From Oleomonas cavernae (GTDB lineage: Bacteria; Pseudomonadota; Alphaproteobacteria; Zavarziniales; Zavarziniaceae), in NCBI RefSeq assembly GCF_003590945.1, contig NZ_QYUK01000011.1, forward strand, positions 3,876,909 to 3,940,908: DNA of 64,000 nt, given 5' to 3'. The position numbers and the translations under genes are program-made. The notes under the pieces are model-generated. The model searched no databases and was not told the DNA's origin. It worked only from the letters and a program-made list of their open reading frames with translations. Positions 1-64,000 of the stretch are shown in pieces. How positions within the stretch are numbered: position 1 is the stretch's first letter; each line of letters begins with the position of its first letter.

Positions 1-153
1 ATGTGCCGCTCGACCTGGTAGCGGCGCCGAAGCCCGGCGATCCATTCGGCGGATGGCAGGTTCTTGTTTGCCGGGACACCCGCGCCCGCCATCCCAGGAA
101 GCCGCTGCATGTAATGCATACTGTTTCCCCCACCCTATTTTTGCCCCGTCCCT

Positions 154-1712
154 TCAGGCGACCGAGCGTTGCTGCCCGCCCCAATAGCGGGCGCGCAGGT
201 CCTTCTTGGAGACCTTGCCGGTGCCGGTCATCGGCAGGACGTCGACCAGATCGAAGCTCTTGGGCACCTTGTAGGCGGCCAGCCGTTCACGGCAGTAGGC
301 CGACAGCTCGGCCAGCGCGATTTCTTCGCCCGCCTTGGGAACGATCACCGCCTTCACCGCCTCGCCCCAGCGCTCGTCGGGCACGCCGATCACCGCCACC
401 GCCAAGACCGCCGGATGGGTGGACAGGACGTGCTCGATCTCGGCCGAATAGACATTCTCGCCGCCGGTCACGATCATGTCCTTGGCCCGGTCGACGATGT
501 AGTAGAGGCCTTCGGCATCGCGCAGGGCGACGTCGCCGGTGCGGTACCAGCCGTCCTGGAAGGCGGCCGCCGTGGCATCCGGGTTGTTCCAATAGCCCTG
601 GGCGATGGCCGGCGAGCGCACCAGCAATTCGCCGGGCTGGCCGTCGGGCACCTCGTTGCCCTTGTCGTCGACGATGCGCAGGGCAATGAGGGGCAGCGGG
701 CGGCCGCAGGACTTGAGCTTGCCCTCGTTCGACAGGTCGTGCTCCTCGGGCCGCAGCAGCGAGATCGCCCCGGCGGACTCGGTCGCGCCGTAGAACTGCA
801 TGAACTGGCAGGGCATCGCCGCGATCGCACGCTTGATCAGGCCCAGTGAAATGGGCGAGCCGGCATACATGGTCAGGCGCAGCGAGCCGAAATCGGTGGT
901 CGCGGCATCGGGATGGTCCAGCAGCATCTGGATCATGGTGGGGGTCAGCACCAGCAGGGTCGGGCGATCCTGGGTGATCGCCGCCAGGGCCCCCGCCGGA
1001 TCGAAGCGCCGCTGCACGCTGAGCGACAGGCCGTTGTAGAGGCACTGGATCGACAGGCCGATGCCCAGCAGGTGGAAATTGGGCAGGATGAACAGGAAAC
1101 TGTCGCCCGGGTGCCATTGATAGGCGGCTTCCAGATGTTCGCACAGCCGAATGCGATTGAAGCAGCCATGGGTCAGCAGCACGCCCTTGGGCCGACCGGT
1201 GGTGCCGGAGGTATAGAGCTGGATGGCGGCATCGTCCTCGCTGATCCAGACCTCGGGGGCCTGCGTGCCCTGATCCGCCGCCGCGGCGACCAGGGTCGCC
1301 TGCTCGTCGATCACGATCCGCGCCAGATTCGTGCCGCTGCGGCTCTCGGCCCCTTGCAGCATGTCCTGGTGGTCGCGCTCGACGATCACGATGGTGGCGC
1401 CGCAATCGACCAGCACGTCGCCCAGTTCGGGCTCGGACAGGCGCCAATTCAGGGGCACGAAGCAGGCGCCCGCCTTGGCCACGCCGAACATGGCCAAGAA
1501 GAAATCGGCGGAATTCTTGCCCAGGAAGGCGACGCGGTCGCGCGGGGCCACGCCCGCGCCGATCAGCAGGCGGGCGACCTGGTTGGCCTGGCCCTCCAGC
1601 GTCGCCCAGTCGGTGGTGCTGCCCTCGAAGCTGAGGGCCAGGCCACCCGGGTGTGCCGGGCATGAAAGGCGGTGAGATCGCCCAGGGTGCGGATTTCAGG
1701 ATAGACCCACAT
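154..1712 (-). CDS. Acyl-CoA synthetase (AMP-forming), frame-interrupted
   Basis: ANL-superfamily ligase that would activate a carboxylic acid with ATP and join it to CoA. About 519 residues once one base is restored. Visible motifs: the phosphate-binding loop YTSGTTGRPKG, the adenylate motif FYGATESAG, the YRTGDV motif, and the C-terminal lysine region PMTGTGKVSKK. The start MWVYPEIRTLG is at 1712. Near 1649-1651 the frame changes: adding one G (plus strand) to the GGG run restores a continuous N-terminal domain. It lies 25 bp after the enoyl-CoA hydratase gene and is the last gene of a three-gene operon. The substrate cannot be read from sequence; medium- or long-chain or terpenoid acids are possible. 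Confidence 0.85.
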
Positions 1713-1737
1713 CGGTTGTCTCCAGGTGGGGCGCGGC

Positions 1738-2526
1738 CTAGCGACCGGAAAAGACGGCTGGGCGCTTGTCGCGGAAGGCGAGCAGCGCGCCGCGGGCGTC
1801 CTGGGTCGCGGCGGTGCGGGCAATGGCCATGGCTTCGAGCGCCAGTTGGGTCTCGATCGGCTCGTGGTCGACGCTCTGGAACAGGCGCTTGATCTCGCCG
1901 TAGCTGCGCGTCGGCCCGGCGGCCAGGCGCGCGGCGATCGCGCCGGCATGGTCGATCAGGGCGTCGGGCTCGACCACCACGTCGACCAATCCGGCAGCCA
2001 AGGCAGCCTCGTGGTTCAGCACCTCGCCCAGCAGCAGGTAGCGGCGCGCCCGGGCATAGCCCATGCGGCGCGACAGCATCACCGTGGCCCCGCCGTCGCA
2101 GGCAAAGCCGATGCCGGTATAGGCCGAGACGAAGCGTGCGCCGGGCGAGGCCACCACGATGTCGGCGCCGGCGACGAAGGCCGCCATGCCGCCGGCACAG
2201 ACGCCATGCACCGCGGCGACGATCGGCGCATCGATCCGCTGCAGCCTGGCCACCGCGTCATGCAGGTCGGTGGCCCAGCCCTTGATCGTCCGGGGCAGCG
2301 CGTCGAGATCGCGGGTGAAGGCCGCGATATCGCCGCCGACGCTGAAGGTCTTGCCCTCGGCCTTGATCAGCACGGCGCGGACATCGGCACGCTCGGACAG
2401 TTCGACCGAGACGTCCCGGATCTCGGCACAGAAGATGCCGTCGATCGGGTTGCCGCGCGCCGCTTCGGTGAAGGTCAGGTCGGCGAGGCCGTCCCGCACA
2501 TCGAGGCGCATGGACCTAAGATTCAT
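1738..2526 (-). CDS. Enoyl-CoA hydratase/isomerase family protein
   Basis: Crotonase-fold protein of 262 residues. Family features are the oxyanion-hole segments GKTFSVGGDIAAF and HGVCAGGMAAFVAGADIV. The usual second catalytic glutamate region reads GIGFACDGGATVML, so the exact reaction (hydration, isomerisation or other) is uncertain. A start at 2526 (MNLRSM) follows the upstream SDR stop by 11 bp; an in-frame ATG at 2511 is also possible. It sits between an SDR reductase and an acyl-CoA synthetase in one operon, which suggests degradation of an acyl-CoA by a beta-oxidation-like route. Confidence 0.85.
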   Translation of the reverse strand: MNLRSMRLDVRDGLADLTFTEAARGNPIDGIFCAEIRDVSVELSERADVRAVLIKAEGKTFSVGGDIAAFTRDLDALPRTIKGWATDLHDAVARLQRIDAPIVAAVHGVCAGGMAAFVAGADIVVASPGARFVSAYTGIGFACDGGATVMLSRRMGYARARRYLLLGEVLNHEAALAAGLVDVVVEPDALIDHAGAIAARLAAGPTRSYGEIKRLFQSVDHEPIETQLALEAMAIARTAATQDARGALLAFRDKRPAVFSGR

Positions 2527-2537
2527 GTTCGTGCTCC

Positions 2538-3452
2538 TCAGCCCACTGTCCGTTGCTGCTTGTCGCGGTCCGATGCCGCCTTGATCCTCTCCCGCGCCGC
2601 CGCCCACTGCTCGTCGGTCAGGTCGGACAGGCCGGCGAAGGTGCTGGGGGCCGCCAGGTGATGCGCGCCGTCGATGGCGATGGTCTGGCCGGTCAGGTAT
2701 TCGCAGCCGTCCGACATCAGGAAGATCATCAGGTTCTGCAACTCGTGCATCTTGCCGAAACGGCGCATCGGCACCTGATCGGCCTGGGTCGCGCCGGCCG
2801 AGGTCTCGGGGATCGGGTTCAGCTTCTCCCACGCCCCTTCCGTGGGGAACGGCCCCGGCGCCACGGCGTTCAGCCGGATGCCGTAAGGCCCCCATTCCAC
2901 CGCCAGGGACATGGTCATGGCATGGATCGCCGTCTTGGCCATGGCCGCCGGCACCACGAAGGGCGAGCCGGTCCAGACCCAGGTCACCAGGTTGCTGACC
3001 ACGGAGCCGGTCACGCCATCGGCGATCCAGCGCTTGCCCGCCGCCAGGGTGACATAGAAGCTGCCGTCCATCACGGTCGAGCGGACAGCCTCATAGCCCC
3101 GCGGCGACAGCGACTTGGTGGGGGCGACGAAATTCGCGGCGGCATTGTTGACGAGGCCGGTCAGCGGCCCCTCGGCCCAGATCGCCGCGAACATCTCGTC
3201 GATCGACTGGGGGTTGCGCAGATCGCAGGCGAGCGCCACCACCCGGCCACCGGTCTCCTGCGACAGCCGCGCCGCCGTCTCGCTCAACAGGCCCTGGCGC
3301 CGGCCGCAGATATAGACCGTCGCCCCGTGCTGGGCAAAACCCCGGGCAATCTCCGCCCCCAGCCCGCTGCCGCCGCCGGTGACGAGAATCCGCTTGGCCG
3401 CCAGGGCATCCGCCCGGAAGGGTCCGGCGGTCACGACGCGATCCCCAGACAC
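2538..3452 (-). CDS. SDR family oxidoreductase, 2,4-dienoyl-CoA reductase-like
   Basis: Short-chain dehydrogenase of 304 residues. The NAD(P)-binding motif TGGGSGLG lies at about residues 26-33, and VNNAA follows near residue 105. The segment TGSPFVVPAAMAK followed by SLAVEWGPYGIRLNAVAPGP matches the dienoyl-CoA reductase branch rather than classical YxxxK enzymes. The position that is a catalytic tyrosine in mitochondrial DECR1 appears to be tryptophan here (LVTWVWTGSPF), an alignment made by eye. First gene of the operon with the hydratase and acyl-CoA synthetase; a promoter-like sequence lies about 115 bp upstream. Likely an auxiliary reductase for unsaturated acyl-CoA. Confidence 0.8.
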   Translation of the reverse strand: MSGDRVVTAGPFRADALAAKRILVTGGGSGLGAEIARGFAQHGATVYICGRRQGLLSETAARLSQETGGRVVALACDLRNPQSIDEMFAAIWAEGPLTGLVNNAAANFVAPTKSLSPRGYEAVRSTVMDGSFYVTLAAGKRWIADGVTGSVVSNLVTWVWTGSPFVVPAAMAKTAIHAMTMSLAVEWGPYGIRLNAVAPGPFPTEGAWEKLNPIPETSAGATQADQVPMRRFGKMHELQNLMIFLMSDGCEYLTGQTIAIDGAHHLAAPSTFAGLSDLTDEQWAAARERIKAASDRDKQQRTVG

Positions 3453-3568
3453 CCGCCCGGGCGGCGGATGGCGGACATGGAATGGCGGCCCTTGAACAGC
3501 TTCACTTCCCTGGTTTCCCCTAGCGATGTCCCTGCCTTGGCATTTAGGACATATATTTATTGTGCGCT

Positions 3569-3596
3569 AGTGTACTGTTTGGGGAAGTCCTGTCAA
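3569..3596 (-). promoter_or_regulatory. Candidate sigma-70-type promoter for the acyl-CoA operon
   Basis: On the minus strand a perfect TTGACA (3596-3591) is followed after 16 bp by TACACT (3574-3569). The surrounding stretch is AT-rich compared with the flanking genes. It points into the SDR-hydratase-ligase operon that starts at 3452. Predicted by eye only. Confidence 0.45.
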
Positions 3597-3649
3597 CCCG
3601 CGGCGTCGAGGGATACCGGCGACGCTGCTCGACGGATCGCAGACCGGGT

Positions 3650-6003
3650 TCAGTGAACGACGGCGCGTACCAGGTCTTCGCTCGACTGGTTGAGCTGGCC
3701 GAAGGTCTCGGCGAAATCCGCGGCCGAACAGGCGGCGGCGAAATGGAAGCCCTGGACGCTGAACAGCGCCGGCGGCACGGGCGCGCCGAACAGGTCGCCG
3801 TGGGCGACGTCGCAGCAGTGCTCGCGCAGGAAGGCCAGTTGCCCGGTGGTCTCGACGCCTTCGGCGACGACCTTCACCTTCAGGCTGCGGGCCAGGGCGA
3901 TGATGGCCTGCGCCACCGCGGCATCATTGGCGCTTTCGGTGACATTGGCGATGAAGCTGCGGTCGATCTTCAAGGTGTCGATCTGGAAGCGCGTGATGTA
4001 GGACAGGCTGGAAAAACCGGTGCCGAAATCGTCGATGGCGATGCTGACGCCCAGCGCGCGAATCTGCGCCAGCCGCTCGAGCGCCAGCGCCGTGTTCTCC
4101 ATCAACACGCCTTCCGTGATCTCCACCTCCAGGTGCTCGGGCGCCAGCCCGCTGTCCGCCAGCGCCGCCGCGATGACATCGACCAGGTCGTTTTGCAGGA
4201 ACTGGCGCGGCGAGACGTTGACCGACACCCGCAAGGGCTGGCCCAGCCGCACCTGCAGCAGGCGCGCTTCGCGGCAGGCCGTCCGGATCACCCAGGCACC
4301 GATCACCTGGATCAGGCCGCATTCCTCGGCGATCGGGATTATCTTTGCGGGCGAGACCGCGCCGTGGACGGCATTGGTCCAGCGCAGCAGGGCTTCCATG
4401 CCGATGATGCGGCCCGTCTCCAGGCTGACCTTCGGCTGGTAGTGCAACTGAAGCTCCTGGCACTCGAGCGCCCGGCGCAAATCGCTCTCCAGCTCCATCT
4501 TGTACGAGGCCGCGCGTTGCATCTCGCGCGTGAACAGCATGTAGCCGCTGCGCCCGTTCGCCTTGGCCCAGTACATCGCGGTGTCGGCGTGCTTGATCAG
4601 CTCGTCCACCGTGTCGCCGTCGGTCGGATAGACCGAGATGCCGATGCTGGGCGTCACCTGCAGCACATGGCTGCCGACCACGGCCGGCGCGGCGATCCGT
4701 TCCAGCAGCGTCTTGGCGACATGCACGATGCTGGCAACCTCGCGCACATCGGGGACCAGAACGACGAACTCGTCGCCGCCCAGCCGCGCCACCGTGTCGC
4801 TGGCGCGCACACAGCCGATCAGGCGGTCGGCCACGATGCGCAGCAGCTTGTCGCCGACATGGTGGCCGATCGAGTCGTTGACGCGCTTGAAATGATCGAG
4901 GTCGATCATCAGGACGCCCACCTTGCTGCGCTCGCGGCGGCCCCGCGCCATCGCCATTTGCAGGCGATCGCCCAGCAGGCTGCGCATCGGCAGGCCGGTC
5001 AGGAAATCGTGGTGGGCGATGTGCTGGGCATATTCCTCGCGGCGCTTACGTTCGCTGATGTCGTAGGCGATGCTGATGTAGCCGACGATGCCCTGATCGG
5101 CGTCGCGCATGGCCGTGACGGCCAACTGCACGGGAACCCTGGAGCCGTCCTTGCGCACGAAGGTCCATTCGCCGTCGTCGGTGAAGCCCCGCCGCGCGTT
5201 GAAGGTGAAGGTTTCCAGGCCCGGCTCGACGGGCCGGCCGCTCATCTTGCTCAAGTCGGTTGCCCGGACCTGCACCTCGTCGGGATCGTAGACCTGTGCC
5301 ATCGGCCCGCCCATGAGGTCGCCGCGGGGTACAACGTCAGGCGTTCCGCCGCGGGATTGACGCTGTCCACGATCCCCGCCGCATCGGTCGTGATGATGGC
5401 GAAGGGGGCGGCTTCGATCATCGAGTGCAGCCGGCGGTGCGCTTCGGCGATATCCTGCCGGGCCCGCTTCTGGGCGGTCATGTCCGTGACCAGCGCGACG
5501 AAGCGCGCATCGCCCCGGCCCGGCGCCACGTTGAGGGCCAGCATCATGGGAAATTCCTGGCCGTTGCGGCGCCAGCCGACGACCTCGCGGCGCAGGCCGA
5601 TGAGCGCGGGATCCCGTTGCGCGGCGAACCGCCTCACATGGCGGTCGTGGACGGGGCGAAAGCGCTCGGGCATCAGCATGGTGACATTGCGGCCCAGAAC
5701 CTCGTCGGCGGCAAAACCGAACATCTGTTCCGCGGCCGGGTTCATGGTCTCGACGATGCCCTTCGCGTCGATGCTGACGATGCCGTCGGCGACGCTCGCG
5801 ACCAGGGTGCGATACCATTCCTCGGACGCCCGCAGCTTGCGCTCGGCCGCGCGCCGGTTCCCGGCCGACAGCAAGACCCGCGCGGCGGCGAGAAGCCGCT
5901 TCGCCGCCCGCATCCATGCCGGCCCTGCCGCAGCCGGCGCGATCGCGTCGCGCCCTGCGTCATTTGTCGGCGAGCCCTGGCGCGTGTCGGTCTGGTCTTG
6001 CAC
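3650..6003 (-). CDS. PAS-GGDEF-EAL cyclic-di-GMP signalling protein, frame-interrupted
   Basis: Putative bifunctional diguanylate cyclase/phosphodiesterase of about 784 residues. Two or three N-terminal PAS domains come first (NPAAEQMFGF and a second copy NPAAERLTLY). The cyclase domain has intact RLGGDEFVVL, with an RASD inhibitory site five residues before GGDEF. The EAL domain has MEALLRW, DDFGTGFSSLSY, KIDRSFI and VVAEGVET, so both catalytic motifs look intact. No membrane segment is seen, so it is probably cytosolic. The start is GTG at 6003. The frame breaks at the GGGG run 5326-5329; one extra G rejoins LTLYP to RGDLMGGP. Confidence 0.87.
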
Positions 6004-6072
6004 CCTGAAAGCACCCTGGTGAGACGGTGGACAACAACTTTATTGTCGTTAGGTGCTTTTACACTGGCTCTA

Positions 6073-6089
6073 GTTAACCCCCCGTTAAC
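6073..6089. repeat. Short perfect inverted repeat in intergenic region
   Basis: GTTAAC, five C bases, then GTTAAC again. It lies in an AT-rich 150-bp gap between the end of the ABC ATPase gene and the start of the c-di-GMP gene, both on minus. It may be an operator for the c-di-GMP gene. No further support is visible. Confidence 0.3.
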
Positions 6090-6156
6090 AATTCAAGGTG
6101 AAAAAAGTGCTAACATTGTCAATAGTGTCCGAATTCGCCGCCGCCATGGCGCCGCA

Positions 6157-6960
6157 TCAGGCCGCGATGGCGTCGGCCGGCGTCTTGGCCCCGGTCATGA
6201 AGGCCACGGCATCGGACATCGAATAGGCCTTGGGATCGATGACGGTGAGGCGCCGGCCCAGCCGGTGGATGTGGATCCGGTCGGCGATCTCGAAGACATG
6301 GGGCATGTTGTGGCTGATCAGGACGATGGCCAGGCCACGCCGGCGCACGTCGAGGATCAGCTCCAGCACCCGGCGCGATTCCTTGACGCCCAGCGCCGCC
6401 GTCGGCTCGTCCATGATCACCACGCGCGAGCCGAACGCCGCCGCGCGGGCCACGGCGACACCCTGGCGCTGCCCGCCCGAGAGGGTTTCGACGCACTGGT
6501 TGATGCTCTGCACCGTCATCAGGCCCAGTTCGGTCAGCTTCTCGCGCGCGATGCGCTGCATCGCCCGGCGGTCCAGCATGCGGAACATCGAGCCGAGCAC
6601 GCCCGGGCGGCGGATTTCCCGGCCCAGGAACATGTTGTCGGCAATCGACAGGCTGGGGGCCAGGGCCAGCGACTGGTAGACGGTCTCGATCCCCGCCGCC
6701 TGGGCGTCCAGCGGCGTGCGGAAGCAGACCGGCTGGCCTTCCAGGCGGATCTCGCCTTCGTCCGGCACCAGGGCGCCCGAGAGGGCGCGGATCAGCGACG
6801 ACTTGCCGGCGCCGTTGTCGCCGATCACGGCCAGGATCTCGCCGGGAAAGAGCTCGAAATCGGCCCCGTCGAGGGCGGTGACGCGGCCGTAGCGTTTGAC
6901 CAGGCCGCGCGCTTCCAGAACCGGCACCTTGGGCTGGCTGTTCTTCAGGTCGAGGGTCAT
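6157..6960 (-). CDS. frcA: Sugar ABC transporter ATP-binding protein, FrcA-like
   Basis: Single-domain ABC ATPase of 267 residues that would power hexose import. Walker A is GDNGAGKSS, the signature is LSGGQRQ, Walker B is VVIMDEP and the H-loop is ISHN. The single nucleotide-binding domain, rather than the tandem one of RbsA/XylG, and the segments ARGLVKRYGRVTALD and FMTGAK strongly resemble rhizobial fructose importer FrcA as I remember it. It overlaps the permease gene by 4 bp and is the last gene of frcBCA. The start MTLDLKN at 6960 is preferred over much longer upstream reading frames. Confidence 0.85.
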   Translation of the reverse strand: MTLDLKNSQPKVPVLEARGLVKRYGRVTALDGADFELFPGEILAVIGDNGAGKSSLIRALSGALVPDEGEIRLEGQPVCFRTPLDAQAAGIETVYQSLALAPSLSIADNMFLGREIRRPGVLGSMFRMLDRRAMQRIAREKLTELGLMTVQSINQCVETLSGGQRQGVAVARAAAFGSRVVIMDEPTAALGVKESRRVLELILDVRRRGLAIVLISHNMPHVFEIADRIHIHRLGRRLTVIDPKAYSMSDAVAFMTGAKTPADAIAA

Positions 6961-8042
6961 GCCGACACCTTTCGGATCCACTGGTCGAGGGCGACTGCGA
7001 CGATGATCAGGCAGCCGACGGTGAACTCCTGCCACAGGGCTTCGACGCCGGAGAGGGCGAGGCCGTTGCGGAACACCCCGACGATGAGGGCGCCGAACAG
7101 CGTGCCGATGATCGAGCCGCGCCCGCCGAACAGGCTGGCGCCGCCGATGACGACCGCCACGACACTGTCGAGGTTGGCGGTCTGCCCGGCCTGCGGGCTG
7201 ATCGAGCCGATGCGGCCGATCAGGGTCCAGGCCCCCAGGGCGCAGATGACCCCCGCCGCGACATAGACCAAGAACAGGACACGGCCGGTGCGGATGCCGG
7301 CCAGCCGGGCCGCGTCGGGGTCGTCGCCGACGGCATAGAGATGGCGCCCGAAGGCCGTGCGGTTCAGCACGAACCAGACCGCCGCCACCAGCACCAGCAT
7401 GAAGAACGAGCCGGCGGTCAGGCGGGCGCCGAAGGCGTCGACCGAAGTGCCCAGCCATTGCAGGAACGGCGCCTCCTTGCCGACATCCTGCGAGCGGATG
7501 GTTTCGGAGGCGGAGTACCACAGATTGAGGGCGAAGAAGATCGACCAGGTGCCCAGGGTTACAATGAAGGGCGGCAGTTTCAGCCGGGTCACCAGGGCGC
7601 CGTTCAGGGCGCCGCAGGCACCGCCCACAGCCACCCCGGCGGCGAAGGCGAGCGGTGCCGGCACCCCGGCCATGACCGCCAGCTTGCCCATCACCACCGA
7701 GCACAGCACCATGATCGCGCCGACCGACAGGTCGATGCCCGCGGTGATCACGATCAGGGTCTGCGCCACCCCGATGACGCAGATGATCGTCACCTGTTGC
7801 AGGACCAGGGACAGGTTGAAGGCGGACAGGAAGCGCCCGCCGGCGATCAGGCTGAAGGCGAGGATGCCCAGCAGCAGGACGATGGCGGGCACCGCCGTCG
7901 GGTTGGCATGCAGGAAGTGCTGGAGCCTTTGCAACGGGGTTTTCGCCCGGACGTCGAAATCGGCGACGCTGGTGTCCCGCTTTTCCAGCACGGCCTCGAA
8001 GGCCTGCATGCCGGGACGGTCGCCGCTGCCTATGTCCGCCAT
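6957..8042 (-). CDS. frcC: Sugar ABC transporter permease, FrcC-like
   Basis: Inner-membrane permease of the BPD_transp_2 (RbsC-like) family, 361 residues with about 8-10 hydrophobic segments. The family-typical segment TAGIDLSVGAIMVL is followed by LNGALVTRLKLPPFIVTLGT, and GGASLFGGRGSIIGT lies in the C-terminal half. The start MADIGSG at 8042 has a strong AAGGAAGGA ribosome binding site; a 39-residue extension to 8159 is possible but looks non-coding. Partner of the adjoining ATPase and binding protein. Confidence 0.85.
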   Translation of the reverse strand: MADIGSGDRPGMQAFEAVLEKRDTSVADFDVRAKTPLQRLQHFLHANPTAVPAIVLLLGILAFSLIAGGRFLSAFNLSLVLQQVTIICVIGVAQTLIVITAGIDLSVGAIMVLCSVVMGKLAVMAGVPAPLAFAAGVAVGGACGALNGALVTRLKLPPFIVTLGTWSIFFALNLWYSASETIRSQDVGKEAPFLQWLGTSVDAFGARLTAGSFFMLVLVAAVWFVLNRTAFGRHLYAVGDDPDAARLAGIRTGRVLFLVYVAAGVICALGAWTLIGRIGSISPQAGQTANLDSVVAVVIGGASLFGGRGSIIGTLFGALIVGVFRNGLALSGVEALWQEFTVGCLIIVAVALDQWIRKVSA

Positions 8043-8165
8043 CTTGTCATCCTTCCTTGAGGGGGTTGGCCCTGGCGCCACCGCGCGCAGGCTTCCCCTT
8101 CTTTGGCTTCTCCCGCTCGCTCGCCGCCGCGGGTTGCCTGCTGAAATACTGTCCGTCATCGGCGG

Positions 8166-9191
8166 TCAGCCCCAGCACTTCTTCAAGGCTGCGGCGGCGT
8201 CGATCGAGGGAACGCCGGGAACCGGCTTGTCGGTGACCAGCTCGACCCCGGTATTGACGAAATCGAGCCCCTGGGAGGCCTGGGGCTTGACCCCTTCGTC
8301 GGCAAATTTCTTTACCGCCTCGACCCCCTTCGCCGCCATCAGCAGGGGAAACTGCATCGAGGTGGCGCCGATGACGCCGTCCTGGACATTGCGCACGCCG
8401 GGGCAGCCGCCGTCGACCGAGACGATCAGGACGTCCTTCTCGCGCCCGACCGAGCGCAGCGCTTCATAGGCGCCGGCGGCGGCCGGCTCGTTGATGGTGT
8501 AGACCACCGAAATCTCGGGGTCGCGCTGGAGCAGGTTCTCCATGGCCTTGCGGCCGCCCTCGTCGTTGCCCAGCGTCACGTCGTGCCCGACGATCCGGGG
8601 ATCGCTCTCGTCCCCGATCCGGCCGGGATCGGCGAGATCGATGCCGAAGCCCTTCAGAAAGCCCTGGTCGCGCGCCACGTCGACCGAGATCTGGTTGGCA
8701 TTGAGATCGAGCAGGGCAATTTTCGCGCCGGCCGCCTTGTCGCCCAGGGCCTTTGCCGCCCATTGGCCGATCATCTCGCCGGCCAGGAAATTGTCGGTGG
8801 CGAAGGTCGCATCCGCCGCATCGGCGGGGTCCAGCGGCGTATCGAGGGCGATCACCAGGATGCCGGCGGCGCGCGCCTTCTCGATCGCCGGGACGATGGC
8901 GCGTGAATCGTTGGGGGTGATCAGGATGCCCTTGGCGCCCGCGGCGATCAGGTTTTCCACCGCCGCGACCTGGGATTCATTGTCGCCGTCCAGCTTGCCG
9001 GCGAAGGAGCGCAGCTCCATGCCCAGTTGCGACGCGGCGGCTTCGGCGCCTTCCCGCATCTTGACGAAGAACGGGTTGGTGTTGGTCTTCGTGATGATAC
9101 CCACGATCGGCTTGTCCGCCGCGAAAGCGCCGGGAATGCACAGGCCCAAAGTGAATACGGTTGTGGCGAGAAGCCGGAACGGCTGGCGCAT
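8166..9191 (-). CDS. frcB: Periplasmic sugar-binding protein of ABC transporter, FrcB-like
   Basis: Periplasmic-binding-protein family 4 solute receptor, 341 residues. It starts with a signal peptide ending in GAFA-AD (cleavage near residue 24), and mature [16 protein letters not shown] is typical of ribose/fructose-binding proteins. First gene of frcBCA, transcribed away from the ROK regulator gene. The ligand is inferred to be fructose or another hexose from the neighbouring kinase and pgi genes. Regulation is probably through the shared intergenic region by the ROK protein. Confidence 0.85.
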
Positions 9192-9256
9192 GTTTCCCTC
9201 CCTGGGACGACGCTGATCTTCGCGGCGGAACCGCGGATGCTTGTTTTGGCCCGTTC

Positions 9257-9340
9257 ATCAAATCCCAGGGGTATGGCGCTGTCAATAGATAAATCATTCC
9301 GAATTATTAATTGACAGGGCGCCGCGGCCGGCCTCATTGT
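9257..9340. promoter_or_regulatory. Back-to-back promoters between frcB and the ROK regulator
   Basis: A perfect inverted repeat TGTCAAT (9280-9286) / ATTGACA (9310-9316) places two outward-facing TTGACA boxes. On minus, TTGACA (9285-9280) is followed after 17 bp by TTTGAT (9262-9257), directed at frcB. On plus, TTGACA (9311-9316) is followed after 18 bp by CATTGT (9335-9340), directed at the ROK gene. The 23-bp AT-rich centre between the boxes is a natural operator position for the ROK repressor. Confidence 0.5.
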
Positions 9341-9409
9341 CTGATCGTGAAGGGGCGCTGCCGGGTTCGTGGCGGCGCCCGATAAACCAAGAATGTCGAG
9401 GAACCAGGG

Positions 9410-10645
9410 ATGGAGCAGGTCACGCCAGTTCAGGCTGTCGATGAATTCGTGTCGCCCGTCACCCGCGGCACCAACCAGCTTGGCGTGCGCCTCTACAACG
9501 AGCGGCTGATCCTGTCGCTGATCCGGCGCCATCGCAGCCTGGCCAAGGTGGAGATCGCCCGCCTCACCGGCCTTTCGGTCCAGACCACGACCGTCATCAT
9601 CAACCACCTGGAAGCCGACGGCCTGCTGATCCCCGGCGAGCGGCAGCGCGGCCGGGTCGGCCAGCCTTCCGTGCCCTATTCGCTGAACCCCGACGGCGCC
9701 TTCGGGATCGGCATCATGATCGGGCGGCGCAGCAGCGACCTCGTCCTGATGGACCTGGTCGCCGGCATCCGCACAAGGCGCCGCGTAACCTATGCCTACC
9801 CGGTGCCGGGCGACCTCATGGCCTTTGCCGAGCGCGAGATCCCCGGGCTCGTGGCCGCCCTCGAACCGACGCAGCGTGACCGCATCAGTGGCCTTGGCGT
9901 CGCCATGCCCTTCGAGTTGTGGAACTGGGAAAACGACCTGAAAACGCCACCCGGCGCCTTGGGCGAATGGCGCCATTTCGACGCCGTCGGCGAACTTGCG
10001 CGCCGCTTTCCCGGCTGGCCGGTGCGGGTGTGCAACGATGCCACCTCGGCCTGCGCCGCCGAGCTTACCTTCGGCCAGGGTGCGGCCTATCAGAACTTCG
10101 CCTACTTCTATGTCGGCGCCTTCATCGGCGGCGGCATCGTGCTCAACGGCAGCCTGTTCCCGGGGCGCAGCGGCAATGCCGGGGCACTGGGATCCATGCC
10201 GATCCTGCGCCGGGAGGCGGGTGGCGCGGCGACCTTGCAACAATTGATCCGCACCGCCTCGATCTATCGCCTGGAACGCCGCCTGATCGCGGCGGGCAAG
10301 TCGGGCACCGCGATCTGGCTGTCGCCCGACGACTGGTCGAGTTTCGAGGCCCCGCTCGAGGCGTGGATCGCGGAAGCCGGCGAGGCGCTGGCCCAGGCCT
10401 GCGCGGCGGTCCTGTCGGTGATCGACTTCGACGCGATCGTCATCGACGGCGCCTTTCCCGTCGATGTCCGCCGCCGCCTGGTGGCGCGGACCCGGGACTG
10501 CCTGGCCCGCCTCGACCGGCAGGGATTGACCGAGGCGGCCGTGGTGGAGGGCAGCATCGGCCGCGACGCCCGGGCGATCGGCGGTGCCGCCCTGCCGCTG
10601 CTGGCCGCCTTCGCCCGCGACCACGACGTTCTGTTCAAGGATTGA
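9410..10645 (+). CDS. ROK family transcriptional regulator, FrcR-like
   Basis: 411 residues. An N-terminal winged helix-turn-helix (about residues 25-85, LAKVEIARLTGLSVQTTTVI) is followed by a ROK sugar-kinase-like domain. That domain keeps the glycine-rich segment FIGGGIVLNGSLFPGRSGNAGALG. The cysteine cluster CxCGxxGC that binds zinc in most ROK proteins is missing; the region reads REAGGAATLQQL. It is divergent from frcBCA and heads the catabolic operon, with 2 bp to the next gene, so it most likely senses a sugar or sugar phosphate and represses both arms. Confidence 0.85.
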   Translation: MEQVTPVQAVDEFVSPVTRGTNQLGVRLYNERLILSLIRRHRSLAKVEIARLTGLSVQTTTVIINHLEADGLLIPGERQRGRVGQPSVPYSLNPDGAFGIGIMIGRRSSDLVLMDLVAGIRTRRRVTYAYPVPGDLMAFAEREIPGLVAALEPTQRDRISGLGVAMPFELWNWENDLKTPPGALGEWRHFDAVGELARRFPGWPVRVCNDATSACAAELTFGQGAAYQNFAYFYVGAFIGGGIVLNGSLFPGRSGNAGALGSMPILRREAGGAATLQQLIRTASIYRLERRLIAAGKSGTAIWLSPDDWSSFEAPLEAWIAEAGEALAQACAAVLSVIDFDAIVIDGAFPVDVRRRLVARTRDCLARLDRQGLTEAAVVEGSIGRDARAIGGAALPLLAAFARDHDVLFKD

Positions 10646-10647
10646 CC

Positions 10648-11091
10648 ATGCTCAAGGGAATCAATCCGCTGATCGGCCCGGACCTGCTGGGCATCCTGCG
10701 CGCCATGGGCCACGGCGACGAGATCGCCATCGTCGACGCCAACTACCCCGCCGACGCCCATGCCCACCGCCTGGTCCGCATGGACGGCCATGCGGCACCG
10801 GTGATCCTGGATGCGGTACTGTCGCTCATGCCGCTGGACGCGGCGGTGCCGCAGGCGGCGTTCCGGCCCTGCGCCTTTGGCGAGCGCGGGCGGATGGAGC
10901 CCGTGTTCGCCGAGTTCGAGGCGGCGATCGCCTGCCACGAGCCGGGTTTCAGCCTGGTGCCGATCGAGGGCGAGCCGTTCTACGACCGCATCCGCGCCGC
11001 CTATGCGGTGGTTGCCAGCGGCGAGCGCCGGCTCTACGGCAACGTCATCCTGCGCAAGGGCGTGATCCAGCCAACCGAGGGCGCGCCATGA
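10648..11091 (+). CDS. RbsD/FucU family sugar-binding or mutarotase protein
   Basis: 147-residue protein of the RbsD/FucU family. Characterised members interconvert anomers or ring forms of ribose and fucose. The N-terminal MLKGINPLIGPDLLGILRAM and the catalytic-type GHGDEIAIVDANYPA are visible. It overlaps the kinase gene by ATGA, so the two are translationally coupled. In this setting it may supply the ring form of the sugar that the kinase uses. This substrate assignment is inference. Confidence 0.8.
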   Translation: MLKGINPLIGPDLLGILRAMGHGDEIAIVDANYPADAHAHRLVRMDGHAAPVILDAVLSLMPLDAAVPQAAFRPCAFGERGRMEPVFAEFEAAIACHEPGFSLVPIEGEPFYDRIRAAYAVVASGERRLYGNVILRKGVIQPTEGAP

Positions 11092-12055
11092 TCCTGGTGT
11101 GCGGCGAGGCGCTGATCGACCTCTTCGTCGGCCCCCCGACGGCCCCGAGATGCCGGCGCGGGCCGTGGTCGGCGGCTCGCCGTTCAACGTGGCGATCGGG
11201 CTTGCTCGATTGGGCGCCCGGCCAGCGTTTCTGGGCGGCATTTCGCACGACCGGTTCGGTGTCCTGCTGGCCGACACGCTGCAGCGCGAGGGGGTCGATG
11301 GCCGCTTCCTGGTGCGTCCAAACGCGCTGTCGACGATTTCGGCCATCGCCACCGGCCCCGACGGCCAGCCCAGCTATTCGTTCCATGGCGAGGGGGCGGC
11401 CGACCGCTCGATCGGCCCGACCGACCTGCCGGTGGCCTTGCCGGACGAGATCAGGGCGCTGACCTTCGGCTCCTATACCATGGTGGTGGAGCCGGTGGGC
11501 TCGGCCTTCGCCGCCCTGGCCGCGCGCGAGGCGGGCCGGCGCGTGATCAGCGTCGACCCGAACCTGCGCCCCGCCGTGGTCGGCGACATGGACCGCTGGG
11601 CACTGGCGGGCGAGCGCTTCTACCGCGCCGCCACCATCGTCAAGGCCAGCGACGAGGACATCCGCATCGCCTGGGCCGGCCGGCTGAGCATTGCCGACGC
11701 GGCGGCCTATTGGCTGGACTGCGGTGCCCGCCTGGTCGTCGTCACCGCCGGCGAGCAGGGCGCCACGGCCTTTTCCGCCGCCGGAACAGTCGCCGTTCCA
11801 GGGCGTTGCGTCAGGGTACGCGATACCGTCGGTGCCGGCGACACCTTCCATGCGGCGCTGCTGGCGCAGTTGTCGACCACCGGCCGCCTCGACCCGCAGG
11901 CGATCGGCGCCCTGGACCGGGAGGCGATCGGCGATCTGCTGGCCTATGCCACCGCTGCCGCGGCGATCACCTGCACCCGGCGCGGGGCCGACCTGCCGAC
12001 CGCGGCGGAAGTCGCGGCAAACCTCGAGCCTCACCTTGTCGGGGCGCTGGAATGA
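11088..12055 (+). CDS. PfkB family carbohydrate kinase (probable fructokinase), frame-interrupted
   Basis: Ribokinase-fold sugar kinase of about 322 residues. PfkB signature 1 is GGSPFNVAIGLARLG and signature 2 is DTVGAGDTFHAALL with the catalytic Asp. The true start MILVCGEALIDLF at 11088 overlaps the RbsD-like gene stop. Its frame breaks at a run of six C (11132-11137); one more C gives FVGPPDGPEMPARAVVGGSP. The downstream pgi argues for fructose-6-phosphate as product, as with FrcK in rhizobial fructose operons. Confidence 0.83.
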
Positions 12056-12074
12056 CTGGGAAAGAGACATCCGC

Positions 12075-13553
<1,479 letters not shown>

Positions 13554-13594
13554 CGTGATCCGGCCTCTCGAGCGTTGACCTGGAGGGAACTGAC

Positions 13595-14326
13595 GTGGAG
13601 CAACGAGCGGAAATGCAACCGGGTCGCATGGTCCAGCCGCCGCTGCGCGTGTTCGGGGACGGCGCGATGCTGGCCGCCGCGCTGGCGCAATTCGTCGCGG
13701 CGGCGCTGGCGGCGCGGATCGCCCGCGACGGCGCTGCAATGCTTGCCGTCTCGGGCGGGCGCACGCCGGTGCGCTTCTTCGAGGCACTTGCCCAGGCACC
13801 GTTGAACTGGTCGGCGGTGACCGTCACCCTGGTCGACGACCGCTGGGTGACGCAGAGCGATGCGCGGTCGAACGCGCGGCTGGTCCGCACCCATCTGCTT
13901 CAGGGGCCGGCCGGGATTGCCCGCTTTGTCCCGCTGGTCAGCGCCGATGCGGCACCGGAACAGGCCCTGGCCGCCATCGAGCGGAACCTGGGCGCCCTCG
14001 ACTGGCCGCTGGCCGCCGCCGTGCTGGGCATGGGCGACGAAGGCCACACCGCATCGTTCTTTCCCGCCGGCGATTATCTGGCCCAGGCGCTCGATCCGGC
14101 CGGGAAGGCGCGTGTCGTCGCCATGCGGGCGCCGGGTGCCGCCGAGCCGCGCGTGACCCTGGCCCTGCCGGTGCTGGCGGCCGCGGAGCACCTGGCGCTG
14201 CACATCGAAGGCACGGCCAAGCGGTCCGTGCTGGACGAGGCCCTGGCGCCGGGGCCCGACATCGACATGCCGGTCAGGGCAGTGCTGCGCATGGCCCGGC
14301 CACCCACCGTTTTCTGGTGCCCCTGA
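13595..14326 (+). CDS. pgl: 6-phosphogluconolactonase
   Basis: 243-residue DevB/SOL-type lactonase hydrolysing 6-phosphogluconolactone. Family segments are AVSGGRTPVRFFEAL, TLVDDRWV, and AAAVLGMGDEGHTASFFP. It lies 41 bp after zwf and 21 bp before edd, in the expected place for the pathway. An ATG at 13595 with a preceding GGAGGGAACTG-type ribosome binding site supports the start. Confidence 0.93.
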   Translation: MEQRAEMQPGRMVQPPLRVFGDGAMLAAALAQFVAAALAARIARDGAAMLAVSGGRTPVRFFEALAQAPLNWSAVTVTLVDDRWVTQSDARSNARLVRTHLLQGPAGIARFVPLVSADAAPEQALAAIERNLGALDWPLAAAVLGMGDEGHTASFFPAGDYLAQALDPAGKARVVAMRAPGAAEPRVTLALPVLAAAEHLALHIEGTAKRSVLDEALAPGPDIDMPVRAVLRMARPPTVFWCP

Positions 14327-14347
14327 GGCACAACCAAGGAGGTCGAG

Positions 14348-16194
<1,847 letters not shown>

Positions 16195-16198
<4 letters not shown>

Positions 16199-16836
16199 TC
16201 GAATTCCTGCAAGCCAGCCTCGACACCATCCTGAACCGGGCGCCGGTCGTGCCGGTGGTGGTGATCGACGATGCAGCCCAGGCCGTGCCCCTGGCCCGCG
16301 CCCTGGTCGCCGGCGGTCTCACCGCGATCGAGATCACCCTGCGCACGCCGGCGGCGCTCGAGGCGATCCGGGCCATCGCCGCGGAGGTGCCGGCGGCCGA
16401 TGTCGGCGCCGGCACGGTGCTCGATCCCGCCCAACTCGCCCAGGTGCGCGCCGCGGGGGCCAAATTCGCCGTATCCCCCGGGGCAACGGCGCGCCTCCTC
16501 GACGCCGCCGCCGGCGAGGCACTGCCGTTGTTGCCCGGCATCGGCACGGCCTCGGAGGCGATGGCCCTGATCGAGCGGGGCTATCGCTTCGCCAAGTTCT
16601 TCCCGGCCGAGCCGGCGGGCGGCGTGCCCTATCTGTCGGCCCTGGCCTCGCCCCTGCCGCAACTGCGCTTCTGCCCCACGGGCGGGATCACGCCGGCATC
16701 GGCGCCGAACTACCTGGCGCTGCCCAATGTTGTCTGTGTCGGTGGTTCCTGGATGGTTACCCGCGCCCGGATCGCCGCCGCCGACTGGCCGGCGATCAGC
16801 GCCGCCGCGGCGCAAGCCAACGCCCTGGGCCGATAG
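16195..16836 (+). CDS. eda: KDPG aldolase (2-dehydro-3-deoxy-phosphogluconate aldolase)
   Basis: 213-residue class I aldolase cleaving KDPG to pyruvate and glyceraldehyde-3-phosphate. The Schiff-base lysine sits in [13 protein letters not shown] (about residue 134) and the catalytic glutamate in AIEITLRTP (about residue 46). GAGTVLDP and FCPTGGI are also conserved. Translationally coupled to edd by a 4-bp overlap; pgi follows after 12 bp. Confidence 0.95.
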
Positions 16837-16848
16837 GAGGAGACGAGG

Positions 16849-18506
16849 ATGCAGGACGTGCTTTGGGCCGAGCTCGCCGCCCACCGGGAAGAGACGCGGG
16901 AGCGCCACCTCCGCACCCTTTTCGCCGAAACCCCCGATCGGTTCGCCGGTTTCTCCGCCAGGCTCGACGATCTCCTGATCGACTATTCGAAGACGGCGCT
17001 CACCGAGCGGTCGTTCGCCCTGCTGACCCGGCTGGCCCAGGCGACCGCGGTGGCGGCCAAGCGCGATGCCATGTTCGCCGGCGAGGCGATCAACGGCACG
17101 GAACACCGAAGGGTCCTGCACACCGCCTTGCGCAACAGGTCCGGCGGCCGGGTCATGGTCAACGGCATCGACGTCATGCCCGAGGTCAACGCCACCCTGG
17201 ACCGGCTTTTTTGCTTCGCCGAAGGGCTGCGCCGGGGCGACATCGTCTCGACCGACGGCGGGCGGTTCACCGATGTCGTCAACATCGGCATCGGCGGCTC
17301 CGACCTTGGGCCGGCCATGGTTACGCAGGCGCTGGCCGCCTGCCATGACGGGCCGCGCATCCACTATGTCTCCAATGTCGACGCGGCGCACATCGCCGAT
17401 ACCATCCGCGGCCTTGTTCCCGCGCGCACCCTGGTGATCGTCGCCTCCAAGACCTTCACGACGGTCGAGACCATGACCAATGCGCGCACCGCGCGCCGCT
17501 GGATCGCGCAGGCGCTGGGCGAGGCGGCGGTCGGCGCCCATTTCGCCGCGGTCTCCACGGCGATCGACCGCGTCGTCGAGTTCGGCATCCGGCCGGAACG
17601 GACCTTCGGCTTCTGGGACTGGGTCGGCGGGCGCTATTCCGTGTGGTCGGCCATCGGCCTGCCGGTCATCATCGCGATCGGCGCCGAGCGCTTCCGCGCG
17701 TTCCTGACCGGCGCCCATGTCGTCGACCAGCACTTCCGCACGGCGCCGCTGGCCACCAACCTGCCCGTCATCCTGGGCCTGATCGGCATCTGGCATCGCG
17801 ACATCTGCGCCTACCAGTCGCGCGCCATCCTGCCCTACGACCAGCGCTTGGCCCGCCTGCCGGCCTATCTCCAGCAACTCGAGATGGAATCGAACGGCAA
17901 GCGGGTGAAGCAGGACGGCACCCGGTGGGGCACCCGACCGGTCCCCTGGTCTGGGGCGAGGCCGGCACCAACGGCCAGCATGCCTTCTACCAGTTGCTCC
18001 ACCAGGGGACCGATGTCGTTCCCTGCGAGTTCCTGGTCGCGGCCGAGGGTCACGAGCCCCAGATGGCCGAGCATCACCGTCTGCTGGTCGCCAATTGCCT
18101 GGCCCAGAGCGAGGCCCTGATGAAGGGGCGGACACTGGAGGAGGCGCGGGCGCACCTCGCCCGGGAAGGCCGCAGCGCCGCGGAGATCGAGGCCCTGGCC
18201 CCGCACAAGGTATTTCCCGGCAATCGCCCGTCGGTGACCATCGCCTATCGCCGGCTGGATCCGTTCACGCTGGGCCGGATCATCGCCCTCTACGAGCACC
18301 GCGTCTTCGTCGAGGCGGCCATCCTGGGCATCAACGCCTTCGATCAATGGGGCGTGGAACTGGGCAAGGAACTCGCCACCGACCTGCTGCCGGTCATCGA
18401 AGGCAGGATGCGGGCAAGCGACCACGATTCATCGACCGCGGGCCTGGTCAACCATCTGGCGGCGGCGGCCGTGGCCCTGCCGGCCGGCGATCTGCCGCGA
18501 TTATGA
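16849..18506 (+). CDS. pgi: Glucose-6-phosphate isomerase, frame-interrupted
   Basis: About 552 residues once repaired, as expected for Pgi. Motifs are [14 protein letters not shown], the signature [30 protein letters not shown], and, after the break, [24 protein letters not shown]. The frame changes at CCC 17921-17923; one extra C restores [14 protein letters not shown]. Last gene of the catabolic operon. It would turn fructose-6-phosphate from the kinase into glucose-6-phosphate for zwf. A strong terminator follows at 18574-18618. Confidence 0.92.
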
Positions 18507-18573
18507 CCTTCGCGCGCGCCTTAGGGCGTCACCTCCCACACCGGCAAGCTCTCCTCCGCCGGTGTTGCCTGGG

Positions 18574-18618
18574 CCTGAAGACACGGCTTCGCCGCCCTTG
18601 CCTTCAGGGCCTTTTTTT
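18574..18618 (+). terminator. Intrinsic terminator after the Entner-Doudoroff operon
   Basis: Inverted repeat CCTGAAG (18574-18580) / CTTCAGG (18602-18608) followed by GC and seven T (18612-18618). It lies 68 bp after the pgi stop and before the convergent regulator gene. The 21-nt loop itself contains a small GC hairpin. Confidence 0.7.
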
Positions 18619-18643
18619 GGTGCAGCAGCCGCCGGGGCCGGCC

Positions 18644-19315
18644 TCAGCCGATCGCCAGGCGATAGCCGCCGCCTTCGGCCAGGATCAGCCCGGCACCGTC
18701 GGCGGTCGCCTTCGCCAGCTTGCGCCGCAGCCGGTAGACATGGGTTTCGATGGTGTGGGTGGCGACCGCCGCGCCATAGCCCCAGACTTCGGCCAGCAGG
18801 ATCTCGCGCGGCACCACCCGCCCGATCGCGGCCGCCAGGCGGGCCAGGATCTGGGTTTCCTTGTCGGTCAGGCGCACCGGCTCGCCCGCAGCCCCCACCA
18901 GCATGCGCGAGGAGGCGAACAACCGGCACGGGCCGATGGCCAGGGCGCCCGCCCCGGCGGCGAGGCCCGCCTGCACGCCGGCCAGCACGGCCTCGATCCG
19001 CAGGGGCTTGCGCAGCAGGCTGACCTGCCCGCCGGCACCGGCGGGTGGCCGCGAGTCGTCGGCCGCGGTCAGGGCGACGATGGGCAGGGTGCAGCCCGCC
19101 GCGGTCAGGACGGCGTCGGCCGCCCCTTCCGCCCGGTCGACCAGCACCAGGTCGGCACCGGCGAAATGCGCCGGGGCGGCCTGCGGCCCAGCCACCGCCT
19201 CGACGATATAGCCGGCCTGCGCCAGGGGTTCCACCAGGGCACGACGCAACACCTCGTCGCCGACGGCGACGAGCAGCCTGGCCGGCTCCTGCGGTCTGGG
19301 GTTGCGATTCGGCAT
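18644..19315 (-). CDS. OmpR-type winged-helix response regulator with degenerate receiver
   Basis: 223 residues. The C-terminal third is a Trans_reg_C winged helix (TDKETQILARLAAAIGRVVPRE, EVWGYGAAVATHTIETHVYRL, AEGGGYRL). The N-terminal half resembles a receiver: DLVLVDRAEG could hold the phosphoacceptor Asp, and LLRKPLRIE holds the conserved Lys. The usual pair of acidic residues at the start is reduced (LLVAVGDEVL) and the domain is alanine-rich. No histidine kinase lies nearby. The start at 19315 (MPNRNPRP) is a choice; 19360 is also possible. Confidence 0.72.
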   Translation of the reverse strand: MPNRNPRPQEPARLLVAVGDEVLRRALVEPLAQAGYIVEAVAGPQAAPAHFAGADLVLVDRAEGAADAVLTAAGCTLPIVALTAADDSRPPAGAGGQVSLLRKPLRIEAVLAGVQAGLAAGAGALAIGPCRLFASSRMLVGAAGEPVRLTDKETQILARLAAAIGRVVPREILLAEVWGYGAAVATHTIETHVYRLRRKLAKATADGAGLILAEGGGYRLAIG

Positions 19316-19420
19316 GGCCGGAATTTTGCGACCGCGATCCCCGCGCCGCAAGGGAGCCATGCCGCAACGTTCTCGACGCCTTGCTGCATGCCGCCCGAAC
19401 TTGTGCTTAGACTGCGCGCC

Positions 19421-20524
19421 ATGTCTTCGCCCTTTGGCTCCGCCCCCTCATCCGCCCTGGTCGCGGTCGATCGCGCCGTCTCCGAACTACGCCGAGGCTT
19501 AAGCGTCGCGGTGAGCGACCCGGGCGGCAATGTCCTGCACCTGACGGCCGCCGAATATGCCACGGCCGAGCGTCTGGCCGGCTTTGTCGCCGCCGCCGGC
19601 GCGTCGGCTGCGCCGCGCCTGCTGCTGACCAACCGCCGCGCCGCGACCTTGAAACTGCGCCCGCTGGTCGGCGACCCGGTGGCGCTGCCGCTCGACGCCC
19701 ATCTCGATGCCGCGACCATCGCCTCGCTGGCCGATCCCACCGCCGACCTGGACAATCCGCTGCGCGGGCCTTTTGCCGTGCTGCGCCGGGCGCCCATGGC
19801 GGCCGAATTCGCGGCGGTGAAGCTACTGAAGCTGGCCCGCCTGCTGCCGGCGGCGCTGGTCGCCACCGCGGCCGACACCCAGGGCCTGCTGTGCGTCGAT
19901 GCCGATGCCATCACCGCCTATGACGACCAGGCGGCACGAGCCTTGCGCATCGTCTCGGACGCCAGGGTGCCGCTGGCCGATGCGGAAGTAGCCCGGATCA
20001 TCGCCTTCCGCCCGCCCGACGGCGGCATCGAGCATCTGGCGATCGTGATCGGCGAGCCGACGCGGCGCGAGCCGGTGCTGGCCCGGCTGCACTCCGAATG
20101 CTTCACCGGCGACCTGCTGGGTTCGCTGCGCTGCGACTGCGGCGAGCAGTTGCGTGGCGCCATCCGCACCATCGCCGCCGCCGGCGGCGGCGTGCTGCTG
20201 TACCTGGCCCAGGAAGGCCGCGGCATCGGCCTGGTCAACAAGCTGAAGGCCTACCGCCTGCAGGACCAGGGGTTCGACACGGTCGAGGCCAACGAGCGCC
20301 TGGGCTTCGATCCCGACGAGCGGGTGTTCCGCCCGGCGGCCGAGATGCTGCGCCTGCTGGGCTTCGACGCGGTGCGCCTGCTGACCAACAACCCGGAAAA
20401 GGTCTCAGGGCTGGTCGCCTCGGGCATCAATGTGGTGGAACGGGTGCCCCACGCCTTCCCCGCCAACAACCACAACGAATTCTACCTCGCCACCAAGAAG
20501 GCCAAGAGCGGCCATCTGCTGTGA
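19421..20524 (+). CDS. ribA: GTP cyclohydrolase II
   Basis: First enzyme of riboflavin synthesis. 367 residues: an N-terminal region of about 150 residues without recognised catalytic motifs (RibB-like in position), then the RibA domain. The zinc site is seen as HSECFTGDLLGSLRCDCGEQL-like spacing with three Cys. LYLAQEGRGIGL, the GTP-binding arginine region and LLTNNPEK follow. The long N-terminal part is common in alphaproteobacterial RibA homologues. The start ATG at 19421 is 60 bp from the divergent regulator start. Confidence 0.9.
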   Translation: MSSPFGSAPSSALVAVDRAVSELRRGLSVAVSDPGGNVLHLTAAEYATAERLAGFVAAAGASAAPRLLLTNRRAATLKLRPLVGDPVALPLDAHLDAATIASLADPTADLDNPLRGPFAVLRRAPMAAEFAAVKLLKLARLLPAALVATAADTQGLLCVDADAITAYDDQAARALRIVSDARVPLADAEVARIIAFRPPDGGIEHLAIVIGEPTRREPVLARLHSECFTGDLLGSLRCDCGEQLRGAIRTIAAAGGGVLLYLAQEGRGIGLVNKLKAYRLQDQGFDTVEANERLGFDPDERVFRPAAEMLRLLGFDAVRLLTNNPEKVSGLVASGINVVERVPHAFPANNHNEFYLATKKAKSGHLL

Positions 20525-20532
20525 GGGTTTGA

Positions 20533-20551
20533 CCCGGCAGGATCTGCCGGG
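20533..20551 (+). terminator. GC hairpin after ribA
   Basis: CCCGGCAG-GAT-CTGCCGGG, a perfect 8-bp stem with a 3-nt loop, starting 9 bp after the ribA stop. No T run follows, so it may act as an mRNA-end stabiliser or a weak terminator. Confidence 0.45.
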
Positions 20552-20646
20552 CGCCCGAGGCCTGTCGCGGCGGACCCTTGGTTTGCGCGGCCCTCGCGCT
20601 TGGCACGGGGAGTGCATTGTCTTCTCCCGAGCCAAGGAGGAAGGCC

Positions 20647-21525
20647 ATGGAAGCCGCCACCACACCCGTCAACGAGATTGCGCGCAACGCCGCCGAACCG
20701 GCGCGACCGCGCCCGGCGATCGGCCGCGGCAAGGATGGCGGGAACGGCGACGATCCCTTCTTCGGCCCGACCCGGCCCGGCGATCCCGAGATGTCCTTCA
20801 ACGATTTCCTGGACATCATCAACCCGCTGCAGCACCTCCCCGTCGTCTCGACCATCTACCGCGCCATCACGGGCGACACGATCAAGCCGACCACCAGGGT
20901 GATGGGCGACATGCTGTTCGGCGGGCCGATCGGCGCCGCCTTCGGCGCCGCCAGCGCCATGATCGAGGATGTCAGCGGCAGCGACCCGGGCGCCCAGATG
21001 ATGGCCGCCCTCGGGATCGGCCCGTCGACGCCGGCCACCGCGACGGCGTCCGCCCCCAGCGGCCTGATCGCCGAGGCAACCACGCGCCCGCCGGAAACCG
21101 CCGCCGCCCCGCCAGCCAAGCCGGCCACCCTGGCCGCCGCCAACATGCCGCAACTGAGCCCGGCCTCGTTCGATGCGCTGATTCGCTCGGTCGGCGGCCA
21201 GCCCGCCGAGGCCGCAACGGCGAGCCCGGCGCCGGCATCGACCGCGGCCGCGGGATCGACCGAAGCGCGGCGTTTCTTCCCGGCCCGCGCCGTGGGTGCC
21301 AAGCCGCCCCGGCCGGTTCCCCTCGACATCCGCCCGGACGACAAGGCGAGCTACGAGGCCGCCTTGCGCATGATGCAGGAAAACATGGCGCGCTATAGCG
21401 GGCCCAGCACGGCGGCGGCCGCCCTGCCTACCCCTGAGCGGCACCCCCTGGCGTCGGGGCGCCGAGGCGCTATAGTCCGGCGCGATGGATATCGAAGTCT
21501 TTGCCGACGGCCGCGTGACCTTTGA
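20647..21525 (+). CDS. Conserved hypothetical protein with Ala/Pro-rich middle
   Basis: 292 residues, function unknown. The only conserved-looking block is near residues 45-115 (FNDFLDIINPLQHLPVVS, then YRAITGDTIKPTTRVMGDM and a glycine/alanine-rich GGPIGAAFGAAS). I recall this block in other alphaproteobacterial hypothetical proteins. It is followed by about 120 residues of Ala/Pro/Thr linker. AAGGAGG at 20634-20640 precedes ATG 20647. The C-terminus overlaps the next gene by 41 bp in another frame, so an unseen frame error near the end is possible. Confidence 0.7.
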   Translation: MEAATTPVNEIARNAAEPARPRPAIGRGKDGGNGDDPFFGPTRPGDPEMSFNDFLDIINPLQHLPVVSTIYRAITGDTIKPTTRVMGDMLFGGPIGAAFGAASAMIEDVSGSDPGAQMMAALGIGPSTPATATASAPSGLIAEATTRPPETAAAPPAKPATLAAANMPQLSPASFDALIRSVGGQPAEAATASPAPASTAAAGSTEARRFFPARAVGAKPPRPVPLDIRPDDKASYEAALRMMQENMARYSGPSTAAAALPTPERHPLASGRRGAIVRRDGYRSLCRRPRDL

Positions 21526-21988
21526 CGGCCACACCTTCCTCGCCACCCTGGGGCGCGGTGGCGTCGTCGAGGACAAGCGGGAGGGGGACGGCGGCACGCC
21601 GGCCGGCATCTGGCCGCTGCGCCGGGTCCTGTTCCGGCCCGATCGCCTGGAAGCCCCGGTGACCGGCCTGCCCACGGTGCGAATCGGCCGTTACGACGGC
21701 TGGTGCGACGACCCGGCCGACCCGGCCTACAACCGCCCGATCACCCTGCCCTTCGTGGCCAGCCACGAGGTCATGTGGCGCGACGACCATCTCTATGACG
21801 TCGTCGTCGTCGTCGGCCACAACGACGACCCGCCGGTGGCCGGCGCCGGCAGCGCCATCTTCATGCACCTGAAGCGTCATGACGGCGGGCCTACCGCCGG
21901 CTGCGTGGCGCTGGCCCTGCCCGATCTGCTCACCATACTCGAAGGCGCCACGCCGCTGACCCGGCTGGTGGTTCACGCCCCGAGCTGA
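21485..21988 (+). CDS. L,D-transpeptidase (YkuD) family protein
   Basis: 167 residues. The catalytic pattern H-x-G-x-T-x-G-C is seen as KRHDGGPTAGCVALAL, with Cys near residue 140. Upstream, GDGGTPAGIWPL and IFMHL are typical of the YkuD/ErfK fold. No signal peptide is visible, which is unusual for a periplasmic peptidoglycan enzyme; some alphaproteobacterial members also lack one. Its 3' end overlaps the convergent yggS gene by 16 bp. Confidence 0.82.
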   Translation: MDIEVFADGRVTFDGHTFLATLGRGGVVEDKREGDGGTPAGIWPLRRVLFRPDRLEAPVTGLPTVRIGRYDGWCDDPADPAYNRPITLPFVASHEVMWRDDHLYDVVVVVGHNDDPPVAGAGSAIFMHLKRHDGGPTAGCVALALPDLLTILEGATPLTRLVVHAPS

Positions 21989-22674
21989 AGCGGCGGCCGG
22001 CTGCCGAAAATGGCGCTGCCGACGCGGACATAGGTGGCGCCCAGGCGGATCGCCACCTCGTAGTCGCCCGACATGCCCATGGACAGTTCGGCCAGCCCGT
22101 TGCGTGCCGCCAGCTTGCACAGCAGGGCAAAATGCAGCGACGGCTCGTCATCGGCCGGCGGAATGCACATCAGGCCGACCAGGTCGAGCTTGTAGGTCTC
22201 GCGGCACAGGCGCACCAGGGCGTCGGTCTCGCCCGGCAGGCAGCCGGCCTTCTGCGGCTCCTCGCCCGTGTTGACCTGGATGAAGCAGCGCGGCCGGCGG
22301 CCCAGCGTGGCACTGGCCTGCGCGATGGCGGCGGCCAGCTTCTCGCGGTCGACCGATTCGATCACGTCGAACAGGGCGACGGCATCCTTGGCCTTGTTGG
22401 TCTGCAAGGGACCGATCAGGTGCAGTTCGAGATCGGGAAACTGCGCCTTCAGGGCGGGGAATTTGCCCTGCGCCTCCTGCACCCGGTTTTCACCGAAGCA
22501 GCGCTGGCCGGCCGCGATCGCCTGGGCGACGGTCGCCGCGTCGTGGGTCTTGGAAACCGCGACGAGGCGCGTCTCGCCAGGCGCGCGGCCCGCGGTGCGG
22601 GCGGCCTTGGCCATGCGCGCCTCGACATGGGCGAGGCGATCGGCGAGGGTCTGGGCGGAATCGGACAAGGTCAT
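21973..22674 (-). CDS. yggS: YggS family pyridoxal-phosphate homeostasis protein
   Basis: 233-residue alanine-racemase-fold PLP carrier, known as YggS/PROSC/PLPBP. The PLP lysine is in RLVAVSKTHD. Further family segments are FGENRVQEAQGKF, LHLIGPLQTNK, FIQVNTGEEPQKAG, and SMGMSGDYEVAIRLGATYVR. Its start codon (22674) overlaps the divergent ThiE-like start codon (22673) on the opposite strand. Confidence 0.93.
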   Translation of the reverse strand: MTLSDSAQTLADRLAHVEARMAKAARTAGRAPGETRLVAVSKTHDAATVAQAIAAGQRCFGENRVQEAQGKFPALKAQFPDLELHLIGPLQTNKAKDAVALFDVIESVDREKLAAAIAQASATLGRRPRCFIQVNTGEEPQKAGCLPGETDALVRLCRETYKLDLVGLMCIPPADDEPSLHFALLCKLAARNGLAELSMGMSGDYEVAIRLGATYVRVGSAIFGSRPPLQLGA

Positions 22675-23269
22675 GACGCTGGGGACACTAACAACCGCGG
22701 CCCGCCGCCTCAATGCCCGGCATCCCGCCAGGGGCCTGTTGCCGCCGCTGGCCCTGTTGACCGACCGCACCCGCCTGCCCGATCCGGTCGCGGCGGCAGG
22801 GCGCCTGCCGCGGGGCAGCCTGATCATCCTGCGCGATGGCGATCTGGCCGCGGCGGAACGTTTGGTCCTGGCCCGGACGCTGGCGGCCGTCGCCCGCCGG
22901 CGGGGCCTGCGCCTGCTGGTCTCGGGCGACTTGGGGCTGGCGCGCCGCGTCGGGGCCGCCGGCGTGCACTGGCCGGAACGGCAACTGCCGGCCCGGGTCA
23001 GGGGCTTCGCCACCGCCGCCGCCCATTCCCTGGCCGCCCTGCACCGGGCGCGCCGCGCCGGTGTCGCCGCGGCCTTCCTCTCGCCGGTCCTGCCGACACT
23101 AAGCCATCCGGGTGCCCCCTGCCTGGGCGTGGTGCGGTTTGCCGGCCTGGCGCGACAGGCCGGCCTGCCCGTCTATGCCCTGGGCGGCATCGACGCTCGG
23201 ACTGCACAACGACTGTATGGTAGTGGTGCTGCAGGCATCGGCGCGATTGGTGCGTTCGGCTCGCTCTAA
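22673..23269 (+). CDS. Thiamine phosphate synthase/TenI-like protein
   Basis: 198-residue TIM-barrel protein of the TMP synthase superfamily. Visible segments are LALLTDRTRLPD, GVHWPERQLP (in the place of the ThiE HLGQ-type motif), AAHSLAALHRARRAGVAAAFLSPVLPT, and LPVYALGGI. The degenerate substrate motifs favour a TenI-like or diverged ThiE rather than a proven synthase. It diverges from yggS with overlapping start codons, and an inverted repeat element follows it. Confidence 0.75.
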   Translation: MTLGTLTTAARRLNARHPARGLLPPLALLTDRTRLPDPVAAAGRLPRGSLIILRDGDLAAAERLVLARTLAAVARRRGLRLLVSGDLGLARRVGAAGVHWPERQLPARVRGFATAAAHSLAALHRARRAGVAAAFLSPVLPTLSHPGAPCLGVVRFAGLARQAGLPVYALGGIDARTAQRLYGSGAAGIGAIGAFGSL

Positions 23270-23270
23270 G

Positions 23271-23408
23271 CCCTCTCCGCCCTTCAGGGGGAGAGGGTGG
23301 GGTGAGGTGGGTCGGCGGCATAGGGCACGCGACCCATCCACCACCTCACCCTTCCCATCGCTGACGCGACGGGCCCCTTCCCTCTCCCCCGCCAAGCGGC
23401 GGAGAGGG
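23271..23408. repeat. Dispersed palindromic repeat, family A copy 1
   Basis: Outer arms CCCTCTCCGCC (23271-23281) and GGCGGAGAGGG (23398-23408) are perfect inverted copies. Inner arms (GAGGTGGGTCG near 23305 and CCACCTCACCC near 23341) also pair. It fills the gap between two convergent genes and is likely a transcription-end hairpin. Related copies lie at 25030-25137 and 49611-49750. Confidence 0.75.
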
Positions 23409-23413
23409 ATTCC

Positions 23414-23839
23414 TCAGCCCTTGATGCCGCCCAACTGACAGATCAGTTTCCAGGCGGCATCGTCGATCGGCATCACCGACAGGCGCGACTGCTTGACCAG
23501 GGCCAGGTGGTTCAGGCGCGGATCGGTCTTGATCTGCTCCAGGGTCACCGGGGTCTTCAGCGGTTCCACCGCCTTGAGGTCGACCATGCCGAAGCGGCCG
23601 CTCTCGTCGGTATGGTCGGGGTAATATTCCTTCACCACCTCGACCACGCCGACGATCTGCTTCTCGTCGACCGAATGATAAAAGAAGCAGCGGTCGCCCA
23701 GCTTCATGGCCTTGAGGTTGTTCGAGGCCTGGTAGTTGCGCACGCCCGACCAGAAGGTGGTGCCGGCCTTGACCTGGTCGTCCCACGACCAGGCGCCCGG
23801 CTCGGACTTGACCAGGAAATGGCCCTTCTTCGCCGCCAT
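23414..23839 (-). CDS. EVE domain-containing protein
   Basis: 141 residues, a complete stand-alone EVE domain (PUA-like fold). Segments: FLVKSEPGAWSWDDQ, FWSGVRNYQASNNLKAMKLGD, CFFYHSV, and DPRLNHLALVKQSRLSVMPI. EVE domains bind modified bases in DNA or RNA; the target here is unknown. It overlaps nothing and lies 3 bp upstream of the YciI-like gene in the region, the pair being co-oriented and likely co-transcribed. Confidence 0.88.
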   Translation of the reverse strand: MAAKKGHFLVKSEPGAWSWDDQVKAGTTFWSGVRNYQASNNLKAMKLGDRCFFYHSVDEKQIVGVVEVVKEYYPDHTDESGRFGMVDLKAVEPLKTPVTLEQIKTDPRLNHLALVKQSRLSVMPIDDAAWKLICQLGGIKG

Positions 23840-23842
23840 GGC

Positions 23843-24136
23843 TCAGCCCTCGCTCGGGGCGCCGATGACCCAGCGCCAGGGCTTGAACTCGACCCGGGTG
23901 AACAGGCCGGCCACGGCGTAAGGGTCTTGCGCCGCCAGTTCGCGCACCGCGGGCTCGCTGTCGGCCTCGATTACCAGCAGGCTGCCGGTCATGGCCTGGC
24001 CGTCCTGCGTCAGGAACGGACCGGCCAGCTTGATGCGCGCGCCGGCCGCCTTCAGCCAGTCGAGATGGGCCGGGCGATTGGCCAGGCGGATGGGCATGCC
24101 GTCGGGCTTGTCGGTACAGATCACGGCAAAAAGCAT
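23843..24136 (-). CDS. YciI family protein
   Basis: 97 residues with the dimeric alpha-beta-barrel YciI fold: MLFAVICTDKPDG, the His/Asp pair region RPAHLDWLKAAG, GPFLTQDGQAMTGSLLVIEA, and the ending FTRVEFKPWRWVIG. Members may have dehydration or chlorohydrolase-like activity, but most have no proven role. It is upstream of, and 3 bp from, the EVE gene, a pairing I recall from other alphaproteobacteria. Confidence 0.87.
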   Translation of the reverse strand: MLFAVICTDKPDGMPIRLANRPAHLDWLKAAGARIKLAGPFLTQDGQAMTGSLLVIEADSEPAVRELAAQDPYAVAGLFTRVEFKPWRWVIGAPSEG

Positions 24137-24384
24137 CGCTTGGGTCCCGGCTGATTCTGACGATGGCCAGACTCTAAGCGGATTTGCCCCCGCGGGCACC
24201 AGCGGTTCCCGGCGCACGGGAGCCATGCGGCCCTGGCCCCGGTCGCAATCAACCCCATATTTGAATCAATTCGCCCAAGATTCGCATGCTGCCCTGCAAC
24301 ATCGCGAATTTCCTTGCCAATTTGGCATGGCAGGTATGAATGTTATCGTCAGCGTTCAGGATTTAGATAAAAGTTGCGACTGGG

Positions 24385-25005
24385 ATGAAGCGTCACGAAG
24401 AAATCAAACAATCGATCATCGCGGCCGCCATGGATCGCCTGCAGCGCTATGGCTATGGCAAGACCACGATGGCCGAACTGGCCGCCGATTGCAAAATGTC
24501 GGCCGGCAATCTCTATCGCTATTTCATGTCCAAGCTCGACATCGCCGAGGAAATCGCCCGGCAGAGCTTCATCCGCACGGCCGAGCAGCTCCGCGAGGTG
24601 GTCCGCCGCCCCAATGTCACGGCGATCGAGCGCCTGCGCTTCTTCCTGATGGAACAGATGGCCATCACCTTCCACGAGCTGGAGAAGGAGCCGCACTGGA
24701 TCGAAATGGCCGAGATCGTCGCGCGCGAGCGCCCGCACGTCTCCAACGAGGGCCTGGCCCGGGTCCGCTCGCTGATCGCCGAAATCCTGGCCATGGGCAA
24801 TGCCACCGGCGAGTTCGACATCGACGACGTGAACTTCACCGCCGAGATGATCCAGTCCGCCACCATCAAGTTCCGCTACCCGCAGCTCTTCTCGAGTCTC
24901 GACCTCGACAAGCTGGAACGGGAAGCCGCCGGCGTCATCGACCTGCTGATCAACGGCCTGCGCGCCCGGCCCAAGGCCCTGGCCAAGGCCGGCGAAGCCG
25001 CCTGA
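24385..25005 (+). CDS. TetR family transcriptional regulator
   Basis: 206 residues. The N-terminal helix-turn-helix is seen as RLQRYGYGKTTMAELAADCKMSAGNLYRYF (residues about 17-48; read in parts), followed by a ligand-type helical domain. No divergent partner gene is near, since the preceding 250 bp belong to the yciI upstream region. It stands just before repeat A2 and the small-peptide array. The target is unknown. Confidence 0.85.
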   Translation: MKRHEEIKQSIIAAAMDRLQRYGYGKTTMAELAADCKMSAGNLYRYFMSKLDIAEEIARQSFIRTAEQLREVVRRPNVTAIERLRFFLMEQMAITFHELEKEPHWIEMAEIVARERPHVSNEGLARVRSLIAEILAMGNATGEFDIDDVNFTAEMIQSATIKFRYPQLFSSLDLDKLEREAAGVIDLLINGLRARPKALAKAGEAA

Positions 25006-25029
25006 AGCGCCCTCCGCATCTCAATAAAG

Positions 25030-25137
25030 AGCCCCCTCCGCCGTCGGGGGAGGGGGTTGGGGGAGGTGGGACGCACCATGTCGAGACCAGGCTCCCCTCC
25101 TCACCCAACCCTCTCCTCTCGAGAGGAGAGGGCTCTC
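25030..25137. repeat. Dispersed palindromic repeat, family A copy 2
   Basis: Begins AGCCCCCTCCGCC and ends GAGGAGAGGGCTCT. Internal GGGGGAGGTGGG and CCTCCTCACCCAACC give further pairing. Shares its second half closely with the copy at 49611-49750 (TCCTCACCCAACCCTCTCCT in both). It lies directly after the TetR gene. Confidence 0.7.
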
Positions 25138-25286
25138 TTTGACTAGACATTGGTCTATGTGACCTGGGCGCCGCAGCCGCCGGCGCAGCCCGCACCTGCC
25201 CTATTTCCGCCCGATTCCGCCGGCTAAGTGCCCTCAGCCCCATGTTGCAATGCAGCAACGACCGGGCGGAAACGATGACTGACAAA

Positions 25287-25314
25287 TTGTCTGTTCACAA
25301 TCCGCCCCTATATT
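25287..25314 (+). promoter_or_regulatory. Candidate promoter of the small-peptide array
   Basis: TTGTCT (25287-25292), 16-bp spacer, TATATT (25309-25314). It lies inside a 570-bp gap without a conventional gene and would give a leader of about 260 nt before the first peptide. A second AT-rich candidate is TTGCAG (25488-25493) with TATTTA (25510-25515); bases 25440-25530 are strikingly AT-rich for this genome. Confidence 0.4.
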
Positions 25315-25383
25315 AAGGGTGCTGGTTCACCAATCGTAACGCGCCGGGGCGATTCTTCCGGTCTGTGACGGGTGAACAAAAAT

Positions 25384-25404
25384 CGCTTCTTCCATCAAGA
25401 AGCG
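25384..25404 (+). promoter_or_regulatory. Leader hairpin upstream of the small-peptide array
   Basis: Perfect 8-bp stem CGCTTCTT (25384-25391) / AAGAAGCG (25397-25404) around the loop CCATC. It has no T run, so it looks like a leader structure rather than a terminator. Confidence 0.4.
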
Positions 25405-25582
25405 CAGAAACGCTGCCGTTCAGGGCGGGACCCCCAGGAAAATAGTGAACGATCTCAAAAAAATTTACAAAAGTTGGCATTTGCCTCTTGCAGTAAATAA
25501 TTTTTGGGATATTTATTATTCATCGTTCAGCGGTGATGGCCCCACGGGGACCCACCGGAACGATCTGGTAGGAGGGATGGAC

Positions 25583-25702
25583 ATGAGGACCATCGCAAAC
25601 ATCGCGACGAAGCTGAGCTTCTATCGCATCACCACGCTGGTGGTACTGACCTACAGCGCGGCCGCCCTGGTTCAGATGACCGGCAACGTGCTGGCTGTCT
25701 GA
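25583..25702 (+). CDS. Small membrane peptide 1 of tandem array
   Basis: 39 residues: a short charged start, then one hydrophobic segment RITTLVVLTYSAAALVQMT. AGGAGG at 25570-25575 lies 7 nt before ATG 25583, so this start fits better than ATG 25577 or a GTG start at 25445. It aligns without gaps from the conserved Arg to the Tyr nine residues later with the four peptides that follow. The most diverged member. Function unknown; predicted single-pass inner-membrane or membrane-associated. Confidence 0.6.
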   Translation: MRTIANIATKLSFYRITTLVVLTYSAAALVQMTGNVLAV

Positions 25703-25730
25703 GGAACGAGACAAGAGACGGAGAGCCGAG

Positions 25731-25844
25731 ATGCGCAAGCTGGCCTTCAACGAGATTTTCACCCGATTCGCCACCATCGCGGTCGTGGCTTATGCCGCCG
25801 CCCTGGTGATCGACACCGCAAGCCACCTCGCCGCGATCGCCTGA
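25731..25844 (+). CDS. Small membrane peptide 2 of tandem array
   Basis: 37 residues (MRKLAFNEIFTRF, then TIAVVAYAAALVIDT). It keeps the N-terminal phenylalanine plus Arg, the Arg-x8-Tyr spacing and the A-L-V core of its neighbours. A GGAGAGCCGAG ribosome binding site precedes ATG 25731. It starts 148 bp after peptide 1 begins. No homologue is recognised. Confidence 0.65.
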   Translation: MRKLAFNEIFTRFATIAVVAYAAALVIDTASHLAAIA

Positions 25845-25882
25845 TAAGGCGGGCAGCGAAACTCAAGACAAGGAATACGACG

Positions 25883-25999
25883 ATGACCAAGCTGAACCTG
25901 AACACCAACACCCTCTTCACCCGTCTGGCGGTTGCCGCGGTGGCCCTCTACGGCTTCGCCCTGGCGCTCCAGACCGTCCAGAACGTCGGCCTGGCCTGA
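25883..25999 (+). CDS. Small membrane peptide 3 of tandem array
   Basis: 38 residues: polar start MTKLNLNTNTLFT, then RLAVAAVALYGFALALQT and the ending VQNVGLA. With peptides 4 and 5 it forms a nearly identical trio (RLAxAAVAxYGxALxxQTxQNVGLA pattern). AAGGAA lies upstream of ATG 25883. Spacing from peptide 2 is 152 bp, the same as to peptide 4. Function unknown. Confidence 0.7.
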   Translation: MTKLNLNTNTLFTRLAVAAVALYGFALALQTVQNVGLA

Positions 26000-26034
26000 C
26001 GGCCGGCCCGAGCGGAACCCGAAAGGTTATGGTG

Positions 26035-26136
26035 ATGTCGATCGAGAACCTCTTCAGCCGCCTGGCCCTGGCCGCGGTGGCGATCTACGGCGCGGCCCTG
26101 GTCTTGCAGACCGCGCAGAACGTGGGCCTGGCGTAA
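26035..26136 (+). CDS. Small membrane peptide 4 of tandem array
   Basis: 33 residues (MSIENLFS, then RLALAAVAIYGAALVLQT, ending AQNVGLA). GAAAGG at 26021-26026 fits ATG 26035 better than the in-frame ATG at 26029, which would add two residues. It ends with TAA. Differences from peptide 3 are conservative, which suggests selection on the peptide. Function unknown. Confidence 0.68.
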   Translation: MSIENLFSRLALAAVAIYGAALVLQTAQNVGLA

Positions 26137-26173
26137 CCAGCCAGGCTCCTAGAATTCGGGAAGGAACAGAACC

Positions 26174-26290
26174 ATGAACACGCTGCGCCTGAACACGACC
26201 GACCTGTTGAACCGTCTGGCGATCGCCGCGGTTGCGCTCTACGGCCTCGCCCTGGCCGTCCAGACTGCGCAGAACGTCGGTCTCGCCTGA
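26174..26290 (+). CDS. Small membrane peptide 5 of tandem array
   Basis: 38 residues (MNTLRLNTTDLLN, then RLAIAAVALYGLALAVQT, ending AQNVGLA). GGAAGGAACAG precedes ATG 26174. The sequence just after each of copies 4 and 5 also repeats (a CCAG...GAATTC stretch near 26137-26157 and 26294-26310), showing that the duplicated unit includes the spacer. An intrinsic terminator follows 125 bp later. Confidence 0.7.
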   Translation: MNTLRLNTTDLLNRLAIAAVALYGLALAVQTAQNVGLA

Positions 26291-26414
26291 TCGGCCAGAC
26301 TCTCGGAATTCAGTTGGCCTGAGAGGCCAAACTTCCCCGGAGGGTCGGCCGCCCAGTTGTGGCCGTCGACTTTCCACCCTGAGGTCCGCCTGCGTATCAC
26401 GGCGGACCGAACTC

Positions 26415-26455
26415 GGCCCGGCCTCGGCAGCAATGCCGGCGTCGGGCCTTTCTTT
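26415..26455 (+). terminator. Intrinsic terminator closing the small-peptide array
   Basis: GGCCCG (26415-26420) pairs with CGGGCC (26443-26448), and the stem is followed by TTTCTTT (26449-26455). Inner bases GCCTCGGCAG / TGCCGGCG give added pairing. It sits just before the convergent PIN-toxin stop codon. Confidence 0.75.
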
Positions 26456-26456
26456 G

Positions 26457-26870
26457 TCAGCTCGCGAATGGGTTCAGGATGGTCACATTCAGCCCGGCGA
26501 GATCGCGGACATTGCGCGTGACCAGAGTCATCCCCCGCGCCTTGGCCGTGGCGGCAAGCAGGCCGTCGATCGCCGGCACGCTGCGGCCCGTGGTCAGTTG
26601 CCCCCAGACTTCGCCGACCGCCTCGTCGATGGCCAGAATACGACCGGCGAAAGCAAGTTTCACCGCGTCCAGCCAGGTTTCGAGCGCCTGCGCCCGAGCG
26701 GCATCGCGCGGGCGCAGGCGCTCCACCCCGCGGCGGATTTCGCCTACCACCAGCACGCTGAGATAGAGGGCGTCGTCGTCGATCGTCGCGTACCAGGCGG
26801 CGAGGCCGGGATCCATGGCCGGGCCCTTGCGCAGTTCCGAGATGATGTTGGTGTCGATGAGGTAATTCAA
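26457..26870 (-). CDS. PIN domain toxin, VapC family
   Basis: 137-residue RNase toxin of a type II pair. Acidic metal-site residues are in YLIDTNIISEL, VVGEIRRG, PAIDGLLAATA, and VTRNVRDLAGL. The 4-bp overlap with the upstream antitoxin gene supports co-translation. VapC-type toxins cut tRNA or rRNA; the target is not predictable here. Confidence 0.9.
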   Translation of the reverse strand: MNYLIDTNIISELRKGPAMDPGLAAWYATIDDDALYLSVLVVGEIRRGVERLRPRDAARAQALETWLDAVKLAFAGRILAIDEAVGEVWGQLTTGRSVPAIDGLLAATAKARGMTLVTRNVRDLAGLNVTILNPFAS

Positions 26871-27151
26871 AACTCGACATCCCGGGCCGGCGCCGGATCA
26901 CGCTCCAGTTCAACACCATCGAGTGGTGCCGAGGCCAGCAGGGCCTTGAGCCCCGGCCTTGCCCCCAATCCGAAGTGGCTGCGCAGGATTTCCCGCGCAA
27001 GGCCCCCGCGGGCGGGATCGCACAGCGCGTCGGCGACACCCCGCAGCAACGGCGCGTCACCGGCGGGCACCCGCAGTTCGACCCGCGCGATGCCTTTCAG
27101 CTTCAATCGGCGCCGATGGGCGGCCAGGGCGTTCTTTTCAATTCCGGGCAT
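26867..27151 (-). CDS. Antitoxin partner of VapC-type toxin
   Basis: 94 residues: MPGIEKNALAAHRRRLKLKG is the DNA-binding-like start I recall from antitoxins paired with PIN toxins in alphaproteobacteria. The C-terminal part (LDGVELERDPAPARDVEF) is acidic and likely wraps the toxin. It overlaps vapC by 4 bp. The 14-bp palindrome just upstream is a fitting autoregulatory site. Confidence 0.8.
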   Translation of the reverse strand: MPGIEKNALAAHRRRLKLKGIARVELRVPAGDAPLLRGVADALCDPARGGLAREILRSHFGLGARPGLKALLASAPLDGVELERDPAPARDVEF

Positions 27152-27166
27152 GGTATCTGCTGCCTT

Positions 27167-27180
27167 TATTTCCGGAAATA
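27167..27180. promoter_or_regulatory. Candidate operator of the toxin-antitoxin pair
   Basis: Perfect 14-bp palindrome TATTTCCGGAAATA, 15 bp upstream of the antitoxin start at 27151. Its position in the promoter zone fits the usual autoregulation of type II pairs. Confidence 0.55.
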
Positions 27181-27221
27181 TTACCAGAAACAGAGGAAAG
27201 GCACCAGCCCTTGCCCGGCCT

Positions 27222-27512
27222 TCACGCCGAGATCGGCGCCCAGACGATCGCCGGCACCTCGCGGAAGGCGAAGCGCGCCAGGTGGCTGGCGATCACCTCC
27301 TGCAGCCGGGCGAGGCTCGGCTCATCCGCTGCTTCGGCCGACAGGCGCAGGCCCTCGGGTCCGGCCTCCATCAGGCAGGTGCCGATGGGGAAGGCGATGG
27401 TGCCGTGGCTGTCGGTCAGTTCGACCGGCAGCTTATGGCCGAAATGCTTGCACATCTGGCCCATGTAGCGGCGCGCGGCCGCGGTCGCGACCAGGGCGTG
27501 GGACTTCATCAT
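27222..27512 (-). CDS. DUF2218 domain-containing protein
   Basis: 96 residues matching the DUF2218 pattern: start MMKSHALVATAAARRYMGQMCKHF, then TDSHGTIAFPIGTCLMEA and SLARLQEVIASHLARFAFRE. This domain often sits next to, or fused with, siderophore-interacting ferric reductases. Here it follows a PadR regulator gene by 10 bp and is probably co-transcribed with it. The start at 27512 is preferred to an upstream one that would overlap the PadR gene. Confidence 0.8.
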   Translation of the reverse strand: MMKSHALVATAAARRYMGQMCKHFGHKLPVELTDSHGTIAFPIGTCLMEAGPEGLRLSAEAADEPSLARLQEVIASHLARFAFREVPAIVWAPISA

Positions 27513-27522
27513 CGCGCGCCCC

Positions 27523-28143
27523 TCAACCCTGCTCGACCGCATTGGCCGCGGCATCGATCGCCGCCGCCATGGCCCTGATCTCGTCCTCGCCCGGGCGGCC
27601 GCGCGACAGGCGCAGGCGCAGGGCCAGCTTCAGGTTCTCCATGGCGCGGATGATCTGGGGCGGCGGGCCGTCGCCGTGGATCGCCCGGGTGTCGGCCATG
27701 CGGGCGAACAGGGCATCGACCAGGCCCTGGTTGGTGGCCAGGAAATCCGTCCCGGCCGGCGTGATCGCAAACAGCTTCTTGGGCCCTTCCGAGGCGCTGA
27801 CGGCGATATAGCCCAGTTCTTCCAGCAGGGTCAGGGTCGGGTAGACCACGCCCGGGCTGGGGCTGTACTGGCCGGCCAGGCTTTCCTCGATCGCCTTGAT
27901 CAGGTCGTAGCCATAGCGCGGCTTGTCCGCGATCAGCTTCAGCACCACCAGGCGCAGGTCGCCGTGGTCGAAGAAGCGCCGGCCCCGGCGGCCAGGCCCA
28001 CCGCCGCCGCCGCCGCCATGACGGCCATGGCCGCCGAAATGACGATCGTCGAAATCGTCCCGGCCGCGGGCGAAATGGCGGCCGAACCGGCCGCCGCAGC
28101 CTTCCCGGCTCACCGGCCGGTCGTCTTGATGTCTCTTGAACAT
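27523..28143 (-). CDS. PadR family regulator with His/Gly-rich N-terminus (YqjI-like)
   Basis: 206 residues. The first 60 hold a Gly/Arg/His-rich extension with five His and one Cys (REGCGGRFGRHF, RHFGGHGRHGGGG). The PadR winged helix follows (LVVLKLIADKPRYGYDLIKAI, SPSPGVVYPTLTLLEELGYI). A His-rich N-terminal tail is the feature of the nickel/iron-responsive PadR protein YqjI of E. coli, so a metal-sensing role is a reasonable inference. A 16-bp palindrome 41 bp upstream probably serves as its operator. Confidence 0.85.
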   Translation of the reverse strand: MFKRHQDDRPVSREGCGGRFGRHFARGRDDFDDRHFGGHGRHGGGGGGGPGRRGRRFFDHGDLRLVVLKLIADKPRYGYDLIKAIEESLAGQYSPSPGVVYPTLTLLEELGYIAVSASEGPKKLFAITPAGTDFLATNQGLVDALFARMADTRAIHGDGPPPQIIRAMENLKLALRLRLSRGRPGEDEIRAMAAAIDAAANAVEQG

Positions 28144-28183
28144 TGATATCCTCTATTTCCGACATAGTTTCGATATGTCGAAT

Positions 28184-28199
28184 TTTAGATATATCTAAA
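28184..28199. promoter_or_regulatory. Candidate PadR operator
   Basis: Perfect 16-bp palindrome TTTAGATATATCTAAA, in an AT-rich 90-bp gap. It is flanked by direct repeats ATGTCGAATT (28175-28184 and about 28203-28212). It lies upstream of the PadR gene (start 28143). Confidence 0.6.
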
Positions 28200-28234
28200 T
28201 CATGTCGAATTCAAGAGGGAGCGATTCTTTTTTC

Positions 28235-28660
28235 TCAATCGTCGTCCGGGCGGCCGCGGCCCTTCTTGACCGTCGCGCGGACGGTCTTGGCGGTCAGGCG
28301 CCGTTCCTTGCTGGCCAGGGTGGGGCGGGTCGGCCGGCGCGGCACCGGCGGCACCGCGGCATCCCGGATCAGATCGATCAGCCGCGCCTGGGCATCGGCA
28401 CGGTTACGCTCCTGGGTGCGGTGACTGCGCGCCAGCAGCACCAGCACGCCGTCCTGGGTCAGGCGCCGGCCGGCCAGCACCATCAGGCGCCGCCGCACGC
28501 CTTCCGGCAGGGACGGCGAACGCGCCACGTCGAATCGCAACTGCACCGCCGTGGCGACCTTGTTGACGTTCTGCCCGCCCGGGCCCGAGGCCTGGATGAA
28601 GCTTTCTTCCAGTTCGCTCTCGTCGAGCGAGATGTTGTGGGTGACGCGGATCTTGCCCAT
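28235..28660 (-). CDS. arfB: Alternative ribosome-rescue factor ArfB (peptidyl-tRNA hydrolase)
   Basis: 141 residues. The catalytic motif GPGGQNVNKVATAVQLRFD carries the GGQ that hydrolyses peptidyl-tRNA on stalled ribosomes. A basic C-terminal tail (KERRLTAKTVRATVKKGRGR) is the part that enters the empty mRNA channel. The length fits ArfB, not full release factors. It lies 30 bp from the convergent-side flavoprotein stop, both on minus. Confidence 0.92.
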   Translation of the reverse strand: MGKIRVTHNISLDESELEESFIQASGPGGQNVNKVATAVQLRFDVARSPSLPEGVRRRLMVLAGRRLTQDGVLVLLARSHRTQERNRADAQARLIDLIRDAAVPPVPRRPTRPTLASKERRLTAKTVRATVKKGRGRPDDD

Positions 28661-28690
28661 GGCCCTATTTTCTCACAGGGCCACACACTC

Positions 28691-29865
28691 TCACAGGGCC
28701 TGGCCGGCACACCAGCCGCTGGACCAGGCCCATTGGAAATTGTAGCCGCCCAGCCAGCCGGTGACATCCACCGCCTCGCCGATGCAGAACAGGCCGGGCA
28801 GGTGCCGGGCCGCCATGGTCTTGGAGGACAGACCGGCGGTATCGATGCCGCCGGCGGTTACCTCGGCCTTGGCGAAGCCTTCGGAACCCGCGGGGCGAGC
28901 GTCCAGCGCTTCAGGCGGGTGGCGAGCGCCGCCAGCTCCCTGCCCGCGATCTCGCCGATCGGGCGGGGCGGCAGGCCCGCTGCCAGGGCCTGGGCCAGGC
29001 GCGCCGGCAGGATCTCGGCCAGGACCGTCCTGGTTTCCGCCTTGGGCCGGGCCTCCTTGCGCGCCTTCAGGTGGGCGGCGGCATCGAGATCGGGCAGCAG
29101 GTCCAGCTCGATCGTGCCGCCCGGGCGCCAGTAGGACGAGATCTGCAGGATCGCCGGCCCGGACAGGCCGCGATGGGTGAACAGGATGTTCTCGCGAAAC
29201 CGGCCATGCCCGGCCGAGGCCACCGCCTCGACCGAAACACCGGACAGGGACGCGGCAAAGGCGAGGTCCGCCCCGCCCAGGGTCAGGGGCACCAGGGCCG
29301 GGCGCGGTTCCACCAGGCCCAGGCCGAACTGCCTGGCCACGCCATAGGCAAAACCGGTCGCCCCCATCTTCGGGATCGACGGCCCGCCCGTGGCCAGCAC
29401 CAGGCTGGGCGCCTCGAACGTACCGCCGCTGGTCTCGACCCGGAACCCCGCCCCGTCATGGCCGACGCCGCCGACCTGCACGCCCAGGCGCAGGTCGACG
29501 CCGCCGGCCGCGCATTCCGCCAGCAGCAGGGCGACGATCTCGCGGGCCGAACCGTCGCAGAACAATTGCCCCAGGGTCTTCTCGTGATAGGGGATGCGGT
29601 GGCGCTCGACCAGGGCGATGAAATCGTGCTGGGTATAGCGCGTCAGCGCCGACTTGGCGAAATGGGGATTTTGCGACAGGAAGCACTCGGGGCTGCTGTC
29701 GAGATTGGTGAAGTTGCAGCGGCCGCCGCCCGAAATCAGGATCTTGGCGCCGGCCTTCTCGGCATGGTCGAGAAGCAGCACCCGCCGGCCCCGGGCCCCG
29801 GCGGTCAGCGCACACATCAGCCCCGCCGCCCCGGCGCCGATGATGATGACATCCAGCTTTTCCAT
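28691..29865 (-). CDS. BaiN/HI0933-like NAD(P)/FAD-dependent oxidoreductase, frame-interrupted
   Basis: About 391 residues. FAD-binding start VIIIGAGAAGLMCAL, then KILISGGGRCNFTN, LATGGPSIPKMGATGFAYG, FTHRGLSGPAILQISSYW, and the C-terminal GLFCIGEAVDVTGWLGG. The frame breaks at GGGG 28892-28895; one extra G (plus strand) gives TLAPAGSEGFAKAEVTAGG and restores the last 66 residues. The substrate of this widespread family is mostly unproven. The start MEKLDV at 29865 is favoured. Confidence 0.88.
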
Positions 29866-30081
29866 CGCCGCCGTGCTTAGCCCGCCGGCCCGTTCGGCGG
29901 CAAGGTAAAGCCTCAAAGAGGTTCAATCCATCAGCAGCGTTGCAGCAAGGCCACACTTGTGCCGCACGTCCTGCCAAAATGGTGAGAACCCTTGGCCTGC
30001 TACCACCAATATGGCAATAGTCGGGGCATGTAGCGGCGTCTGCCGCCGTCCGGGGGACGGCATACATATTTTGGGGGAATC

Positions 30082-32102
30082 ATGACTTTCCGCGTGTCCA
30101 GCCGGCGCCTCGCTGTCTCTCTCGCCGCCCTTTCCTCCGCCTTTGCGCTCGGCGCCGGGTTCTCATCCACGGCCAATGCGCAGGCGGCGATCATCGACAA
30201 CGGGCTGGTGGCCCTGGGCGTCAACCCGGAAGGCAACCTGATCACCGGCGGTGTCGGCCTGACCTTCCTGCCTTCGCCCGCGGGCGACCAGGACGCGCTG
30301 ACCCCAGGTTGCGCCTGCGAGGCCTGGGGTGTCGCCGACTTCGCGACCGACGGCACCGCCGGCGAATTTTTCGGCAATGCCGGCGAATCGACGGGCGACC
30401 GCAACCTGTTCGACCCCACTCTGATCGTCACCGGCACGGGCACCGACGCGCGCTCGAGCGGCGACAGTGCGATTTCAACAGTGAAGGTGCGTACCGCGAC
30501 CGCGCCGGATACCGAACTGACGGTCACCCACGACTACCATCCCAGTTCGGACCCACACCTCTATGAGGTACGGGTGACGATCGAGAATACCGGCACGGTC
30601 GGCATCGACGAGTTGCGCTACCGCCGGGCGATGGACTGGGATATTCCGCCGACCGAATTCTCCGAATTCGTCACCATTGGGGCCTGCCCGCCACCCTCGT
30701 CGTGGCGAGCAGCGACAACGGCTTTGCCAACGGCAATCCGCTGGAGCCGACGGGCTCGATCTCGGCGCCGGAAAACAGCAATTTCGACGACAACGGCCCG
30801 GACGATCACGGCGCCACCTTCGACTTCAACTTCGGTGTCCTGGATATCGGCGGCACGCGATCCTTCGTCATCTTCTACGGCGCGGCCGCCACGGAAGAAG
30901 AGGCCCTGGCGGCGCTGCGGGCCGTGGGGGCCGAGGTCTACTCGCTGGGCCAGCCATCGTCTGACGGCGGCGCTGCCGACGGCATTCCCAATACCTTCAT
31001 CTTCGGTTTCGGCGAGGTCGGCGGTATCCCGCTGGGCGGCTCGCGTTCCGAGTTCGTGCCCTACTACGTCGACATGCCGATGCTGGCGACCGGCGACCAT
31101 TTCCGCAATCTCGGCCTGCGCCTGACCGGCCGGCTGGGCGGCGGCGAGCTGACCACCGCCAGCGCGGTGGCCGCGATGATGGACGGCGCACCCCAGGTGA
31201 TGGGCGCCGCCGCCGGCGACACCATGGCCGAGAGCCTGTTCGGGGTCAAAGGCCTGCGCGGCTTCCTGACCGGTTCCTACAATCAGACGGGTTACAATAC
31301 GCAGGGCGCGCTCATCGGCAGCAACACGGATGGTTTCGCCGTCACCGGCGGCGTCGATTACGAGTTCATCACCAACGAGGGCCCGATCGACAGCCTCATC
31401 GCCGGTGTCGGCCTGGGCTGGTCCACCCTCGACTCCGACATTGCCGATGCCGGGTCGACGGTCGAAGGCGACGGCATCACCGTGATGCTCTACAGCTCGG
31501 CCACCATGTTCAAGCAGCTGAGCGTCGACCTGGTGGTCGGCTATAGCTGGCTCAACTACGACAGCGACCGCCTGGCGGGAGGAACCACCTTCTCCAGCGA
31601 TGTCGACGCCACCGATTTCGGCGCCCTGGGCTCCATCGCCTACGACATTCCCGTCGCCACCGGCGCCACCGGCGACCTGACCTTCAGCCCCTATCTCGAC
31701 ACCGCCTACCACTATGCCGAAGTCGACGGCTTCAGCGAAAGCGGCGGCGCCGGCGCCCGCACCGTCGAGGGTTACGATGCCGACTCGCTGACCACCGAGC
31801 TGGGCCTGCGCGGCGAATGGCGCCTGCCCTCGCTGGTCCTGGGCAACAGCTTCGTGCTGCGCGTCCACGGCGGCTGGGTCCATGAGTATCTGGACGACTC
31901 CTTCGTCATCCAGCAGCAGATCGGCGTCGCCACCGTCACCACCACCACCAACGACCCCGATCGCGACTATGGCCGGGTCGGCGGCGGCCTTGTCTTCCCG
32001 TTCATGCCGGGGGCAGCGGTCGGCGTCGACTATGAAACCCTGGTGGGCAACGACGACTTCGATCACGAATCGGTGACCCTGCGCGGCCGCATCGCCTTCT
32101 GA
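30082..32102 (+). CDS. Autotransporter-like outer-membrane protein, frame-interrupted
   Basis: About 673 residues. A signal peptide ends near STANAQA (residues 1-33). A passenger-like domain of about 290 residues follows (LVALGVNPEGNLITGG; paired cysteines in TPGCACEAWG). The C-terminal half has amphipathic beta strands and ends LRGRIAF, with the terminal Phe of outer-membrane barrels. The break is at GGGG 30679-30682; one extra G gives VTIGGLPATLVVASSDNG. It stands alone and is divergent from the flavoprotein gene. A hairpin follows the stop. Confidence 0.78.
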
Positions 32103-32127
32103 TCCGCCCCATTGCCACCGCCTGACG

Positions 32128-32155
32128 AGAGGCCGCCCCCAACCGGGCGGCCTCT
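32128..32155. terminator. Bidirectional terminator-like hairpin
   Basis: AGAGGCCGCCC (32128-32138) pairs perfectly with GGGCGGCCTCT (32145-32155). It lies between the convergent autotransporter and SnoaL-like genes. There is no long T run on either side. Confidence 0.6.
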
Positions 32156-32165
32156 TGCCGTCCAG

Positions 32166-32645
32166 CTACTCCGCCGCCGCCTTGGCGCCCAGGACATGGG
32201 CGGTCAGGTTGGAGTCGGCGATCTGGTGGACGCGCTCGAACAGGCGGGTGTAGGTGGCCTTTTTGATCAGCCACTTGCCGTTCTGCTTCACGTATTTGTC
32301 GACGTAGAAGGACGAGCCTTCGACCACCGTGTTGTTGAAGGCGAGGCTCAGGGTCCAGTCGATCAGGGTCCAGTGGCCGTCCGCCGTGTCGTCGTCATGC
32401 ACCTCGATGATCGGGTGATGGACGGTGTGGCTGCTGACCAGTTGCGGGCTGAAGGCTTCCTTGATCGCGGTCAGCACATTGTCCCGGCCGACATAGTGGA
32501 AGCGATAGATGCCGCCCTGGTAGTCGACCTCGGCATCCGGCGTCAGCAGGGAGGCGAGCAGGTCGAGATCGCAGGTGTCGATCGCCCGGCAGTACTTGTA
32601 TTTGAGCTGCTTGATCAGCTCCATGTCTTCAAGACGCAAGGCCAT
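32166..32645 (-). CDS. SnoaL-like (nuclear transport factor 2 fold) protein
   Basis: 159 residues with the SnoaL_4/NTF2 pattern: MELIKQLKYKYCRAIDTCDLD, LLTPDAEVDY, HTVHHPIIEVHDDDTADGHW, and FYVDKYVKQNGKWLIKKATYTRLF. Such proteins are often isomerases, dehydratases or hydroxylase partners for hydrophobic substrates. It lies near a sulfotransferase, an SDR and a DUF1214 gene, all on minus, which suggests one accessory catabolic or modification operon. Confidence 0.82.
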   Translation of the reverse strand: MALRLEDMELIKQLKYKYCRAIDTCDLDLLASLLTPDAEVDYQGGIYRFHYVGRDNVLTAIKEAFSPQLVSSHTVHHPIIEVHDDDTADGHWTLIDWTLSLAFNNTVVEGSSFYVDKYVKQNGKWLIKKATYTRLFERVHQIADSNLTAHVLGAKAAAE

Positions 32646-32664
32646 GGGTCATCTCCGTCTTCAT

Positions 32665-32774
32665 CGTCATCCCGGAAAGCGCGAAGCGATTATCCGGGAT
32701 CTTGTGGGCGTTGGCTTGGGTGCTTCGTCCTGGTCGAGATCCCGGATCTGCGCTGCGCTTCGTCCGGGATGACG
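32665..32774. repeat. Dispersed inverted repeat, family B copy 1
   Basis: GTCATCCCGG (32666-32675) and CCGGGATGAC (32764-32773) are perfect inverted arms, with inner ATCCGGGATC / GATCCCGGAT-type copies. It lies between the SnoaL-like and SDR genes. Copies 2 and 3 lie at 34762 and 37995. Confidence 0.75.
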
Positions 32775-32785
32775 CAAACAACAAA

Positions 32786-33568
32786 CTAAGGTGCCATGAA
32801 CTCGCCGCCGTTCACGTCGAGCGAGGCGCCGGTGACTTGGGAGGCAAAATCGGACAGCAGCATGAGCGCAGCCTTGCCGCATTCCTCGTCGGGCGGGATC
32901 TTGCCCAGTGCGATGCGGCCCACGGTCTCGGCCACCACCTCGTCCTTGGTGCGGCCGCTGCTCATCGCCTTCCATTCCAGGAACATCTCCACCGCCGGCC
33001 CGCCCAGCCAGCCCATGATGGTGGTGTTCACCCGGATGTTCTGCGGCCCCAGCTCGTGCGCGAGCTGGCGGGTCAGCGAGGCGAGCGCCGCCTTGGCCAG
33101 GACATAGCCGCCCTCGCCGATCAGCGGCTTGCGGTTGGCCATGGTGCCGATGTTGACCACGGCGCCCTTGCCCGCCGCCTGGAACGAGGGCAATACCGCG
33201 CGGACCATGTTGAGCGCGCCCAGCACGATCACGTCATAGGCGGTGCGCAGGTCGTCCGCGTCATTGTCCAGCAGCGGCACCATGGGCGGGTGGTAGTAGG
33301 CGGAGTTGATCAGGCCGTCGATCTTGCCGAAGGCTTCCACCGCGGCGGCGGCGGCACGGTTGCAGTCGTCCTGCTTGGCAACGTCGGCCTGCACCGCGAT
33401 CGCCTCGCCGCCTTCCGCCGCAATCTGCGCCAGCACGTCCTTCATCACGAAGTCCGAGCGCGAGACCATGACCACCTTGGCCCCGACCCGCGCGCCTTCG
33501 ACCGCCATCTTGGCGCCCATGCCGGGGCCGATGCCGGTGATGACGATGACCTTGTCCTTCAGCAACAT
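32786..33568 (-). CDS. SDR family oxidoreductase
   Basis: 260-residue short-chain dehydrogenase. The cofactor motif is TGIGPGMGAKMA, and INSAYYHP stands in place of the usual NNAG. The catalytic residues are seen as NIGTMANRKPLIGEGGYVLAKAAL (Tyr-x3-Lys as YVLAK). The ending LDVNGGEFMAP is typical. It follows the sulfotransferase gene on the same strand, with 22 bp between them. The substrate is unknown; a hydroxyl or keto group of a lipid or steroid-like molecule would fit its neighbours. Confidence 0.85.
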   Translation of the reverse strand: MLLKDKVIVITGIGPGMGAKMAVEGARVGAKVVMVSRSDFVMKDVLAQIAAEGGEAIAVQADVAKQDDCNRAAAAAVEAFGKIDGLINSAYYHPPMVPLLDNDADDLRTAYDVIVLGALNMVRAVLPSFQAAGKGAVVNIGTMANRKPLIGEGGYVLAKAALASLTRQLAHELGPQNIRVNTTIMGWLGGPAVEMFLEWKAMSSGRTKDEVVAETVGRIALGKIPPDEECGKAALMLLSDFASQVTGASLDVNGGEFMAP

Positions 33569-33590
33569 GAACTGTTCCTCCTCGTTGTCG

Positions 33591-34742
33591 TTAGGCCAGA
33601 CAGGCCTGGGTATAGAAGGCGAAGTCGCGGTCTAGTTCGGCCTTGGTCAGGCCGAATTCCTCGGCCGTGTAGTGGTGGGCCGGATGCCGGTCGCGGGCAT
33701 TTTCCTCGAGCCAGACTGCCATCGCCTGTTCCTCGACCGCGCCGAACGGCAACCCCAAGGCGGCATAGACCCGGCGCGCCTCGCCCACGGGATCGCGTTG
33801 CACATCCTCGTAGCGGGCATCGATGAAACGATCGGGCTGGGCCGCGCGCAGGGCCAGCACCTCGCCCAGGGAGCGCTTGAAGCGCCGGGCCCAGAACGGG
33901 CCGATGGCCAGGGGTTCGAGCTTGTCGGTGTTGGGCTTGGTCAGGGCCACGGCCATGCTGGCATAGGAGGGCACGGTCTGGGCCGGGGTGCGGTGGGTCA
34001 TCACCACCCGGCATTCCGGGAAGACGGCGAACAGCGCCGGCAGGGCGGTCAGGTGATGGGGCGATTTCAGGATCCATTTCTTGCCCCGGCGCGACGGCTC
34101 CTGCCACTGCAGCAGTTTCAGCCAGTCTTTCAGCTCGCGGTAGGCCGGCGTCTGGTCGAAATCGACCAGGAAGGCGTCATAGGACGGCACCTTCAGCATG
34201 GTGGTGAAGCCGGTCGAGATGAACGACCGGTCCAGCAGCATGACATCCTCCTCGTAACCGCGAGGGTCCAGCGGATGGATCGCCGCGATCTCGGGCATGG
34301 TCGCCAGGTAGATCGCGGCCATCTGCTCGGCCGCTTCCTGGCGCGGCGTGGGATTGCCCGGTTCCTCGCCCGGGAAGGGCAGCGGGTTCAGCAGTTCCCA
34401 CGAGAACGTCGAGGTCAGGCTGGGCGAGCAGGCGAGCAGGCGGTGCAGGATCGTGGTGCCCGTGCGCGGCAGGCCGACGATCTCGGCCAGCAGTTCGACC
34501 TTCTCGCCGGCGATTTCGGGATGATCCTTGAACAGTTGGATCTTGCGCAGGCGTTCGGTCAGGTATTTGACGTAGCTCGCCTCCTGGATGAAGCCGCCCA
34601 TCTCGCTGAGATCACCCTCGGCATTCAGGGAATTGACCAGCGCGGCGAGCGGCACCTTGAACCAGCCGTCGCCGAAATCGCTCAAGCCCGTCTCGGCCCG
34701 CGCCTTGTCCATCAGATCCTCGACCGACATGTGTCCGGTCAT
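33591..34742 (-). CDS. Sulfotransferase family protein
   Basis: 383 residues. The PAPS 5'-phosphosulfate loop is GLPRTGTTILHRLL (about residue 90). The 3'-phosphate segment is RVVMTHRTPAQTVPSYASM (about residue 245). The catalytic-type KSPHHL lies between them. It belongs to the bacterial sulfotransferase_3 group often found with SDR and DUF1214 genes. The start is ATG 34742, with another in frame at 34730. Confidence 0.87.
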   Translation of the reverse strand: MTGHMSVEDLMDKARAETGLSDFGDGWFKVPLAALVNSLNAEGDLSEMGGFIQEASYVKYLTERLRKIQLFKDHPEIAGEKVELLAEIVGLPRTGTTILHRLLACSPSLTSTFSWELLNPLPFPGEEPGNPTPRQEAAEQMAAIYLATMPEIAAIHPLDPRGYEEDVMLLDRSFISTGFTTMLKVPSYDAFLVDFDQTPAYRELKDWLKLLQWQEPSRRGKKWILKSPHHLTALPALFAVFPECRVVMTHRTPAQTVPSYASMAVALTKPNTDKLEPLAIGPFWARRFKRSLGEVLALRAAQPDRFIDARYEDVQRDPVGEARRVYAALGLPFGAVEEQAMAVWLEENARDRHPAHHYTAEEFGLTKAELDRDFAFYTQACLA

Positions 34743-34761
34743 ATTGCACTTCCTCTTATGT

Positions 34762-34879
34762 CGTCATCCCGGCGAAGGCCGGGATCCATTTTCGTGCCGG
34801 GCTTGGACTTCAGACCAGCCCGACAGCTTTGCGTTACGCCTGCCCCCGCCATGGATTCCGGCCTTCGCCGGAATGACGG
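34762..34879. repeat. Dispersed inverted repeat, family B copy 2
   Basis: GTCATCCCGGCGAAGGCCGG at 34763 and, at the far end, GGCCTTCGCCGGAATGACGG (34860-34879) are inverted copies of each other. The last bases reach the DUF1214 gene stop. It lies between two co-oriented genes. Confidence 0.75.
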
Positions 34880-35965
34880 CTAGGGGATTTTCACCACCTT
34901 GGCCGTCGGCAACGGGTGCTCGCTGGCCCCCACCCAGCGCAGCAGGGCGGCGCCGCGGTCGTGGCCGGCGGTGTCGATCCAGTTGCCGAAGCCGGGATCA
35001 CGCGCCGCAATCACCAAGGTTACGCTGCCGTCCGGGTTCAGCCTGGCGGTATGCTTGTTCACCCAGATCTTGTGGAAACGGTAGTCGAGGGATTCGAGCC
35101 ACCAGTTGTTGATCTGGAAATTCCAATAGGGGCAGTCGGGCACGCGGGTCTCGATCACCCAGGCCTCGTCGGGGGCCAGTTGCCAATAGCCGTGCAGGTA
35201 GAAGATCTCGGGATCGCCGCCCGCCTTCTGGAACATCTCCTGTCCCCAGTCGGGCAGTTCGTTGGGCCTGGTCATGAACAGCTCGGTCCACTGGGCGAAG
35301 ATGAAGGCGGTGCCCATCACCCCCATGGCCGCCTTGCGCAGCGCCTCGTCGAGGGCCGCGGCATCGAGCGGCGGGGGCGCCTTGGGCGCGCCGATGCACT
35401 CGATCGTGTAGCTGCCCGGCTTCTCGGTCGCGCGGTCGAGGTAGGACTGGCGCACCACCAGCAGGGTCGAATCCGCCGCCAGCGGCAGCCAGTTGCCGGG
35501 CTTTGGCGTGGCGCTGGCGATGATCTCGACCGCACCGTCGGCCCCCAGGATCAGGTCCTCGCCCTTCAACTCGCCGGTCGAGGCCATGGTGCCGTCGATG
35601 GCATAGCGGTTGGCCTTGGAGCCGATCGAGAAATAGAAGATCGAGCCCCGCTGGCCGCGGATCCGGTAATCCCGGTCCCCCGCCACGGTGGCCGAGAGAT
35701 AGACATTGTCCGGGTTGTCGGCGCCGATCTTCACCGTCTCGTGCGCCAACTGGCGCAGGGCCGGAAAGTCCGGGTTGGAATATTCGATGCTCGATTCCAG
35801 GAAGGCCCGGGTCAGCCGGCTGAGATAGCGGATGCCCTCGCCCCGGTCGAACACCGTGGCCGGCGCCTGCTCGCGCATCAGGATATTGCCGGCCTGTTCG
35901 ATCGTGCGGCAGAACTCGGTCCAGCTCTGGCCCGACAGAATGCGCTCGTCGATATCTCCGCTCAT
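34880..35965 (-). CDS. DUF1214 domain-containing protein
   Basis: 361 residues. The C-terminal half carries the family's aromatic-rich blocks PEIFYLHGYWQLAPDEAWVI, CPYWNFQINNWWLESLDYR, and the mid part has YRIRGQRGSIFYFSIG. No signal peptide or membrane segment is seen. Function unproven; homologues sit in steroid, terpenoid or aromatic degradation clusters. First gene of the minus group, divergent from a TetR gene that may regulate it. Confidence 0.82.
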   Translation of the reverse strand: MSGDIDERILSGQSWTEFCRTIEQAGNILMREQAPATVFDRGEGIRYLSRLTRAFLESSIEYSNPDFPALRQLAHETVKIGADNPDNVYLSATVAGDRDYRIRGQRGSIFYFSIGSKANRYAIDGTMASTGELKGEDLILGADGAVEIIASATPKPGNWLPLAADSTLLVVRQSYLDRATEKPGSYTIECIGAPKAPPPLDAAALDEALRKAAMGVMGTAFIFAQWTELFMTRPNELPDWGQEMFQKAGGDPEIFYLHGYWQLAPDEAWVIETRVPDCPYWNFQINNWWLESLDYRFHKIWVNKHTARLNPDGSVTLVIAARDPGFGNWIDTAGHDRGAALLRWVGASEHPLPTAKVVKIP

Positions 35966-36078
35966 TGTCCCTCCCTCACCCGGCCGCCCATATTCGGGCT
36001 TGGGGAAATGGAAAATTTCTGTTTTCCTTGGTCCTGATCATCTTCGCGGCGATCCTCCCGTCAAGGAGATTCTTAGAG

Positions 36079-36729
36079 ATGCTGGAAGGAACGGTTCGAT
36101 TGGCAGGTGCCAGAAAGACGCGACGCGAGGAAGGCGAGGTGCGCGGGGCGATCCTGGGCGCCGCCACCACGGTGTTCATGACCGAGGGCTTCAGCGCCGC
36201 CAACGTGGGCGCGATCGCCAAGCTGGCGGGCGTCTCGACCAAGACGATCTATCGCTTCTTCGAGACCAAGACCGAGATCCTGACCGCGGTCATCACCAGC
36301 TACATGGAAGTCATGCTCCCGGGCCTGGACGCCTATGAGGTGACCGGGCCCGACGGGGTCGAGCCTACCCTGGTGCGCATGCTGCTGGAATTGTCGCAAT
36401 ACGGCCTGTCGGCCAACGGTGTCGCCGCCGAGCGCCTGGCGGTGACCGAGGTCATGCGCGTGCCCGACATGATCGCGGCCTATTACCGCGAGGGCCATGA
36501 GCAGGTCATCAAGGCCGTCGCCCGCTGGCTCAAGCGCCAGGTCGATGCCGGCTACCTGGCGATCGACGATCCCCAGATCGCCGCGGCCATGCTGATCTCG
36601 ATGGTCTTCGCCGACCTGAGCCGGGCCAGCCTGGTCAGCGGCGAGGCGGCCGACCCGGCGGAAATCGACCGCTGGATCACCGCCGGCGTGGCCATCTTCC
36701 TGCGCGGGGTGGCCCTAGATCACCGGTGA
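36079..36729 (+). CDS. TetR family transcriptional regulator
   Basis: 216 residues. The helix-turn-helix is GFSAANVGAIAKLAGVSTKT followed by IYRFFETKTEIL. AAGGAGA at 36063-36069 supports ATG 36079, although an in-frame ATG exists at 35965. It is divergent from the DUF1214/sulfotransferase group, so it is the likely local regulator. Its last 15 bp overlap the convergent TetR gene. Confidence 0.87.
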   Translation: MLEGTVRLAGARKTRREEGEVRGAILGAATTVFMTEGFSAANVGAIAKLAGVSTKTIYRFFETKTEILTAVITSYMEVMLPGLDAYEVTGPDGVEPTLVRMLLELSQYGLSANGVAAERLAVTEVMRVPDMIAAYYREGHEQVIKAVARWLKRQVDAGYLAIDDPQIAAAMLISMVFADLSRASLVSGEAADPAEIDRWITAGVAIFLRGVALDHR

Positions 36730-37557
36730 GTCGGCGGGATCCCAGGCCGCATCCTCGATGGCGAGATAGCGGATGACGGCGGTCGCCAGTTCCGCGGCGA
36801 GGTCGTCGTCGGCGATGGCCAGGATGCGCGGGTCGGCCAGCGACCGGCTGAGCAGGGCCGAGAGCACCAGTTGCACCCCCAGGTCGAGCGGGCCGGCGCT
36901 GTAGGCCCGGTCGGCCACCGCCGGATAGTCCTTGGCGACCGTGAACAGGCGCTCCATGAAATGGTCGCGCAACGTGCTGAAATAGGCCCAGGAGCCGATA
37001 TCGCGTAGCGAGGCCCGCACCACCTCGCGCACCAGGACCGCGTCGGTCGAGACCAGCCGCACCATGGCGATGACGACACGGCGAATGACCACGGCAAAGG
37101 GCTGGCCCTCGAAGCGCTCGGGCAACAGCAATTCGTCCATGATGCCGAGCGCCCGCTCGACGAAGCGCTGGGCCAGGGCTTCGAGCAGGGCTTCCTTGTC
37201 GGCAAAGCGCTGATAGAACGCGCCGGTGGAGCAGCCGGCGCGTTCGGCGATGTCGACCACGCGCATGCGGTCGAAGCCGACCTCGACCATCAGCATCTGG
37301 CCGACTTCGAGCAGCCGCTCCAGCTTGTTGCGGCTGCGCGCCTGGGCCGCCGGCTTGAGCACGACGCCCAGGCGCCGCCGGCCTTCCCGCAGGGGATCGT
37401 CGGCCAGCCCCTTGTCGTCGGTTACCGCCGTGGTGCGCCGGGCTACCGCCCGTTCTGCCGTCCGGCGCTTTGGCGCCGCCGGCCGCACCGTGTCCGCCTC
37501 GTTCCGCAACGATGTTGCTCCCCAAGAAAATCCGGCGAACCTTATTCCGGTTCTCAT
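36715..37557 (-). CDS. TetR family transcriptional regulator with long N-terminal tail
   Basis: About 280 residues. The helix-turn-helix VGFDRMRVVDIAERAGCSTG then AFYQRFADKEALLEAL begins only near residue 90. The preceding part is basic and low in complexity (AAPKRRTAERAVARR), so the true start may be further in. A C-terminal ligand domain follows. Start candidates are TTG 37563 and ATG 37557. It is divergent from the chorismate mutase gene. The target is unknown. Confidence 0.78.
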   Translation of the reverse strand: MRTGIRFAGFSWGATSLRNEADTVRPAAPKRRTAERAVARRTTAVTDDKGLADDPLREGRRRLGVVLKPAAQARSRNKLERLLEVGQMLMVEVGFDRMRVVDIAERAGCSTGAFYQRFADKEALLEALAQRFVERALGIMDELLLPERFEGQPFAVVIRRVVIAMVRLVSTDAVLVREVVRASLRDIGSWAYFSTLRDHFMERLFTVAKDYPAVADRAYSAGPLDLGVQLVLSALLSRSLADPRILAIADDDLAAELATAVIRYLAIEDAAWDPADSPVI

Positions 37558-37653
37558 TTGCAATCAAGCAAGGCTGCCCCCACGTCAATCGGCGTTTGCC
37601 ATCGCCGCCGGTTTCGGAGAGCGTGTGCGGATCGAACGTGTCAGGGAGGGGCG

Positions 37654-37983
37654 ATGAACGCGGACGCGACCGAGCAGCGCAGCAATGGCGAGATCGAGAC
37701 CATCGCGATCCCGGAATTGCAGCGCCTGCGCGACAGTATCGACAACATCGACGCCGCCCTGGTGCATATGCTGGCCGAGCGTTTCAAATGCACCCAGGCG
37801 GTGGGGGCGCTCAAGGCCCGCTACAAGCTGCCGCCGGCCGACCCCGCACGCGAAGCCCAACAGATCAAGCGCCTGCGAACGCTGGCCGAAAACGCCAGGC
37901 TCGACCCCGAATTCGCCGAGAAATTCCTGAACTTCATCATCGGCGAAGTGATCCGCCACCACCGCGCGATCGCCGAGCGGTAG
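37654..37983 (+). CDS. Chorismate mutase, AroQ type
   Basis: 109-residue all-helical mutase converting chorismate to prephenate. Active-site pattern: LQRLRDSIDNIDAALVHMLA (first Arg), then ERFKCTQAVGALKARY (Lys), and REAQQIKRLRTLAE (second Arg/Glu). The start ATG 37654 follows GGGAGGGGCG. A stand-alone enzyme, not fused to prephenate dehydratase. A long inverted repeat follows. Confidence 0.9.
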   Translation: MNADATEQRSNGEIETIAIPELQRLRDSIDNIDAALVHMLAERFKCTQAVGALKARYKLPPADPAREAQQIKRLRTLAENARLDPEFAEKFLNFIIGEVIRHHRAIAER

Positions 37984-37994
37984 GTCTCTGAATC

Positions 37995-38087
37995 GTCATC
38001 CCCGCGCAGGCGGGGATCCACGGTTGGGGAACACTGGGACGGACCCGTATCGCCATGGCAGTGGATCCCCGCCTGCGCGGGGATGAC
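37995..38087. repeat. Dispersed inverted repeat, family B copy 3 (27-bp perfect arms)
   Basis: 37995-38021 and 38061-38087 are exact reverse complements of each other over 27 bp, beginning GTCATCCCCGCGCAGG. Each arm is itself nearly palindromic. It lies between the convergent chorismate mutase and serA genes and would form a cruciform or transcript hairpin. Confidence 0.85.
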
Positions 38088-38111
38088 TAAAAAGAAAGGT
38101 GTCTTTCGACC

Positions 38112-39691
38112 TCAGAAATCGAGCGCCTGGGCCTGTTTCACCTGGGAAATGCCGCGCACCTTTTCGACCACGGCATCCGGGATCGGGCCGTCGACGGCGA
38201 CCAGGCAGATCGCCTCTTCACCGGCGATGCGTCTCCCTAGGTTGAAGGTGGCGATGTTGATGCCCGATTCGCCCAGGATGGTGCCCAAGGCCCCGATGAA
38301 GCCCGGCTTGTCCTCGTTGGTGACGTAGAGCATGTGCGGCGCCACTTCCGCCTCGACCGTGATGCCCTTGATCGAGACGATGCGCGGGTGGGCATCGGCG
38401 AACAGGGTGCCGGCCACGTCGCGCACCTTGCCGTCCATGTCGACGGTGATGCGCATCAGGGTCTGATAGTCGCATTCGCGCTCGTGCTTCACTTCCGAGA
38501 CGGCGATGTTGCGCTCCTTGGCCACCACCGGCGCGTTGACCATGTTCACCGAGTCCATCAGGGGACCCAGCAGGCCCTTGAGGGCGATCGCGGTCAGCGG
38601 CCGGGTGTTCAGGCGGGCCACGGCGCCCTCGTATTCGATGGTCACCGCACGCAGGCCGCCCTCGGCCGAAAGCTGGCCGGCGAAGCCGCCGAGCTGTTCG
38701 GCCAGCTTCATGTAGGGGCGCAGGCGGGGGCTTCTTCCGCCGTCACCGAGGGCATGTTCAAGGCGTTGGAAACCGCGCCGTCGACCAGGTAGGCCGACAT
38801 CTGCTCGGCCACCTGGAGCGCCACATTCTCCTGCGCTTCCGTGGTCGAGGCGCCCAGGTGCGGCGTCGCCACCACCTTCTCGTGGCCGAACAGGATGTTC
38901 TCCTTGGCCGGCTCGACCGCGAAGACGTCGAGTGCCGCCCCCCCGACCTTGCCCGAATCGAGCGCCGCCTTCAGGTCTTCCTCGACGATCAGGCCGCCGC
39001 GGGCGCAGTTGATGATGCGCACGCCGTCCCTCATCTTGGCGATCGAGGCGGCGTTGATGATGTTGCGGGTGCCGTCGGTCAGCGGCGTGTGCAGGGTGAT
39101 GAAGTCGGCGCGGGCGAAGAGCTCGTCCAGTTCCACCTTCTCGACGCCGATCTCCCGCGCCCGGTCCGGGGTCAGGAACGGGTCGTAGGCGACGACGTGC
39201 ATCTTCAACCCTTGCGCCCGGTCGGCGACGATCGAGCCGATGTTGCCGGCCCCGATCAGGCCCAGCGTCTTGGCATAGAGCTCGACGCCCATGAAGCGGT
39301 TCTTTTCCCACTTGCCGGCGTGGGTCGAGGCGGTCGCCGCGGGAATGTCGCGGGCGACCGCGAACATCATGGCGATCGCGTGTTCGGCGGTGGTGATCGA
39401 ATTGCCGAAGGGGGTGTTCATCACCACGACGCCGCGCGCGGTGGCGGCGGGAATGTCGACATTGTCGACGCCGATGCCGGCGCGGCCGACCACCTTGAGG
39501 TTGGTGGCGGCGGCCAGCACCTCGGCCGTCACCTTGGTGGCCGAGCGGATGGCAAGGCCGTCGTACTGGCCGATGATGGCGATCAGCTCGTCCTTCTTCA
39601 GGCCGGGCTTCTCGTCGACCTCGACACCGCGGTCGCGGAAGATCTGGGCGGCACGGGGGCTGAGTTCGTCCGAAATCAGAACCTTGGGCAT
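38112..39691 (-). CDS. serA: D-3-phosphoglycerate dehydrogenase, frame-interrupted
   Basis: About 526 residues, the usual length of the long SerA with a C-terminal ASB plus ACT domain. Motifs are [47 protein letters not shown], and [11 protein letters not shown]. The ACT part has [20 protein letters not shown] for serine feedback. The frame breaks at GGGGG 38726-38730; one more G gives [19 protein letters not shown]. First step of serine synthesis, next to serC. Confidence 0.94.
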
Positions 39692-39761
39692 ATTACACCT
39701 CTGGTCGCAAGCGGGCTCGCCTGCAAGCGCATGGATAAGGAAATGACGACGCGTCGACCGT

Positions 39762-40927
39762 TCAGGCGGCGGCAGCGGAGACCTGGGCCTTGACCTGGGC
39801 ATAGGCCCAGTCGAGCCAGGGCAGCAGCGCCTCGATATCCGCGGCTTCCACCGTGGCACCGGCCCACACGCGCAGGCCCGGGGGGCATCGCGATAGGCAC
39901 CGATATCGAAGGCGGCGCCCTCTTTCTCCAGCAGGTCCGCCAGCTTCTTGGCGACGTCGGCCTTGCCGGCCTCGTCCAGGCTGTCGACCCAGGGATCGAC
40001 GACCTTGAGGCAGACGCTGGTGCAGGAGCGGATCGCCTTGTCTTCCGCCAGGAAGCCGGCCCAGTCCGATTTCTCGACCCAGGCTTCGATCAGGCCGAGA
40101 TTGCCCTGCGACCGGGCGATCAGGCCGTCGAGGCCGCCGACCGACTCGGCCCAGGCCAAGGCATCGAGGTAGTCCTCGACGCACAGCATCGAGGGCGTGT
40201 TGATGGTCTCGCCCTTGAAGATGCCCTCGGCCAGCTTGCCGCCCGAGGCCATGCGGAAGATCTTCGGCAGGGGCCAAGGCGGGGTATAGGTCTCGAGCCT
40301 GGTGACGGCGCGGGGCGACAGGATGATCATGCCGTGGGCCGCCTCGCCGCCCAGCACCTTCTGCCAGGAGAAGGTGGTGACGTCGAGCTTGTCCCAGGGC
40401 AGTTCCATGGCGAAGGCGGCCGAGGTCGCATCGCAGATGGTGACGCCTTCGCGGTCGTCGGCGATCCATTCGGCGTGCGGCGCACGCACACCCGAGGTGG
40501 TGCCGTTCCAGGTGAAGACCAGGTCGCGGGTCTTGTCGACCTGGAACAGATCGGGGATCTGGCCGTAGGCCGCCTCGAGGACGCGGGTGTCCTTCAGCTT
40601 GAGCTGCTTGACGGCGTCATTGACCCAGCCCGAGCCGAAGCTTTCCCAGGCGACGAGATCGACGCCGCGAGCGCCGAGCATCGACCACAGGGCCATTTCG
40701 ACCGCACCCGTATCGGACGCCGGCACGATGCCGATCTTGTAGTCGGCGGGCACCTTCAGGATCTTGCGGGTGTCCTCGATGGCCTTGAGCAGCTTGGCCT
40801 TGCCAGGCTTGGAGCGGTGGGAGCGACCGATCAGGGCATCATGGAGGGCTGAGGGGGTCCAGCCGGGGCGCTTGGCGCAGGGGCCGGACGAAAACAGCGG
40901 GTTACGAGGGCGTGCAGTCGGCTTCAT
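39762..40927 (-). CDS. serC: Phosphoserine aminotransferase, frame-interrupted
   Basis: About 388 residues, the alphaproteobacterial type of SerC. PLP lysine in [26 protein letters not shown] and the ending [18 protein letters not shown] are visible. The break at six G (39880-39885) is cured by one more G, giving [20 protein letters not shown]. Without it the frame runs into serA and falsely fuses the two proteins. Upstream of serA by 70 bp on the same strand; together they make phosphoserine. Confidence 0.93.
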
Positions 40928-41054
40928 GTTGGACTTATCCTTCCAGATAAGCAGCGTCCCGGTGGGGGGACGTGGCCCGCCGGCGAAGTTATGCAAAGCC
41001 GCTCCCAAGTCAACCGCCGTTTTCATCCATGCGACATTTTGCGGGAAGGCGCGC

Positions 41055-41423
41055 CTACCAGAGGTTCTTGCCGTCGATCACCGTGACCGGAACCGCATCG
41101 AGGTCGAAATCGTCGAACAGGCGGGCGTTGACGCCGATCTTGGGATTGTCGAAGTCGGGCTGGCCGGTCGACCAGTCGGGCGATTCGCCGAAGGTGTAGC
41201 AGCCGCAGATCGCGCAATAGTGATGCCTGATCGTGTACGAGCCCCATTGATAGGTCGAGACCCGGTCGGGCGCCGTGGCCAGGCGGAAATCCGCGGGCTT
41301 GTAATAGGCCCACAGGCCGCCGTGCTTGGCACAGAAGGAACAGGTGCAGCGGGTAACGCCGGACGGCGCTTCGCTCACCTCGAATTGCGTCGCCTTGCAG
41401 TGGCAGCTTCCCTTGAGGGCCAT
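41055..41423 (-). CDS. GFA/CENP-V family zinc protein
   Basis: 122 residues. Cysteines sit in [22 protein letters not shown], and [12 protein letters not shown], matching the two zinc sites of the Gfa/CENP-V/Mss4-like fold. Some members bind glutathione adducts of formaldehyde, but most have no proven activity. It stands alone, 127 bp from the serC start. Confidence 0.87.
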
Positions 41424-41505
41424 GGCAATCTCCTAAATCGCGTTGGTCCGCCCTTGGTAGCCGGGGCCTGCTGACAGCATTCTGTCAGCAGTGTGGCAGC
41501 AGCGG

Positions 41506-41970
41506 TCACTTCACCGCGTCACCCGTCACGATCTTGCCCTCGAAGCCGACGCGGCCGGTCTTGCAATTGTTCGAGGAAACCGCGGTGCAGGCGGTATAGA
41601 CGAGGCGGACGGTGCCGGCATCGTCATGGACGGCGAAGCAATCGGACGAGCCGAAATCGATGTTCACGGTCTTGATGCAGATCTTGGCCCCGTCGAGCCA
41701 CCATTTGCCGGTTTCGCGCCGATCGTCGTTCTCGATCGCCCCCTTGGTGAAGATGTGCAGTTTCAAGGCGCCGCCGGGATCGGCATGGGCCTCCAGCACC
41801 GACCAGTAGACGCCGAAATTGCCCACGAGCGTGTTACCCACGAGCTTGGCCTTGACCGCCGCGGCGTCCAGCGCGGGGCTCTTGGGCTGATCGTCGGGCC
41901 CGGCCAGGGCGGGGCCGGCGCAGGTCACCGCCAGGCCCAAGGCGGCCAGAAGACGCGCTACGGATGTCAT
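41506..41970 (-). CDS. Small secreted protein, DUF2147-like
   Basis: 154 residues. A clear signal peptide (LLAALGLAVTCAGPALAGPD, cleavage near residue 24) is followed by a compact domain with four Cys (ICIK, DCFAV, TACTA, NNCKTG). It has GNTLVGNFGVYWSVLEA-type strands. I do not recognise the family with certainty; DUF2147-like lipocalin-type proteins are a possibility. The start at 41970 is chosen because it begins the signal peptide. Confidence 0.65.
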   Translation of the reverse strand: MTSVARLLAALGLAVTCAGPALAGPDDQPKSPALDAAAVKAKLVGNTLVGNFGVYWSVLEAHADPGGALKLHIFTKGAIENDDRRETGKWWLDGAKICIKTVNIDFGSSDCFAVHDDAGTVRLVYTACTAVSSNNCKTGRVGFEGKIVTGDAVK

Positions 41971-42044
41971 CGTGTTCTCTCCCCGGGCGGCCTTCGAGCG
42001 GGCCGGCCCCGAGGATAATGGCGGTGGCGGCCCGGGGGATAGCA

Positions 42045-42740
42045 CTATCCCACCCGCCGCACCAGGCGTTCACGGGCGATGCGGTGGATGGCGCCGGGGC
42101 CGATCAGATGCGCGTCGAAGCCCAGCGGAAACAGGCTGTCGATCGCGGGATGGAAGACGTCGAGGCCGCCCGTATAGGCGCCGAAGGCGGGCAGGATCAG
42201 GCGGTCGCCATCGGTCACGAAACAGCGGGCGGCGATGCGCCGGCCGCGCCCGTCCAGCCGCGCCTTGGGGTGCAGGTGGCCGGCGACCCAGCCGCCGCGC
42301 CCCGCCGGCGGTTCGTGCACCAGGGACAGGCCGTGCAAATCCAGGTCGGTGACCACCGCCCCGGGCAGGCCGACGGGTGGCAGCGGATCGTGGTTGCCCA
42401 GCAGCCAGACCAGTTCGCATTGCCGCGCCAGATCACCGATGCGGTCCCGCGCCTCCTCGCCCAGCCGCCCCGCCCCGCCGACATCGTGGAAGCCGTCGCC
42501 CAGCGAGACCAGCCGGCGCGGCCCAAGGCGCTGCACCACCTGCGTCAGGGCATCCAGGGTCGCCAGCGTATCGTGGGGCGGCAGCAGCACGCCGCGGGCG
42601 GCAAAGCTCGTGCCCTTTTCCAGGTGCAGGTCGGCCACCACCAGGCAGTCGCCCAGCAGCACCGCGCCCGAGCGGTCGAGCACGGCAAGGCTGTTGCCCA
42701 GACGGATTTCAACCGTGCCCATGGGACCCCGCAGCAGCAT
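42045..42740 (-). CDS. pdeM: Ligase-associated metallophosphoesterase PdeM
   Basis: 231 residues. Metallophosphoesterase motifs: VVADLHLEKG, VSLGDGFHDVG, VWLLGNHD, and VAGHLHPK. These mark the phosphodiesterase member of the four-gene DNA-damage set (helicase, MPE, exonuclease, ligase). It lies downstream of the helicase gene on minus, separated by a repeat element. Probable role is DNA or RNA end processing. Confidence 0.9.
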   Translation of the reverse strand: MLLRGPMGTVEIRLGNSLAVLDRSGAVLLGDCLVVADLHLEKGTSFAARGVLLPPHDTLATLDALTQVVQRLGPRRLVSLGDGFHDVGGAGRLGEEARDRIGDLARQCELVWLLGNHDPLPPVGLPGAVVTDLDLHGLSLVHEPPAGRGGWVAGHLHPKARLDGRGRRIAARCFVTDGDRLILPAFGAYTGGLDVFHPAIDSLFPLGFDAHLIGPGAIHRIARERLVRRVG

Positions 42741-42741
42741 T

Positions 42742-42856
42742 GTGCGTCCTTCGAGACGGCCCTGCGGGCCTCCTCAGGATGAGGAAAATCTTTGTGGCAA
42801 AGGGGCTTTCCTCATCCTGAGGAGCCGCGCGCAGCGTGGCGTCTCGAAGGACGCAC
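42742..42856. repeat. Dispersed inverted repeat, family C
   Basis: GTGCGTCCTTCGAGACG (42742-42758) and CGTCTCGAAGGACGCAC (42840-42856) are perfect inverted arms. Inner CCTCAGGATGAGG (about 42772) and CCTCATCCTGAGG (about 42810) pair too. I recall this 'TCCTTCGAGACG...CCTCAGGATGAGG' element as common in alphaproteobacterial intergenic DNA. It lies between the helicase and pdeM genes. Confidence 0.8.
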
Positions 42857-42872
42857 GATGCCGGTCCCCCGC

Positions 42873-45307
42873 TCATCGCATCGCCTCGCGCACCAGGTCC
42901 TCGGCAGCTTCCGCCAGGATCAGGTCGGTGGCGGCGCCGTAGACCGGCTCCTTGCCGATTTCCAGCATCACCGGCACGGCCAGCGGCGAGATCCGGGTCA
43001 GCGCCTGGTGCACGATGTGCCCCTTCACCCGTTCCAGCATGTCGGACAGGCGGCGCACGTCGAGCAGGCCGGTGGCGGCATCGGCCCAGGTGGCCTTCAG
43101 CAGGATGTGATCGGGCTCGTAGCGTCGCAGCACGTCATAGATCAGGTCGGAGGAAAAGGTCACCTGGCGCCCGCTCTTGGTCTCGCCGGGATGGCGCCGC
43201 TCGATCAGGCCGGCGATCACCGCATTGTTCCGGAAGGTGCGTTTCATCAGATTCGACTCGGCCAGCCATGCATCGAGATCATCGCCCAGCATATCCTGGT
43301 CGAACAGCGCGTCGAGGTCGGCCTCGCCTGCATCCTTGAGCGACCACACCGCCAGCGAATAATCATTGGCGACGAAGCCCAGCGGCCCCAGGCCGGCCCG
43401 CTCCATCCGCCTTGTCAGCAGCATGCCCAAGGTCTGGTGCGCCAGCCGGCCCTCGAAGCAATAGGCCACCATGTAGTGCTTGCCGCCGCGTGGGAAGGTC
43501 TCGACCAGCAGGCTGTCCTCGGGCGGCATGACCGAGCGCGCCTTTTGCAGCCGCAGCCATTCGCGCACCGGCGCCGGCAGCTTGTGCCAGCTTCGCGGCC
43601 TGGCCAGCAGACGCCGCACCTTGGCCGCCAGGAAGGTCGAAAGCGGGAATTTGCCGCCCTCGTAGGAGGGGATCTGCGGCTCGGTCGCGGTGGATTTGCG
43701 CACCAGGGCATCGTTCTCGCGCAGGCCGACGAAGGCCAGGATCTGCCCGGCGAAAATGAAGCTGTCGCCCGGGCTCAACTGCTCGATGAACCATTCCTCG
43801 ATCTCGCCCAGCACCCGGCCGCGGCCGAAGCGCACCTTCAGCATCGGCGCCTCGACGATGGTACCCACGTTCAGGCGGTATTGCTGGGCGATCCTGGGAT
43901 GGGCGATGCGCCACACCCCGTCGGCCAGGCGCAGCCGGCGATAGCGTTCGTAACGCTTGAGGGCATAGCCGCCGGTCGCCACATAATCGACCACCTGGTC
44001 GAAGGTCGCCCGGTCCAGGGTCGCGTAGGGTAATGCCCGGCGTATCTCGTCGTAGAGACCGTCGGCGCTGAAGCCGCCGCCCACGGCGACGCCCAGGACA
44101 TGCTGGGCCAGCACGTCGAGACTACCGACGCGCACCGGCTCGGGATCGAGCGCGCCTTCGGCGATGGCCTCCAGCGCTGCCTCGCATTCCAGCACCTCGA
44201 AGCGGTTGGCCGGCACCATCACCGCGCGACTCGACTCGTCCAGCCGGTGATTGGCCCGGCCGATGCGCTGGATCATGCGCGAGGCCCCCTTGGGCGCCCC
44301 CACCTGGATCACCAGGTCGACGGCGCCCCAGTCGATCCCCAAGTCCAGGGTCGAGGTGCAGACCACGCCCTTCAGGCGGCCCGCGACCATCGCCGCCTCG
44401 ACCTTGCGGCGCTGTTCGGGTGCCAGACTGCCGTGGTGCAGGGCGATGGGCAGGGTTTTTTCGTTGAGCGACCAGAGGCCCTGGAAGATGAATTCCGCCT
44501 GGGCGCGGGTGTTGACGAAGACCAGGGCGGTCTTCGCCCCCTCGATCAGGCGCAGGATCTCGGCAAAGGCATGGCGGGCCGAATGGCCGGACCAGGGGAT
44601 GTGCTCGCCGCTCTCCAGGATCTCGACCTGGGGGCTGGCCCCGGCCACGCCTTCGATGATCGTCGCAGCACCTACATGCGCCCCGCCGGTCACCCAGGCC
44701 AGCAGGCGTTTTCTGTCCGCCACCGTCGCCGACAGGCCGACCCGGGCGGCCTGGGGCGCCAGGGCCGACAGCCGCTCCAGCCCCAGGGCCAGCAGGTCGC
44801 CGCGCTTGGAGGCCCAGACCGCGTGGGCCTCGTCGATCACGATGCGCTTGAGGTCCCGGAACAGGATCGGCGCCTCGGGCACCGCCAGCAACAGGGCGAC
44901 CTGTTCCGGCGTGGTCAGCAGGATGTCGGGCGGCTTCACCCGCTGGCGCTGGCGCTTGCCTGCCGGCGTATCGCCGCTACGCGTCTCGATGCCCAGCTTC
45001 AGGCCCATCTCCTCGACCGGGGTCAGCAGGTTGCGGGCGACGTCGACGTTCAAGGCCTTCAAGGGCGAGACATAGAGCGTGTGCAGGCCCTTGCCGCCGC
45101 CCGTGGCCGCAAGGTCGATCAGGCTGGGCAGGAATCCCGCCAGGGTCTTGCCGCCGCCGGTGGGCGCCACCAGCAGGCTGGACTTGCCCGCCCGGGCCGC
45201 CGCCACCATGGCCAATTGATGCGGCCGGGGCGCCCAGCCGCGCATGGCGAACCAGTCGGCGAAGACCGGCGGCAGGCTAGGGAAAGCGGCGCTGCTCCGA
45301 GGGCCAT
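42873..45307 (-). CDS. Ligase-associated DNA-damage-response DEXH helicase (Lhr-like)
   Basis: About 790-811 residues. Helicase motifs: APTGGGKTLAGFLPSL (Walker A), IVIDEAHAVWASKRG (DEAH), GLSATVADRKRL, VFVNTRAQAEFIF, and MIQRIGRANHR. The rest matches the Lhr-core winged-helix part. The in-frame ATG at 45245 would cut the conserved LPPVFADWF. One extra G in GGG 45280-45282 would link it to ATG 45307, so I extend to there. Works with PdeM and the exonuclease/ligase genes nearby. Confidence 0.88.
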
Positions 45308-45408
45308 CAAGTCCACCGCGCCTCAACCGGTGCCCATCCAAAGTTTGGCACGACACCTTTCGCTGCGCCGCAGACTGCCACGGCAATCGCAGACAGAAGA
45401 AGGCAGCA

Positions 45409-46137
45409 ATGACAAGCCATTCGACTCCCCCTGGGACCAACTTCTCAGTGTGGCGAATTTGCGCCTGGGCCGGCCCCATCTATCTCGTCGGCACGCTGGT
45501 CTCATGGGCCGCCATCGCCGGTTTCCTGCCGCCACCGCGCGAGTACTGGAATGCGGAGGAAGTCTATTCATTCTTCACCGACAACAATATGCGCATTCGG
45601 GTGGGCATGGCCCTCATCCTGGTCTTCGCGCCACTCTACTATGTCTGGAGCTCGGTGCTGTCGCGCATCATGGCGAGGGCCGAGGGCCAGGACGGCGTGC
45701 TCTCGAGCATCGAGTTGCTGGGCGGGTTCGGCACCACCCTGGTGACCTTCGGTTCCGTCGCCGGCTGGCTGAGCGCCGCCTTCGATACCGAGCTCAAGAC
45801 CCCGCAGGATATCAAGACCATCACCGACTATGCCTGGTTCTGGTTCAATGCGACCGCGGCGGTGACCGTAACCCAGTTCGTGGCCGTCGGCTCTGCCTTC
45901 CTGATCGACCGGCGCGCGCAACCGCTGTTTCCCCGCTGGATGTGCTGGTTCTCCTTTGCCATGGCCGTAACCCTGGTCCTGGCACTGTTCACCCCGTTCT
46001 TTCATCAGGGGCCTTTCGCCTGGCACGGCCTGCTGACCTACTATGTCGGCCTCGGCGGCTACTTCGCCTGGATCATCTGCACCTGCTATTTCGCCTTCAA
46101 GGCCATCGCCGCGCTCGAGAAGGAGGCCCTGGCCTGA
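45409..46137 (+). CDS. Six/seven-segment membrane protein of unknown function
   Basis: 242 residues. Hydrophobic segments appear near residues 20-40, 68-88, 105-125, 150-172, 180-200 and 212-235. There is no known motif, although FTDNNMRIRVGMALI and WFWFNATAAVTVTQF look constrained. It is directly upstream of oxidase-subunit-III-like and subunit-IV-like genes, so it is probably a partner in the same membrane system. AAGGCAGCA precedes ATG 45409. Divergent from the helicase gene. Confidence 0.75.
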   Translation: MTSHSTPPGTNFSVWRICAWAGPIYLVGTLVSWAAIAGFLPPPREYWNAEEVYSFFTDNNMRIRVGMALILVFAPLYYVWSSVLSRIMARAEGQDGVLSSIELLGGFGTTLVTFGSVAGWLSAAFDTELKTPQDIKTITDYAWFWFNATAAVTVTQFVAVGSAFLIDRRAQPLFPRWMCWFSFAMAVTLVLALFTPFFHQGPFAWHGLLTYYVGLGGYFAWIICTCYFAFKAIAALEKEALA

Positions 46138-46730
46138 GCACGCAGCCGTTCCCTTCGGCCGAGCCCGTAGCCTACCGGCTCCCGGGGGAGCCGGGGATCT
46201 GGGTGTTCGTGCTTGTCGACCTGTGCGTCTTCGCTCTGCTGTTCCTGACCTTCGTCGTGGAGCAAGCGGCCCAGCCCGCGGTCTTCTCCCGGTCGCGGGC
46301 CATGCTCGACGCCCCGCTGGGGCTGGCCAACACGATCGTGTTGCTGACCAGTTCCTGGGCCATGGCCCTGGCGGTCCATGCCGTGCGGGAAGGCGCCCAG
46401 GTTTGGGCGTCGCGCTTCGTCGCGGTGGCGATCCTGACCGGGGTGATGTTCACCGGCATCAAATCCGCCGAATATGCAGTGAAGTTTGCAGATGGGATTT
46501 CACCCGTCACCAACGATTTCTTCATGTATTATTTCATCATCACCTTCATCCATTTCTTTCACGTCATTGCCGGCATCGCCGTTCTTTTTATCGTTCTCCT
46601 CAAGGTCAGGCGCGGCGGCTATGGCGCCGGGCGGAGCAAGGGTATCGAAACCGCCGCCACCTACTGGCACATGGTCGATCTGCTGTGGGTCATGCTTTTC
46701 CCGCTGCTCTATTTGGCGGACTGGCGATGA
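46134..46730 (+). CDS. Heme-copper oxidase subunit III family protein (NorE-like), CTG start
   Basis: 198 residues with five predicted membrane segments. It has the subunit-III pattern GEPGIWVFVLVDLCVFALLF, TGVMFTGIKSAEYAVKFADG, FIITFIHFFHVIAGIAVLF, and YWHMVDLLWVMLFPLLYL. No ATG, GTG or TTG lies before the conserved part. A CTG at 46134 forms a CTGA overlap with the upstream stop and is preceded by AAGGAGG (46119-46125). No catalytic subunit I gene is in view. Confidence 0.8.
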   Translation: MSTQPFPSAEPVAYRLPGEPGIWVFVLVDLCVFALLFLTFVVEQAAQPAVFSRSRAMLDAPLGLANTIVLLTSSWAMALAVHAVREGAQVWASRFVAVAILTGVMFTGIKSAEYAVKFADGISPVTNDFFMYYFIITFIHFFHVIAGIAVLFIVLLKVRRGGYGAGRSKGIETAATYWHMVDLLWVMLFPLLYLADWR

Positions 46731-46996
46731 AAGCCATTGTCCTTGGCCCCATCACCGCGGTCTGGCTGATCCTGGTGGCGGTGACCGGCCTCTCCGGCTG
46801 GCTCTACGAGAACGAGTACGGCGTGGCCTGGGCCGCGGCGGTCATCCTGGTTTTCGCCTCCCTGAAAATCCTGCTGATCATGGCTTATTTCATGGAGCTC
46901 AAGGGTGCGCCGGCGGCCTGGCGCGTCGCGATGGGGTGCTGGCTCGCGGCCGTGACGGTGGCGGTCCTTTCCGGCGGGCTCGTTCCCGCCCTTTGA
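46727..46996 (+). CDS. Cytochrome c oxidase subunit IV family protein (NorF-like)
   Basis: 89 residues with three hydrophobic segments. The pattern VILVFASLKILLIMAYFMELKGAP is typical of prokaryotic subunit-IV (COX4_pro). It overlaps the NorE-like gene by ATGA. The three-gene set may modulate or assemble a terminal oxidase or NO reductase encoded elsewhere. Confidence 0.82.
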   Translation: MKAIVLGPITAVWLILVAVTGLSGWLYENEYGVAWAAAVILVFASLKILLIMAYFMELKGAPAAWRVAMGCWLAAVTVAVLSGGLVPAL

Positions 46997-47026
46997 CCTC
47001 AGCGCTCAAAAGCCCACATTGAGGCC

Positions 47027-48034
47027 ATGAGCGCGCCCGAGAAACTGCTCCATCCAACCGATCGCGGCCTCTATTGCCCGGCCGGCGATTTCTACATCGA
47101 CCCGCCCCGGCCGGTGGCGCGGGCGGTGATCACCCATGGCCACGGCGACCATGCCAGGCCCGGCCACGGGGCCGTGCTGGCGACCGTGGAGACCGCGGCG
47201 ATCATGGTCGCACGCTATGGCGCCGAGACGATCGGCAAGGTCGAGACCCTGGCTTACGGCGAGACCCAGCAGATCGGGGCGGCCACGGTCTCGCTCCACC
47301 CGGCCGGCCATGTCCTGGGCTCGGCCCAGGTGCTGATCGAGGGGGACGGCGGGCGCATTGTCGTCTCGGGCGACTACAAGCGCCGGCCCGATCCCACCTG
47401 CGCCCCGTTCGAGCCCGTCGCCTGCGATGTCTTCGTGACCGAGGCGACCTTTGCCCTGCCGGTGTTCCGCCACCCGCCGGCCGACTCGGAGATCGCCCGC
47501 CTGCTGCACTCCGTGGCCCTGTTCCCCGAGCGCTGCCACCTGGTCGGCGCCTATGCCCTGGGCAAGGCCCAGCGGGTGATCGCCCTGCTGCGCCGGGCCG
47601 GCTGGGCTCGGCCGATCTATCTGCACGGCGCCCTGTTCGCCCTGTGCGAACTCTACGAGCGCCTGGGCGTGCCGCTGGGCCCCCTGTTGCCCCTGCCCGA
47701 GAAATCGAAGGACACCTTGAAAGGCGAGATCGTGCTGTGCCCGCCCAGCGCCCTGGCCGATCGCTGGTCACGCCGGCTGCCCGATCCCGTCACCTGCCTC
47801 GCCTCGGGCTGGATGGGGGTGCGGGCCCGGGCGCGCCAGCGCGGCGTCGAACTGCCGCTGGTGATTTCCGATCATGCCGACTGGGACGAGCTGACCGGAA
47901 CCTTGAGCGAACTTCGCCCTGAGCAAGTCTGGGTCACCCACGGCCGGGAGGAAGCGCTGGTGCATTGGGCCGGGACACAGGGCATCAGCGCCCGCGCCCT
48001 GGACCTGGTCGGTTACGACGACGACGCCGAATGA
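47027..48034 (+). CDS. Ligase-associated DNA-damage-response exonuclease (SNM1/Pso2-like)
   Basis: 335-residue metallo-beta-lactamase/beta-CASP nuclease. The metal motif is ITHGHGDHARPGH. Others are SLHPAGHVLGSAQVLIEG, IVVSGDYKRRPDPTC, VTEATFALP and, in the beta-CASP part, VISDHADWDEL. It overlaps the ligase gene by ATGA. Likely trims 5' DNA ends in the same pathway as the helicase and PdeM. Confidence 0.92.
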   Translation: MSAPEKLLHPTDRGLYCPAGDFYIDPPRPVARAVITHGHGDHARPGHGAVLATVETAAIMVARYGAETIGKVETLAYGETQQIGAATVSLHPAGHVLGSAQVLIEGDGGRIVVSGDYKRRPDPTCAPFEPVACDVFVTEATFALPVFRHPPADSEIARLLHSVALFPERCHLVGAYALGKAQRVIALLRRAGWARPIYLHGALFALCELYERLGVPLGPLLPLPEKSKDTLKGEIVLCPPSALADRWSRRLPDPVTCLASGWMGVRARARQRGVELPLVISDHADWDELTGTLSELRPEQVWVTHGREEALVHWAGTQGISARALDLVGYDDDAE

Positions 48035-49608
48035 ACCGCTTCGCCGCCCTCCTGGACACCCTGTCCTATCAGCCGCAGCGCAATGGCAAATTGCGGCTGA
48101 TCGAGGCCTATCTGCGTGAAACGCCCGATCCCGACCGCGGCTTTGCCTTGGCCGCGCTGACCGGCGACCTCGATTTTCCCCATGCCAAGGCCGGGCTGAT
48201 CCGCGCCCTGGCGGCGGCGCGGACCGACCCCACCCTGTTCGCCCTGTCCTATGATTTCGTCGGCGACCTCGCCGAGACGGTGGCCCTGATCTGGCCCGCC
48301 ACGGCGGACCACGGCGCGGCGCCCAGCTTGAGCGCCGTGGTCGCCGACCTGCGCAACACGCCCAAGGCCCAGGTCCCCGCCCTGGTCGCCGGCCTGCTCG
48401 ACCGGCTGGATGCGACCGGGCGCTGGGCCTTGCTGAAGCTGATGACCGGTGCCCTGCGCGTCGGCGTCTCGGCCCGCCTGGCCCGGGTCGCGGTCGCCGG
48501 CTTAGGGACCATCGATGCGACGCAGATCGAGGAAGTCTGGCCCTCGCTGACCCCGCCCTACCGCGACCTGTTCGCCTGGGTCGAAGGCCGCGGGACACGG
48601 CCGGCGGCATTGGCCGCGGCGCCGTTCCGGCCGGTGATGCTGTCCCACCCGCTGGACGACGGCGACCTCGACAATCTCGACCCGGCGGAGTTCCGGGCGG
48701 AGTGGAAATGGGACGGCATCCGGGTCCAGGCGGTGGTCGACGGCGCCACCCGCCGGCTCTATTCCCGCACCGGCGAGGATGTCGGCCCGGCCTTTCCCGA
48801 CCTGCTGGCGCGGCTCGACATCGACGGCGTGATCGACGGCGAATTACTGGTCCTGACGCCGGGCGGGGAGATCGCCGCCTTCGCCGAGTTGCAGCAGCGC
48901 CTGAACCGCAAGGCGCCGACGGCGGCCATGATCACAAGGCGCCCCGCCCATCTGCGCGCCTACGACCTGCTATTCGACGGGGCGGAAGATCTGCGCGCCC
49001 TGCCGTTCGACGCCCGGCGCGAACGGCTCATCGCGCGATTGGAGGGGCGCAGCGTGGGCAGCGGCATCGACATCTCGCCCCTGCTGCCTTTCACCTCGTG
49101 GGACGACCTGGCCGAGATCCGCGCGACCACCGCGGGCACCGCCGTCGAGGGTGTCATGCTGAAGCGCCGCGACAGCGCCTATCTGGCCGGTCGGCCCAAG
49201 GGCCCGTGGTGGAAGTGGAAGCGCGATCCCCACCTGGTCGATGCGGTGATGATGTATGCCCAGCGCGGCCACGGCAAACGCTCGTCCTTCTATTCCGATT
49301 TCACCTTCGGGGTGTGGCGCGACACGGACGACGTGCTGGTCCCCGTGGGCAAGGCCTATTTCGGCTTCACCGACGAGGAACTGGCCCAGCTCGACCGCTG
49401 GGTGCGTAACCACACACGCCAGCGTTTCGGCCCGGTGCGCGAGGTCGAACAGGCCCTGGTGCTGGAGATCGCTTTCGAGGGCCTGGCCCGTTCCAGCCGC
49501 CACAAGTCCGGCGTCGCCATGCGTTTCCCCCGCATCAACCGCATCCGCTGGGACAAACCCGCCGCCGAAGCCGACCGGCTGTCGGCGCTGGAGAAGCTGA
49601 TACGCTGA
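48031..49608 (+). CDS. ATP-dependent DNA ligase (cisplatin/damage-associated type)
   Basis: 525 residues. An N-terminal ligase domain of about 200 residues precedes the catalytic lysine motif EWKWDGIRVQ (KxDG). Motif III is IDGELLVL, motif IV EGVMLKRRDSAY and motif V WKWKRDP. The C-terminal OB fold ends FEGLARSSRHKSGVAMRFPRI. This is the LigB-like branch that travels with an exonuclease, a DEXH helicase and PdeM. It seals nicks using ATP rather than NAD. Confidence 0.93.
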   Translation: MNRFAALLDTLSYQPQRNGKLRLIEAYLRETPDPDRGFALAALTGDLDFPHAKAGLIRALAAARTDPTLFALSYDFVGDLAETVALIWPATADHGAAPSLSAVVADLRNTPKAQVPALVAGLLDRLDATGRWALLKLMTGALRVGVSARLARVAVAGLGTIDATQIEEVWPSLTPPYRDLFAWVEGRGTRPAALAAAPFRPVMLSHPLDDGDLDNLDPAEFRAEWKWDGIRVQAVVDGATRRLYSRTGEDVGPAFPDLLARLDIDGVIDGELLVLTPGGEIAAFAELQQRLNRKAPTAAMITRRPAHLRAYDLLFDGAEDLRALPFDARRERLIARLEGRSVGSGIDISPLLPFTSWDDLAEIRATTAGTAVEGVMLKRRDSAYLAGRPKGPWWKWKRDPHLVDAVMMYAQRGHGKRSSFYSDFTFGVWRDTDDVLVPVGKAYFGFTDEELAQLDRWVRNHTRQRFGPVREVEQALVLEIAFEGLARSSRHKSGVAMRFPRINRIRWDKPAAEADRLSALEKLIR

Positions 49609-49610
49609 GA

Positions 49611-49750
49611 CCCCTCTCCGCCGCGTGCGGGGGAGAGGGAGGGGCCCGACGCAAAGCGGCGGGAGGGTGAGGTGGTCGGTGGGACAGATTGCGTTCCACG
49701 CCGACCACCCTCCTCACCCAACCCTCTCCTCCGAGGAGGAGAGGGCTTTT
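49611..49750. repeat. Dispersed palindromic repeat, family A copy 3
   Basis: Starts CCCCTCTCCGCCG and ends CCGAGGAGGAGAGGGC. The inner part GAGGTGGTCGGTGGGAC / CCACGCCGACCACCCTCCTC pairs. It lies between the convergent ligase and SDR genes and probably acts as a two-way transcription end. Confidence 0.75.
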
Positions 49751-49751
49751 C

Positions 49752-50596
49752 TTACGCATTCACCTTGGTCGGCTCCGGCCCCAGGCCTTGCGCACGGGCG
49801 GCGGCCAGCCTGGCGCCTTCGGCGGCGGTGAAGCCGAACAGGGTTTCGGGATCCTGGGCGCGCAGTTGCAACGCCATCAATTCCATACCCTCGGCCACCA
49901 CGATCTCATGGGCGCGGGCCGCGAGGCCATCGATGATGGTTCCGGCCGCCACGTCGGGGTCGATCCCGGCGTCGATATTCGCGTCCGAATGGCCGCGCGC
50001 GCTGCCGTCGGCCGACAGGGCATTGGCGGCGATGCCGGTGCGCACCGAGCCGGGCAGGATCACGCTGACGCCGATGCCATAGGCGGCCTCGACCTCGGCC
50101 CGCAGGGCATCGAAATAGCCCACGCAAGCATGCTTGGCGGCGCTGTAGCCGGTGCGCAGGGGGCGCCCACCTTGCCGGCGACCGAGCTGACGATGGCGAT
50201 CTGGCCCGCCTGGCGTTCCACCATGTGCGGCAGGACGAGCTGGGTCAGGCGCACGGGGGCGAAGAAGTCCACCTCCATCAGGCGGCGATAGACTGCAAAA
50301 TCGGTATCGAGCGCCAGGCTGCGCTGGCTGATGCCGGCATTGTTGATCAGCAGGTCGACCTGGCCCTTGAAGCCCAGCACCCTGGCCAGGGCGGGGGCCA
50401 ACGCGTCGTAGTCGGTCGCCTCGAAGGGCACGACCAGGCTGGGGCCGGCCAGCTTGCCCGCCACCGCCTCCAGCGCGTCCTGCCGGCGGCCCGACAGGAC
50501 CACCGCGGCGCCCCGGGCCGACAGGCCCTTGGCCAGCGCCTCGCCAATGCCCGATGACGCGCCGGTCACCCAGGCGACCTTGCCCTGAAAATCCAT
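49752..50596 (-). CDS. SDR family oxidoreductase, frame-interrupted
   Basis: About 281 residues. Cofactor motif TGASSGIGEALAKGL, then INNAGISQRS, IVSSVAGKVGAPLRTG, and the catalytic YSAAKHA. The break lies at five G (50159-50163); one extra G joins GKVGAP to LRTGYSAAK. The C-terminal 90 residues carry SVILPGSVRTGIAANAL. It stands between a repeat and the rhamnose genes, with no clear operon partner. The substrate is unknown. Confidence 0.86.
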
Positions 50597-50649
50597 GGTT
50601 TGCTCTCCCCTTGGCCGGGCGGCAGTATGTCAGCCTGCGCCCGCGCGAG

Positions 50650-50669
50650 ATTGTCGCCTTTGCGACAAT
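50650..50669 (-). terminator. Hairpin immediately after rfbD
   Basis: ATTGTCGC-CTTT-GCGACAAT is a perfect 8-bp stem with a 4-nt loop, directly abutting the rfbD stop at 50670. There is no T run on the minus strand, so it is a weak terminator or mRNA stabiliser. Confidence 0.45.
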
Positions 50670-51548
50670 TCAGGCAACCAGCTTTCCCACGATTTCCGCA
50701 ACGGCATCCTGCCAGGGCCGCAGGGTGATGCCATAGGCCTGCGCCAGGTGGTGGGTCGCCAGGCGGGAATTGGCCGGGCGGCGGGCCGGGGTGGGATAGT
50801 CCCGGGTCTCGATCGGTGTCACCTTGGGGCGCGGCCGGCCGTGGCGCGCGGCGACGTCGAAGACATGGTTGGCCAGCTCGCACCAGGTCGCCTCGCCGGC
50901 GTTGACGCCGTGGAAGGTGCCGGTCGGGGCGTCCGGCTCCCGGGCCATGCGCAGGGCGATGGCGGCCAGGGCCTGGGCCAGGTCGGCGGCACTGGTCGGG
51001 CAACCGCGCTGGTCGGCGACCACGCGCAATTCCGGCCGGTCTGCCCCCAGCCGCAGCATGGTCTTCACGAAATTGGCCCGGTCGGGGCTGACCACCCAGG
51101 CGGTGCGGACGATGGCGTGGCGCGGGTTCACCGTGCGCACGGCCTGTTCGCCCGCTTCCTTGCTGGCGCCGTAGACGCCGATCGGGCAGACCGGGTCTTC
51201 GACCTCGTAAGGACCGGCCTTGCTGCCGTCGAAGACATAGTCGGTCGAGACATGAACCAGCGGCACGCCGGCTTTGCGGGTGGCATCGGCCAGGGCGGCG
51301 GGGGCCATGGCGTTCAGGGCGAAGGCGGCGACCACGTCGTCTTCCGCCTTGTCGACGGCGGTATAGGCGGCGGCATTGATCACCGCGGCCCAGGGCCGGG
51401 CGGCGAGGTAATCGGCGATGGCGGCGGTATCGCTGAGGTCGAGTTCGGCCCGCGTCGGCGCCTGGAGGGTGACGCCGGCCGGCCAGGCCAGGCGCTGCAG
51501 GGCGAGGCCGACCTGGCCGGCGCCCCCGGTGACCAGGATCTCCATCAT
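50670..51548 (-). CDS. rfbD: dTDP-4-dehydrorhamnose reductase
   Basis: 292 residues. Last step to dTDP-L-rhamnose. NADPH motif [11 protein letters not shown], then [28 protein letters not shown], and [12 protein letters not shown] with the catalytic YxxxK. The start ATGATG at 51548 overlaps the rfbB stop. Part of the minus operon kpsC-rfbC-rfbB-rfbD that supplies rhamnose for surface polysaccharide. Confidence 0.94.
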
Positions 51549-52609
51549 GCCCGCCGGGCGAGGCCTAAGCGCTCGCCGCCATAGCGCGAGGCCTCGATGG
51601 CGCGCCACCAGGGTTCGTTCTCCAGGTACCAGGCGACGGTCGCGGCCATGCCGGTCTCGAAGCTCTCGCGCGGTTCCCAGCCCAGTTCGCGGCGGATCTT
51701 GGCGGCGTCGATGGCATAGCGCTGGTCGTGGCCCGGCCGGTCGGTGACGAAGCCGATCTGCGCGGCATGAGGCTTGCCGTCGGCGCGCGGGCGCAGCCCG
51801 TCCAGGGCGGCGCAGATCGTCTCCACCACGGTCAGGTTGGTGCGTTCGGCATTGCCGCCGACATTGTAGGTCTCGCCCACCCGGCCCTTGTCGAACACGG
51901 TGCACAGGGCGCGGACATGGTCATCGACATAGAGCCAGTCGCGGACATTGTCGCCCTTGCCGTAAACGGGCAGCTTCTCGCCCGCCAGGCCCTTGATGAT
52001 CATCAGGGGGATCAGCTTCTCGGGGAACTGGTGGGGGCCGTAATTGTTCGAGCAGTTGGTGAGCACCACCGGCAGGCCGTAGGTGTGGTGCCAGGCCATC
52101 ACCAGGTGGTCCGACGCGGCCTTGGAGGCCGAATAGGGCGAGCGCGGCGAATAGGGGGTTTCCTCGGTGAAGAAGCCGGTCTCGCCCAGGGAGCCGAAGA
52201 CCTCGTCGGTCGAGACGTGGTGGAAGCGGAAGGCGGCCTTGCGCTCGGCATCCAGCGTCCGCCAATAGGCCAGGGTCGCCTCGAGCAGGCTGTAGGTGCC
52301 GACCACATTGGTCTCGACGAAGGCGCCGGGGCCTTCGATCGAGCGGTCGACATGGCTTTCCGCCGCCAGGTGGATGACCACGTCGGGGGCGAACTGGGCC
52401 AGCAGGCCGGCGAGCAGTGCGCGGTCGCCGATGTCGCCCTGGACGAAGCGATAGCGCGGATTGCCCTCGACGCCGTGCAGCGAGGTCAAGGTGCCGGCAT
52501 AGGTCAGCTTGTCGAGGTTGAGCACCTGATCATGGGCCCGCTCGGCGATGATGTGGCGCACGAGGCCTGAGCCGATGAAGCCGGCGCCGCCGGTAACCAG
52601 GATCTTCAT
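51545..52609 (-). CDS. rfbB: dTDP-glucose 4,6-dehydratase
   Basis: 354 residues. NAD motif [30 protein letters not shown]; the active-site [13 protein letters not shown] and [14 protein letters not shown] (YxxxK); [19 protein letters not shown]. It overlaps rfbC and rfbD by 4 bp each, so the three are translationally coupled. Second step of the dTDP-rhamnose route after RfbA, which is encoded on the opposite arm. Confidence 0.96.
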
Positions 52610-53172
52610 GCTGTCTCCAGGGCAAGGGGCACGCCGTCATAGGCGAAGGGGCTGTCGAAATCGGCCAGCAGCGGCAGGGCCGCGTCCTTGTCCGAGAGGG
52701 TGGCGCCGCCTGGCGGCAGCGGCCAGTCGATGGCGATGGTGGGATCGTTCCAGCGGATGCCGCCGTCGTTGGCCGGGGCATAGAGGCCGCTGACCTTGTA
52801 GACCACCTCGCAATCGGGCGTCAGGGTCAGGAAGGCATGGGCGAAGCCGACCGGCACGAAGAGCTGGTCGCCGTTCTCGGCCGAGAGTTCGGCGCCCACC
52901 CATTTGCCATAGGTCGGCGAGCCGCGGCGGACGTCGACGGCCACATCCAGGATGCGGCCGCGGGTGCAGCGCACCAGTTTGGCCTGGGCGTGGGGCGGGG
53001 TCTGGAAGTGCAGGCCGCGCAGGGTGCCCTGGGCGGCCGAGAAGGAATGATTGTCCTGGACGAAGCTCTCGGCGATGCCCAGCCCCGAGAACCTAGCCGC
53101 GTTGTACGTCTCGGCGAACCAGCCCCGGCTGTCGCCGAAGCGCCTTGTCTTGAGCAACAACACTTTCGACAT
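52606..53172 (-). CDS. rfbC: dTDP-4-dehydrorhamnose 3,5-epimerase
   Basis: 188 residues. RmlC cupin: [37 protein letters not shown] with the catalytic His, [20 protein letters not shown], and [12 protein letters not shown]. The start at 53172 lies 80 bp inside the 3' end of kpsC. This long overlap is unusual, but the N-terminus fits the family well. Confidence 0.94.
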
Positions 53173-55230
53173 TCATGCCCCCAAGCGTGGCCAGATGGTG
53201 GACCACTGCCGCCTCCGGGGCGACCGGTTCCTGGATCAGATCGGCGATGCTTCGCACCGCCATGGCGGCAACCGCCATCGGATCGAGCGGCAGCCCCGTT
53301 CGCGGCTCGACGTGGGTTGGATAAAGGAACAGGGCGACTGCCGTCAATTCATCAAGCGAGGGCCGCCGGAAGCGCCAGGCCACATTCACCCGGTCCTGGG
53401 TCAGGCCCCAGCCGGCATAGAAGGGAATGCCGTAAGTTACCACCGTCAGGCCGGCCAGCAGGGCATCGAAGCCGGCATCGGCGCTGATCGTGTGCACCTC
53501 GTCGACCGGCCCGCCCAGCAGCAGGGGATCGAAGCTGTGGATCACCTGCTCGCCCGGGCGCAGCGCCGCACCGCCGCCCTCGGGATCGGGACGATAGAGG
53601 ATCTGTGCCGTCGGGTGCTGCGCCCGCACTGCCGCCAGCAGGGCCTCGTCGCCGGTCAGCATGGGCGAACTTTCGACCACGGTGGGGCTGTCGGCGCGCT
53701 GGCCCAGGACGACCACCCGGCGCGGCCCGGCGCTGTCGCGCCCGACGCCGTGGCGCGCCTGCCACCATTTGGCGAACAGCCGCCGCACCGCCGCCGCCTG
53801 GGAAACCAGGGGGTCGGGGATCTGGCCGCGTTCGAGCAGCGCTTCAAAGCCGCTGGGTGCCAGCGAGGTGTAATGGATCCCGATCGGATCGGCCACCAGG
53901 GCGCCGCGGCCGACCAGGCCGCCCAGCAGGGTGCCGGCCAGGCCGGGCGCCTCGTCTAGGCGCCAGATCTCGCTACCCTGGATCGCCGCCGAGGAAGCGA
54001 GCCCGGCCGGTTCGACCCGTGACCACACGGCGATGCGACCGCCCAGCTTGCGCTGCCGGGCCAGGGCACTGCGGACGCTGCAGGCAAAGTTCAAGCGCCC
54101 GTGACGCGAGCCCAGGGTGGCGGCGACCATGGCGCGGCGGGCCCGCGGCACCCCGACGACCTGGGTCTGGCCGACGAAACGGTCGTCGCGCACGCGCTGG
54201 GCGGCGATCAGCCGGGCCAGGTCGAGGGCCGAACAGGCCTGGCCGTTGCGCGGATCGACATAGGAACAGCAGTCGAGATAGGCGGCGGCCACCAGGGCCC
54301 CCAGGCTGGGCCGGGCGACCCGGCGCGGGCAGGGCCGGCGATCGTCGGTCAGGCCCCAGCCGGCATAGAACGGGGTGCCGAAGCAGGTCGTCGGGGTGCC
54401 GACGATCAGCGCCTCCAGCCCGGCCTGGCTAGTCGCGACATAGACCCGGCGGGCATGGCGGGCCAGCGAGGAGAAGCTGGCGGGCTGGTCGAAAATGCGC
54501 AGGTGCCGGCGCCGCGCGGCCTCGATCAGGTGGCCGCGGCGCAGCCCGGCGACCACGTCGGGATGGATGCGCACCACCACTTCGGCATCCGGGTTCTCGC
54601 TGATCGCGGCATCCAGCATGCGTTCGAAGGTCGCGGCGTCCGCGCCGCCGGCGGCGATCGAGGCGTCGCCTTCGGACTGGTCGACCACCAGCACCAGCGG
54701 CCGCTGTGCGCCCAGGCCGACGACCCCGACGCCAAAACCCGGCCGGCGCAGCAGCGACAGATCGCCGCCCCAGTCGCGGGCCAGATTGTATTTGCCCAGG
54801 TTGGCCTCATCCATCAGGCGGATGAGTTGCAGCGCCTCGTCCAGGCGCGGGTGGCCGGCCGCTGCGCGGGCGATCGCCAGTTCGACCGTCGAGGGCTTCG
54901 ACGCATCGTAATAGACGCCGACGGGATCGATCACCAGCGACAGCGGCGGATCGGCCTTGATCCCCACCTGCCCGGCCGAGCGCAGGAAGCCGTCTTCGAG
55001 CGACAGATAGGGCACGCCGCGGCGCACCGCCTCGGTCATCGCCCGCTGGGCCGGCGGGCGATAGCCCCAGCCGGCGATCGCCGCCACCGGCGCCCGCGGG
55101 CGCCGGTCCAGATCGACCAGGGGCCCCAGGCACCAAGCAGGCAAGCAAGATGGGGAATGGCCAGAATGCCGCTGGAATAGACGCCTATCGGCCCGGACAG
55201 CGGTGCCGAGACGCCTGGTTGCGTCGTCAT
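53093..55230 (-). CDS. kpsC: Capsule polysaccharide beta-Kdo transferase KpsC-like, frame-interrupted
   Basis: About 712 residues with two homologous Kdo-transferase modules. Module 1 has YLSLEDGFLRSAG, VVVRIHPDV, TSQAGLEALIVGTPTTCFG and FYAGWGLTDDR. Module 2 has VHTISADAGFDALLAGLTVVTYGIPFYAGWGLTQDR (quoted in part). KpsC builds the short poly-Kdo linker joining capsule to a lipid. The start MTTQPGV at 55230 is joined to the rest by one extra base in GGGG/CCCC 55120-55127. It heads the minus arm. Confidence 0.88.
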
Positions 55231-55630
55231 CACGGCAAGCCTCGAGCTGTCACGAATCATCTACGCAGCTTCCACGAGCACATCAACGATCAGAGAGTTA
55301 TCTGTGCTCATTGCGATTTCCACGACGATTTCGTTTAAAGATGCGCCATCATGAGGTGAATTTAACCCCAAACTCGTAGAAGATGAACCCTAATAACTAA
55401 GCAATTATTAATCAATTTTTAGCCAAACTGCATGCACAATGCCCCGGCTGCTTCGGCGACATCGATTCCGCCTTGTCGAGCCTCGCCGTATGGTCGCAAA
55501 GTTCGTTGCCGTAGCGTTTGGTGCGGGAAGAGTCTTCGGGGAATACGCCAGTCATGCAGTCTGCGACATCAGGGCAATCGCCTGTCCCCTGGAGCGCCGG
55601 CCATTCAGTAGCAGCGTGCATCACCACTCG
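55231..55630. promoter_or_regulatory. AT-rich divergent intergenic region of the glycan locus
   Basis: A 400-bp gap between the oppositely directed kpsC and glycosyltransferase genes. Bases 55300-55430 are clearly AT-rich against the genome (stretches such as CAATTATTAATCAATTTTTA). It should hold promoters for both arms. I cannot fix a -35/-10 pair with confidence. Reading frames that enter it from either side look non-coding. Confidence 0.5.
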
Positions 55631-56722
55631 ATGAGATACATTCCACGACAGCTCCTTCTGCGTCACCAGTTCGCGCGTTGCTGGCCGCCCGTGCCGGCCG
55701 TCGCCTATCCGCCCAAGGCACCCGCGGCGTTACTGGTGCTGGCCGAGCGGGAAACACCATCGGTTGCGTACTATTTCCAGGCACGCGCGCAATCGCCAGC
55801 GGTGGGCGAGTTGCCCGTCACCATCGTCACTGATGACAATCCTGTCGACATTCCCGACGGCTGCCTGGTGGTCCTGTGCCGCGTGATTTCCACGCTCTGG
55901 CTCGATCGGCTGATCGAACACCGGGCACGCCTTGCCGGCGTTGCCTTGTTCCTGGACGACGACATCGGTGCCTGCCTCGACGACCCCGGCCTGCCGCCTG
56001 AATATGCGCTGCGGCTGGCGCGGCAATTTGTCCGAGCGGCGCCCAAATTGGCCCAGTTGATCGATCGGGTCTGGGTTTCCACCCCGGCCCTGGCGCAGCG
56101 CCTTGCCGCCGCCCGGCCGATCGTCGTGCCGCCACGCGCCCTGGCGCCGGGCACGCCGCTGCTGACCGTGTTCTATCACGGCACGGCCGCGCACCGGGCC
56201 GAGTTCGACTTCCTGCACCCGGTGCTGGCAGCACTCCAGGCCCGGCGCGACGATCTGATGATCGAACTGATCGGCGATCTCGAGGTCAACCGGCGCTTCA
56301 GGGACCTGCCGCGCTGCCGGATCCTTCACCCGATGTCCTGGCCGGCCTATGCCGCGCACACGCAGTCGGTGCGCTATGCCATCGGCCTGGCGCCGCTGCT
56401 GCCCTCGGCGCTCAACGAGGTCCGCGCCCATACCAAGATCTTCGATATCACCCGGTGCGGCGCCGCCGGCGTCTATGCCGATCGGGCGCCCTACAGCGAT
56501 GTAATCACCCATGGCACGAACGGGCTCCTCGCCGGCGACCGGGTGGAAACCTGGGTCGGGGCGATCGAAAGTCTTGCCAGCGACGCCGCTTATCGCCAAT
56601 CTCTGGCTGACGGCAGCAGGAAACTTGTAGAACGCTTGGCGTTTCATACCGACTTTCCGTCGGGTGCGGGGCAGGATGGGCCGGCGGTGCCGGTGTCGAG
56701 AGTTGAGGGTGAAGGCCTATGA
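55631..56722 (+). CDS. Glycosyltransferase, GT-B (family 4/1-like)
   Basis: About 363 residues. The C-terminal half resembles a GT-B nucleotide-sugar domain: [54 protein letters not shown] and [12 protein letters not shown], where the family places sugar-nucleotide contacts. The N-terminal acceptor part has [18 protein letters not shown] choose ATG 55631 (MRYIPRQLL) because residues of a longer frame from 55439 look non-coding. It overlaps rfbA by ATGA. Confidence 0.72.
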
Positions 56723-57630
56723 CGTCACTTGCCAACAGGCGGCGCGGTATCGTTCTGGCCGGCGGCGCCGGTACGCGCTTGCATCCCGTGACCCGGGCCG
56801 TATCCAAGCAATTGCTCCCAGTATACGACAAGCCGATGATCTACTACCCGCTCAGCGTGCTGATGCTGGCGGGCATTCGCGAGATCCTGATCATCACCAC
56901 CCCGCAGGATGCGGCCCAGTTCCGCGGCCTGCTGGGCGACGGCAGCCAGTGGGGCGTCGAGATCCAGTATGAAATCCAGCCCTCGCCCGACGGCTTGGCC
57001 CAGGCCTTCATCATCGGCGCCGATTTCGTCGCCGGACGGCCCAGCGCCCTGGTGCTGGGCGACAATATCTTTTACGGCCACGGCCTGACCGAACAACTGG
57101 CCGCGGCCGACCGGCGGCGGGACGGCGCCACGGTCTTCGCCTACAAGGTCCATGATCCCGAACGCTTCGGCGTGGTCGAGTTCGACGCCGCCGGCCATGC
57201 TCTCTCGATCGAGGAAAAGCCGATCGCGCCGCGCTCGAGCTGGGCGGTCACCGGGCTCTACTTCTATGACGAGGCGGTGGTCGAGATCGCCCGCTCGATC
57301 AAGCCGTCGGCCCGGGGCGAGCTGGAAATCACCGCGGTGAACGCCGCCTATCTCGAGCAGGGCAAGCTCGACGTGCAGTGCATGGGGCGCGGCTTCTGCT
57401 GGTTCGACACCGGCACCCACGACGCCCTGCTCGATGCCGGCGAATTCGTCCGCGTCATCCAGAGCCGGCAGGACCTGCAGATCGCCTGCCTGGAGGAAAT
57501 CGCCTGGCGCCAGGGCTGGATCGACGACGCCAAGATGGAAGTCCTCGCGGCCGGTTCGGGCAAGTCCAGCTATGGCCTCTACCTGCGCAGCCTGCTGGCG
57601 GCCGACGCCCGCCAGCCGGGGATGGTCTAG
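56719..57630 (+). CDS. rfbA: Glucose-1-phosphate thymidylyltransferase
   Basis: 303 residues, full RmlA length. The nucleotide loop is [20 protein letters not shown], then [48 protein letters not shown], and [16 protein letters not shown]. Makes dTDP-glucose, first step of dTDP-rhamnose. It is separated from rfbCBD, which lie on the divergent arm. Six bp before the ligase gene. Confidence 0.96.
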
Positions 57631-57635
57631 GCGGC

Positions 57636-59343
57636 ATGGCGGCGGAATCGCGCTCGCGCAACGAACCGTTGCCGGCGGTGGCGACCATCGCCGAGCGCCT
57701 TGCCCATCATGCCCTGACCAGGGGCGAGGCCACGGCCTTTCACATCGTGGCCGGCCACCAGACGACCGACATCAGCTATGCGACGCTGCTGCGCCATGCC
57801 GCCGGCTATGCCGGGATCTTTGCCCAGGCCGGCCTCGCGCGCGGCGACCTGGTTTTCATGTGCCTGAAACACGGGGCCGATCTCTACGCCGCCTATCTGG
57901 GCGCGATGATGATGGGCGCGGTGCCGTCGTTCCTGGCCTTCCCCACCCCCAAGCAGGACCCGGTCCTCTACTGGCAGACCCACCGCACCCTGTTCCAGCA
58001 GATGGGCGGGCGCGCCGTCCTCACCTACCCTGAGAACCGCGACGACCTCGCCGCCGCCCTGCCGCCCGCCACGGCCCTGCTGATCACGCCGCCGACGCTG
58101 CCGCAGGACAGCCGTCCGCTGGCCGAGATCGCCGCCGGCCTGCCCGCGTCGTCGCCCGACGATACCGTCCTGGTGCAGTTCTCGTCGGGCACCACCGGCC
58201 TGCGCAAGGGGTGGCGCTGAGCCATGCCCTGGTGGCCCGGCAGGTCGCCAGCTATGCCAAGGTGATCGGGCCGGCGAAGGTACCCGCATCGCCTCGTGGC
58301 TGCCGCTGTACCATGACATGGGCCTGATGACGGCGTTCCTGATGCCGGTGCATTACGGCGCCACGGTGGCCTGCCTCGACGCCTTCGAATGGGTGATGAG
58401 CCCGCACCTGCTGCTCGAACTGATGGACCGCCAGCGCTGCACCCACGCCTGGCTGCCCAATTTCGCCTTCAACCATCTGGTCCGCACCAAGCTGGGCAAC
58501 GAGACCTATGCCCTCGACCATGTCGCGGCCCTGATCAATTGTTCCGAGCCGTGCAAGCAGGCGACCTTCGACCTGTTCGCCGCGACCTTCGCCGGCCACG
58601 GCATCCGCGCGGAACAGCTCCAGGTCTGCTATGCCATGGCCGAGACGGTGTTCGCCGTCAGCCAGACCCCCCTGGGCCGCCGGCCGCACACGCTGTGGAT
58701 CGATGCCGGGGCGGCGGCGGCCAATCGCATCGAACCCGTGGCCGAGGGCGCGGCAGGGGCGATGCCGCTGCTTTCGAACGGGCCGCCGATCGACGGCATC
58801 GTCGTGCGCATCGGCGGCGGCGAGGCGATCGGCGAGATCCAGTTGCGCGGCGATTGCGTGTTCGCGGGCTATCTCAAGGCCCCCGACGTCACGGCGCAGG
58901 CCTTCGACGACGGCTGGTACCGCACCGGTGACATCGGCAGCGTGATCGAGGGCGAGATCTACGTCATCGGCCGGCTGAAAGACATCATCATCCACCACGG
59001 CCGCAACTACCACGCCCACGACATCGAATCGGTGGCGGGCACGGTGCCGGGGGTCAAGCCGGGGCGCTGCGTCGCCCTGGGGGTCTGGGACGAGGAGGTC
59101 GGCAGCGAGGAAGTCGAGCTGGTGGCCGAGCGCGACCCCGCGGTCGCGGCCGAGGACAAGGCCTTGCGCAACGCCCTGCGGCAGGCAATCGTGCGGCGCT
59201 TCAATTTGGTCATATCCAAGGTGCATCTGGTTGAGCCAGGCTGGCTGGTGAAAACGACCAGTGGCAAGATCAGCCGCAAGGAAAATCTGGGCAAGCTGCT
59301 GCGCGATACTCATCGGGCACCGGCGCAACCGGGAAAAAAGTAG
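57636..59343 (+). CDS. Fatty-acyl-AMP ligase-like (FAAL) acyl activating enzyme, doubly frame-interrupted
   Basis: About 569 residues once two bases are restored. The adenylation loop is VQFSSGTTGLRKGVALSH, the FAAL-type core WLPLYHDMGLMTAFLMPVHYG, then YRTGDIG and the final lysine region VKTTSGKISRKEN. The core resembles ligases that load acyl carrier proteins rather than CoA. Breaks: GGGG 58208-58211 and GG 58273-58274, each needing one more G. A carrier-protein gene follows 14 bp later, its likely acceptor. Confidence 0.83.
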
Positions 59344-59357
59344 CGCAGGGGAACGGG

Positions 59358-59606
59358 ATGAACCGCGAGGACATCAGGCGCATCGTGATCGAGACGATCG
59401 CCAGCACCTTCGATATCGAGACGGGCGATATCGCCGACACGACCATTGCCGACGAGGTGGACGGCTGGGATTCGCTGTCGCACACGGTTTTGATGATCCG
59501 CATCGGTAAGCGGCTGGGCGGCAGCGTGCCGGAATCGGTGGCGGCCCAGGCGGCCAATGTCGGTGAAATGATCGCCATGCTGGGCGATCATTTCGCGGAG
59601 AACTGA
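59358..59606 (+). CDS. Acyl carrier protein
   Basis: 82 residues. The phosphopantetheine serine is in EVDGWDSLSHTVLMIRIG (Ser about 39). Acidic helices I and II are typical of an ACP. It lies between the FAAL-like ligase and two SGNH/TPR genes (14 and 4 bp gaps), so it is a dedicated carrier for that pathway, not the fatty-acid synthase ACP. GCAGGGGAACGGG precedes ATG 59358. Confidence 0.9.
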   Translation: MNREDIRRIVIETIASTFDIETGDIADTTIADEVDGWDSLSHTVLMIRIGKRLGGSVPESVAAQAANVGEMIAMLGDHFAEN

Positions 59607-59610
59607 GGCA

Positions 59611-61289
59611 ATGGCGGTTACAGAACTCGTCGGCGGACAACTGAGCGCGATCGAAGGCAAGGATGGCTGGCTGTTTCTGAAGTCGTTTGCCGCGACCGAC
59701 GTCATGAGCTTTTACACGAACGAGAATTCGCCGCCCGAGGCCGCGATCAATCGCCAGGCCGACGTCATGGAGCGGCGGCATGCCTGGTTTGCCGGGCGGG
59801 GCATCCCGCTGGTCAGCCTGGTCGCCCCGACAATTGCCTGGTCTATCCCGAGACCCTGCCCGAGGGCGTGCGCATGAACGGCCACTCGCCCTTCGCGCGC
59901 CTCGCCGCCCGGCTGAGCCCGCAGGCCCGCGCCGACATCGTCTACCCGCTGCAAAGCCTGATCGACGGCAAGAGCGAGCGCGAGACCTGCCAGCGCACCG
60001 ACAGCCATTGGAGCGAATGGGGCGCCTACCTCGCCTATCGCGCGCTGATCGCCCGGATTCGCCGCTATGTGCCCAATACCGGCCTGGTCGAGCCGGCGGC
60101 GATCGAATGGCGCATGCGCCACAGCTTTGGCGCGATGGGGGTGGTCATGACCCCCGAGCGGTCGGAGCAGATCGCCGTCGCCAAGCTGCTCAAGCCCCGG
60201 TCGCGCTATGTCCGCATCATCCAGACCGAGGTGCGCGACGCCTGCACCGTCGCCGAGGTGGACGACCCCAGCCTGCCCACCGCGGTCATGTTCCGCGATT
60301 CCTACGCCACGGCCATGGCCCCCTTCCTGGCCGAATCGTTCCGGCGCATCTGGCTGGTTTCCAGCCCCAATGCCGTGCTCTACGACCTGGTCGAGCGCGA
60401 AAAGCCCGATGTCGTGATCTTCGAGCGGGCGGAGCGCGCCCTGGGCTGGCCGCCGTCCGAGCCGGACTACAACGACTTCCGCTCGATCTACGGCGACCTG
60501 ATGCTGGACCGGGACGCGGCGGCGGCCCAGAAGCGCAGCCGTTCGCTCCTGCGTGAGCGCAAGGTGAACGAGGCCCTGGCCGCCTCGGAGGAGGCCCTGG
60601 CGACGCCGCCGCGCGACGCCATGGCCTATTCCCGCGCCCTGATCCATCGCGCCCGGCTGTTGGAGATGCTGGGGCAATTGCCGACCGCCTTCGAATGCCT
60701 GCGCCACGCCGCAACCCTGGAACCCGGTGCCGCCCTGCCCCTGGCGGCGGCGGCGCGCCTGCGCCTGCACCAGGGCCGCAACGAAGACGCCGCGGTGCTG
60801 GCCAGGCGGGCCGCCGCTGCCGAACCCTCGGTGCCCGACTATCACGACCTGGTGGCCACCTGCCTCGAGCGCGCCGGCGACAAGGAAGGCGCCGCGGCGG
60901 CCCTGGAGGCCGAACTGGCGATCGACGGCATGCGCGTTTCGGCGCGCCTGCACCTGTGCCGCATCCGTCGCGGCCAGGGCGACATGGCAGAGGCGCGCCG
61001 CCACGCCCAGGCGGCCGTGGACATAGAGCCCAACAACCAGATCAACCTGGCGACCCTGGCCAATATCCTGGTGGCGCAGAGCGATTGGGCGGCGGGCCGC
61101 GAGGTGCTGCAGAAGGCGGTCGACCTGTACCCCGGGGTGGACTTGTTCCGGCGCTTCCTGACCCTGTGCGAAGCCCGCCTCGCCGAGGCCCGGCGGGCCG
61201 CGGCCGCTGTCCCGCCGCCAGCGCAGGGACCGGCGCAGGCGCTGCGTGCCACCGAGAAGAAGACAAAGTCAAAGGGCCGCCGCAAATGA
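59611..61289 (+). CDS. AlgX/AlgJ-like SGNH acyltransferase domain with C-terminal TPR repeats (1), frame-interrupted
   Basis: About 559 residues. The N-terminal AlgX-like SGNH domain has IEGKDGWLFL (about 14-23), the catalytic Asp-Ser-His-Trp at 131-134 and the Ser nucleophile in MFRDSYATAMAPFL (about 231). Residues about 300-540 form tetratricopeptide-like helices. No signal peptide is present, unlike periplasmic AlgX. The break at CCCC 59825-59828 needs one more C (LVAPDNCLVYPETLP). Paralogue of the next gene, with a 4-bp overlap. Likely moves an acyl group onto a glycan. Confidence 0.78.
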
Positions 61290-62893
61290 CCGACGACCTC
61301 GAAGGCGGCCAGATCACGGCATTCGAAGGCAAGCGCGGCTGGCTGTTCCTGGGGACATTCGACGGCTTCGACGCGATGTCGCTCTATACCGACGAGACGA
61401 CGGTGCCCGACCGGGTATTCGCCCGCTGGGCGCGGGCCTTCGAGCGCCGGCGCCGGTGGTTCGACCAGCGCGGCATCGCCCTGGTAACCTTGATCGTACC
61501 GGAGGCCTGCCTGGTCTATGCCGACCTGCTGCCGGATGCGATACGCCTGACCCAGGCCACGCCCATGCGCCGCCTGTCCGAGCGCCTGGACAAGGCGGCC
61601 GCCACCGACGTGATCTATCCGCTGCAAGCCCTGATCGACGGCCGCGCCGAGCGCGAGACCTTCCAGCAGGTCGACAGCCACTGGACCGACTGGGGCGCCT
61701 ATCTCGGCTATCGGGCCGTGATGGAAGCGGTGCGCCGGCACCTGCCCGCAGCCCGCCTGATCGAGCCCAAGGACGTGACCTGGCGCCAGCGCAAGACCTT
61801 CGGCGCGCTGGGCGCGATCATGACACCGGAGCGTTCGTGCAAGGTCCCGGTCGCCAGCCTGACCCGCCCCCGGGCGAAAGAAATCAGCGAGATGGCGACC
61901 GAACAGCGCCACAAGCTGACCACTGTGGTCAACCCGGCCGGCGGGCCGACAGCCATTGTCTTCCGCGATTCATTTGCCACCGCTATGGCGCCATTTCTGT
62001 CAGAATCCTTTGGCCGAACCATTTACGTCTCCAGCCCCAATACGATCTATTATGACCTGATCGAGCAGGTGAAGCCCGACGTGGTGATTTTCGAACGTAC
62101 CGAACGGGCCCTGGCAAACCCGCCGATCGAACCGGATTTGCAGGATGCCCGCGCACATTTCGCCGATCTTGAACTGGGCAACGACAACGCCCTGTTGGCC
62201 CAGCGGCAAAGCCGCGCCTTCCTGCGCGCGGGCAAGGCCAAGGATGCCAAGGACATGTCCGACCGGGCCCTGGACCTGGCCGAGCCCAAGGCCCCGGGCC
62301 TGGGGCGGGCCCTGCTGCACCGGGCGCGGATCTTCCGGGCGCTGGGCAATGACGACGCCGCGGCCGAATGCCTGCGCCATGCCATCGCGCTGGAGCCGGA
62401 TGCGGCCATGCCCGTGATGCTGGCCGGCGAGCTGGACCGGGCCAGGGGCCGGATGGAACCGGCCCTGGCCTTGCTGCGCCGCAGCACCGCGCTGGAGCCG
62501 GGCGTGCCCAAATATTGGGAAGCCCTGGGCGGCGCCCTGCTGGAGGGCGAGGATGCCGCCGGCGCCCAGGCCTGTTTCGAGCGGGCGCTGACGCTCGACC
62601 CCGACCGCATCGAGGCCCACCTGCTGATGAGCAAGGTGCGCCGCGGCCAGGGCGACCTGGCAGGTGCCAGGCGCCACGCCGAACTCGCGGTCGAGATCGA
62701 TGCCAGTTCGTCCTTCACCGTCAGCAACCTGGCCAGCGTCATGATCGCCCAGGAAGACTGGGCCGCGGCGCGCGACCTGCTTGCCGCGGCGGTGCCGCGC
62801 TTCCCGCAGGCGCCGGCCTTCAAATCCTATCTCGCCTTGTGCGAGACGCGCCTGGGCGAACGGGCAAAGGCACACGCCAAAACCGGCTCTTGA
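61286..62893 (+). CDS. AlgX/AlgJ-like SGNH acyltransferase domain with C-terminal TPR repeats (2)
   Basis: 535 residues, intact. Same layout as the preceding gene: FEGKRGWLFL, DSHW at 130-133, VFRDSFATAMAPFLSESF with Ser about 229, then VSSPNTIYYDLIEQVKPDVV. TPR-like repeats fill about residues 290-520 (CLRHAIALEPDAAMPVM and similar). No signal peptide. ATGA overlap with gene 1 shows tight coupling, so the two may form a complex or act on two sites. Confidence 0.82.
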   Translation: MTDDLEGGQITAFEGKRGWLFLGTFDGFDAMSLYTDETTVPDRVFARWARAFERRRRWFDQRGIALVTLIVPEACLVYADLLPDAIRLTQATPMRRLSERLDKAAATDVIYPLQALIDGRAERETFQQVDSHWTDWGAYLGYRAVMEAVRRHLPAARLIEPKDVTWRQRKTFGALGAIMTPERSCKVPVASLTRPRAKEISEMATEQRHKLTTVVNPAGGPTAIVFRDSFATAMAPFLSESFGRTIYVSSPNTIYYDLIEQVKPDVVIFERTERALANPPIEPDLQDARAHFADLELGNDNALLAQRQSRAFLRAGKAKDAKDMSDRALDLAEPKAPGLGRALLHRARIFRALGNDDAAAECLRHAIALEPDAAMPVMLAGELDRARGRMEPALALLRRSTALEPGVPKYWEALGGALLEGEDAAGAQACFERALTLDPDRIEAHLLMSKVRRGQGDLAGARRHAELAVEIDASSSFTVSNLASVMIAQEDWAAARDLLAAAVPRFPQAPAFKSYLALCETRLGERAKAHAKTGS

Positions 62894-62940
62894 GTAACCT
62901 AACGTAACCGACCACGTAATTTGTAACTGGGGGCATAAAA

Positions 62941-64000
62941 ATGATCGGGAATGTCGACGGCGTAAACAACGACTATCTGTCAGGCTGGGTCTTCGATCCC
63001 AAGGAGCCGGCCAAGCGGCTGCAGGTCGACGTCATCTACAACGGCAAGCGCCTGATCCGGGCGACCGCCGGCTTCAACCGCCCCGAGCTGCTGAAGAACA
63101 AGATCGGCGACGGCAACCACGGCTTCTACATCGCCCTGCCCGCGATCGCCGCCCCGAAGACGCCGAGGTCGTGGTGGTCGAGGCGGAAAGCCGCATGCCG
63201 CTGGGCAAGCCGGTGACGATCCAGCGCAAGCCCGTGGTGACCGCCGGCGGCCTGAAGTCCACCGATGTCCTGGCGATGCACAAGGTGCCGCTGTTCTCGG
63301 TCGAGGGCTTCAACCTCAGCGGCCCCCTGCTCACCATCGGCGGCATGCACCTGCCGCCGGGCGGCGACCCCTTCGCCTTCAAGATCACCGGCCAGCCGGG
63401 CGTCGCCTTCACCGTCAAGCATCCGATCGTGAAGCCGGCCGTGCGCGACTGGTACTGGTACTGGCCCAACGCCGCCTGGTGCGGCTTCCAGATCGCCATC
63501 GACCTGGTCGCCACCACGGCCGTCGGCCCGGATTTCGAGTTCACCCTGGAATCGCCCGGCCTGAGCCCCGAGCGGGTGGCGCAGCAGCTCAACAAGATCT
63601 GGATCCCCAAGGACCTGAGCGTGTTCCAGAATTTCCCGACCGGCGACAAGTTGACCCGGGTGCATACCTTCGACAATATCTCGCGCGTGGGCATCGGCGG
63701 TTACACCGACTTCAAGCGCCTGACCGCGATCGCCGAATACTACGGCGCCAAGCTCAAGGATTCGGCGGTGCTGGACTGGGGCTGCGGCCATGGCCGGGTG
63801 ATCCGCAACTTCCAGCAGCAGGGTACGGTGCGCGAGGCCTGGGGCGTCGACATCGACCGCGAGAACGTCGCCTGGATGCGCAAGCATCTGCCCGGCGTCA
63901 ACGGCAGCCATGTGCCCCTGATGCCGCCAACCGACCTGCCCAAGAAGCATTTCGGCATGATCTATGCGATCTCGGTCATGACCCACCTCAAGCACGAGGT
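62941..64000 (+). CDS. SAM-dependent methyltransferase with N-terminal glycan-locus domain, partial and frame-interrupted
   Basis: Runs off the window end. At least 353 residues are visible. An N-terminal small beta domain (YLSGWVFDPKEPAKRLQVDV to GNHGFYIALP) resembles modules I recall at the start of exopolysaccharide methyltransferases and glycosyltransferases. A middle beta region follows, then the Rossmann motif VLDWGCGHGRVIRNF and acidic WGVDIDRENV. The break at CCCC 63152-63155 needs one more C (AAPEDAEVVVVEAESRM). Probably caps or decorates the sugar chain. Confidence 0.82.

Follow-up and report, generated by a model that had tools for sequence, protein, structure and literature searches.

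A conserved, predicted promoter/operator region with a probable PhaR-type box precedes a tandem array of small hydrophobic peptides in Oleomonas cavernae

The 64-kb window analysed here, i.e. the whole stretch of DNA under study, derives from the 5.6-Mb genome of Oleomonas cavernae (a Zavarzinia-type bacterium) and contains an array of five tandem ORFs of 35-39 codons that encode related hydrophobic peptides. The leader upstream of this array raises the question of whether it acts as DNA, as a structured RNA or as a translated extension of the first peptide. The peptides matched no family above the cut-off in Pfam or NCBIfam and nothing in PHROGs; peptide 3 gave sub-cut-off matches only, to NapE (E 0.037) and TorE (E 0.019), both far below the cut-off. 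In the mainly open-access literature on Zavarzinia, including that on Zavarzinia and hydroxybutyrate, none of the titles listed concerned the array leader or the peptides, and no published test of a link between this leader and PHB regulation was found there. A profile built from 15 peptides identified the family in 5 of the 7 genomes that represent the order (own genome included), and a survey of 387 genomes sampled from the class recovered these same five, every one of which belongs to the window's own family. Tandem sets of three to five related hydrophobic peptides (33-39 aa) are present in four Zavarzinia (25583-26290 in the window), and one recognised array member is present in the sister genus. 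The gene neighbours of the array change between genomes: a TsaD-like ORF (named by eye) lies downstream of it in G004 and G006, and in the window two overlapping ORFs on the minus strand (26457-27151), located 3' of the array, resemble a toxin-antitoxin pair with a PIN toxin of the VapC type.

When 60 genomes, the own one among them, were searched at the DNA level, the end of the leader and peptide 1 were matched in G001, G002, and G004 besides the own genome; a match in G018 spanned only 29 bases and is trivial. The array of G006, which represents a sister genus of the same family, was added by the search with the peptide profile. Because the same peptide array is thus found in three other Zavarzinia and in one sister-genus genome, the leader could be examined through its conservation. 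The alignment of 'four Zavarzinia' used below consists of the window, G002, G004, and G001; no array was found in G003 and G005 (74-75% complete), which were hence left out of the leader comparison. Among genome contigs, 25 stretches fit the pattern and 2 were confirmed, both from Zavarzinia, and among viral contigs 48 stretches fit the pattern and none was confirmed as a relative; no relatives were found on the plasmids searched. The interval between the TetR-family gene and the array (25006-25582) begins right after the end of that gene. A GC-rich interspersed repeat, distributed genome-wide with many partial copies, occupies about 25027-25140 (a 577-base query gave 51 matches in the genome, its own position among them). 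The terminator-like hairpin that follows the TetR gene (25109-25132) is made up of the right half of this repeat. The leader proper comprises 25142-25582.

The conserved stretches of the leader, which differ from those first listed, are 25243-25257, 25365-25379, 25443-25473, 25487-25530, and 25570-25582 (Table 1). Outside these islands, 19 of the 121 columns between 25320 and 25486 are invariant in the four Zavarzinia (5/45, 13/63, and 1/13), and in the 5' UTR 17 of 39 columns are invariant. As a yardstick, the TetR gene of these four genomes has 38 invariant fourfold sites out of 79, a level that is clearly exceeded by the core of the proximal promoter candidate (P2) and only moderately exceeded by boxes A and B. 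The islands look like DNA elements rather than structured RNA or a hidden gene, and, as judged from its sequence conservation, the leader is a real, conserved region of predicted promoter/operator type.

Table 1. Features of the array leader and its surroundings in the 64-kb window. Invariant columns refer to the four Zavarzinia.
Feature	Position	Strand	Remarks
PhaR-type palindrome 5' of the TetR gene, TGCTGCCCTGCAACA	24287-24301		Second palindrome of this type
TetR-promoter dyad	24337-24358		Degenerate in the window: TGAATG-N10-CGTTCA
TetR-family regulator gene	24385-25005	+	PF00440 and PF17935 above cut-off
PhaR-type palindrome of the array, TGTTGCAATGCAGCA	25243-25257		Exact match to TGYTGC-N3-GCARCA, 29 bp before P1
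P1 candidate, TTGTCT-N16-TATATT	25287-25314	+	Genus-style CCTA at -10
Box A, GTGAYNNRTGAACA	25365-25379	+	10/15 columns invariant
8-bp hairpin	25384-25404		5/21 columns invariant, near background; considered incidental
Box B, TGAACGAT	25446-25453	+	Forms a dyad with box C, of which it is the left arm; final three letters differ among relatives
A-tract, AAAAAAATTTACAAAA	25457-25472	+	UP-element-like (presumed function); 18/31 columns invariant over 25443-25473
P2 candidate, TTGCAG-N16-TATTTA	25488-25515	+	34/44 columns invariant over 25487-25530
Box C, ATCGTTCA	25522-25529	-	TGAACGAT on the minus strand, just 3' of the P2 -10
Ribosome-binding site, AGGAGG	25570-25575	+	12/13 columns invariant over 25570-25582
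Peptide 1	25583-25702	+	39 aa, one hydrophobic helix (by eye); start assigned to the second ATG
Peptides 2-5	25731-25844, 25883-25999, 26029-26136, 26174-26290	+	Related hydrophobic peptides

The island at 25487-25530 consists of the core TTGCAG-N16-TATTTA followed by ATCGTTCA, about 60 nt ahead of peptide 1. TTGC(A/G)G and TATTTA are separated by 16 bp at all four Zavarzinia arrays, and the G006 array has TTGAAA and TATTTA with a 17-bp spacing; promoter-like hexamers spaced by 16-17 bp, i.e. a predicted promoter with a weakly matching -10, are thus present at five of five arrays. The core of the relatives reads CTTGCAGTGAATAAAT..TGAGATATTTATTATTCATCGTTCA, from which the window is slightly different, and that of G006 is CTTGAAAGTGAATAAAATAGGAATTATTTATTGTTCATCGTTT, in which TATTTA ends 57 nt before the start codon. 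The end of the core, TTTATTNTTCATCGTTCA (one mismatch or fewer), has a single occurrence in each array-bearing Zavarzinia genome (four in all), namely the one at the array. A consensus promoter scan does not call P2, TATTTA being a poor match to TATAAT. The simplest reading of the core is a promoter with an operator across its start. P2 would then drive the array, with a predicted transcription start near 25522 and a 5' UTR of ~60 nt. Two other promoter candidates were rejected: TTGGCA-16-AATAAT (25474-25501), the best scan match of the two pairs, has a -35 that is not conserved, and a sigma-54 promoter was dismissed on account of its spacing (by eye).

The sequence-only reading had pointed to a hexamer pair, TTGTCT-N16-TATATT, as well as to a perfect hairpin and a very AT-rich block, and had proposed from these a second promoter or a regulated long 5' UTR. 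All three features are present: the pair matches the consensus at 9 of 12 positions, the 8-bp hairpin has a 5-nt loop, and the block at 25440-25530 is 71% AT and falls where the AT content of the window, taken over 91 bases, peaks (5 of 63,909 stretches of this length in the 64 kb reach its AT value, all of which overlap it). As a chance control, 25142-25582 was shuffled 1000 times with dinucleotide composition preserved. A perfect hairpin of at least 8 bp was found in 46 shuffles, at least one promoter-like pair of the same quality in 161, and at least two such pairs in 14; the real segment has two. The hairpin and a single promoter pair are thus unremarkable by themselves, and the occurrence of two pairs is unusual. 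Conservation separates the two halves of the earlier proposal, since the conserved P2 core and a distal promoter skeleton kept in all four Zavarzinia support a second promoter or regulated region, and the structured 5' UTR finds no such support. The hairpin was rejected as a functional structure because it is not conserved and the folds of the relatives between boxes A and B differ; these box A-to-B intervals fold with z-scores of -1.2 to -2.1 in the four genomes. It was also rejected as a minus-strand terminator, such sites being at chance level in 24200-26480 (2 terminator-like sites versus 2.3 expected).

A riboregulatory leader, in which transcripts from P1 would fold the AT block (25441-25530) into a long hairpin controlling translation or termination, can nevertheless be argued from the window itself, where the AT block has a folding z-score of -5.10 (0/200 shuffles as good) and the whole leader one of -3.65; the whole leader of G002 reaches -4.06. 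The arms of the box B-C dyad, moreover, are paired in 93.8% of cells, as against 36-58% when the arms are slid. These signals fade on comparison. The whole-leader values for G004 (-1.96; 8/200 shuffles) and G001 (-1.41; 17/200) are borderline or ordinary, and those of the AT block are borderline in G002 (-1.67; 11/200) and G004 (-1.95; 10/200) and ordinary in G001 (-0.49) and G006 (-0.04). The predicted folds differ between genomes; 93 of 500 shuffles reach the same 93.8% dyad pairing, and the single pair with a two-sided change is matched by 414 of 500. The covariance check that had been suggested for homologous leaders returned an RNAalifold covariation term of +0.25, which does not speak for a conserved fold, although with four sequences this is a weak test. 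All 37 Rfam matches in 24900-26500 are below the gathering score, and the bases concerned are the same as those needed for P2. The z-scores may also be inflated, because joined AT-rich and GC-rich segments can behave in this way against shuffles. An RNA role of the leader is unlikely on these grounds, weak as the four-sequence covariation test is, and the specific hairpin mechanism appears very improbable.

The leader had further been suggested to be translated, from an in-frame GTG at 25445, as a 46-residue extension fused to peptide 1. Such a frame is indeed open in the window (85 codons, of which 46 precede the ATG at 25583), and this is the one point in its favour. In all four relatives the peptide-1 frame is interrupted by stop codons, which lie upstream of the ATG by 29 codons in G002, 15 in G004, 34 in G001, and 25 in G006, so that no frame is conserved, and the conserved AGGAGG lies 7 nt before the ATG at 25583. 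We give this extension almost no credence. Translation of peptide 1 should start at 25583, with AGGAGG ending 7 nt ahead, rather than at 25577. This ribosome-binding site is kept in the four Zavarzinia, in which ATGGACATG is also preserved, and G006 has a counterpart of the second ATG only.

Boxes A, B, and C share the word TGAAC, which is inverted in box C. In the 64 kb (both strands), TGAACGAT occurs twice, both times in the array leader and in convergent orientation, i.e. as boxes B and C. Box C is identical in all four Zavarzinia and has the counterpart ATCGTTTC in G006. Relative to the ATG of the window, the TGAAC of box A is at -210, that of box B at -137, and the inverted box C (GTTCA) at -58. 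The B-to-C distances are 79, 78, 79, and 79 bp and the A-to-B distances 73, 74, 73, and 84 bp in the window, G002, G004, and G001, respectively, the additional 11 bp in G001 corresponding to about one helical turn. The window leader contains GTTCA at three further places (-290, -258, and -165), none of which has a counterpart in the relatives. With their near-fixed spacing, boxes A, B, and C are operator-like and may bind a repressor, possibly the neighbouring TetR; box C is located where a bound repressor would block P2.

That these boxes are operators of the adjacent, autoregulating TetR, which would repress the array (perhaps through a DNA loop joining boxes B and C), fits the two-promoter model and is possible, although we rate it as somewhat doubtful. 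In its favour, the likely -10 of the TetR promoter is covered in Zavarzinia by GTGAACGTTATGTTGAGCGTTCA or a close variant, which has TGAACG in common with the array boxes. A single TetR ortholog is present in all seven genomes (79-88% identical in the six others), and the window and G006 share the order TetR-array. Against it, TetR does not adjoin the array in G001, G002, and G004, G006 lacks boxes A and B, and the array leader has half-sites only, no full TetR dyad having been found there. The perfect dyad, TGAACG-N10-CGTTCA, occurs solely at the TetR promoter of G002 and G001, and G000, G004, and G005 have it there with one mismatch; genome-wide, one-mismatch matches number 4-16 per genome per strand (0-4 in the backward control). 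Control of the array by TetR is accordingly rated as no firmer than a possibility. The region upstream of tetR (24230-24385 and its orthologs) is itself conserved in Zavarzinia, with a PhaR-type box, a CTTGCAAATTTG-like stretch, and the TGAACG-N10-CGTTCA dyad.

The distal promoter candidate (P1), about 200 bp further upstream than P2, is kept as a skeleton. The relatives have TTGTCA, TTTTCA, and TTGTGC with CCTAGCCT, CCTAGGCT, and CCTACCGT, respectively, 16-17 bp apart, and TT(G/T)T...CCTA is common to all four Zavarzinia; apart from CCTA and the palindromic box preceding it, the P1 segment is weakly conserved. Positional counterparts of this palindrome are TGTCGCATTGCAGCA in G001 and CGTCGCATTGCAGCA in G002, each 29 bp before TTGT. 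The distal box is thus present in three of the four Zavarzinia, i.e. as an exact match in the window, in the TGYYGC form in G001, and one mismatch away from that form in G002. In the pattern search, no PhaR-type box was among the matches listed at the arrays of G004 and G006. The upstream half of the leader (25142-25360) might accordingly be an inert spacer left by rearrangement, with P2 alone being of importance; this would agree with the low conservation outside the box and CCTA and with the arrays of G004 and G006. However, three genomes retain the box at this 29-bp spacing although the upstream gene differs between them (neighbours named by eye), and strict TGYTGC-N3-GCARCA boxes are rare, with three in the 64-kb window, two of which precede TetR and the array. 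The spacer explanation is therefore rather unlikely in our estimation. At TetR, the upstream palindrome has exact counterparts in G002, G004, and G005 and one with a single mismatch in G001; none was seen in G006, and the corresponding region of G003 ends at a contig edge.

What this palindrome stands for is indicated by its occurrences elsewhere in these genomes. The relaxed pattern TGYYGC-N3-GCARCA is common and mostly GC-rich (53 matches on both strands of G000 and 5 in the backward control, among the matches listed), and with so many matches per genome it proves little by itself. We picked 16 regions among the matches listed, mainly those with strict or A/T-centred palindromes. Five of these precede genes of poly-hydroxybutyrate (PHB) metabolism, namely four phasin genes (in G000, G002, G004, and G006) and one PHB depolymerase gene (L107, in G006); in the other 11, the palindrome is within an ORF or in the vicinity of genes of other kinds. 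A Pfam run on one protein each from 8 of the 16 loci identified Phasin_2 in three of the four phasin loci and a PHB depolymerase in L107, and the G004 phasin (L100) was named by likeness. Three of the four phasin genes have a strict box that precedes CTTGAC by 5-6 nt, and another TGC-rich stretch lies downstream. The strict boxes of G006 are situated 3' of CTTGAC at the phasin promoter and 3' of TTGACG at the phaZ promoter. Strict palindromes also precede an ORF that matched nothing in Pfam (L093) and the genes of a STAND-type ATPase (L096), a condensation-domain protein (L102), and a gamma-glutamyltranspeptidase (L104), and that of L102 is the exact word of the array palindrome. The phaR gene (PF07879) has one match above the cut-off in all seven genomes, and no box was found in the flanks of phaR itself at the five loci, out of seven, that were inspected. 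From the phasin, PHB depolymerase, and phaR genes, PHB production in Zavarzinia is inferred. Since the same type of palindrome precedes phasin and PHB depolymerase genes, the distal palindrome of the array is probably a PhaR-type box, a designation that refers to the type of site rather than to a target of PhaR. Upstream of groES in the own genome (L120), ATGCTGCACTGCC...GCGGATTTCATTG resembles the tetR upstream region (by eye) and is perhaps a further PhaR-type site.

Taken together, these data favour, with a fair degree of probability, a leader that acts at the DNA level as a two-promoter regulatory region, in which P2 would be governed by the operator-like boxes and P1 would receive a PhaR-type input. 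Because P1 is tied to the PhaR-type palindrome, PHB status, as sensed by PhaR, is probably a second input, added at P1 if PhaR binds the distal box. A more elaborate version, in which PhaR frees P1 and tetR and a TetR-type repressor then loops boxes B and C at P2, so that peptide production is confined to the storage state, is speculative and strikes us as quite unlikely; if true, three to five tandem membrane peptides of ~38 aa, members of an order-restricted family, would be produced upon PHB granule formation. The two-promoter reading replaces a vague 'structured leader' with specific sites and, if the PHB link holds, ties the peptide family to the PHB storage regulon, which would be the first functional clue to these uncharacterised, lineage-restricted tandem membrane micropeptides.

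Several known systems offer comparisons. Riboswitches, attenuators, and other structured 5' leaders resemble the array leader in that a long AT-rich inverted repeat precedes the first gene, but the array leader differs from them in having no shared fold, no covariation support, and no Rfam family at the gathering score. The groES promoters of the group were compared when an RpoH-type reading of CTTG...TATTTA was weighed; at six of the eight loci inspected they have CTTGACAG...CCTAA or CCTAG, and P1 shares with them the CCTA style of -10. P1 is unlike them in its -35, which is TTGT and not TTGAC, and in having no CIRCE-like repeat (by eye). The autoregulatory dyads of TetR proteins overlap a -10, and the same arrangement is seen at the neighbouring tetR gene, where TGAACG-N10-CGTTCA overlies the likely -10 and from which the half-site recurs in the array leader; the array leader differs in carrying separated half-sites (B and C about 80 bp apart) and no full operator. 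A further comparison is that with PhaR. According to the excerpted text of the respective reports, PhaR motifs have the core YGCRNYGCR in S. meliloti (PMC12542648) and GC-N3-GC in B. diazoefficiens (PMC10888616), and the latter report also cites control of phaP and PHB depolymerase promoters by PhaR (AniA) in P. denitrificans and R. sphaeroides. The array box departs from the phasin and phaZ boxes in its position, starting 340 bp before the ATG rather than 81-231 bp (five promoters), and in being a single box, 29 bp before the -35 and absent in one of the four Zavarzinia, whereas three of the five phasin/phaZ boxes are 5-6 nt before CTTGAC. In sequence, the array palindrome fits both the core YGCRNYGCR and GC-N3-GC, as far as these are given in the excerpts, and it is of the same type as the palindromes at the group's own phasin genes, being identical to the phasin box of G004.
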